DNA of 38,685 bases from an uncultured Pseudomonadota bacterium (GCA_903844155.1 CAIMSU010000321.1:1-38685), one strand, 5' to 3'. Shown: positions 1 to 38,685, numbered from the stretch's first letter. The notes: a model not told the origin generated them from the sequence alone. A program made the numbers and translations.

Positions 1-33
1 CATTTCTGGTACATCTACGATGTACCAGAAATG
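1..33. repeat. Perfect 15-bp inverted repeat (hairpin) at the window edge
   Basis: Bases 1-15 (CATTTCTGGTACATC) are the exact reverse complement of bases 19-33, with a 3-base centre (TAC). The element is much more AT-rich than the surrounding DNA. No T-run follows on either strand, so it does not look like a normal intrinsic terminator. It could be an operator, an intergenic palindrome, or an assembly fold-back at a contig end. It lies 87 bases before the first lipoprotein gene. Confidence 0.85.
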
Positions 34-119
34 CTCTCTGCAATTGTGGTAGACCTGCCCTAAACGCGCGTCCTGCTTCACACCCGCGCTGTCCGCGCGA
101 ACGCCCCGTCCGGTGAGCT

Positions 120-875
120 ATGGTGCGCGCGATGTTCCGCCTGAATCCCGTCACTGCTGTCGCTCCCTTCGTGGCCCTCGCGGCCTGCCATTTCTCGGCT
201 GCGACGAAGATCATCGGCGCCGACTCTGCGCCCGCGGTGGACTCTGGCGTCGCCACGACCGACAGCGCCGACACCGACACGGACGCGGACTCCAGCGCCC
301 CCGTCGACTCCGGCTCCGACACCGCCTCCGCGCTCCCGGCCAACATCGACGACGACGGCGACGGCTACACCGAGAACCAGGGCGACTGCAACGACGCGGA
401 CCCCGCGGTCCACCCCGACATCACCGACGGCTGCGACGGCGTCGACACCGACTGCGACGGGGTGACGGACGAGGACGCCCCAGACGACGCCTACGAGCCG
501 AACGATACCACCCCCTACAACCTCGGCAGCCTCGAAGACGACCCGACCAAATCCCTCACCGCCAACCTCAAGAACGACGACGACGTCGACCGCTACCAGT
601 TCACGATCGTCGACTCGGTGTTCGACTTCTTCGCCGTCAAGATCAACGTCTCGGACATCCCGGCAGACGCGACCTACATCATCACGCTCAACCGGCTGCG
701 CTCGGACGCCGACACACCGCTCGGGCAGGTCCAGCAGATCTTCGCGACGGGCACCGGCGCCATCGAGTACGACGACACCTCCAACTACGAGGACGGCGGC
801 GACTACGAGATCGTCATCCAGGCAGCGGCCGGCGCCTCCTGCGAGCACGACTACCTGCTGGCGGTCTCGCAGTAG
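120..875 (+). CDS. Short MopE-type metal-binding-repeat lipoprotein
   Basis: A 251-residue exported lipoprotein of unknown function. The N-terminus is a hydrophobic signal ending in the lipobox LAAC (Cys about residue 23), followed by a Ser/Thr/Asp-rich linker. Around residues 75-125 is one MopE-type unit (DDDGDGYTENQGDCNDADP then CDGVDTDCDGVTDED), a family named after the copper-binding MopE protein; its Asp clusters resemble calcium-binding loops. The C-terminal half (about 125-251) reads as a beta-rich domain (EPNDTTPYNLGSL, then DDDVDRYQFTI) resembling bacterial pre-peptidase C-terminal domains, where an EPND...A..LG opening and a D.D.Y.F motif are typical. A start at 132 is also possible. 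The stop codon directly touches the ATG of the next gene, so the two are surely co-transcribed. Metal binding is known for the family and was not tested here. Confidence 0.85.
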   Translation: MVRAMFRLNPVTAVAPFVALAACHFSAATKIIGADSAPAVDSGVATTDSADTDTDADSSAPVDSGSDTASALPANIDDDGDGYTENQGDCNDADPAVHPDITDGCDGVDTDCDGVTDEDAPDDAYEPNDTTPYNLGSLEDDPTKSLTANLKNDDDVDRYQFTIVDSVFDFFAVKINVSDIPADATYIITLNRLRSDADTPLGQVQQIFATGTGAIEYDDTSNYEDGGDYEIVIQAAAGASCEHDYLLAVSQ

Positions 876-2678
876 ATGACGCGGCTCGCGCTCCTGATCG
901 GTCTTTTCGCGCTTTGTGGCTGCGATCAGGACGGCGACGGCTGGGCCTGGCCGGGTGACTGCAACGACGCCGACCCGCTCGTCCACCCGGGCGCCACGGA
1001 ATTCTGCGGGGGCATCGACGAGAACTGCAACGGGCTCATCGACGACGGCGCCATCGGCATTTTCTACCAGGATCTCGACGGCGACGGGCAGGGCAACCCC
1101 GCGGCCCCCTACACGGTCGACGGGTGCACCGCGCCACCCGGCCTCGTCGCCGACGCACGCGACTGCGACGACCTCGACCCCGCTGTCTACGATGGCGCCG
1201 ACGAGCTCTGCAACGGCGTCGACGACGACTGCGACGGCCTCATCGACGACGCCGACCCCAGCGCCGATCCCAACGATATGACCACCTGGTACTTCGACGA
1301 CGACGGCGACGGGTTCGCGGGCGACCGCACCGAGCAGCGTTGCACCTCGGTGTTCGGCCAGGCGATGGCGCCGACGGACTGCGACGACACCAACCCCCGG
1401 GTCTTTCCGGGCGCGCCCGAGGTCTGCGGCGACGGCGCGGTGGACGACTGCAACAACCCGGACGCCGCGGTGTGCGGGTTCACGGGCCTACGGACCGCTG
1501 CGAACGCGACGGGCAGGTTCATCGGGACCGCCAACAACGTCATCGGCGGCGCGTACCTGATGAAGGACCTGGATGGCGACGGGATTGTCGACCTGCTCGC
1601 CGGGTCGGAGACCGCGTCGCTCGGGCGGGGCGCGCTTTGGGTGATCCGCGGCCCGCTCACGGGTGGCCGGACACTCAGCGGCGGCCTGGCCGGCGATACG
1701 GGCGCAGGGCTCGGTGGCGCGATGGTCGACGCCGGGGACCTCGACGGGGACGGCCTTCCGGACCTGGTGATCGCCGCCCGGGGAACGGACTCGCTCTCCG
1801 GCGCGCTGTACGGCGTCTCGGGCGCCCCGCAGAGCGGATTCCCAGGGAACGCCGCCTGGGTCGCTGCAGGGGGCCCGGGCGAAGGGGCGGGCTACGCGTT
1901 GCTCGGCCCGGGTGACACGGACGGCGACGGCGTCAACGAGCTGTACATCGTCGGGCAGGCGGGCGACGGGACCGCGTCGTTGTGGCACACGAACGGACGC
2001 CCGCCGACCGTGCTGGCGGACCGCCTCACGGCGCCGGAGTGGACCTCGACGTTCGGCGATGCCATGGCGGCGACGGGCGACGTCGACGGCGATGGGCTGC
2101 CGGACGTCGCCATCGGCGACCCGTCCGTGTCCCGCATCTGGCTGGCGCACGGGGGCGAGCCGGACGTTGCCGAGGGCGTGCTGACGACCGGGAATTGCGG
2201 GGCTGCCCTCGCCGGTGTCGGCGACGTGGATGGGGACGGGCTGGCCGACCTCGCCAGCGCTTGCCCGGGCCGGACCGTCGACGTGACCGTGCCGGTCTAC
2301 GGCTGGGACGGGCTCGCGCTCTCTGAGCTTGGGAACATCGACATCAACGCGCGCTCCTCCACCGGCGGTGAGTCGCTGGCAGCCGTCGCGGACGTGAACG
2401 GGGACGGCTTGCCCGAGCTCGCGGTCGGCCTGGCGACGGCGAGCCTGCCGAATCTCAGCGAAGGTGGGGTAGCTGTGGTGCTGAGCCCCATCCGCCTCGG
2501 CACGGCCGACGACGCCCCGATCACCGGCGGCGCGGCGAACACCGATCTCGGCCGCACGCTCGTGAGCGGCGACGCCAACGGCGACGGGTTTGACGATCTG
2601 CTGGTGGAAGCCGGCCCCGCGCGCGACACCGTCGGCGGCACCAGCCAGCTCCTGCTCTTCCCCTACCAGCTCCCCTGA
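876..2678 (+). CDS. MopE-repeat / FG-GAP beta-propeller lipoprotein
   Basis: A 600-residue surface or periplasmic lipoprotein. The signal is very short and ends in lipobox LCGC (Cys 16), with the first metal-binding repeat starting at once (CDQDGDGW). Three MopE-type units (about 16-200) carry GDCNDADP- and CDGxDDDCDG-like signatures. Residues about 220-600 hold seven FG-GAP/VCBS-like motifs of the form D.DGDG..DL (for example DLDGDGIVDLLAG, GDLDGDGLPDLVIA, GDANGDGFDDLLVE), which fits a seven-bladed integrin-alpha-like propeller with a calcium loop in each blade. The ATG follows the preceding TAG with no gap, implying coupled translation. Family knowledge suggests calcium-stabilised adhesion or scaffold roles; the ligand cannot be told from sequence. 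Confidence 0.88.
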   Translation: MTRLALLIGLFALCGCDQDGDGWAWPGDCNDADPLVHPGATEFCGGIDENCNGLIDDGAIGIFYQDLDGDGQGNPAAPYTVDGCTAPPGLVADARDCDDLDPAVYDGADELCNGVDDDCDGLIDDADPSADPNDMTTWYFDDDGDGFAGDRTEQRCTSVFGQAMAPTDCDDTNPRVFPGAPEVCGDGAVDDCNNPDAAVCGFTGLRTAANATGRFIGTANNVIGGAYLMKDLDGDGIVDLLAGSETASLGRGALWVIRGPLTGGRTLSGGLAGDTGAGLGGAMVDAGDLDGDGLPDLVIAARGTDSLSGALYGVSGAPQSGFPGNAAWVAAGGPGEGAGYALLGPGDTDGDGVNELYIVGQAGDGTASLWHTNGRPPTVLADRLTAPEWTSTFGDAMAATGDVDGDGLPDVAIGDPSVSRIWLAHGGEPDVAEGVLTTGNCGAALAGVGDVDGDGLADLASACPGRTVDVTVPVYGWDGLALSELGNIDINARSSTGGESLAAVADVNGDGLPELAVGLATASLPNLSEGGVAVVLSPIRLGTADDAPITGGAANTDLGRTLVSGDANGDGFDDLLVEAGPARDTVGGTSQLLLFPYQLP

Positions 2679-2717
2679 CCCCTTGACGTTCGGGCCCGTG
2701 CGAGCGACGTTCCAGCC

Positions 2718-2963
2718 ATGCTCGCCCTCTTCAAGACGCTGTGGCTCTACTGGAACCGGGGCAACCGGGCGCTGCTCAAGGGCCAGAGCCGCGTCATCAT
2801 GACGGCCGCCTACCTCTTCGGGATCGGGCCGGTGGCGCTGGTGTTCCGCGTTCTTCGCCGGACGTTGCTCGACCGCGGGCCTGCGCTGCCGGGCGTGCAG
2901 AGCCACTGGCTGGCACGCACGGACGGCGAGGCGACGATGAAGGACGCCAGCCGGCCGTTCTGA
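2718..2963 (+). CDS. Small membrane protein of unknown function
   Basis: An 81-residue protein that I do not recognise with certainty. The N-terminus (LFKTLWLYWNRGNRALLKGQ) looks amphipathic and basic. A hydrophobic stretch at about residues 28-45 (IMTAAYLFGIGPVALVFRVL) could be one membrane segment, followed by a basic then hydrophilic tail. It resembles small one-helix proteins that sit beside transferases in some bacterial clusters, but that is only a resemblance. It lies between the lipoprotein pair and the nitrilase gene on the same strand, 16 bases before the latter, so it may be the first gene of that operon. Confidence 0.6.
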   Translation: MLALFKTLWLYWNRGNRALLKGQSRVIMTAAYLFGIGPVALVFRVLRRTLLDRGPALPGVQSHWLARTDGEATMKDASRPF

Positions 2964-2979
2964 CGGAATAGTTCAGCCC

Positions 2980-3786
2980 ATGCTCGTCGCCTGCGCCCAG
3001 CTTTGCAGCACCGCCGACGTGGCGCGGAACCTCGCGGCGGTCGAGCGGCAGGTGCGGCGGGCAACGGCGCTCGGGGCCGGCCTGGTCGCCACGCCCGAGA
3101 ACACGACGTTTCTCGGCCCTTCGGCCACGAAGATCGCGTTGGCGGAGCCGTTGAATGGCCCGACGAACCGGGCGCTCGGGGACATCGCCCGAAGCGCGCG
3201 GGTCTGGATGCTCGTCGGGTCGGTCGCCGAGGCAGGCGACGGGCAGCGCTGCTACAACACCTCGCTGCTCTTCGATGCGGAGGGGCAGCTCCGGGCGAGC
3301 TACCGGAAGATCCACCTGTTCGACGTGGACATCCCCGGCGGCCCCAGCTTTGCTGAGTCGAGCATGGTGATCCCCGGGGACTCCCTGGTCACCGCGGACT
3401 CGCCCCTCGGGCGCATCGGCCTCTCCATCTGCTTTGACCTGCGTTTTCCTGAGCACTACGCCGGACTCGTCGCCCGCGGCGCCACCGTTCTCACGGTCCC
3501 GAGCGCCTTCACGGTCCCGACGGGGAAGGACCATTGGCACGTCCTTTTGCGGGCGCGCGCCATCGAGTCGCAGGCCTACGTGCTCGCGCCCGCGCAGGAC
3601 GGCCAGCACGACGACAGCCCGAATCCACGACGTTCCTACGGCCATTCCCTCATCGTCGACCCGTGGGGCCGGGTGCTGGCAGACGCTGGGGAGGGCGATC
3701 CCGATGGCCTCGCCCTCGCAGACATCGACCCCACCCTGGTCAGCACGATCCGCGCCGCGATCCCGATGCGCCGGCCCACGGCATGA
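2980..3786 (+). CDS. Carbon-nitrogen hydrolase (nitrilase superfamily, Nit1/NitA-like)
   Basis: A 268-residue cytoplasmic amidase-type enzyme, full length for the family. The Glu-Lys-Cys catalytic triad is visible: E40 in ATPENTTF, K110 in SYRKIHLFD and C151 in SICFDLRFPE. The KIHLFD and CFDLRFPE signatures place it close to the Nit1 / omega-amidase branch, whose members hydrolyse deaminated glutathione or short omega-amides (family knowledge; substrate inferred). No signal peptide. Its TGA overlaps the ATG of the next gene (ATGA at 3783-3786), so it is co-translated with the membrane protein and ABC ATPase that follow, an unusual partnership for a housekeeping metabolite-repair enzyme. Confidence 0.92.
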   Translation: MLVACAQLCSTADVARNLAAVERQVRRATALGAGLVATPENTTFLGPSATKIALAEPLNGPTNRALGDIARSARVWMLVGSVAEAGDGQRCYNTSLLFDAEGQLRASYRKIHLFDVDIPGGPSFAESSMVIPGDSLVTADSPLGRIGLSICFDLRFPEHYAGLVARGATVLTVPSAFTVPTGKDHWHVLLRARAIESQAYVLAPAQDGQHDDSPNPRRSYGHSLIVDPWGRVLADAGEGDPDGLALADIDPTLVSTIRAAIPMRRPTA

Positions 3787-5105
3787 CGGCAAACCCCTAC
3801 CAACGCGCCTTCGCCCGGGCCCGCCACGCGCGCGGCTTCGACGCCGTGCCCATCCTCTCGATCATCGGCGGTGCGCTCGCGGCCGCCCTCGTCCGCGCGA
3901 ACGTCTACGACTTTGCGCCTGGCCTCGCCCACCACACCCCGCTCGCGGCGGACGCTGCCGCAGGGCTCGTCGCCCGCGTGGGCCTCCTCCTCGCCGCCGG
4001 CCTCACGCTCGGGACTTTTGACATCGTCGTGCGCGGTCCGGACCGCGCCGTCCTCGACATCCATCCGTTGCTGCCGGGCCCCTGGTACGCCTCACGCGTG
4101 ACCGAATCGGCGCGGGTCCGCCTGCCCTGGCTCCTCGCCGGGCTCGCGGCGCTCTGGCCCCTCGCGGACGCCCGCGCGCTGTTCTTCTGCGGCACGGCGC
4201 TCGCGGGGGCCTGGTTCGCTGGCCTCGGCGTTGGCATCGGCGTCAACCTCGCCGCCCCCGCGATCGGCCTGGACGCGCGGTTCACCGGGGCCCTTGACGC
4301 CATCCGGGGCGTGAACCCCCGCCTGCAGGCGGCCCTGCTCTACGCGCCCGGCGCCGCCCTCGGCATCGCTGGCATGGGCATCCTCGGCGGCACAGAAGGG
4401 CTCTCCGCGAGCCTCGGCGGGTCGCCCTCCCCGCTCCTCCTGCTCCCCTGGGCGCTCGGCGCCGCCGGCATCATCCTCGGCCGGGCCGCTGCTCCCAACG
4501 CCGCCCGCCTCCCGGCCCTGCTCGGGGAGATCGACGCCGCCTACGCCAACGCAGACGCGCCCGACGAAGCCAGGATTGTGTACCTCCAATGGGCGGTCCG
4601 CTTCCTCCCGACGCGCCTGCAGATCCACGTCCTCCGGGAGCTTCGGCACGTGTGGCGCGGCGAGCGCGGGTGGGCGACGGGCGCGTGGGGTCTGGCCATC
4701 GTCGCGGCCGTAGCAGGCTGGGCGGGCCAACTGTGGGCCGCGGCCGGGCTTGTTCTGGTGATCGCGGGCGTTGGCGCGCGGCTGACGGCGCTGGAGCCGG
4801 CGTGGATCGCGGAGGGCCTCGGCCTCACCGCCGGCACCGTCAAGCGGGCGAGGGCGCTGGCGGTCGCTGGAGTCGCAAGCCCGGTCGCGATGGCGGCTGG
4901 AGCCGCGTTCGTGCTCCATCATGGCGGCGCGGGGGTGGTCGCTGCAGCGGTGCTCGTCGGCGTTTGTGCGGTTGGAGCATCCGTTTCCGTGCGCGTCGGG
5001 CGCGCCTACGTCCCGGTCGCCGTGCTGCTCGCCGGAGCCATCGCCGGCCTGTACGACGGCGGCGCATGGCTGTGGGCTCAGCCGTTATGGGGCTGGGGCC
5101 CATGA
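3783..5105 (+). CDS. Polytopic membrane protein, probable ABC exporter permease
   Basis: A 440-residue integral membrane protein, rich in Ala/Leu/Gly with roughly ten hydrophobic segments (for example about residues 15-35, 60-80, 110-150, 180-205, 215-235, 290-330, 340-360, 370-435). No family motif that I can name. The start at 3783 is fixed by the ATGA overlap with the nitrilase gene; the open frame reaches further upstream, but that part would overlap the nitrilase gene heavily. Its own stop overlaps the ATG of the ABC ATPase (ATGA at 5102-5105). Such a strict permease-ATPase pairing suggests it is the membrane subunit of an ABC-2-like exporter. This is inferred from context; substrate unknown. 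Confidence 0.75.
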   Translation: MTANPYQRAFARARHARGFDAVPILSIIGGALAAALVRANVYDFAPGLAHHTPLAADAAAGLVARVGLLLAAGLTLGTFDIVVRGPDRAVLDIHPLLPGPWYASRVTESARVRLPWLLAGLAALWPLADARALFFCGTALAGAWFAGLGVGIGVNLAAPAIGLDARFTGALDAIRGVNPRLQAALLYAPGAALGIAGMGILGGTEGLSASLGGSPSPLLLLPWALGAAGIILGRAAAPNAARLPALLGEIDAAYANADAPDEARIVYLQWAVRFLPTRLQIHVLRELRHVWRGERGWATGAWGLAIVAAVAGWAGQLWAAAGLVLVIAGVGARLTALEPAWIAEGLGLTAGTVKRARALAVAGVASPVAMAAGAAFVLHHGGAGVVAAAVLVGVCAVGASVSVRVGRAYVPVAVLLAGAIAGLYDGGAWLWAQPLWGWGP

Positions 5106-5788
5106 TCGTGCTCACCGGCCTCCGCAAGCAGTTCGGCGCGACCGTCGCCGTCGACCACGTCGATCTGGTCGTGCATCCTGGCGAGTTCGTCGGCTTGATC
5201 GGTCACAACGGCGCGGGGAAGTCGACGCTCTTGAAGATGCTCGCTGGCCTGCTCCTGCCGACGGCCGGCACCGTCCAACTGGCGGGCGTCGACATGTACG
5301 CGGACCCGAGCCGCGCGCGCGAGAAGCTCGGCTTCGTCCCGGAAGAAGCGCCGCTGTGGGACTACCTCTCGGCGCGCGAGTTCCTCGAGTTCGTGATCGC
5401 CGTGCGCGGGAAGGGCGACATCGCCGCAGCCGTGGAGCTGACCGGCCTCGGCTCGGACGCCGACCGCCTCATCCGCGAATACTCGCAGGGCATGCGACGA
5501 AAGACAGCGTTGGCGGCTGCGCTCGTCGCCGAGCCACCCGTGATCGTGCTCGACGAGGCGCTCAACGGCCTCGACCCGCCGAGCGCTGCGCGGACGAAGG
5601 CGGTGCTCAAGGAGCGCTGTCAGGACGGGGCTTGCGTGCTCTTTTCGACGCACATCGTCGAGACCGTCGAGGCCGTCGCCGACCGGGTCGTGATGATGTC
5701 CAAGGGCAGGGTTGTCGACGACCGGTGCGTCGCGGACATTCCGCCCGGCGGGCTCGAAAAGCTGTTCCTTGGGCAGATCAGCGAGTGA
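5102..5788 (+). CDS. ABC transporter ATP-binding protein
   Basis: A 228-residue nucleotide-binding subunit with every expected motif: Walker A GHNGAGKS (residues 34-41), ABC signature in a degenerate form YSQGM (127-131, in place of LSGGQ), Walker B VIVLDE (147-152) followed by the D-loop GLDPPS, and the H-loop His in STHIVE. The SQGMRRK signature is characteristic of the ABC-2 / drug- and gliding-type exporter ATPases (CcmA, GldA and NodI-like). Start taken at 5102 because of the ATGA overlap with the membrane gene; an in-frame ATG at 5087 would overlap further. It is the last gene of this operon; lipA converges on it with a gap of 24 bases. Confidence 0.93.
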   Translation: MIVLTGLRKQFGATVAVDHVDLVVHPGEFVGLIGHNGAGKSTLLKMLAGLLLPTAGTVQLAGVDMYADPSRAREKLGFVPEEAPLWDYLSAREFLEFVIAVRGKGDIAAAVELTGLGSDADRLIREYSQGMRRKTALAAALVAEPPVIVLDEALNGLDPPSAARTKAVLKERCQDGACVLFSTHIVETVEAVADRVVMMSKGRVVDDRCVADIPPGGLEKLFLGQISE

Positions 5789-5812
5789 TCCCGGGGGGCG
5801 ACGACTCCTGCC

Positions 5813-6730
5813 CTACGGTCCGGCTGAGGCGCCGTCCACGCCCGTCGCCGGCACCGTCGCGCGCTTCCGCAGGAAGTCGTTGATGAAGAACTCGCCGGCC
5901 TTGTAGCTGGACCGGACGAGCGGCCCGCTGGCGACGTAGCGAAAGCCCATCGCCTCGCCCGCGATCCGCAAGCGATCGAACGTCTCCGGCGTGACGTACT
6001 CCTGCACCTGCAGGTGGTTCAGCGAGGGGCGTAGATACTGGCCCAACGTCAGGAAATCCACGGCCTCGGCCCGCAAGAGCCGCATGGCGTCGAGCACCTC
6101 GGCCTCCGTCTCGCCGTGACCGAGCTGGATGGAGGTCTTCGTCATCTGGCCGGGGCGGCCGTGTGCATGCGCGAGAACCGTGATGGACTGGGCCCAATTC
6201 GCGCGGGGATCGCGCACGGGCACCTGCAGCCGGGGCACCGTCTCGACGTTGTGGCCGAGCACGTCGGGCCGCGCGTCCAGCACGAGGTCGACGAGGTCCG
6301 ACCGCCCGGAGAAGTCCGGGATCAACGTCTCGATCAGCGTGTTCGGGCTGGCCGCCCGGATCGCCCGGATGCACGCGGCGAAATGACCCGCGCCCTGATC
6401 GGACAGATCGTCGCGGTTCACGCTCGTGACCACGACATAATCCAGCTCCATCCCGGCGATCGCCGCGGCCACGTTCTGCGGCTCGGCGGGGTCCGGCGCC
6501 GCCGGCTTGCGGGACGTGTCGACGGCGCAGAACCGGCAGCCGCGCGTACAGGTGTCCCCAAGCACCATGAACGTCGCGGTGCCACCGTTCCAGCACTCGC
6601 CGATGTTGGGGCACTGGGCCTCCTCACACACGGTGTGCAGGCCGAGCTCGCGGGCACGCCCTTTGATGGCGTTGTACCGGTCACCTCCGGGCATCTTGAC
6701 CTTCAGCCATTCGGGCTTGCCGCGTTGCAT
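5813..6730 (-). CDS. lipA: Lipoyl synthase
   Basis: A 305-residue radical-SAM enzyme that inserts two sulfurs into the octanoyl chain carried on E2 and GcvH proteins, the last step of lipoate biosynthesis. Both iron-sulfur cluster motifs are present: the auxiliary cluster C35-x4-C40-x5-C46 (CEEAQCPNIGEC) and the radical-SAM CxxxCxxC at C61, C65, C68 (CTRGCRFC). The C-terminal RSSY motif, whose Ser binds the auxiliary cluster, is present in GPLVRSSYKA. Length is normal. The start MQRGKPEWLK fits the family N-terminus. No lipB or lipA paralogue lies nearby, so it stands alone and is divergent from the aconitase-like gene. Confidence 0.96.
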   Translation of the reverse strand: MQRGKPEWLKVKMPGGDRYNAIKGRARELGLHTVCEEAQCPNIGECWNGGTATFMVLGDTCTRGCRFCAVDTSRKPAAPDPAEPQNVAAAIAGMELDYVVVTSVNRDDLSDQGAGHFAACIRAIRAASPNTLIETLIPDFSGRSDLVDLVLDARPDVLGHNVETVPRLQVPVRDPRANWAQSITVLAHAHGRPGQMTKTSIQLGHGETEAEVLDAMRLLRAEAVDFLTLGQYLRPSLNHLQVQEYVTPETFDRLRIAGEAMGFRYVASGPLVRSSYKAGEFFINDFLRKRATVPATGVDGASAGP

Positions 6731-6844
6731 GGATCGACCTCGGGGGCGGGACGTAGCCGTGACCACCGCGGCGGGCAAGCCGGACGGCCACGTCGTACCG
6801 CCCGCGAACGTTTCTTGATAGCCCGCACCCTTTCGGGCACTGCG

Positions 6845-8761
6845 ATGAAGCTCACCGGCCGGGTCCTCTACCTCACCGACGACGGCGACCCCATCCGTCA
6901 GCAACTGGACGGCGTGAACCTCGACTATTCGGGTCAGCCGCTCCATTACGGCGTCAACACGGACCTGATGATCTCGGGCGCAGCCTGCACGCTCGGGTAC
7001 ACGGGCCCCATCCTCGGACCGTGGTTCCTTGAGAATTTCAAGGAGGTCGTCCGCAACGACGACGTCCGCAGCGGCGGCTTCCAGGTGATTGTCGGGGGGG
7101 ACGCTTACGGATCCGGTAGCTCGCGCGAGGTCGCGGTCGTCGCGCACCAGGGCGCCGGCATCGAGCTGGTGGTCGCGCGCAGCTTCCAGCGGATCTTCCA
7201 GGAGAACATGGTGTACGGCGGCATGCCGTTCACCACGGACCTCACGGTCGTCGACCGGCTGAAGTCCGGCGAGGACGTTGACGTGCGCGGGTTCTTTGCG
7301 GCGTTGCCCCCATTCTTCCGGCAGGTGGCGGAGGAGGGCGGCCTGCTCGCTTACGGCATCAAGCTGCTCGGCGGCCAGATCCAGCCCTGCTACGCCACGA
7401 ACGTGCCCACGCGACCGCTCAACGCGGTTGAGAAGATCATCGCTCGGAAAGCGTGGATCGGCGCCGATAAACCCGACGGTCTCGCGGCCGTGGCGCCCGG
7501 GGACCAGGTCCTTTGCCGCGCCGGCTTCCGCGGCGTGCACGAGTACACGGCCGGGATGGTCGTGGCGCTCTACAAGGAGGCGTTCGGGTCCGCGCCGATG
7601 ACCGATCCCAGCCTCATCGCCGCGTTTGAGGACCATTTTGTCCTCATCGACGAAGCGACCGTACCGGCCAACGTCAAGAAGGCGCGTCTGGAGCCCGCAC
7701 GCCAGCTCACCCGCGAGATGGTCGAGGCCTGCGACGCGTTCGGCATCCGCCTGCACGGCCCCGGGCGCGCGTACAAGGCCGGCGTCTGCCACCGCATCGT
7801 CGTCGAGGACTACGCACGGCCCGGCACGATCGTGGTGCTCACCGACTCGCACACGCCCACTGCCGGCGTTCTCAACTGCTTTTCGTTCGGCGTGGGCTCC
7901 ACGGCGATGGCGTTCGCGTTCCGCACCGGGCTCATCCCCGTCACCGTCCCCAAGGTCGTCCGCATCCTCGTCCATGGCTCGCCCAAAGGCGGCCTTTCCC
8001 CGAAGGATCTCATCCTCCACCTCATCGGCGATCCGTATTTCCGCGAAGAGCAGTGGCGCACCTCCCCCACCGACACCTGCGTCATGCAGTTCGGCGGCTC
8101 TGCCCTCGATAATTGGTCGGTCGACGAGCTCTCCGTGCTCACCAACATGACCGTGGAAGGCGGCCTGATGACGGGCGTCGTCGAACCCTGCCAGCCCATC
8201 CGTGACTTCCTCCTCGCCCGCCGCGGCTCGGACATGCAGTCCGAGATGGTCCACCCCGACGACGATGCCGTCTACGAGCGGGTGATCGACGTGGACCTCG
8301 ACGCCGTGCCGCTCACCGTCGCCACCCCCGGCGACAGTCGCAACCGGATCACGCTCGCCGCCGTCGGCGATGTCGCCATCCACAACGTCGTCATCGCGTC
8401 CTGCACGGGCGGCTCACTCGCCGATCTGCGCGCCGCCGCCGACGTCCTGCGCGGTCGCACCGTCGCCGCGGGCGTTCGGGTCACGGTCACGCCAAGCTCC
8501 GCGGACGTCGCTGCCGACGCCCAGCGCGAGGGGTTGCTGGACCTCTTCCGTGCGCTCGGCGCCGTTGTGACGCCGCCTGGCTGCGGATCGTGCATCGGCA
8601 ACGGCCCGGGGATCCCGCTGGCGGGCGAGGTCACCGCGAGCACGACGAACCGGAATTTTGACCGTCGGATGGGGTCCGCAGGCCCGGTGTACCTGGTCAG
8701 CCCGGCCATCGCAGCGGCGAGCGCGGTCACGGGGCGGCTCACGGACCCCCGGGCGTTGTAG
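6845..8761 (+). CDS. Aconitase-family hydratase, swivel domain fused N-terminally to the 4Fe-4S large domain
   Basis: A 638-residue fusion. Residues 1 to about 185 form an aconitase swivel (LeuD-like) domain with the substrate-binding loop GDAYGSGSSRE (85-95). Residues about 193-638 form the catalytic aconitase/LeuC region, with LTDSHTPTAGVLNCFSFG-type signature and the three 4Fe-4S cysteines C520 (ASCTGG), C580 and C583 (GCGSCIGNGPG). Classical aconitase A and LeuCD have the swivel after the large domain; AcnB has it before but adds an N-terminal helical HEAT-like domain, absent here. It should dehydrate/rehydrate a 2-hydroxy acid such as citrate, isopropylmalate, homocitrate or methylcitrate, but the substrate is not set by what I can see. 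A small GCCCG/CGGGC hairpin (6821-6838) lies just before the ATG. Confidence 0.88.
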   Translation: MKLTGRVLYLTDDGDPIRQQLDGVNLDYSGQPLHYGVNTDLMISGAACTLGYTGPILGPWFLENFKEVVRNDDVRSGGFQVIVGGDAYGSGSSREVAVVAHQGAGIELVVARSFQRIFQENMVYGGMPFTTDLTVVDRLKSGEDVDVRGFFAALPPFFRQVAEEGGLLAYGIKLLGGQIQPCYATNVPTRPLNAVEKIIARKAWIGADKPDGLAAVAPGDQVLCRAGFRGVHEYTAGMVVALYKEAFGSAPMTDPSLIAAFEDHFVLIDEATVPANVKKARLEPARQLTREMVEACDAFGIRLHGPGRAYKAGVCHRIVVEDYARPGTIVVLTDSHTPTAGVLNCFSFGVGSTAMAFAFRTGLIPVTVPKVVRILVHGSPKGGLSPKDLILHLIGDPYFREEQWRTSPTDTCVMQFGGSALDNWSVDELSVLTNMTVEGGLMTGVVEPCQPIRDFLLARRGSDMQSEMVHPDDDAVYERVIDVDLDAVPLTVATPGDSRNRITLAAVGDVAIHNVVIASCTGGSLADLRAAADVLRGRTVAAGVRVTVTPSSADVAADAQREGLLDLFRALGAVVTPPGCGSCIGNGPGIPLAGEVTASTTNRNFDRRMGSAGPVYLVSPAIAAASAVTGRLTDPRAL

Positions 8762-8803
8762 CTGCCCCCGGCCCCCGAACGCGCCCGCCGAGACTTCTCA
8801 GCG

Positions 8804-9553
8804 ATGAACGACGCGTTCTGGCGCAAGGGAGAGACGGTGGGCTACTACTCGGCGCTTCGGATTCGGCCCGTCGAGGCGGCGCTGCTGGAGATGGACGCGC
8901 AAGCCGTGCGGGGGCGCGTGCTGGAGCTGGGCTGCGGGACCGGGCGCCTGACCGCCCACCTGTGCGAGAAAGCCGCCTCCGTACACGCGATCGACCTGTC
9001 GCCGGCGATGGCGTCGGCATGCCGCGCCCGCTGCCCGCGCGCGGACGTGCGAACCGGCGACATGCGCGACCTCGGCGCGTTCGCGGACGAATCCTTCGAT
9101 GCCATCTTCGCGGTCCACAACGTCCTGGATGTCCTCGCCGACGACGAGCGCGGGGTTGTCCTCGACGCGCTGCACCGCGTGCTCTCGCCGAGCGGCATGT
9201 TGGTCTTCTCCTCCCACAACCGGGGCTTTCGGCCCGGCGCTCGCGTTGCGTTGGGGCTTTTGCTCGGCGACCCGCGCCAGGGGCTGTCGAGCCTCCTGAG
9301 ACTGCCGGTCCGGATCCGAAATCGCCGTCGGCTGGCAGGTTTCGAGCACGCGGAGTCGCGCTACGCGCTCGTCAACGATGCCGCCCACGACTTCGCCGTC
9401 GTGCACTACTACATCGGCCGCGACGCGCAAGAGGCCCAGCTCCGCGATCACGGCTTTCGGCTCGAGCGGTGCCTGGATCTCGGCGGGCAGCCCGTTCCCG
9501 CAGGAGTGGAGGCCAGCCGCTGCCCCGAGCTCGTCTACGTCGCTCGCCGCTGA
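8804..9553 (+). CDS. Class I SAM-dependent methyltransferase
   Basis: A 249-residue soluble protein with a Rossmann methyltransferase fold. Motif I is VLELGCGTGRL (39-49), the acidic end of strand beta2 is AIDLSPAM (about 65-72), motif II is GDMRDL, and motif IV FDAIFAVHNVLDVL is followed by LHRVLSPSGMLVFSSHN. This arrangement is the Methyltransf_11/25 pattern shared by small-molecule, quinone and lipid methyltransferases; the substrate cannot be inferred. It follows the aconitase-like gene by 42 bases on the same strand and converges with the cytochrome gene, leaving only 3 bases between the stops. Confidence 0.9.
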   Translation: MNDAFWRKGETVGYYSALRIRPVEAALLEMDAQAVRGRVLELGCGTGRLTAHLCEKAASVHAIDLSPAMASACRARCPRADVRTGDMRDLGAFADESFDAIFAVHNVLDVLADDERGVVLDALHRVLSPSGMLVFSSHNRGFRPGARVALGLLLGDPRQGLSSLLRLPVRIRNRRRLAGFEHAESRYALVNDAAHDFAVVHYYIGRDAQEAQLRDHGFRLERCLDLGGQPVPAGVEASRCPELVYVARR

Positions 9554-9556
9554 GCC

Positions 9557-9877
9557 TTACGGCGGCGCGAAGGTGCGCAAATACGCGGTGACGTTCGCCA
9601 GGTCGCCGTCGGAGAGCTGGGTGAACGCCGTCATTCCGGTGCCGGGGCGGCCGGACTTGATGCTCGCGGCGACCTGGTCGTCGGCCTTGCCGGCCCAGAA
9701 CGTGGCGCTGGTAAAGTCGGCGGGCTTCGGGTTGAGCGCGATGGCGGCGGCGCCCTTCCCGTTTCCCGCAGCGCCGTGACAGGCGGTACAGTTGGCGGCG
9801 TACAATGCTTTTCCGGCGGCCGCATCACCAGCGAACGCGGGCTGGGCGATGAGGGCGGCGGCGAGGATGATGAGCAC
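9557..9877 (-). CDS. Small periplasmic mono-haem cytochrome c (class I)
   Basis: A 106-residue exported electron carrier. A short signal peptide (1-16, ending AFA) precedes the mature start GDAAAGKALYAANC. The haem attachment motif is CTACH (C30, C33, H34), and GTGMTAF provides the likely axial Met. The C-terminal DLANVTAYLRTF helix is typical of class I cytochromes c. The start codon is GTG at 9875-9877, supported by a GGAGG ribosome-binding site on the minus strand at 9882-9886, four bases upstream. It is monocistronic as far as can be seen. The redox partner is unknown; no oxidase or dehydrogenase genes are in the window. Confidence 0.93.
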   Translation of the reverse strand: MLIILAAALIAQPAFAGDAAAGKALYAANCTACHGAAGNGKGAAAIALNPKPADFTSATFWAGKADDQVAASIKSGRPGTGMTAFTQLSDGDLANVTAYLRTFAPP

Positions 9878-9997
9878 GGGGCCTCCGGGGGTGTCATCGC
9901 TGTAACGCCCCGCTGGGCGCTCCGATTCACGATGCGGGAGATGGCGGGCGGCGTCGGCGGCAGGGCTGGGCTATGTCGCCCGGGAGGATCCGTGGCG

Positions 9998-10747
9998 ATG
10001 ACGCGGGATTTGTTGCTCATCGCCGGATCCGCCGTGTTGTGGGTCGTGGCGCTGTTCCTGACCTTGACCGGAAGCCTGAGGGAGGGCGTGCCTGCGCTGA
10101 TCTTCGCGTCGTCGTGCCTCATCGTGTTCGTCGCCCGGATTCGCGCGGCAGCTCGGACGCGCGCCGCGTTGGCGACATCGGGGTCGGTTTGCGGCGTCGG
10201 TGGGGCGAAACTGCGGGCCTCCCGTACGCGGGCCATGCTCGCCTCCGGCATGTTCGTCGCGATCGGGGTGAGCTTTTCCTGGGAGTTCGCGCCGCAGGGG
10301 GTCTGGCCGGCCGCGATCGGCTGGGTGTCGGTGGCGTTCGGACTCACGGGCTGGGCGATGGGGCTGGCGCGGGGGAAGGACGGTGGAGCCTGGATCATGC
10401 TCTCGCCGACGGGGCTGGCGATGGGCAACCGCAAGGGGAGCTACACAGTGCCCTGGGACGACATCGCCGGAGCGAGGATCGGTGAATTCTACCGTCAACC
10501 CTATGTGTTCCTGGAAGTTCCGAACCTCGCGCGGACGCTTGCTTCCGTCGACCCTCCGAGCGTGCGGGACGCGACAGCGCGTTCGTTCAGCACGAGCGCC
10601 GGCATGACCGGGTTCCCCATCGCGGTCCAGCCCTCACTTTTCGGCGTGGAACCGGTGTGGTTCGTGCGGGCGGTCAAGCGCTACGCGACCGAGCCGGAGG
10701 CCCGCGCCGAGCTGACTCCCCCCCTCGCCGAGCTTTCCAGCACGTGA
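9998..10747 (+). CDS. Four-helix membrane protein with a C-terminal PH-like domain
   Basis: A 249-residue protein of unknown function. Four hydrophobic segments are seen in two hairpins (about residues 5-25, 31-48, 80-97 and 102-120). The following soluble part (about 128-200) contains ISLSP/GLAMG...YTVPWDDIAGARI...YVFLEVPN-like spacing, the strand pattern and W-D-D-I signature of bacterial PH-like (STM3941-type) domains. An SD-like GGGAGG at 9982-9987 supports an ATG at 9998, with a GTG at 9992 as alternative; the open frame further upstream overlaps the divergent cytochrome gene and is unlikely to be coding. It converges with the UPF0104 gene with 4 bases between. Confidence 0.72.
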   Translation: MTRDLLLIAGSAVLWVVALFLTLTGSLREGVPALIFASSCLIVFVARIRAAARTRAALATSGSVCGVGGAKLRASRTRAMLASGMFVAIGVSFSWEFAPQGVWPAAIGWVSVAFGLTGWAMGLARGKDGGAWIMLSPTGLAMGNRKGSYTVPWDDIAGARIGEFYRQPYVFLEVPNLARTLASVDPPSVRDATARSFSTSAGMTGFPIAVQPSLFGVEPVWFVRAVKRYATEPEARAELTPPLAELSST

Positions 10748-10751
10748 GGAC

Positions 10752-11720
10752 CTACCCGGTTCGCCGGGCCTTTTCCCGCAGGTCGGTCAACGTCATCCCC
10801 TCCTTCACGAGGTAGATGCTGCCAAGCGTGACGGTGAACGCGAACTGGCCGAGGTGCAAGAGCACGGCGAACGTCCGCGACCGGTCGCCGTCGGCCCCGA
10901 GCACCGCGAGCGCGGCGACACAAAGCGCCTCAAAGCCCCCGAAGAAGCCGGGGGTGGGCACGGCGGCGAGCCCCGTCAGCGTCAACGTCCATACGAACAC
11001 GACCGCACCCGGGTTCGTCGGCAGTCCCGGCAGCGCAGCGAGCGTGGCCCACACGGCGAGGAGCGTCACCACCCAGATCGCCGCGGTCAACGCCATCACC
11101 TGCAGCATACGCAGCGGCCTCAGGACGAACGCCCGCACCCCCTCCACGAACCGGCGGATGACCGTCGCCGCGGGCAAGCGGTCCGTGTACTTCAGCCCCC
11201 GCTCCCCGAGTACCGTCAGCAGCACCAGCACCCCAGCGCCAACCGCCACGCTCACCCCGAACAGGCGCTGCCCCGCCTGCACGATGTCCGTCCCCTGAAC
11301 GACGATCCCGCCCGCAGGGAGGTCCACTGCCCAGCCGATGCTCAAGAGGAACGCCAACAACATCAGGATGTCCGCGAGCCGCTCCATGAAGATCGCGGCC
11401 ATGCCCTCGCCAAACGGGACCCCCTCGTCCGTCAACAACGTCGGCCGGACCAGCTCGCCGACGCGAAAAGGAATCACGTTGATCGCCAGGAAACCGAGGC
11501 TCGTGATGCTCATCGCCCGCCAGAACGGCACGGGTCGCGCCAGGAGGGCCTGCAGCCGCCAGCACCGAAAGCACTGTGTCAGCCAGTAGCAGATCCAGGC
11601 GACGACGAAGCTCCGCAGGTCGAACGCCGAGAGTGACTGTCGGACGACGGTGAGATCGACGCCCCACAGCACAGCGCCGAGGCCGAGCACCGTGAGCAGC
11701 AGGATGGCGGCGAGCTTCAC
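10752..11720 (-). CDS. UPF0104 / lysylphosphatidylglycerol synthase TM-region family membrane protein
   Basis: A 322-residue polytopic protein (about eight transmembrane helices) with hallmarks of the AglD/MprF-flippase-like family: FRCWRLQALL near helix 2, then GFLAINVIPFRVGELVRPTLL and a FMERLADILMLL stretch, matching the conserved N-x2-P-x-R-x-GE-x-R and xER-x2-D motifs. Related domains flip aminoacyl-lipids (MprF) or accompany glycolipid synthesis. The start is GTG at 11718-11720, fixed by a GTGA overlap with the stop of the sterol desaturase gene upstream; the open frame extends further upstream inside that gene and should be ignored. Co-translation with a lipid hydroxylase suggests a membrane-lipid function (inference). 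Confidence 0.88.
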   Translation of the reverse strand: MKLAAILLLTVLGLGAVLWGVDLTVVRQSLSAFDLRSFVVAWICYWLTQCFRCWRLQALLARPVPFWRAMSITSLGFLAINVIPFRVGELVRPTLLTDEGVPFGEGMAAIFMERLADILMLLAFLLSIGWAVDLPAGGIVVQGTDIVQAGQRLFGVSVAVGAGVLVLLTVLGERGLKYTDRLPAATVIRRFVEGVRAFVLRPLRMLQVMALTAAIWVVTLLAVWATLAALPGLPTNPGAVVFVWTLTLTGLAAVPTPGFFGGFEALCVAALAVLGADGDRSRTFAVLLHLGQFAFTVTLGSIYLVKEGMTLTDLREKARRTG

Positions 11721-12463
11721 GCCGTGGCCGCCGGTTGCCGGAGCAATTGCAGGCCGACAACGTCGTTCGCGACGTCCTTCGCGTCGATGAGGCCGTACAG
11801 GGCAGGCGGCGCCGCCTGGCTCACGTCCGTGCCGAAGAGCAGATCCCACACGGGCAGCGCGTTTGCGTAGTTGCCATCGCACAATTCGGCGTCGCGAACA
11901 TGGTGCCAGGAGTGGAACAGCGGGTTGTTGTAGACGTAGCGCCAGCGCGGGTCCAGGCCGGCGGGCCAGCGCAGGTTGGCGTGCTCCAGCGCGTCAGCGA
12001 GGATTCCCGGGACCATCGCGAGCGGGATGACCCAGGGCTCCCAACGCGACGTGTCGAGGAGCACGCCGAAGATCAGCACGGGCAGCACCGCGAGCTGCAG
12101 GAAGTCGACGACGTGCATGCGAAAGCCGGCCGTGCTGTCGAGCGAGCGAAGGGAGTGGTGGACGCGGTGGAAGAACCAGAGCGGGCGAACGCGGTGGTGG
12201 GCGCGGTGGAGCCAGTACCGGGCAAAGTCGATGACGACGAAGGCAAGGAGCGCCTGCACCCAGGGATTCGGGATGGGGATGCTGAACCGGCCGACGCCGA
12301 GGACGAAGATGCCGGTGACGCCGATGCCGAGCTTGAGGGCGTAGAGGAGCCCGCCGGTGACCACGTTGATCAGCGAGTCGCGGGTGAGGATCGGCCGAGG
12401 ATCGCGAGGCCAGAGCGCCGCGAGCCCCAGTCCGAGCGCGAGGGCGAGGACCTGGGCGACCAT
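11717..12463 (-). CDS. Sterol desaturase / fatty acid hydroxylase superfamily protein
   Basis: A 248-residue membrane di-iron oxygenase-like protein (258 residues if the upstream GTG at 12493 is used). The histidine clusters that bind the two irons are HRAHH, HRVHHS and HSWHH, with a further EHANLRW; these are arranged as in the FA_hydroxylase family (HxxxH, HxxHH, HxxxHH patterns). Hydrophobic segments occur at about 5-20, 30-55, 70-85 and 130-160. Members act on sterols, carotenoids, fatty acids or alkyl-glycerols, using O2; substrate unknown here. It is the first gene of a two-gene unit with the flippase-like protein (GTGA overlap). Confidence 0.9.
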   Translation of the reverse strand: MVAQVLALALGLGLAALWPRDPRPILTRDSLINVVTGGLLYALKLGIGVTGIFVLGVGRFSIPIPNPWVQALLAFVVIDFARYWLHRAHHRVRPLWFFHRVHHSLRSLDSTAGFRMHVVDFLQLAVLPVLIFGVLLDTSRWEPWVIPLAMVPGILADALEHANLRWPAGLDPRWRYVYNNPLFHSWHHVRDAELCDGNYANALPVWDLLFGTDVSQAAPPALYGLIDAKDVANDVVGLQLLRQPAATA

Positions 12464-12534
12464 GGTGACCACGCCCCGGTCGTAACCGCCCACCGCGGAG
12501 CCGGCGCCCGTCGCCCTCGTCCGGCACTCGGGAC

Positions 12535-13485
12535 CTACGGAGCCTGCGCGAACGCCACGCAGCGGTCACGGATCTCGGCAGTCGGGATCGCCTCGCACAG
12601 CGCCAGCGAGCGCGTCGGGTCCGCGCGCTTGAGCTGCCAGGCGACGCCCTGCGTGCAGTAGTCGGCGTAGGCACCAAACTCCGGGCACGTCGCCAGCGTG
12701 CCCTCGGGGTCGCGCTCGGAGGCGCCCCAGCCAAGGCCGTGGAAGCAGGTCCCGCGCCACTGATCGGTCGCCCGTCCGCAGGCCGCTGCGGACTCGTGGA
12801 TGTCGCGCCGGGCCAGGTACTTCGCGATGCCGTGCCAGCAGGTCTTGCGCGTCAGGTCGTCGTCCGCGTGCTCGGTCTCACCACGCGTGCAGAAGGCCAC
12901 GGCGGCGTCGAGGTTCACGAGGCTCACCTCGCCGACAACGTCGTGTCGGCAAAAGCGCTCGAACGCCTCGGAATACTGGCATCGGCCCAGCGCGTAGTCC
13001 GAGTCCGTCGGCGCCCACGCGAGGCCGATGCCGAACCAGCATTGTCCGCGCCACTTCCGATCCTGTACCCCGACGCAGATCTGCTCTGCACGCGCGCGAT
13101 CGCGCAAGGTGATCGCCTCGGCGACGTCGTCGACGCACTCCAACCGCAGCTCCGGGTCGACCACGTGCGTGCACACATCCAGCGCGCCGTCCGTGTCGAC
13201 CTGCGCCTGCTGCCGCGAGAGCGCCTGCCAGCACACGTCCTGCACCGCCGTCGACATCGCCGCGCACCCCTCGAACGTGAGGCGTCGCTCCCCCTCCCCG
13301 TCGCCCGTCGCCGAAACTACCGGTTGGCCCAAAGGTTTCGGTGGCACCAGCATCGCCACCCCCGGCGCCGTGCTCTCGGCCGGAGCCACCGTCATCCCCG
13401 CGTACCCACGCGCGAGCACCAGCTCCACGGCGAGCAACGCCACGAAGATCGCGATGACCAACGTCGTGAACGCCACGGTCCGCAT
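12535..13485 (-). CDS. Exported cysteine-repeat protein (eight Cys pairs)
   Basis: A 316-residue protein I cannot assign to a named family. It has an N-terminal signal/anchor segment (about 5-25, VAFTTLVIAIFVALLAVELV). From about residue 73 on it contains 16 cysteines in eight pairs. Inside a pair the spacing is variable (C-x9 to C-x16), but from the second Cys of one pair to the first Cys of the next it is always exactly 19 residues, seven times out of seven (for example CWHGIAKYLARRD...AAAC, CFHGLGWGASERD...LATC). A G/A-rich, Asp-containing linker pattern suggests repeated helical hairpins closed by disulfides, like Sel1/TPR-type solenoids in the oxidising periplasm. The small membrane protein gene lies 18 bases upstream on the same strand. 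Confidence 0.82.
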   Translation of the reverse strand: MRTVAFTTLVIAIFVALLAVELVLARGYAGMTVAPAESTAPGVAMLVPPKPLGQPVVSATGDGEGERRLTFEGCAAMSTAVQDVCWQALSRQQAQVDTDGALDVCTHVVDPELRLECVDDVAEAITLRDRARAEQICVGVQDRKWRGQCWFGIGLAWAPTDSDYALGRCQYSEAFERFCRHDVVGEVSLVNLDAAVAFCTRGETEHADDDLTRKTCWHGIAKYLARRDIHESAAACGRATDQWRGTCFHGLGWGASERDPEGTLATCPEFGAYADYCTQGVAWQLKRADPTRSLALCEAIPTAEIRDRCVAFAQAP

Positions 13486-13503
13486 GCTGCCCGCCCCCCG
13501 CGG

Positions 13504-13689
13504 CTAGTTCGTGTACCCGAGGCTCTGCATCCACGCCTCGTACTCGGCCTTCGGGATGTCCTTCATCGACCGCTCCGCCAATTCCTGCTCGACCTGCCGA
13601 TGATGCACATACCAGCCGCCTCCCGCCGCGCCGAGCACCACCGCGCCAAGGATCCACCAGCGGCGCGAACGGGGAGACAAGAACTTCAC
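13504..13689 (-). CDS. 61-residue single-pass membrane protein
   Basis: A tiny protein with basic N-terminus (KFLSPRSRR), one membrane segment at about residues 11-27 (WWILGAVVLGAAGGGWYV) and a charged C-terminal part ending EAWMQSLGYTN. Function unknown. The start is GTG at 13687-13689. A clean -10 like TATACT sits six bases upstream on the same strand (13696-13701), which would place transcription start at or next to the GTG, so the message may be leaderless. It is followed closely by the cysteine-repeat gene, probably in one transcript. Confidence 0.6.
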   Translation of the reverse strand: MKFLSPRSRRWWILGAVVLGAAGGGWYVHHRQVEQELAERSMKDIPKAEYEAWMQSLGYTN

Positions 13690-13695
13690 GAACCG

Positions 13696-13701
13696 AGTAT
13701 A
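13696..13701 (-). promoter_or_regulatory. -10 element placing a leaderless start for the 61-residue gene
   Basis: On the minus strand the hexamer TATACT (five of six matches to TATAAT) lies six bases before the GTG start at 13689. No convincing -35 is visible 16-18 bases upstream, where the sequence is GC-rich. If used, the transcript would begin at about 13688-13690. Confidence 0.4.
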
Positions 13702-13810
13702 TCCGCTGCCCCGCCTGCCGCGGTAGGCTTTCCCCCTTCGCCGCGCGGAAGCCGCCCGTTCCCCCGCGCGTTAGCCCCGCCTCATCGTCGGTTCGCAACC
13801 CGGAGTCTCC

Positions 13811-16800
13811 ATGAAGTCCCGTCACGTGCTCGCCCTCTTCGGCATCGGTCTCATCGGCCTCCCCCTCGCCGCGCTCGCGGAGAACGTCCCCAAGCCGGCG
13901 ATGCAGCTCTCGCTCAAGGGCGCGGACCCGGTGTTGATGGACTACAACTTCCCCTCCGGCCTTCGCGTCGTGTTCCAGGAGGACCACACCCAGCCCGTCG
14001 TCTCCATCACGGCGGTCAACGACCACGGCTCCACGTCCGACCCCGTCGGCAAGGAAGGTATCGCCCACGTTGTCGAGCACCTCTGGTTCCGCTCGCACCA
14101 GCAGGGCACCGACGGGAAGCCGCTTCCCAAGATCTGGGACCTGCTCGAGGAGATGGGCGGCAACATCAACGCCTTCACGGCGGACGACCTCACCTGCTAC
14201 ATGACGGTCGCCCCGGCGGACAAGCTGGCGCAGCTCATGGCGTTCGAGGGCATGCGGCAGCGCAACGCCGTCAAGAACGTGACGCAGGACACGCTCGTGG
14301 TCGAGCGCGAGGTCATCCGCAACGAGCTTCGGTTCCGGTATGAGAACAACACCGGCGCCGTGTTCGGGCAAGTGCTCACGCGCCTGTTCCCGCAGTCGCA
14401 CCCCTACGGGCGCGCGGCGTACGCGGGCATCGGCAACAACGACTCGCTCAACGCCATCAGCATCGAGGACGTGCAGAAGTTCGTGGCCGAGAACTACGGC
14501 CCGGACAAGACCACGATCTACGTCGTGGGCGACATCGACGTCAACAAGACGGGGGACTACCTCAAGGATCTCGGCACCGACCTGATGGTGGACCCGAAGG
14601 ACCCGACCGCCCCGATCCGCGCGGACCTCAAGCCAAAATCGCACCTCTCCGGCCAGCTCATCGAGCCGCCACCCCTGCCCGTCTCCCCCATCGAGATCAA
14701 GGAGGACCTCCAGAAGATCGACGTCGTCCACGGCCCGGTCAAGAAGAAGCTCGTCGTCCTCGCCTGGGCCACGCCCGGCGGGCGCGTGTTGAGCAATGAG
14801 CTGCTCCAGGACGTCGCGTCCGGTCGCCTCGCCAACGCGATCTACCAGGAGATCAACCCTTCCTGGCAGTACGGGCGCGACAAGGATCAGAGCTCGGTCG
14901 GCTGCAGCCCGGACGACCAGTCGCAGGGCGGCGCGATGTTCTGCTTCATCGAGATCCCGGCGAGCGACGACGGTCGGAGCACGATCAAGAGCGGCCTCGA
15001 CGGCCTTTACCGCCAGTGGACCCAGAGCGAGGATGCGCAGCAGCGCGTCTACGACGAGTTCGGGTTCAAGCGCTCGCTCGGCTACTACCAGGCGAGCCTG
15101 CTCAGCCAGGTCGACCTGTTCTCCTCCCTCGGCTCGGCGCGCGTGACCGAATCCGCCCAGTACACCCACTTCACCGGCAGCCTGACGTACTTCGCGGACC
15201 ACATCTCCGCCGTCAGCAAGGTGACGAGCGCGGACGTCCGCGACTTTGCCCAGAAGTACCTCAACCGGGACCGCGCCGTCGCGCTGATCATGGCCCCCTA
15301 CGAGCAGGGCGACCTGACCGAGGACAGCTCCGATGCGGTCTACGCCGGTGAGGAGCGCGCCGACCGCGACGCGAGCCTGTTGCACGAGGACATGCTCACG
15401 ACCGACTTCCTCAAGCGGACGCTGAAGACGCCGGACGTGTCCACGATCAAGGAGTACAGCCTCGCCAACGGCATGAAGGTCAAGGTCATGCCGTACTCCA
15501 GCGGGCAGCTCGCGCAGGAGCGCATTGTCTTCAACGGCGGCAAGAACATGGGGATGCAGGCCGATTTTGCCGGCTCCAACATCGGGGACACGTCGTTCCC
15601 TGCGGTCGACGACCTCGCGATCGCGTCGTTTGACGGGAACAGCGTGGACGAGACGAACACGCTGTTCGAGAACTCAGGCTCCGCCGGCAACGCCGTCGAC
15701 CAGCTCTACGTCCTGCGCTCACGGCTCGACGGCCTCACCCCGAACACCGACGGGCGCATCGGCTGGGTGAAGGCGCAGAAGCGCGGGATCCTCGATGACA
15801 TGGCGCAGGAGCAGTGGTGGGCGGACACCGAGCAGAAGAAGCGTCTGTTCGGGGATCATCCGCTCTCCAAGGTCCTCACGCACGCCGACTACGACACGAT
15901 GAACGGCTGGGGCTCCTCCCAGGTCGAGCAGTTCTTCAGCGCGGTCCTCCAGCCCACGAACGCCACGCTCCTCGTCGTCGGCAACGTGGTGGCGGACGAC
16001 ATCAAGAAGGCCGCTGACACCTACTTTGGCCAGTGGAAGGGCTGGCGACCGGGGAAGGGCGGCGACCTGAAGGCCACCAACGTGCTGCCCCCGCCCAACG
16101 ACCCGCCAAAACGCACCGTGATCCTGGTGGATCGCCCGTCCGCCTCGCAGACGCAGGTCAACTACCTGTGCCAGTTGGAGCCGGTCAAGTCGGTCAACGA
16201 TCGCGTGGCCAGCCGTGTGCTCGCGGGCGTGCTCTCGCAGCAGATCTGGAACGAGCTGCGTGAGAACACCGGCGCGTCCTACGGTGCCTACGCCTTCGCG
16301 GTCGACTACCAGGGTGGCACGAACACGCTCGGGATGGAGTCGCTCGTCCAGAACAGCTTCGCCGCGATCGCGGTGAAGGACATGCTCTCGCTCCCGGAGA
16401 AGGCGCAGACCTCCATCGACACCTACAAGACCCAGCTCGTCAAGTACGGCGAGGCGCAGAGCTACGGCACGCAGCAGCAGTCGACCTCGCAGATGACCAA
16501 CCGTCTGCTCGGCCCGATCGAGCGCGGGGAGGGCATGGACTACTACGAGCGCTACCGCGAGGCGTTCACCGCCGTGACCGTCCCGCAGATGCAGGCCGAG
16601 CTCCCGCGCTGCCTCGGCCACGAGGTCGTCACGGCCACGGGCCCCGCGGAGGCCATCAAGCCGCTGTTTGACAAGGAGGGCATCACCGTCGAGCAGATCG
16701 ACGCCCACCAGGCCAAGCTGGACTACGCGAACAAGTACGGGCTGAAGGACATCATCAAGGCCGACGAGAAGAAGAAGGCCGACGACGCCAAGAAGGCCGC

Positions 16801-16882
16801 GGACGACGCGAAGAAGAAGGGCGGGACGACCACCACGCCCGCCCCGACCACGCCCGCCCCGGCGACGCCGGCCCCCAAGTAG
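13811..16882 (+). CDS. Secreted M16-family zinc metallopeptidase (two-lobed)
   Basis: A 1023-residue protease of the pitrilysin / processing-peptidase family. The signal peptide (1-23, ending ALA) predicts export. The inverted zinc motif HVVEH is at 86-90 (H86, E89, H90), and E172 in VIRNELRF is the likely third ligand. Two M16 units are present in tandem: a catalytic half (about 40-520) and a second half (about 550-960) that starts KEYSLANGMKVKVMPY but lacks HxxEH, as usual for the inactive lobe. After about residue 965 comes a Lys/Ala/Asp-rich coil (DEKKKADDAKKAADDAKK) and a Thr/Pro/Ala tail ending in ATPAPK. The ATG is preceded by CGGAGT. It stands alone in a 120-base divergent region with the 61-residue gene. 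Confidence 0.94.
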   Translation: MKSRHVLALFGIGLIGLPLAALAENVPKPAMQLSLKGADPVLMDYNFPSGLRVVFQEDHTQPVVSITAVNDHGSTSDPVGKEGIAHVVEHLWFRSHQQGTDGKPLPKIWDLLEEMGGNINAFTADDLTCYMTVAPADKLAQLMAFEGMRQRNAVKNVTQDTLVVEREVIRNELRFRYENNTGAVFGQVLTRLFPQSHPYGRAAYAGIGNNDSLNAISIEDVQKFVAENYGPDKTTIYVVGDIDVNKTGDYLKDLGTDLMVDPKDPTAPIRADLKPKSHLSGQLIEPPPLPVSPIEIKEDLQKIDVVHGPVKKKLVVLAWATPGGRVLSNELLQDVASGRLANAIYQEINPSWQYGRDKDQSSVGCSPDDQSQGGAMFCFIEIPASDDGRSTIKSGLDGLYRQWTQSEDAQQRVYDEFGFKRSLGYYQASLLSQVDLFSSLGSARVTESAQYTHFTGSLTYFADHISAVSKVTSADVRDFAQKYLNRDRAVALIMAPYEQGDLTEDSSDAVYAGEERADRDASLLHEDMLTTDFLKRTLKTPDVSTIKEYSLANGMKVKVMPYSSGQLAQERIVFNGGKNMGMQADFAGSNIGDTSFPAVDDLAIASFDGNSVDETNTLFENSGSAGNAVDQLYVLRSRLDGLTPNTDGRIGWVKAQKRGILDDMAQEQWWADTEQKKRLFGDHPLSKVLTHADYDTMNGWGSSQVEQFFSAVLQPTNATLLVVGNVVADDIKKAADTYFGQWKGWRPGKGGDLKATNVLPPPNDPPKRTVILVDRPSASQTQVNYLCQLEPVKSVNDRVASRVLAGVLSQQIWNELRENTGASYGAYAFAVDYQGGTNTLGMESLVQNSFAAIAVKDMLSLPEKAQTSIDTYKTQLVKYGEAQSYGTQQQSTSQMTNRLLGPIERGEGMDYYERYREAFTAVTVPQMQAELPRCLGHEVVTATGPAEAIKPLFDKEGITVEQIDAHQAKLDYANKYGLKDIIKADEKKKADDAKKAADDAKKKGGTTTTPAPTTPAPATPAPK

Positions 16883-17159
16883 GCATCGGGCCAGGTCGGC
16901 GGGCCAGACATGGCCGAAAAGTCGCCGAACGGATCGTGACCGGGTTCAGATGTCGCGCGATGGGTCCGCAACGGCGCCTGCCCGTCAGGCCACCGCTGTC
17001 CCCGGCACGGTGCCCCCGGATCCCCGGCGTTCCATCGTTGCGCGCGACGCCCTCCGCCGCGCCTGCCCGCCCGGAGCGCCCGGCCGGCGACTTTTGACCC
17101 GGGTCTGGAACTGGCCTGCGACTTTTGACCCGGGTCTGGATCGACGCGCGACCACGCCT
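16883..17159. other. Intergenic region with no gene seen, between convergent genes
   Basis: About 277 bases between the M16 peptidase stop and the AHSA1-like stop. I see no coding potential I believe in. Its only striking content is the 23-base direct repeat described separately (17087-17140). No hairpin with a T-run is obvious. Confidence 0.6.
17087..17140. repeat. Two 23-bp direct repeats, possible IS-end remnant
   Basis: A 23-base motif starting GCGACTTTTGACCCGGG occurs at 17087-17109 and again identically at 17118-17140, 31 bases (about three helical turns) apart. CTGGCCT-type sequence lies between. IS21-family elements carry several short direct repeats containing TTTTGACCC near their ends as transposase-binding sites, so this could be a leftover end of such an element. 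No transposase gene is nearby. Confidence 0.55.
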
Positions 17160-17555
17160 TCAGCCCCCGAGCACGTCGCGCATGTGCACGAAGTAGTGGT
17201 CCTCCCAGCCCTCGCGGTACATGTCGCCCTGGCCTACGGGGATGCCGTCGTGCTGCAGGGTCAAGCGGGTGCCGGCGCCTTCGGCGGCGAAGTGGAGATC
17301 CAGGCGGCTCGGGGGGTCGTCCGCGTCGAACTCGGCGGTGCGCCAGGTCTGTACGATGCGGTCGGGCGCGATCGTCAGGGTCGTGCCCTCGATGTAGCCA
17401 TCCCAGGCGGAGTACTCGCCACCCTCGAGCGCGTCGATCACGGCGGTCGCGCCCCCGGTGAAGCGGGCGTGCCAGGCGGGATCGAGCCAGCGCGCGAGCA
17501 GGGACGCGGGCGCGACGGGAAAATACTCGGAGAGCGTGAGGGAATCGGTGGACAT
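17160..17555 (-). CDS. AHSA1/SRPBCC-fold protein (activator of Hsp90 ATPase homologue-like)
   Basis: A 131-residue soluble protein of the START/Bet v1-like fold. The sequence pattern ARWLDPAWHARFTGG...AWDGYIEGTTLTIAPDRIVQTWR...SRLDLHFAAEGAGTRLTLQHDGIP...YREGWEDHYFVHMRDVL matches the AHSA1 family, in which the final GW...YF helix is diagnostic. Function in bacteria is poorly defined; eukaryotic Aha1 stimulates Hsp90. It lies only 13 bases downstream of the nrdJ stop on the same strand, so it probably rides on the nrdJ transcript. Confidence 0.88.
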   Translation of the reverse strand: MSTDSLTLSEYFPVAPASLLARWLDPAWHARFTGGATAVIDALEGGEYSAWDGYIEGTTLTIAPDRIVQTWRTAEFDADDPPSRLDLHFAAEGAGTRLTLQHDGIPVGQGDMYREGWEDHYFVHMRDVLGG

Positions 17556-17568
17556 TCCCCAGACTACC

Positions 17569-20500
17569 TCACGAACAGCCGCTCGTCCCGCCGCAGGTCA
17601 TGCACTTCAGGCACGTCCCGTTGCGCACCATGGTCATCGCGCTGCAATCGGGGCAGGCGTCGCCCTCGTAGCCCTGGGCCTTGGCGTCCCGGATCGCGGA
17701 GGCGGCGCGGGCCATGCTCTTGGAAGCGGCGCTTTGGCCCTGCGTGCTTTGACCCGGCCCGGAGGCGTGCGCGTCCGATCGCGGCGGGATCGAGGCCCGG
17801 GGTGAGGCGGCGACGGTCGCGCTGACCCGCGGGGCGTCGTCGACGTTGATGGCAGCGTCGTTGATCATCACGCTGGAGATGGGCATGACCTCCTCGTCGG
17901 ACCAGGTCGGCTCCTCTTCGTGGTGCAGCGTGTCGTGGCGCAGCGCCTCGGGGTCGACGTGCGCGAGATCGCTTCGTCCAAGGTAGTTGATCGCCAGCTC
18001 GCGGAAGATGTAGTCGATGACGCTCGTGGCCATCTTGATGCGCGAGTTTCCCTTCACCATGCCGTTGGGCTCGAAGCGGCTGAACAGGAACTGGTCGGCG
18101 AAGCGCTCCAGCGGCACGCCGTGCTGCAGTCCGATGCTGATCGCGATCGCAAAACTGTTCATCAAGCTGCGGAAAGCGGCGCCCTCCTTGTGCATGTCGA
18201 TGAAGATCTCGCCGATGGACCCGTCCTCGTACTCGCCGGTCCGCAAAAACACCTTGTGACCGCCGACGATCGCCTTCTGCGTGTAGCCGCTGCGACGATC
18301 CGGCAACCGGCGCCGCTTGGCCAGGTACCGGATGATGACCTTCTCGGACATCTGCAATGCCTGCTCGGTGGGCGACTGCTGGAAGAACGCGTCTGCCGAG
18401 GGCAATTCGCCCGGCGCCGAAGGGCGCTCGCCTTCGCGCTCTGCCGTGTCGATGGCCGCGAAGAGATCGGCCGCGAACATCGAGGAGAGGGGCTGCGAGA
18501 GCTTGGATCCGTCGCGGTAGATCGCGTTCGCCTTGATCGCGAGGCGCCAGGACATCAGGTAGGCCTGCTTCACGTCCTCGACCGTTGCGTCGTTCGGCAT
18601 GTTGATGGTCTTGGAGATGGCGCCCGAGATGAAGGGCTGGCAGGCGGCCATCATGCGGATGTGGGCCTCGTAGCTGATGTATCGCACACCCGTGCGGCCG
18701 CAGCGGTTGGCGCAGTCGAACACGGCCAGGTGCTCGGGCTTGAGGTACGGGGCCCCTTCAAGCGTCATCGTGCCGCTGGCGAAGGCGTTGGCGGCGTCGA
18801 TCTGGCCGCGGGAGAAGCCGATGGCTTCGAGCAGATCGAAGCTCGGCTCGCCGAGCTGGGCGCTGGACAGCCCGAGCACGTCCCGACAGAACGCCTCACC
18901 GAGGGAGTGGCGGTTGAAGGCGAATTTGATGTCGAACGCACCCGGGAGGCCCTTCTCGATCTTCGCAAGCGTGCCGTCGTCAAAACCCTTCGCGCGCAGG
19001 GTGTCGTTGTTCACGCCGGGCGCGCCCTTGAGCGTGCCGTGCCCGAGCGCGTAGTAGAGGATCTCCTGGATCTGCGCGTCGGTGTAGCCGAGGCGCTTGA
19101 GCGCCGGGGGGACCGACTCGTTGGCGATCTTGAAGTAGCCGCCACCGGCCAGCTTCTTGAACTTCACCAGCGCGAAGTCGGGCTCGATTCCCGTCGTGTC
19201 GCAGTCCATGACCAGGCCGATGGTGCCGGTGGGCGCGATGACGGTGGTCTGCGCGTTGCGGTAGCCATGCGCTTCGCCGAGCTCGATGGCCTGATCCCAG
19301 GCGTTGCGGGCCGCGGCGAGCAGGTCCTTCGGGCATTTTTCGGGTGAGAGGCCGACGGGGCGGATGGTGAGGCCCTCGTACTCGGTCGCGGGCGCGTTGT
19401 AGGCAGCGCGGCGGTGGTTGCGCATGACGCGGAGCATGGGCTCGCGGTTCTTCTTGAAGCCGGGGAAAGGCCCTTTCTCCTTGGCGATGTGGGCGCTGGT
19501 CGCGTAGCTGTCGCCGGTGAGGATGGCGGAGAGGCCACCGCAGATGGCGCGACCGTCTGCGGAGTCGTAGGGGACGCCCATCACCATGAGCATCGCACCG
19601 AGGTTGGCGTAGCCGAGGCCCAACGTGCGGAAGTCCCAGGAGAGCTTGGCGATCTGCGGGCTCGGGTACTGCGCCATGCCGACGGAGATCTCGAGCACGA
19701 TCGTCCACAGGTGGATGGCGTGTCGGTAGCCGGCGATGTCAAACGCGCCGGTCTTCACGTCGTAGAACTTCATCAGGTTCAACGAGGCGAGATTGCACGC
19801 CGTGTCGTCCAGGAACATGTACTCGGAGCACGGGTTCGAGGCGTTGATCCGCCCGTCCTCCGGGCAGGTGTGCCACTCGTTGATGGTCGTGTCGAACTGC
19901 ACGCCGGGGTCCGCGCAGGCCCACGCCGCCATCGCGATGTCGTCCCACAGCTCTTTTGCCTGCATGGACTTGACGATCTTGCTGCTGTTGCGGTTGCGGA
20001 GGTGCCACTCCTCGTCGCGCAGCATCGCGTCCATGAACGCGTTCGGCACCCGGACGGAGTTGTTGGAGTTCTGGCCCGAGACCGTCGCATACCCCTCGCC
20101 GTCCCAGTCAGTGTCGTACGCCGGGAATTCGATGCCGGTGTAGCCCTGCTTCGCGAATTGCAGCGTGCGGACGATGTAGTTGTCGTTGACCCCCACCGCG
20201 CGCGCCTCGCGCATCGCCCTGCGCAACGCGGCGTTGTGGCGCGGATCGAAGCGCCGCGCGCCCAGCAGCTCGCCGTCCGCCCCCGCGTGGTCCTTGCACG
20301 CCACAATGACGGCGTTGAGGTGCTTCTGGTTGAGCTGCGAGCCGGTGACCAGCGCCGCGACCTTCTGCTCCTCGTGCACCTTCCAGTCCACGAACCGCTC
20401 GATGTCCGGATGATCGAGGTCCAAACACACCATCTTGGCAGCGCGCCGCGTCGTCCCACCGGACTTGATGGCACCCGCCGCCCGGTCCCCGATCTTCAGG

Positions 20501-21297
20501 AAGCTCATCAGCCCGGAGCTGCGCCCGCCACCCGAGAGTCGCTCGCCTTCGCCGCGGATCTTCGAGAAATTGGTGCCTGTGCCCGACCCGTACTTGAACA
20601 GGCGCGCCTCGCGCGTCCACAGGTCCATGATCCCGCCATCGTTGACCAGATCGTCCGCCACCGACTGGATGAAGCAGGCGTGGGGCTGGGGCCGCTCGTA
20701 CGACGACGTCGACGCGACCACCTTCTTCGCCTTCTCATCGAAGTAGTAGTGGCCTTGCGCGGGCCCGTCGATTCCGTAGGCCCAGTGCAGGCCGGTGTTG
20801 AACCACTGGGGTGAATTCGGGGCGCAGATCTGCGCTGCGAGCATGTACCGAAGCTCGTCGTAGAACGCCTTCGCGTCGTCCTCCGTCGAGAAGATGCCGT
20901 CCTTCCATCCCCAGTACGTCCAGCACCCGGCGAGGCGGTCGAACACCTGCCGCCCGTCGCGCTCCGGCCCATACCGGCGGTCGGCGCTCACGGCGGCGAT
21001 CGCCTCCTCATCCACCACGCGGCGGGAGAGCCATGCGGGCATGCCCTTTTCCGCCACCGGCTTGGTCGCGGCGGGAATCCCCGCCTTCCGGAAGTATTTC
21101 TGCGCGAGGATGTCCACAGCCACCTGCGACCAGCCGGCCGGCACCTTCACGTCCTCGGCCTCGAAAACGACGCTGCCATCGGGGTTCCGGATCTCGGAGC
21201 GACGGCTGACGAAGTCCAGCGTGTCGTACGGGGACGCCGCCTGCGTGGCGGGCAGGAACGGCTGGGGATCGGGGGTGAAGCGGCGGGCGATGTGCAT
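17569..21297 (-). CDS. nrdJ: Adenosylcobalamin-dependent (class II) ribonucleotide reductase
   Basis: A 1242-residue enzyme that reduces ribonucleotides to deoxyribonucleotides with B12 and without oxygen, supplying DNA precursors. Visible features: [12 protein letters not shown] (about 158-169), PHACFIQSV with Cys 208 of the redox pair, the thiyl-radical site NPCSEY with C490, a later [19 protein letters not shown] segment, and a C-terminal cysteine motif CPDC...CLKCMTCGG near residues 1215-1240 (zinc-ribbon and shuttle Cys). This is the long bacterial NrdJ type. The start MHIARRFTP is chosen at 21297; an in-frame ATG at 21360 would add 21 unlikely residues. An upstream promoter and two NrdR-like boxes are described separately. 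No nrdR gene lies in the window. Confidence 0.96.
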
Positions 21298-21399
21298 GGG
21301 GATCCGAGAGTGAGGGGCGAGGAAGGAGCCGCTGACGGGTTGGCGACCTGCTCGGCGCATGAGCGACGGCGGTCGTGCGGACCCGGACGGGGAACTGGC

Positions 21400-21428
21400 A
21401 TTCTATGAAAGCCGGCGCGACAAATCAA
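21400..21428 (-). promoter_or_regulatory. Predicted sigma70-type promoter of nrdJ
   Basis: On the minus strand TTGATT (21423-21428) and TAGAAT (21400-21405) are separated by exactly 17 bases. Transcription would start near 21393, giving a leader of about 95 bases before the nrdJ ATG at 21297. Both hexamers match consensus at four to five positions, and the NrdR-like boxes begin just upstream of it. Confidence 0.6.
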
Positions 21429-21435
21429 GGGGCTA

Positions 21436-21483
21436 CCCCCACATATGGTGGCTTTCTTTTTGCCGACCCACTACATCATGTGT
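21436..21483. promoter_or_regulatory. Pair of NrdR-box-like sites upstream of nrdJ
   Basis: Two 16-mers, CCCCCACATATGGTGG (21436-21451) and CCACTACATCATGTGT (21468-21483), match the NrdR-box consensus acaCwAtATaTwGtgt at about 10 and 12 of 16 positions. They start 32 bases apart, close to three helical turns, the spacing known for the tandem boxes bound by the dNTP-sensing repressor NrdR. Their position just upstream of the nrdJ promoter fits repression or modulation of this operon. Confidence 0.6.
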
Positions 21484-21512
21484 CCATAGGTTGTGCGGTC
21501 AACAGGGCCAGG

Positions 21513-21532
21513 TTATCCGCATGTTATCCATA
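21513..21532 (+). promoter_or_regulatory. Two DnaA-box-like 9-mers
   Basis: TTATCCGCA (21513-21521) and TTATCCATA (21524-21532) each differ by one base from the DnaA box TTATCCACA and lie 2 bases apart in direct orientation. In Escherichia coli the nrdAB promoter also carries DnaA boxes linking dNTP synthesis to replication. Here they lie about 120 bases upstream of the nrdJ promoter and 130 bases before the MerR gene. Confidence 0.4.
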
Positions 21533-21622
21533 ACGAAGTTGGATTGTTGGGATTTCAGGCGCCAAAGGCAGCGTTCCGGAGGCTTCGGGCCGGGTGCGCC
21601 GCGGGACCGTGAATCAAAAAGA

Positions 21623-21654
21623 AGTTGACATCAACTACTGTCATGTTTACAGTA
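21623..21654 (+). promoter_or_regulatory. Strong promoter with two dyads in front of the MerR gene
   Basis: A consensus -35 TTGACA (21625-21630), a 17-base spacer and -10 TACAGT (21648-21653) form a near-ideal promoter. Two perfect dyads overlap it: AGTTGACATCAACT (21623-21636) over the -35, and TACTGT-N7-ACAGTA (21636-21654) over the spacer and -10. Initiation six to seven bases past the -10 lands on the ATG at 21660, so the mRNA should be leaderless. The dyads are natural operators for the MerR protein itself (autoregulation is inferred). Confidence 0.7.
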
Positions 21655-21659
21655 TGGTC

Positions 21660-22169
21660 ATGCTCCCCGACCCCACCGTCCGCTACAGCCTGCCCGAGCT
21701 GGTCGACGCCGCCGGCGCCGTGCTCAGGGGTATGCCGGGGCTCGCCGGCGCCAGCGATCAGCGCGTCAACCCCGCGCCGGACGTGCGAACGCTCCGCTAC
21801 TACCAGAGCGTCGGGCTGCTCGACCGCCCGGAGAACGCGTGGCCGCGCGCCCAGTATTATGGGTATCGGCACCTGTTGCAGGTGGTCGCCATCAAGGCCC
21901 TGCAGGCCACGGGCGCGTCGCTGGGTCAGATCCAGACGGCCCTCGTCGGGCGGTCCGTCGCCGAACTTGAAGCGGCGATCCGCCCCGCGCTCGGCGCCTC
22001 GACGCCGCGCCCCGCACTCCCGGCGCAGCGCCCCCGCCTCGTGACCATCGAGCTGGCCCCTGGCCTTCTGCTCACCATCGACCCATCGCAGCACGACGTG
22101 GACGCCGTGCTCAGCAGCTTGTCCCCTGCACTTTCGCACCTTCCCTCAACCCCCGGAGCTCGCCCATGA
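21660..22169 (+). CDS. MerR-family transcriptional regulator
   Basis: A 169-residue DNA-binding regulator. The winged helix-turn-helix runs from about residue 8 to 75, with an extended loop between YSLPELVDAAGAVL and the recognition part VRTLRYYQSVGLL (42-54) and wing YGYRHL (67-72). A helical segment ALQATGASLGQIQTAL follows, then a Pro/Ala-rich linker and a short C-terminal element RLVTIELAPGLLLTI. No metal-binding Cys cluster is present, so it is not a mercury or copper sensor type. The ATG at 21660 is chosen because the promoter places the transcript start there; an ATG at 21654 overlaps the -10 region. Its stop overlaps the start of the VIT/vWA gene (ATGA), so the two proteins are made together. 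Confidence 0.85.
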   Translation: MLPDPTVRYSLPELVDAAGAVLRGMPGLAGASDQRVNPAPDVRTLRYYQSVGLLDRPENAWPRAQYYGYRHLLQVVAIKALQATGASLGQIQTALVGRSVAELEAAIRPALGASTPRPALPAQRPRLVTIELAPGLLLTIDPSQHDVDAVLSSLSPALSHLPSTPGARP

Positions 22170-24718
22170 CCACCCTCGCCGCCCCCGCCTGCCCCGTCTC
22201 CGTCCGCCCCACGCTCGCGACGCCCCATCCGCCCGCGAACGCGACGGACAACCCCGGCCTCGGCGGTCTCCTCGCGCTCCTGGACGGCCGCGAGACCGCC
22301 CTTCCGTTGTTGGAAGTGAAGGTCCGCACGCGCCTCACTGCGGTCGTCGCCCACACCACGGTGGAACAGCGGTTCGCCAACCCCGCGCGCGGGGGTCCCC
22401 GGACAGCGATGGAGGCCATCCACCTCTTCCCGATCCCCTCGCGGGGCGCCATCGTGGCCTGCGAGCTGCGCTGCGGCGAGGTGGTCGTGCGCGCGGTGTG
22501 CAAGGAGCGGCAGGAGGCGGAAGCGACGTTCGCCGACGCCCGCAGCCGCGGCAAGCGTGCGGCGCTGGTGACCCAGGAACGCGCCGACGTGCACACGCTG
22601 CGGGTGGCGAACCTGCCGTCCGGCGAGGAGGTCATCGTGCGCCTGGAGATCGTCGAGCGCCTGGACGCCGAGGATGGTCGCGTGGTCTGGCGTTTTCCGA
22701 CCGTCATCGCCCCCCGGTATCTGCCCGGACGGGAGACGGAATCGGGCGTTGGGCCGGGTGTTCTCCCCAATACGGATCGGGTCCCTGACGCTTCCCGCCT
22801 CGCCCCGCCGCTGCTCCTCGGTCCGGGCACGAAGCTCGATCTGGAGGTCACGCTCGACGGCACACCGGCGCGCACGGAGAGCTCCTTGCACGCGCTCTCG
22901 GTCTCGTTCGACGGCGGCCTTCGCATCGCCCCCTCCGGGGACGCTCGCTGCGACCGCGACTTCGTCCTCGCCGTCACCTGGGCCAACGCGGCAGGGCTGA
23001 GCAGCCGGGCGTGGACGGACGGCGCCTACACCCTCGTCCACGTCGAACCCCCGGCGGCGATCGGCGCGGGCCTCGGGCGAGACGCCATGTTCGTCGTGGA
23101 CATCTCGGGATCGATGGAGGGGACGAAGATCGACGCGGCACGCCGGGCGTTGACCGCCGCGCTGCACGGCCTGAACGCGGGGGACCGGTTCGCGCTGACC
23201 GCGTTTGACGATCGGCTGGAGCACTTCGCGCCGCAGGCCGCGGACGGATCTCCCGGCTTCGCGGTCTATGATTCGGCGAGCCTGGCCAGAGCGGACCGCT
23301 GGATCGCTGCGCTAAGGCCGCGGGGCGGGACGGAGATGCTGCCGGCGATCCAGGCGGCGCTGAAGGGGACGGTGCCCGCGGGTCGCCTCCGCAGCGTCCT
23401 GTTCGTCACGGACGGGCAGGCGCACAACGAGCAGGAGTTGGTCGCCGCGGTCGTGAATCGGCGCGTCGAAGCTGCTAAAGCCGGCGGCGAGGCCCGGTTC
23501 TTCACGCTCGGGATCGACACGGCGGTGAACGAGGCGCTCCTCGGTCGACTGGCGCGACTGGGCGGCGGCACGGCAACGTTCGCGACGCCCGCCGATGACA
23601 TCGAGGCGGTGGTCGCCAGGATGGAGGCGCGATTCGGGTCACCGATGGCGATCGACCTGAAGGTGTCGGGCGAGGGCGTCGAGGCCGCGAGGCCGGAAGC
23701 CGAGGCGCTTTACGCGGGTGTCAGCGTTGGCGTGCTGCTCAGGGGGGCGCCCGCACAGGTGGGGCTCAGCTACCGCACCCGGGGCGGGAACGAGGCGGTC
23801 GTGCTGACGACGACGACGTTGCCGGCGACGGATTCCCCGCTCGCGGCGCTCTGGGCACGCGAGCGCGTGGCGATGCTGGAGGACCGGCTGACGCTGAAGC
23901 CGTTCGAGGAGGAGGCGCTGCGGCCGGAGATCATCCGCGTTGCGCTCTCGGCCAGCATCGTGTCCCGATTCACGGCGTTCGTAGCGGTGGAGGAGAGCCG
24001 AACGGTGACGGGTGAACGGGTGACGGTCGTGCAACCCCACGCGCTGCCGGACCAGTGGGCAGCGCCCGGGGAGGTGATGCGGTCTGCGCCACCGCCCCCG
24101 GCAGCCTCAGGCGGCGCGGTGTACGCCAGCATGCGGGCGAGCGCGCCACGGGGCGTCCCCCAGGCCGGCCCGGCGCCGCGATCCCGCGCGATGCCCGCTG
24201 CCCCCGCAAAGAGCGCGTCCATCTTTGGCCGTGTCGCCAACCTGTTCCTTTCCGGCTCGGATGACGACACCGAGGCCGAGGAGAGCGCTCCCGCCGTACA
24301 CCACGCCTGCGAGCCGGCAGCCGCCCACTACGAGAGCGCGATGCAGCGTATTCCCGGCGCGGCGAGCCCCGACGCCGGCGGATCCTCCGACGCAGCGTCG
24401 TTCGCCGACTCCCACCTCGCCTCGACCCAGTCGGCAGACGGCAGCTTTGGCGGCGACGTGGACCGCACCGCGGCCGCGCTCCTCGTGCTGGTGCTCAACG
24501 GGAGCACGCGCACGTCCGGCCTTCGCAAGCGGAACGTCCAGAAGGCCGCCGCCTGGCTGCTTGCCCGCCCTGAAGCTGGGATTCCCACCTCGTCGGCGGC
24601 CCTGGCGCTCGCGGTGCTCTACGCGGCAGAGCGAGGCGAGGTGCCGAAAGGCCCTTGGCCGGCGCTCTACTCGGCCGGCTCCGAGGGCGCGATGCTCCGG
24701 GCGCACCCGCAGGGCTGA
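22166..24718 (+). CDS. VIT domain plus von Willebrand factor A domain protein
   Basis: An 850-residue protein with no signal peptide, so probably cytoplasmic. An inter-alpha-trypsin-inhibitor-like VIT domain spans about 45-175 (LLEVKVRTRLTAVVAHTTVEQRF..., then AVCKERQEAEATFADARSRGKRAAL). A vWA domain follows at about 305-480 with an intact metal-ion-dependent adhesion site: D312-I-S314-G-S316, a later threonine region, and FVTDGQAHN. After a low-complexity Pro/Ala region (about 640-740) the C-terminus has QSADGSFGGDVDRTAAALLVLVL...RKRNVQKAAAWLL, a helical module often found at the end of bacterial VIT-vWA proteins. It is translationally coupled to the MerR regulator. The biochemical role of bacterial VIT-vWA proteins is not established. 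Confidence 0.92.
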   Translation: MTTLAAPACPVSVRPTLATPHPPANATDNPGLGGLLALLDGRETALPLLEVKVRTRLTAVVAHTTVEQRFANPARGGPRTAMEAIHLFPIPSRGAIVACELRCGEVVVRAVCKERQEAEATFADARSRGKRAALVTQERADVHTLRVANLPSGEEVIVRLEIVERLDAEDGRVVWRFPTVIAPRYLPGRETESGVGPGVLPNTDRVPDASRLAPPLLLGPGTKLDLEVTLDGTPARTESSLHALSVSFDGGLRIAPSGDARCDRDFVLAVTWANAAGLSSRAWTDGAYTLVHVEPPAAIGAGLGRDAMFVVDISGSMEGTKIDAARRALTAALHGLNAGDRFALTAFDDRLEHFAPQAADGSPGFAVYDSASLARADRWIAALRPRGGTEMLPAIQAALKGTVPAGRLRSVLFVTDGQAHNEQELVAAVVNRRVEAAKAGGEARFFTLGIDTAVNEALLGRLARLGGGTATFATPADDIEAVVARMEARFGSPMAIDLKVSGEGVEAARPEAEALYAGVSVGVLLRGAPAQVGLSYRTRGGNEAVVLTTTTLPATDSPLAALWARERVAMLEDRLTLKPFEEEALRPEIIRVALSASIVSRFTAFVAVEESRTVTGERVTVVQPHALPDQWAAPGEVMRSAPPPPAASGGAVYASMRASAPRGVPQAGPAPRSRAMPAAPAKSASIFGRVANLFLSGSDDDTEAEESAPAVHHACEPAAAHYESAMQRIPGAASPDAGGSSDAASFADSHLASTQSADGSFGGDVDRTAAALLVLVLNGSTRTSGLRKRNVQKAAAWLLARPEAGIPTSSAALALAVLYAAERGEVPKGPWPALYSAGSEGAMLRAHPQG

Positions 24719-24836
24719 TGGCGACCCGCTCCGGCGACGAAATCGGCCCGACCGATCCGCCAGGCCCGGACCGCCGCCCGTCGGCGCGCGCGTTTCCGGA
24801 TACGATCCCTCCTCACCCCCAAACCGAGGTTTGTCC

Positions 24837-25418
24837 ATGCTCCGTTCTTCCGCTCGCTCCCTCGTCGCCCTCGCCATAGTTTCCCTCGCCGCGGCGCTGA
24901 CCCCGCGCACCGCCCACGCAGGCGTCGGCTTCACCGCTGGTGGATATGCCTATAGCGACGGGACGAATTTCGCGCCGAGCATCGACTACCGCGCGAAGGG
25001 CTGGCTCGTGCAGGTCCATCTCCTCGACCTCCTCGCCGGCCCCGCCGCTGGCGGCAAGTTTGGCGTGAACACGGGCCTGGACGTGACGAAGGAGGCCATG
25101 AAGCGGAAGGTTGGACCCGAGGTGGAAGGCGTCTTCATGCCGGGCCTCGGTTTTCGTGTCGCCGACAGCGGGATCTACGCGACCGGAGCAGGCGGCGGCA
25201 GCAGCGTCGGCTTCAACGTCATGGCCGAAGGGCGGTTGGGCGCCGAGATGAAGAAGGGGATCGGCTTCGGGATGTACGTCGTGCCCGCGGTCGGCATCTC
25301 CGACATCGGGGGCGGGAAGATCCGGCCCAACTACGGCGGCGGCGTCGAGGTGAGCGCGTGGTTTGCGGACGGCGGCGGGGGCGCGGCGGGCGGAGGGCGG
25401 CACGGACGGGGGCGATGA
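24837..25418 (+). CDS. Secreted glycine-rich beta protein of unknown function
   Basis: A 193-residue protein with a signal peptide (1-28, ending TAHA then GVGF). The mature part is rich in Gly, aromatic residues and alternating hydrophobic residues (GFTAGGYAYSDGTNFAPSIDY, GKFGVNTGLDV, GIGFGMYVVPAVGISD), which suggests outer-membrane or periplasmic beta structure. The tail is Gly/Arg-rich. I do not recognise the family. The preceding 118 bases hold no gene and no clear promoter. Its stop overlaps the thioesterase start (ATGA at 25415-25418), so they form one transcript. Confidence 0.7.
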   Translation: MLRSSARSLVALAIVSLAAALTPRTAHAGVGFTAGGYAYSDGTNFAPSIDYRAKGWLVQVHLLDLLAGPAAGGKFGVNTGLDVTKEAMKRKVGPEVEGVFMPGLGFRVADSGIYATGAGGGSSVGFNVMAEGRLGAEMKKGIGFGMYVVPAVGISDIGGGKIRPNYGGGVEVSAWFADGGGGAAGGGRHGRGR

Positions 25419-25900
25419 ACGTCGATAAACCTGAAGTCCCGGTCCTGCGCACGCGCGTGGAGATGACGCAGCTCGTCCTCCCCGAGCATACCAACGCGAT
25501 GGGGACCATCTTCGGCGGGCAGGTCGCGGCGTGGATCGACATCTGCGCCGCGATCTCGGCACAGCGCTTCTGCCGTCGCCAGTGCGTGACGATCGCGATT
25601 GACAGCCTCGAATTCCTCCATCCCATCCAGCGGGGTCACATCGCCATCTTCCAGGCCTGCGTGAACGCGGCGTGGGGCAAGTCGATGGAGATCGGGGTGC
25701 GCGTGGAGGGCGAAGATCCGATGACGGGCGACCGGACGCACACCGCGAGCGCCTACTGCACCTTCGTGGCGTTGGACGCCAATGGTCGGCCGACGATCGT
25801 CCCGAAGCTGCTCTGCGGGACGGAGGACGAGCTCCGCCGACGGGCAGAGGCGGAGATCCGGCGCGGAGATCGGCTGCGACGGGCCAATCGGGCTCCGTAG
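25415..25900 (+). CDS. Acyl-CoA thioesterase, hotdog fold (YciA/BFIT-like)
   Basis: A 161-residue single hotdog domain enzyme that hydrolyses acyl-CoA to free acid and CoA. The N-terminal block VEMTQLVLPEHTNAMGTIFGGQVAAWID has the HxNxxGTxFGGxxxxWxD motif that contains the catalytic Asn-Asp pair of the YciA/acyl-CoA thioester hydrolase family; SMEIGVRVEGEDPMTGDRTHTASAYCTFVALD follows as the second strand pair. The start at 25415 is fixed by the ATGA overlap; the open frame reads further upstream inside the secreted-protein gene. Chain-length preference unknown. Confidence 0.93.
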   Translation: MNVDKPEVPVLRTRVEMTQLVLPEHTNAMGTIFGGQVAAWIDICAAISAQRFCRRQCVTIAIDSLEFLHPIQRGHIAIFQACVNAAWGKSMEIGVRVEGEDPMTGDRTHTASAYCTFVALDANGRPTIVPKLLCGTEDELRRRAEAEIRRGDRLRRANRAP

Positions 25901-25924
25901 CAGGCGGCTGGTAGTCGGGAACGC

Positions 25925-25953
25925 TTGCGACGACGCGGGGAACCGCGTAGGGT
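25925..25953 (+). promoter_or_regulatory. Possible promoter of the long MopE lipoprotein gene
   Basis: TTGCGA (25925-25930) and TAGGGT (25948-25953) are 17 bases apart; initiation near 25960 would leave a short leader containing CGGAG (25962-25966), seven bases before the ATG at 25973. Confidence 0.4.
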
Positions 25954-25972
25954 TCTGCTATCGGAGTCCGCC

Positions 25973-28884
<2,912 letters not shown>

Positions 28885-28888
<4 letters not shown>

Positions 28889-29868
28889 TCCTGCTGCTGC
28901 AAGGCTGCCTGCTCGACAAAGCTGGCTACCTCGCGGCCCGTGCGCTGCTCACGGACGACGATCACGACGGCTACTCCGAGTCCGAGGGCGACTGCGACGA
29001 CGCCAACCCGTCCCGCTACCCTGGCGCGACGGAGTCCTGCGACGGCGTCGACAACGACTGCGACGGCCTGGTCGATGAGGATGGCGGCGGCCCCATCACG
29101 TACCCTGACGCGGACGGGGATGGCTACGGCGACGCCGCGAACCCCTCTGACGCGTGTGTCCCACCGGCCACCAACAACGCGCTCGGCGGCGACTGCGACG
29201 ACACCCGCGCCTCCATCCACCCCGACGCCGTAGAGACCTGCGACGGCGTCGATCAGGACTGCAACGGCGTGATCGACGACAACGCGACCGACGCCCCATC
29301 CTGGTACGTGGACGCCGACGGGGATGGGTATGCCGCCGGGCCCGACAATTCGGTGAAGTCCTGCACCCAGCCCGACGGGTACACCGCCAGTCAGGACACG
29401 CTTGACTGCGACGACAGCAACCCGAGCGTGTACCCAGGCGCGCCCGAGGTGTGCGGGGACGGTGTGATCAACGACTGCAATGCGACGGATGAATGTCGGT
29501 ATGAGGGGCTGAGCGAGCCGGGCGACCTGACCATCTACGCGGACTCTCCGTTCGGTGCTCTGTGGGTGGGGACCGGTCAGGAGTTCCGACACGCCGATGC
29601 TGACTTGATTCTCGGCATTGGAAGTGATGATGCGGCCGGAATCGCAATCTATGATGGCCCCATAGCGACCTCCACCCCGCTCTCCGCGGCCACGGCTGAA
29701 TGGGAGTTCGCGACGTCGGGAGTCCCCCTTCTGGTCCTCCGCCACTCCGACACCGGCTCGTTCGACGGCCTGCTTGCGCGCTCGGACAGCACCAACGCGG
29801 TCGTTCAACTCGACTTGGCGGGGGGGCGCCGTCGCCGACCAACCAGCTTGGCTGCTTCCATCCGGTGA
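28885..29868 (+). CDS. MopE-repeat/FG-GAP lipoprotein, 5' part of a frameshifted gene
   Basis: The first part of a gene that continues to 30727 in another frame. Starting at GTG 28885 (GTGA overlap with the previous stop) it reads MILLLQGC, a short signal with lipobox LQGC; a GTG at 28843 would give a longer, more normal signal. Three MopE-type units (about 20-190, with GDCDDANP and CDGVDNDCDG) are followed by the first propeller strands. The frame is broken in a G7 run at 29820-29826: with six Gs the protein would read LDLAGGAVAD and go on without interruption; as written it becomes LAGGRRRRPTS and stops at 29868. Read with the next entry. Sequencing error, phase-variable tract and true mutation are all possible. 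Confidence 0.75.
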
Positions 29869-30727
29869 CGATGCAATCGACGCTGTCTACGCGGCGACAG
29901 CGGGGCATGACGCCTGGCTGTCTGCCAGCGTGGATGCTGGGCAGCGCGTGTTCGCGGTACCCGCTGAAACCGGCTACGGGGCGACGACCGCCGATTTGGG
30001 CGCATACGTTGACCTTCCAGGCGACATCTCCGAAGCGGGACTCGCCCTGTGTCCGACCACCATAGGTGATGACGAGTTGGTCGTCAACTTGCCCACCGAA
30101 GGTCTCCTCTTTTTCGACGGGGCGAGCGTGAACGGGGCGCTATCCGAAGTGGACGGCGACAGCGAGCTGAAGACGACCTCACAAGTCCTGGTGAACTGTG
30201 TGTCCGACCTCACGGGAGACGGCGTGGCAGATTTGGTGGTCAGCGTTCTCGTTCCGGCCGGCACCGAGTCAGACTATTCGACGTACGTCATTTCGGATTG
30301 GCCACCGGCGAACGGAGCGACCCTCGCGGCGTCGGCCTCGGTGGTGGTTGAGTCGGGAACAGCAGCCGATATCGGCTTCGGCGTCAGCTCGGACTCCGGG
30401 GATCTCGATGATGACGGTCACCGGGACTTGGTAGTCGGTGCGTTTGTCGCGTCCTCCGCGGACTTTGGTGGGTCAACTCGCGCAACCGACTCGGGGTGCG
30501 CTGCCGTCTTTTACGGGGCCTTCGCGCCAGGGACCCGGGTGGCGAACGACGCACAGTCCGCAGTGTTCTGCTCGCAAACCACGGCCGCGTTGCTTGGCGT
30601 CAGTGTCGCCGCCTCCTCCGACCTCACCGGCGACGGCGTCGACGACCTCGTCCTCCCCACCCTCGAGCTCGCCCCCGACGGCGTCGACATCGGCGTCACC
30701 CACATCATCCCCGGCCTCACGAACTGA
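29774..30727 (+). CDS. FG-GAP propeller part, 3' part of the frameshifted lipoprotein gene
   Basis: The open frame begins at 29774, but the biologically meaningful part starts right after the G7 run (about 29827, AVADQPAWLLPSGDDAID). It has no signal peptide, RBS or MopE unit of its own, as expected for a gene tail. FG-GAP motifs are clear: DLTGDGVADLVVSVL, GDLDDDGHRDLVVGAF and SDLTGDGVDDLVLPTL, which form blades of a beta-propeller, ending ...THIIPGLTN. Correcting one base would give a single lipoprotein of about 613 residues with the same plan as the lipoprotein at 876-2678. Confidence 0.75.
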   Translation: MRARTAPTRSFNSTWRGGAVADQPAWLLPSGDDAIDAVYAATAGHDAWLSASVDAGQRVFAVPAETGYGATTADLGAYVDLPGDISEAGLALCPTTIGDDELVVNLPTEGLLFFDGASVNGALSEVDGDSELKTTSQVLVNCVSDLTGDGVADLVVSVLVPAGTESDYSTYVISDWPPANGATLAASASVVVESGTAADIGFGVSSDSGDLDDDGHRDLVVGAFVASSADFGGSTRATDSGCAAVFYGAFAPGTRVANDAQSAVFCSQTTAALLGVSVAASSDLTGDGVDDLVLPTLELAPDGVDIGVTHIIPGLTN

Positions 30728-30778
30728 CTTCCCGCGCCTGATCGCGCGCCTACATTCCCGCTCCTCCAGAGCCCGCGC

Positions 30779-31792
30779 ATGTCCCCGATCCTCTCAGTCA
30801 AACCCCTCGGCTTCCAGTGGGAAACGCTGGACCCGTTCCTGTTCTGCGTCCACCATGATGACGCCTATCCCGCGGGGAACGCCCAGCTTGGCCCCGCCGC
30901 CTCGCTCGCGGGACGCAACCTCGGCCAGGACTTTGAAGGCAAGGACGGCTGGCGGATGTACCACGGGGACGCCGTGCCGGGCTTCCCGCAGCACCCCCAC
31001 CGCGGCTTCGAGACCGTCACCATCGTTCGCGAGGGGCGCATCGACCACTCCGATTCGCTTGGGGCGACTGCGCGCTTTGGAGGCGGGGATGTGCAATGGC
31101 TGACCGCCGGGAAGGGCATCGTGCACTGCGAGATGTTCCCGCTCCTGAACGCCGGCGGTCCAAACCCGGCCGAGCTGTTCCAGATCTGGCTCAACCTGCC
31201 TTCGCGCAACAAGATGGCGGACCCCCACTTCACGATGTTCTGGCACGAGCAGATCCCCACCGTCACCACCCTCGATGACGCAGGCGGCAGCACGCAGATC
31301 ACCGTCATCGCCGGTGCGATCCCCGGTGCCACGCCCCTCTCGCCACCGCCGGCGTCCTGGGCCGCGCAGCCCGGCAGCGACGTCGTCATCTGGTCAGCGC
31401 GCATGGCCGCCAACGCGCGCCACACGCTCCCACCCGCGCCCGGCACCAACCGGATGTTGTATTTCTTCGCCGGGAAATCGGTGACAATCGATGGTCGGAC
31501 CTACCCGGCCCGGGTCGGAATTCGCCTCGCTCCGGACCAGCCCGTCACCTTCGAAAACGGCGACGAACCCGCCGAATGGCTCCTGCTTCAGGGCCGTCCC
31601 ATCGGCGAGCCCGTCGTCGCCCACGGCCCCTTCGTGATGAACACGGCCGACGAGATCCGCGCGACCTTCGCCGACTATCAACGCACCCGGTTTGGCGGCT
31701 GGCCGTGGCCGTCCAACGAGCCCGTCCATCCCCGCGACAAGGGCCGGTTCGCCCGCCATCCCGACGGCAAGGTCGAGTCGCCGACCGGCTAG
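30779..31792 (+). CDS. Pirin-family cupin protein
   Basis: A 337-residue bicupin of the pirin family, cytoplasmic. The iron site of the N-terminal cupin is complete: H72/H74 in FPQHPHRGFETV (the H-x-H pair) and H116, E118 in GKGIVHCEMF, matching the H56, H58, H101, E103 ligands of human pirin. The second cupin (about 175-290) lacks metal ligands, as usual. Bacterial pirins include quercetinase-like dioxygenases and metabolic regulators; the role here is not set. Its TAG stop shares bases with the stop of the facing gene (CTAG at 31789-31792). Confidence 0.93.
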   Translation: MSPILSVKPLGFQWETLDPFLFCVHHDDAYPAGNAQLGPAASLAGRNLGQDFEGKDGWRMYHGDAVPGFPQHPHRGFETVTIVREGRIDHSDSLGATARFGGGDVQWLTAGKGIVHCEMFPLLNAGGPNPAELFQIWLNLPSRNKMADPHFTMFWHEQIPTVTTLDDAGGSTQITVIAGAIPGATPLSPPPASWAAQPGSDVVIWSARMAANARHTLPPAPGTNRMLYFFAGKSVTIDGRTYPARVGIRLAPDQPVTFENGDEPAEWLLLQGRPIGEPVVAHGPFVMNTADEIRATFADYQRTRFGGWPWPSNEPVHPRDKGRFARHPDGKVESPTG

Positions 31793-33087
31793 AAGTAGCC
31801 CAGCGCCCTCGCCTCCGCGGTCAGCCCCTCGCGGAATCGTGGGTCCGCGATGCCGATCAGAGCTCGCGCTCGCTCGCGAATGGTCTTGCCATGCAATTCG
31901 GCCCGTCCCCACTCGGTCGCCACGTGGTGGACGTCGCCGCGGCTGGTCACGACCCCCGCGCCCGTCGCCAGCGTGCCGACGATCCGACTCACCGTCCCGC
32001 CACACGCGGTGGACGGCAGCACGATCACCGGCCTGCCCCCTTCGCTTCGCGCCGCGCCACGCAGAAAGTCCACCTGCCCGCCGATCCCGGAGTAGAGGCG
32101 TGTGCCGACGCTGTCCGCGTTCACCTGTCCGGTCAGGTCCACCGAGAGCGCCGCGTTGATCGCGACGAAGTTCCTCATGCGCGCGATACGGTAGGGGTCG
32201 TTGGTGACGTCGCTGGGCTGCATCTCGATGGCGAGGTTGCCGTCGACCTCCCGGTACAGGCGCTCGCTGCCGAGGATGAAGGAGGTGACGGCCTTTCCGG
32301 GCCAGAGCTCCTTGCGCGCGCCCGTCGCCACGCCCGCCTCGATGAGATCGAGCATGCCGTCGGACAAGAGCTCGGTGTGAAAGCCGAGATCCCGCCGGTC
32401 GGTCAGGAGCCGGAGCAGGGCATCGGGGATGCTGCCGATGCCGGTCTGCACCGTACACCCGTCGTCAACCAGCTCGGCGACGTTCGCGGCGATGCGCTCC
32501 CGGATGGGATCGGGGCCTTCGACCTGCAGAGTTGGCAGCGGGTGGTCGACGGCGACGATGCGATGGAAGCGCGAGATGTGCACCGCGCCCGCGCCGAAGG
32601 TGCGCGGCATCTGCCGGTTGATCTCGGCGATCACCATCGGGGCGTGACGGACGGCGCCGTCGAGGACGTCGACGCTGACGCCGAGCGAGCACCAGCCGTG
32701 CGCGTCTGGCGGGGAGACCTGCACGAGCACGGCGTCGAGCGGGAGCGCGCCAGACTGGCTGACCAGCGCCGGGACCTCGGAGAGAAAGACAGGGGTGTAA
32801 TCGGCGTCTCCCGCGGCGACGGCGGCTCGGACCGAGGGGCCGATGAAGAGGGCGTTGACGCGCAGGTGGCCACGAGCGCGCGCTTGCACGAGCGGCCCGG
32901 AGCCGAACGACAGGATCTGGACGATCTCCAGTCCGTCGAACGTCTCAGCAGCTTCGGCGAGCGCAGCCACAAGCGACCGTGGCTCCCCCGCATTGCCGCC
33001 GACCAGCACGCGACCACGGCGTGGCAACGCTGCGATGGCACCGGCGGCATCGGTGCGACGGGCGTCCAGATCCGTGGGGACGAGCAT
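31789..33087 (-). CDS. Acetyl-CoA hydrolase/transferase-family CoA-transferase
   Basis: A 432-residue class I-like CoA-transferase. Features of the family: GSGPLVQARARGHLRVNALFIGPSVRAAV early, VSPPDAHGWCSLGVSVDV, then the catalytic Glu region FHTELLSDGMLDLIEAGV (about residue 245), and GIGGQVDFLRGAARSEGGRPVIVLPS (the GxGGxxDF signature), ending with WGRAELHGKTIRERARALIGIADPRFRE. This is the pattern of 4-hydroxybutyrate CoA-transferase / acetyl-CoA hydrolase (Cat1/Ach1-like) enzymes. They move CoA between acetate-like acids; the substrate is uncertain. It lies divergently from the RNA helicase and converges with pirin. Confidence 0.93.
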   Translation of the reverse strand: MLVPTDLDARRTDAAGAIAALPRRGRVLVGGNAGEPRSLVAALAEAAETFDGLEIVQILSFGSGPLVQARARGHLRVNALFIGPSVRAAVAAGDADYTPVFLSEVPALVSQSGALPLDAVLVQVSPPDAHGWCSLGVSVDVLDGAVRHAPMVIAEINRQMPRTFGAGAVHISRFHRIVAVDHPLPTLQVEGPDPIRERIAANVAELVDDGCTVQTGIGSIPDALLRLLTDRRDLGFHTELLSDGMLDLIEAGVATGARKELWPGKAVTSFILGSERLYREVDGNLAIEMQPSDVTNDPYRIARMRNFVAINAALSVDLTGQVNADSVGTRLYSGIGGQVDFLRGAARSEGGRPVIVLPSTACGGTVSRIVGTLATGAGVVTSRGDVHHVATEWGRAELHGKTIRERARALIGIADPRFREGLTAEARALGYF

Positions 33088-33173
33088 GGCGTCGTGCTAA
33101 CCGGCCGGCTGTGTTAGCCGCCGCTCGCCGGCTTGCCCGCGCTCACCGCCTCTCATGGCATCGGACGTTCTTC

Positions 33174-34820
33174 TTGGATTTTCACGAATTTGGCCTCGAT
33201 CCCTCTCTCCTGAAGGGCGTCGCGGACCTCGGCTTCACGAAGCCCACGCCCATCCAGGAGCAGTCCATCCCCGCCGGCCTTCAGGGCCGTGACCTTCTCG
33301 CGGCGGCGATGACCGGCAGCGGCAAGACCGCGGCGTTCCTCCTTCCGATCCTCCACCGGTTGATGGGAAAGCCGCGCGGCACCACCCGCGCGCTCGTCCT
33401 CACTCCCACTCGCGAATTGGCGGCCCAGATCCACGAGGAGCTCGGCGAGCTTGCCCGACACACGCGCCTCACCTCGGCGACGGTCTTCGGCGGCGTCGGC
33501 CCGGCACCGCAGGAGCGCGCCTTCCGTGACGGTGTCGACGTCATCATCGCCACGCCCGGCAGGCTCCTCGACCACCAGCAGAACGCCTACGCCGCCCTGC
33601 GTGGCCTCGAAGTCCTGGTGTTCGACGAGGCGGATCGCATGCTGGACATGGGCTTTCTGCCGGACGTGCGCCGTGTGCTGTCCCGCCTCCCGAAGGAGCG
33701 ACAGACCCTGTTCTTCTCGGCGACGATGCCGCCCGAAGTGCAGAAACTGTCGAAGGAGATGCTCGTCAATCCGGTGGCGTTCAACATCGAGCGCAAGTCG
33801 GCGCCCGCGACCGGCGTGACGCAGGTGCTCTACCCGGTGCCCGAAGCCGCGAAGCCGGCGCTGCTGATCGAGCTGCTGCGTCGCAACACCATCGGCAGCG
33901 TCATCGTGTTCACGCGAACAAAACATCGGACGAACCGGCTCTCCGAGCTGCTCGAGCGCGCGGGAATCCAGAACGCCCGCATGCACGGGAACCGGAGTCA
34001 GGGTCAGCGGACGGACGCGCTCGCGGACTTCAAGAGCGGCCGGCTGCGCGTGCTTGTGGCGACGGACATCGTGGCACGGGGCATCGACGTGGAGCAGTTG
34101 GAGCATGTCGTGAACTTTGACGTGCCGAATGTGCCGGACGACTACATCCATCGCGTTGGGCGTACGGCGCGGGCGGACGCGACGGGCGAGGCGTTCACGT
34201 TCGTGAGTCGCGAGGAAGAAGGCGACGTCCACGCGATCGAGCGCGCGATCGGCAAGCAGATCCCGCGCGTCATGGTCGACGGTTTTGACTACAACCAGCG
34301 GCCGAGCGAGCCGCTGGAGATCCCGATCGGCGTGCGGATCGCGGAGATCCGGGCGCGGAAGGCCGAGGATCGCGAGCGGGCGCGGGACAAGGCGTCGCGG
34401 CGAGGCGGCGGAGCGCCGGCCCCGGCTCGGGGTGGAGGGCCGGCAGCCTCAGCGGGTGGTGGCGGTCGCTCAGGCGGAGGGGGCTACGGCGGAAATGGCG
34501 GCGGACAAGGCGGACGTCCGGCTGGTGGGCAGGGCGGCGGTGGTGGACGAGGCGGGTACGGCGGGGGCCCCGGTGGCGGGGGCCCCGGTGGCGGGGGTGG
34601 TTACGGCGGAGGCGGACACGGGGGAGGAGGCTACGGACTCGGAACGGGAAACCGCCCGAATCCGGGCCCGGTCGAGCCTCTCATCGTCAATCGTCCGCCG
34701 CGCCGGGAAGACGGACCGGACGGACCCCGTCCACGCAGCCCGGATGCTGTCGAAGTCGTCCCTGGCGTTTGGCGTCGCGGCGGTGGCTCCGGTGGCGGAA
34801 CGGGCGGACGCGGGCGGTAG
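33174..34820 (+). CDS. DEAD-box ATP-dependent RNA helicase with glycine-rich tail
   Basis: A 548-residue RNA helicase of the RhlE/DeaD type. Motifs in order: Q motif FTKPTPIQEQSIP (21-33), Walker A AMTGSGKT (45-52), PTREL (78-82), TPGR (127-130), DEAD as VFDEADRML (about 149-157), FFSATMP, VIVFTRTK, VLVATDIVARGID and HRVGRTAR. No in-frame ATG exists; TTG 33174 gives MDFHEFGLDPSLLKGV, the normal RhlE N-terminus, while GTG 33111 would add 21 residues. After about residue 410 the tail is basic and then very Gly-rich (RGG/GYGG-like, 34430-34660), as in RNA-binding or phase-separating helicase tails. Likely acts in rRNA assembly or mRNA turnover. Confidence 0.93.
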   Translation: MDFHEFGLDPSLLKGVADLGFTKPTPIQEQSIPAGLQGRDLLAAAMTGSGKTAAFLLPILHRLMGKPRGTTRALVLTPTRELAAQIHEELGELARHTRLTSATVFGGVGPAPQERAFRDGVDVIIATPGRLLDHQQNAYAALRGLEVLVFDEADRMLDMGFLPDVRRVLSRLPKERQTLFFSATMPPEVQKLSKEMLVNPVAFNIERKSAPATGVTQVLYPVPEAAKPALLIELLRRNTIGSVIVFTRTKHRTNRLSELLERAGIQNARMHGNRSQGQRTDALADFKSGRLRVLVATDIVARGIDVEQLEHVVNFDVPNVPDDYIHRVGRTARADATGEAFTFVSREEEGDVHAIERAIGKQIPRVMVDGFDYNQRPSEPLEIPIGVRIAEIRARKAEDRERARDKASRRGGGAPAPARGGGPAASAGGGGRSGGGGYGGNGGGQGGRPAGGQGGGGGRGGYGGGPGGGGPGGGGGYGGGGHGGGGYGLGTGNRPNPGPVEPLIVNRPPRREDGPDGPRPRSPDAVEVVPGVWRRGGGSGGGTGGRGR

Positions 34821-34837
34821 CGGGCTCGACACGTCAA

Positions 34838-34868
34838 GGCTCAGAATTCCGGGAGGCGTTTCTGAGCC
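34838..34868. repeat. 9-bp inverted repeat after the helicase gene
   Basis: GGCTCAGAA (34838-34846) and TTCTGAGCC (34860-34868) are perfect arms with a 13-base loop, 18 bases after the helicase stop. There is no T-run, so it may be an RNA stabilising hairpin at the 3' end rather than a terminator. Confidence 0.6.
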
Positions 34869-34954
34869 CGACTGCGGTGAACGGTCGCTTCAGGCCCGCG
34901 TGGGCGCTTGCGGCGGTCGGCGCCTCGAGTTAGCAGGCCCTCCCCGGCTCTCCC

Positions 34955-34981
34955 AAGCGCCCCTCGTGGCGCTTTTTCTTT
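34955..34981 (+). terminator. Rho-independent terminator before rimP
   Basis: AAGCGCC (34955-34961) pairs with GGCGCTT (34968-34974) around a 6-base loop, and the next bases are TTTCTTTG. Stem plus T-rich tail is a typical intrinsic terminator. It ends 14 bases before the rimP ATG (34995), so it either closes the helicase transcript or acts as an attenuator in the rimP-nusA leader. Confidence 0.8.
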
Positions 34982-34994
34982 GTCTGCGGTTCCC

Positions 34995-35645
34995 ATGTCC
35001 CCCGTTCACCCGACCGATCTCCGCTCCCTCGTCGCCGCGCTGCGTGCGCTGGCGGAGCCGATCGCAGCGCGCGTGGACGTGGACGTTGTGGCGATCGAAG
35101 TCGTTGGCGCTTCTGGGGCCAGCGGGCGCGTCCTGCGCGTCTCGCTCGACAAGGCCGGTGGCGCGACGATCACCGATTGCACGCGTTTCTCCCGGATCTT
35201 CTCGCCAGCGCTGGACGTCGCCGACCTCGTCGCGACCACGTACACGTTGGAGGTCTCGACCCCCGGCATCGAGCGCCCAGTCCAGCGCCTCGTGGATTTT
35301 GAGCGATTCGTCGGCTGCACCTGCCGGATCAAGACCTGGGACATGGACAGCCGCCGCCGGCTCAAGTCCGTCCTCACCGGCGTGGAGGGCGACGAGGTCC
35401 TCGTCACCGTCGACGGCGTGCCGCGCCGCTACCATATCGACGACATCGAGCGCGCCAACCTCGTGTTGAGCCTCGACGAATACGCCCGCCTCGGCGAGGG
35501 GTTGCACCCGCTCGCGCCCGCTTCGCCACCCGTCGCCGCCCCAAAGGCCGCGCGCGCCCCCAGACTTTCCAAGGACGACGGCGGGCACTCGCCCCCTGTC
35601 GCCAAAAAGCCCCGCCCTTCCCGCACCCTCAAGGAGTCCCCATGA
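34995..35645 (+). CDS. rimP: Ribosome maturation factor RimP
   Basis: A 216-residue protein needed for maturation of the 30S subunit, at the end of assembly. Two-domain RimP pattern: an N-terminal alpha/beta domain (about 10-85) with [24 protein letters not shown], then the core motif [16 protein letters not shown] (the SPGIDRPL equivalent), then an SH3-like domain [18 protein letters not shown]. It carries an extra C-terminal Ala/Pro/Lys-rich tail of about 50 residues. The upstream open frame (from 34908) runs through the terminator and should not be used. Its stop overlaps the nusA start (ATGA at 35642-35645), the usual rimP-nusA pairing. Confidence 0.95.
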
Positions 35646-36961
35646 TCACCAGTGAGCTCGCCCGCGACCTTCAGGAGGTTGCTCGTGAAAAAAACATCCC
35701 CCGTGACTCGCTCCTCGAAGTGCTGGAACAGGCGATGGTGGCCGCGGCCCGCAAGAAGTTCAACATCAACGAGATCGAGCGCGATTTTGAGGCGCAGTGG
35801 AACGAGGAGCTCGGCGAGGTCGAGCTGTTCGAGTTCCGCACCGTGACCGAGGAGCTGGAGGCCGACCCCACGCGCATCCCCATCGTCGACGCGCGCCAGC
35901 ACGACCCCGAGTGCGAGGTCGGCGATTCGCTCGGTCTGAAGGTGCCAATCGAGGGCCTCGGCCGCATCGCCGCGCAGACTGCCAAGCAGGTCATCATCCA
36001 GAAGATCCGGGAGGCCGAGAGGGAGCAGACGTTCTCGGAGTTCAAGGACCGCAAGGGCGAGATCATCACCGGCGTCGTCCGGCGCTTCGAGAAAGGCAAT
36101 ATCGTCGTGGATCTCTCGCGTGCCGAGGCGCTCCTCCCCAAGCGTGAGCAGGTCCCCAGCGAGACCTACCGGCAGGGCGACCGGATCCAGGCGTACGTCG
36201 TGGACATCACCCGCGCGACCAAGACGCCCCAGGTCATCCTCTCCCGGACGCACCCGGGCCTTCTGATGAAGTTGTTCGAGCTCGAAGTCCCCGAAGTCGC
36301 CGACGGCATCGTTCGCATCGAGGCATGCGCGCGTGAGCCCGGCTTCCGCGCCAAGATCGCCGTGACCTCCGTGGACCCGGACGTCGATCCCGTCGGCGCC
36401 TGCGTCGGCATGAAGGGCTCCCGCGTTCAGGCCGTTGTCGGCGAACTTCGTGGCGAAGCCATCGACATCATCCCGTATCACCCGGACGCCGCCCGCTTCA
36501 TCGTGCACGCCATCGCCCCCGCCACCGTCTCGCGCGTCTACATCGACGAGCAGGCGCACGCCATGGAGCTCGTCGTCCCCGACGATCAGCTCTCCAAGGC
36601 GATCGGCCGCCGCGGCCAGAACGTCCGGTTGGCCGCGCAGTTGACCGGCTGGCGCATCGACATCTTCTCCGAGACCAAGCACCGTGAGATGAACGAGCAG
36701 GCCCACGCCGAGCTCTCGCGCGTGCCCAGCCTCGCCCAGGAGCAGGTCGATTTCCTCATCCGCCACGGCTTCCGGTCGGTGCGCGAGGTCGCGGACGCCG
36801 AGGCGTACGATCTCGCCAGCATCCTCGGCGTCGAGGAGAGCGAGGCCGAGGCCGTCATCGCCGCTGCCGACGAGACCCTGGACGTGCTCATCGGCGAAGA
36901 GACCGCCCGCCGCAAGGCCGCCGCCGCTGCGCCTCCCGCTGCGATCCCCGACGAGGCGTAG
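35642..36961 (+). CDS. nusA: Transcription termination/antitermination factor NusA
   Basis: A 439-residue RNA-polymerase-associated factor that governs pausing, termination and antitermination. Domains: N-terminal RNAP-binding domain (1-127), S1 domain (about 135-200, [15 protein letters not shown]), two KH domains (about 200-345, with [19 protein letters not shown] and [16 protein letters not shown] GxxG loops) and a short C-terminal helix-hairpin-helix part (about 360-420, [21 protein letters not shown]). Length is normal for a NusA with one C-terminal repeat. It is translationally coupled to rimP. The usual next gene infB is not found; a PEGA protein gene follows instead. Confidence 0.97.
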
Positions 36962-37062
36962 CCACACGGGCGCCGCTCGCTTCGAACAACCGGTACTTTC
37001 GTCCGACGCTGGTAATTTCCTGCCGGACTGAGTAGACGCCGCCCCGTCGCAGGCCCCCTTTC

Positions 37063-38685
37063 ATGTTCCTCCTCCTCATCGGCGCGCTCACTGGCAAAGC
37101 CCTTGCGGAGGACGTGTACGTCTCCTCCAACGTGAAGGGCGCGTCCATCCTGCTCAATGGCGCGGATACGGGCTTCCACACCCCGGGCAACATCCCGGGC
37201 GTACCTCCCGGCCAGGTCAAGATCACGGTCGTCGGCGACTGCCTGAGCGGGGAAAGCACGGTGGCGGTGCTGCCGGGGCAGACAACGCGCGTCAGCATCA
37301 ACGCCGTGCCACAGCTCGGCACGATCGCCGTGCACCCGACCCCGGCCAACGCGAAGGTGACGTTGGACGAGCGCGCCTGGCCCGGTGCTGCGGGCTCGCC
37401 CGTCGCGCTGGAGTGCGGCTCGCACACGGTCGGCGCGGAGCTGGACGGCTTCGTCCCCGCCGTCGTCACCATCGACCTGCACATGAACCAGGACCTCGAC
37501 CTGCCGCTCACGTTGCAGAAGCTCGGCATCGGCACCATCGATCTCTCGGTCCAGCCCCGAAACGCGACGATCACCATCGACGGCAAGCCCGTCGGCGAGG
37601 ACGCCGTCAGCCTCCCCAGCGTGTTTTCGGGCGTCCACACCATCGGCGCGAACCTGGACGGGTACAAGGACGCGGCCAAGAAGATCGTCGTCTCGGACGG
37701 CGATGCGCAAGCCTGGCACATGGAGCTCGTGCACAGCAGCTCCAAGAAGGACAGTGAGGTCCAGGTGATCCGGCCGGGCCGCAACGCTGCGACGGACGAG
37801 GCCACGGCGGGTGGTGCTGGCGCCGATGCCCAGGCCTCGGCGGATGCCCGGATCGCCGCGGAAGCACGCGCGGCGGAAGAGCAGCGGCTGCGAGATGCCG
37901 CAGACGCCAGGGCCGCCGCCGATGCCCAGGCTGCAGCGGATGCCCGGGCAGCCGGCGATGCGAAGGCGGCCGCAGACGCGAAGGCCCGCACGGACGCACA
38001 GGCTGCTGCGGATGCGAAAGCCGCCGCGGACGCGAAAGCCGCGAACGACACCAAGGCCAAAGCCGCTGCTGACGCAAAAGCCGCCGCAGACGCCAGGGCT
38101 CGCGCAGATGCCCAGGCCGCCGCGGATGCGAAGGCCGCAGCGGATGCGAAAGCCGCCGCGGATGCGAAAGCCGCGAACGACTCCAAGGCCAAAGCCGCTG
38201 CTGACGCAAAAGCCGCCGCAGACGCCAGGGCTCGCGCAGATGCCCAGGCTGCAGCGGACGCGAAGGCCGCCGCGGACGCGAAGGCCGCGAACGACTCCAA
38301 GGCCAAGGCCGCTGCTGACGCAAAAGCCGCCGCAGACGCGAAGGCCGCCGCAGACGCGAAGGCCGCCGCAGACGCGAAGGCCGCGAACGACTCCAAGGCC
38401 AAGGCCGCTGCTGACGCAAAAGCCGCCGCGGACGCGAAAGCCGCGAACGACTCCAAGGCCAAGGCCGCTGCTGACGCAAAAGCCGCAGCAGACGCCAGGT
38501 CTCGCGCAGACGCCCAGGCTGCTGCCGACGCGAAGGCCGCCGCGGACGCGAAAGCCGCGAACGACTCCAAGGCCAAGGCCGCTGCTGACGCAAAAGCCGC
38601 CGCAGACGCCAGGTCTCGCGCAGACGCCCAGGCTGCTGCCGACGCGAAGGCCGCCGCGGACGCGAAAGCCGCGAACGACTCCAAG
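37063..38685 (+). CDS. PEGA-domain protein with Ala/Lys-rich repeat tail, cut by the window end
   Basis: An exported protein of at least 541 residues, open to the last base with no stop, so incomplete. A signal peptide (1-15, GKALA) is followed by three PEGA-like beta domains (about 17-80, 86-150, 156-222; for example GTIDLSVQPRNATITIDGKPVG and GVHTIGANLDGYKDA). From residue 254 on it is a long Ala/Asp/Lys/Arg/Gln stretch, probably a charged helix like the TolA stalk. From 38041 the DNA repeats with a period of mostly 114 bases (38 residues, AANDSKAKAAADAKAAADAR...). The only ATG that gives a signal peptide is at 37063. PEGA domains are common in surface proteins of myxobacteria and their relatives; binding partner unknown. 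Confidence 0.85.
   Translation, partial: MFLLLIGALTGKALAEDVYVSSNVKGASILLNGADTGFHTPGNIPGVPPGQVKITVVGDCLSGESTVAVLPGQTTRVSINAVPQLGTIAVHPTPANAKVTLDERAWPGAAGSPVALECGSHTVGAELDGFVPAVVTIDLHMNQDLDLPLTLQKLGIGTIDLSVQPRNATITIDGKPVGEDAVSLPSVFSGVHTIGANLDGYKDAAKKIVVSDGDAQAWHMELVHSSSKKDSEVQVIRPGRNAATDEATAGGAGADAQASADARIAAEARAAEEQRLRDAADARAAADAQAAADARAAGDAKAAADAKARTDAQAAADAKAAADAKAANDTKAKAAADAKAAADARARADAQAAADAKAAADAKAAADAKAANDSKAKAAADAKAAADARARADAQAAADAKAAADAKAANDSKAKAAADAKAAADAKAAADAKAAADAKAANDSKAKAAADAKAAADAKAANDSKAKAAADAKAAADARSRADAQAAADAKAAADAKAANDSKAKAAADAKAAADARSRADAQAAADAKAAADAKAANDSK
38041..38685 (+). repeat. Tandem coding repeats of 60-132 bp (main unit 114 bp)
   Basis: Copies of the landmark GCGAACGAC start at 38041, 38173, 38287, 38383, 38443, 38557 and 38671, giving spacings of 132, 114, 96, 60, 114 and 114 bases. 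All differ by multiples of 18 bases, i.e. by a hexapeptide AADAKA-like module. The last two full 114-base units differ at one base only, so duplication was recent. The final 15 bases start another unit. Confidence 0.9.

What the first reader, a model, noticed from the sequence alone, without database searches (positions are those of the whole stretch)
21623..24718. Leaderless MerR regulator coupled to a VIT/vWA protein under a dyad-rich promoter
A near-consensus promoter (TTGACA, 17 bases, TACAGT) places the transcript start on the MerR ATG. Two perfect dyads (AGTTGACATCAACT and TACTGT-N7-ACAGTA) lie over the -35 and over the spacer/-10. The MerR gene overlaps a VIT plus vWA gene (ATGA) whose MIDAS motif is intact and which has no signal peptide. 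VIT-vWA proteins are known in animals (inter-alpha-trypsin inhibitor, PARP4), but a bacterial regulator plus cytosolic VIT-vWA pair is a plausible undescribed two-gene stress or chaperone-like system.
Basis: partly seen in the sequence, partly recalled or inferred. Interest (0 to 1): 0.65.

Follow-up and report, generated by a model that had tools for sequence, protein, structure and literature searches.

The report
MerR switch wired to VIT-vWA protein
A small DNA-binding protein and an internal bacterial relative of the human vault and inter-alpha-trypsin-inhibitor proteins form a two-gene unit with a nearly unchanging DNA switch, kept across many bacteria; I found no description of it, and its trigger is unknown.

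Summary
The MerR gene (21660-22169) and the VIT-vWA gene (22166-24718) overlap by ATGA. The same pair occurs in about 30 genomes of the class, in other classes of the phylum, and in Nonomuraea (Actinomycetota). Upstream of merR lies a conserved promoter/operator, TTGACAGTAATTACTGTCATGTTTACAGTAA. It is 79% identical between species, against 28% just upstream. It contains -35 and -10 with a 17-bp spacer. A start codon follows the -10 by 6-8 nt in 27 of 29 loci. No merR start (0/40) has a Shine-Dalgarno-like tetramer, whereas 35/36 VIT-vWA starts do; this supports leaderless merR mRNA. The operator has no second copy in the window's genome, and almost none in relatives beyond chance, so the regulator appears dedicated to this pair. 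TACTGT-N7-ACAGTA is the deeply conserved dyad; AGTTGACATCAACT is peculiar to the window. MerR-coupled VIT-vWA proteins lack signal peptides and keep the MIDAS. Unpaired relatives nearly all lack an upstream MerR, and most are secreted. Best reading: an autorepressor that controls a cytosolic MIDAS scaffold protein. Repression, effector and function are inferred. The stress/chaperone idea was not tested. Novelty: new variant of a known kind.

The parts
21625..21655 (+). Conserved promoter/operator block (family consensus TTGACAGTAATTACTGTCATGTTTACAGTAA)
   Evidence: 27/31 match in the window; 25 of 29 class loci match at 20/31 or better; 79% mean pairwise identity against 28% upstream in 23 non-redundant loci
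21625..21630 (+). -35 hexamer TTGACA
   Evidence: position 17 bp from -10 kept in relatives
21636..21654 (+). Dyad TACTGT-N7-ACAGTA, the conserved MerR-type operator candidate, overlapping spacer and -10
   Evidence: perfect and with no other site at 0-1 mismatch in the genome; conserved in class
21623..21636 (.). Dyad AGTTGACATCAACT over -35: real but specific to the window; degraded form of the family palindrome TGACAGTAATTACTGTCA
   Evidence: sequence against relatives
21648..21653 (+). -10 hexamer TACAGT (also part of the third half-site ACAGTA)
   Evidence: positions 25-29 of the block invariant in 25 loci
21660..22169 (+). merR-like regulator, 169 aa, no cysteine, predicted leaderless start at 21660
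   Evidence: Pfam MerR_1; start position conserved; AF2 model pLDDT 88
22155..22158 (+). SD-like GGAG, 7 nt before the VIT-vWA ATG, inside merR
   Evidence: SD-like tetramer at 35 of 36 VIT-vWA starts, 0 of 40 merR starts
22166..24718 (+). VIT-vWA protein, 850 aa, ATGA overlap with merR
   Evidence: overlap of 4 nt in 34 of 36 loci (start chosen as nearest to that point)
22310..22648 (+). VIT domain
   Evidence: PF08487 over cut-off
23087..23581 (+). vWA domain with MIDAS (DISGSM 23099-23116, T389 codon 23330, D416 codon 23411)
   Evidence: PF13768; MIDAS residues invariant in 31 sequences
24386..24703 (+). C-terminal helical domain of the VIT-vWA protein after a disordered linker
   Evidence: AF2 model helices 741-846; 56% mean column identity in 17 relatives

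Best explanation
A two-gene, self-contained regulatory unit. A strong promoter with the optimal 17-bp spacer makes a leaderless mRNA that starts on or within a nucleotide or two of the merR start codon. MerR binds the dyads embedded in that promoter and represses it (autorepression), so the operon is kept low and can be switched on. merR is translated without an SD. The VIT-vWA cistron is reached by a 4-nt overlap plus an SD-like site inside merR, tying the two products together. MerR appears to serve this operon only. The VIT-vWA product is a cytosolic MIDAS (metal-dependent protein-binding) scaffold of the PARP4/ITIH/VWA5A architecture, made in quantity when MerR lets go. Shown: anatomy, conservation, operator specificity, coupling, cytosolic form. 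Inferred: repression rather than activation, the effector, and what the VIT-vWA protein binds.
For: Pair adjacent in 36 of 40 merR loci; of the other four, L096 and L116 stop at a contig end. Start codon 6-8 nt after -10 in 27 of 29 class loci, exactly 6 in 23. The same layout (TTGACA, 16-18 bp, -10, 6-7 nt, ATG/GTG) occurs in distant members with a different operator sequence and in Nonomuraea. SD-like tetramer at 0 of 40 merR starts, 35 of 36 VIT-vWA starts. Operator block 79% identical against 28% upstream and 36% in early coding sequence. In the window's genome no other site with 0-1 mismatch. Class-wide, sites outside the merR locus are about as frequent as for the reversed pattern; the one perfect second copy, in G030, is a contig-end overlap. 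In 7 of 8 distant genomes the merR operator is found, with nothing else at 2 mismatches or fewer. MerR and VIT-vWA distances correlate, r = 0.74 within class I, best of 2000 permutations 0.26. No other neighbour conserved. Paired VIT-vWA lack signal peptides, most unpaired ones have them; paired/unpaired needs 2 changes on the tree against 24.6 shuffled. Fold closest to ITIH1, E 1.9e-30; profile match to PARP4 3.6e-62.
Against: No expression, binding or 5'-end data. The spacer argument for repression is indirect. The MerR model lacks the long dimerisation helix of classical MerR proteins, so dimer binding is assumed from the dyads. One close homologue (G038, L100) and one distant one (G279, L120) have no VIT-vWA next door. 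One paired locus (L109) has a changed promoter region, and the operator was not recovered by pattern in G105.
Confidence: 0.7

Rival explanations
1. Classical MerR activator: MerR sits on the promoter and, when it binds its effector, twists the DNA to activate transcription of its own operon.
For: MerR_1 domain; operator lies between -35 and -10 in distant members, as in MerR/CueR promoters.
Against: Spacer is 17 bp in 35 of 40 loci (16-18 in the rest, by best-fit choice) instead of 19-20; hexamers near consensus, so the promoter should fire without help; no cysteines in the window protein and no long coiled-coil helix.
Confidence: 0.13
2. Toxin-antitoxin or defence-like pair: MerR is an autoregulating antitoxin and the VIT-vWA protein the toxic or defence effector.
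For: Small DNA-binding gene first, overlapping larger gene, several operator half-sites over the promoter, patchy presence (31 of 71 genomes).
Against: No PADLOC match; VIT-vWA has no enzymatic domain in Pfam; both trees group the same relatives, so inheritance is largely joint rather than recently mobile; no defence neighbours shared.
Confidence: 0.07
3. Feedback by contact: the VIT-vWA protein itself is the MerR effector (co-repressor or anti-repressor), so the pair senses the occupancy of the VIT-vWA protein. This is a refinement of the best explanation rather than an exclusive alternative.
For: MerR serves only this operon. In the distant subgroup MerR's variable linker has an invariant FW (9 of 9, usually preceded by R) and 7 of 8 partner VIT-vWA proteins end in FWK/FWR or, in Nonomuraea, FWKRG, whereas 16 of 16 unpaired VIT-vWA proteins have none. 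The conserved C-terminal strand-strand-helix module of MerR has no solved match.
Against: The window's own subgroup lacks the FW motif in both proteins; the motif could instead bind a third partner or a membrane; no complex was modelled.
Confidence: 0.25

Closest known systems
CvkR, MerR-type repressor of type V-K CRISPR-associated transposons (PMC9938897)
   Same: MerR-type repressor translated from leaderless mRNA; palindromic motif in or over core promoters; acts on the neighbouring module
   Different: Different targets (cas12k, tnsB); motif AnnACATnATGTnnT; no VIT-vWA; not in an overlapping operon with its target
Cytosolic VWA5A / Dictyostelium Vwa1 family of VIT-vWA proteins (PMC10539598)
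   Same: Intracellular, same VIT-hybrid-vWA order, C-terminal extra domain; bacterial intracellular members already placed in clade B1
   Different: That work reports no regulator or operon in the parts read; eukaryotic Vwa1 works with an F-box protein. Homology of the C-terminal domain was not shown here (one search found no match)
Inter-alpha-trypsin inhibitor heavy chains and PARP4
   Same: Closest solved folds and profiles; MIDAS present
   Different: Secreted or vault-associated animal proteins with other domains
TIGR03788 marine proteobacterial sortase-target protein
   Same: VIT plus vWA over residues 50-633, 328 bits
   Different: Below the curated cut-off of 551.65; no signal peptide; no MerR in the family definition
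Classical MerR/CueR/CadR regulators
   Same: Winged-helix MerR DNA-binding domain
   Different: 19-20 bp spacer activation, cysteine metal sites and long dimer helix all absent

Membership tests
MerR superfamily (DNA-binding domain) | MerR winged-helix HTH with RYY motif | tested here: met
   MerR_1 32 bits over cut-off 21.6; RTLRYYQ conserved; model has helix-turn-helix and wing
Classical MerR transcription activators | 19-20 bp spacer between -35 and -10 | tested here: not met
   17 bp in 35 of 40 loci, none over 18
Classical MerR transcription activators | Cysteine metal ligands or redox cysteines | tested here: not met
   No cysteine in the window protein
Classical MerR transcription activators | Long antiparallel dimerisation helix after the DNA-binding domain | tested here: not met
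   AF2 model: short helices 88-95 and 100-107, then linker and strand-strand-helix (single chain, prediction only)
MerR-type repressors with promoter-overlapping operators (CvkR, CarH-like) | Palindrome overlapping core promoter | tested here: met
MerR-type repressors with promoter-overlapping operators (CvkR, CarH-like) | Represses transcription | not testable with these tools
   needs expression data
VIT-vWA family (PARP4/ITIH/VWA5A) | VIT then vWA domain in one chain | tested here: met
   whole-chain fold match to ITIH1
VIT-vWA family (PARP4/ITIH/VWA5A) | Intact MIDAS | tested here: met
   D312, S314, S316, T389, D416 invariant
VIT-vWA family, intracellular branch | No signal peptide | tested here: met
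   paired members lack one, most unpaired ones have it (hydrophobicity heuristic)
Marine sortase-target proteins TIGR03788 | Score over curated cut-off | tested here: not met
   328.1 against 551.65 bits
Toxin-antitoxin or defence system | Known defence or toxin domain | tested here: not met
   no PADLOC hit; Pfam shows VIT and vWA only
Leaderless genes | Start codon at the transcription start, no SD | tested here: inconclusive
   Start 6-8 nt after -10 in 27 of 29 loci, 0 of 40 with an SD-like tetramer; 5' end not mapped

The most novel reading that the evidence does not exclude
A conserved bacterial sensing circuit in which a cytosolic VIT-vWA scaffold reports its own occupancy to a dedicated, leaderless MerR by direct contact. 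In one branch the contact would use a shared FW[K/R] motif found in the MerR linker and at the VIT-vWA C-terminus, so the two compete for one docking groove.
Probability: 0.22. Interest if true: 0.8.

Novelty: new variant of a known kind. Interest (0 to 1): 0.58.

Why it matters
VIT-vWA proteins in animals (PARP4, ITIH, VWA5A) still have poorly understood intracellular roles. A compact bacterial operon with a regulator that appears dedicated to it gives a genetic handle: find what makes MerR let go and one learns what the VIT-vWA protein is for. The unit is also a clear case of deeply conserved leaderless expression with the operator built into the promoter, kept between Actinomycetota and a Myxococcota-like phylum even though the operator sequence has changed.

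Tried and rejected
Second operator copy in G030 (C74): a contig-end overlap of the same locus, at least 130 bp shared. Conserved third gene: none beyond 5 loci. Within the genus a secreted protein and a thioesterase-like gene follow in two genomes only. Defence system: no PADLOC hit. Riboswitch or RNA element: no Rfam match in the window. C-terminal helical domain: no convincing PDB or Pfam match (weak resemblance to squalene-cyclase repeats). MerR upstream of other VIT-vWA genes: 2 of 40 flanks have a detectable one (L135, L153) and several other flanks are short. Effector from fold search of MerR: only the DNA-binding part matched, E no better than 0.03. Searching around Nonomuraea in other Actinomycetota was not possible.

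Full report
What is there. The window carries a MerR-like gene and a VIT-vWA gene with an ATGA overlap. The promoter is TTGACA (21625), 17 bp, TACAGT (ends 21653), and the MerR start codon at 21660 lies where transcription should begin. The dyad TACTGT-N7-ACAGTA at 21636-21654 is perfect, and no other site with 0 or 1 mismatch exists in the 8.1-Mb genome. The window protein has no cysteine.

Conservation. A search of 71 genomes of the class found the MerR in 31. Neighbouring DNA shows the VIT-vWA gene directly downstream in 36 of 40 merR loci examined across the phylum; of the other four, L096 and L116 end at a contig edge. MerR and VIT-vWA overlap by 4 nt in 34 of 36 loci (the start was picked as the nearest to that position, but an in-frame start codon at exactly that place is not expected by chance). 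The pair also occurs in Nonomuraea gerenzanensis, an actinomycete. Record titles of the nearest relatives (Myxococcales bacterium, uncultured proteobacterium) suggest a Myxococcota-like organism.

The switch. Aligned on the -10, the 29-bp block from -35 to -10 is 79% identical between 23 non-redundant loci, against 28% for the 75 bp upstream (chance level) and 36% in early coding sequence. Its consensus, TTGACAGTAATTACTGTCATGTTTACAGTAA, holds three half-sites: ACAGTAA, TTACTGT and ACAGTAA. The first two make an 18-bp palindrome with flanks (TGACAGTAATTACTGTCA); the last two make the TTACTGT-N7-ACAGTAA dyad. The window keeps the second dyad and has lost the first.

Distant members. They use a different operator, near TGACACTGTCATATGACAGTGTCA (a perfect 24-bp palindrome in G140), still inside TTGACA - about 17 bp - -10 - 6 or 7 nt - start. 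Operator and leaderless layout have thus been kept while the recognised sequence changed.

Specificity. In the class-wide pattern search, hits away from the merR locus are about as frequent as hits to the reversed control pattern. The one perfect second copy is an assembly overlap. In 7 of 8 distant genomes, one of them a single contig, the operator at merR was found and nothing else within 2 mismatches; in G105 the pattern did not recover it. MerR is therefore most likely a single-operon regulator.

Translation. An SD-like tetramer lies before 0 of 40 merR starts and 35 of 36 VIT-vWA starts. The start codon is 6-8 nt after the -10 in 27 of 29 class loci. Both point to leaderless merR and coupled, SD-assisted VIT-vWA. 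The SD count on the merR side is partly forced by the operator lying there.

The VIT-vWA protein. The model (pLDDT 76; low in the linker and N-terminus) matches the ITIH1 heavy chain over 632 alignment columns, E 1.9e-30. A family profile matches PARP4 (3.6e-62) and ITIH4 (1.6e-57). MIDAS residues are invariant. Of the unpaired VIT-vWA genes in the same class, most encode N-terminal signal-like segments, whereas paired proteins do not. Paired and unpaired fall apart on the tree with 2 changes (shuffled mean 24.6). Intracellular bacterial VIT-vWA proteins were already noted (PMC10539598); their coupling to a MerR was not found in the papers searched.

A shared short motif in the distant subgroup. 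The MerR linker there is variable apart from an invariant FW, usually followed by K or R (9 of 9: 8, plus G140). Seven of 8 partner VIT-vWA proteins end in FWK, FWR or FWKRG. None of 16 complete unpaired VIT-vWA proteins has FW anywhere, and the window's subgroup has no such tail or linker motif. Common descent inflates these counts. Competition for one docking groove is the suggestion, not a result.

Mechanism. A near-consensus promoter with a 17-bp spacer does not need MerR-type DNA distortion, so I read MerR as an autorepressor (inferred; about 0.7 with the rest of the model). The closest precedent is CvkR, a leaderless MerR-type repressor (PMC9938897). Release frees production of a cytosolic MIDAS scaffold. 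Metal or thiol sensing by cysteines is unlikely since the window MerR has none. The effector is unknown; the VIT-vWA protein itself is a candidate.

MerR and VIT-vWA trees agree: the same pairs and clades recur, and Nonomuraea lies within the distant group in both. Distance correlation is 0.74 within class I (best of 2000 permutations 0.26). Part of this is simply shared species history.

Limits: draft genomes, one actinobacterial example, no expression or binding data, single-chain models only.

Noticed in passing
window 17569-21360 (-) and 21439-21480: Class II B12-dependent ribonucleotide reductase gene, divergent from merR. Two NrdR-box-like palindromes 32 bp apart (CCACATATGG 21439-21448, CTACATCATG 21471-21480) lie between them, read by eye against the remembered NrdR consensus.
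   Followed up: no
window about 21513-21536: Two DnaA-box-like 9-mers (TTATCCGCA, TTATCCATA) between the reductase and merR, read by eye.
   Followed up: no
L109 (G068) upstream of merR: Operator region rearranged: TGACAGTAAAAATATACTGTTGACAGTAA, with the start codon about 47 nt away; the pair is kept.
   Followed up: partly
L100 (G038): Orphan relative of the MerR (nearest L093/L103) without a VIT-vWA neighbour and without the operator.
   Followed up: partly
window 24838-25900: Signal-peptide protein and acyl-CoA thioesterase-like gene downstream; the same order is visible in L005 but not conserved beyond.
   Followed up: partly
window 25925-29868: Two long proteins with MopE-type copper-binding repeats.
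   Followed up: no
L005 (CALQBK020000031.1): Record titled Bifidobacterium breve carries a contig very close to the window's genus; the title is probably wrong.
   Followed up: no
L121 (NZ_LT559118.1): 11.85-Mb Nonomuraea record listed as a plasmid; it looks like a chromosome.
   Followed up: no
L150, L152, L154, L159, L149, L158: A further clade of VIT-vWA proteins without MerR; most look cytosolic (no clear signal peptide).
   Followed up: partly
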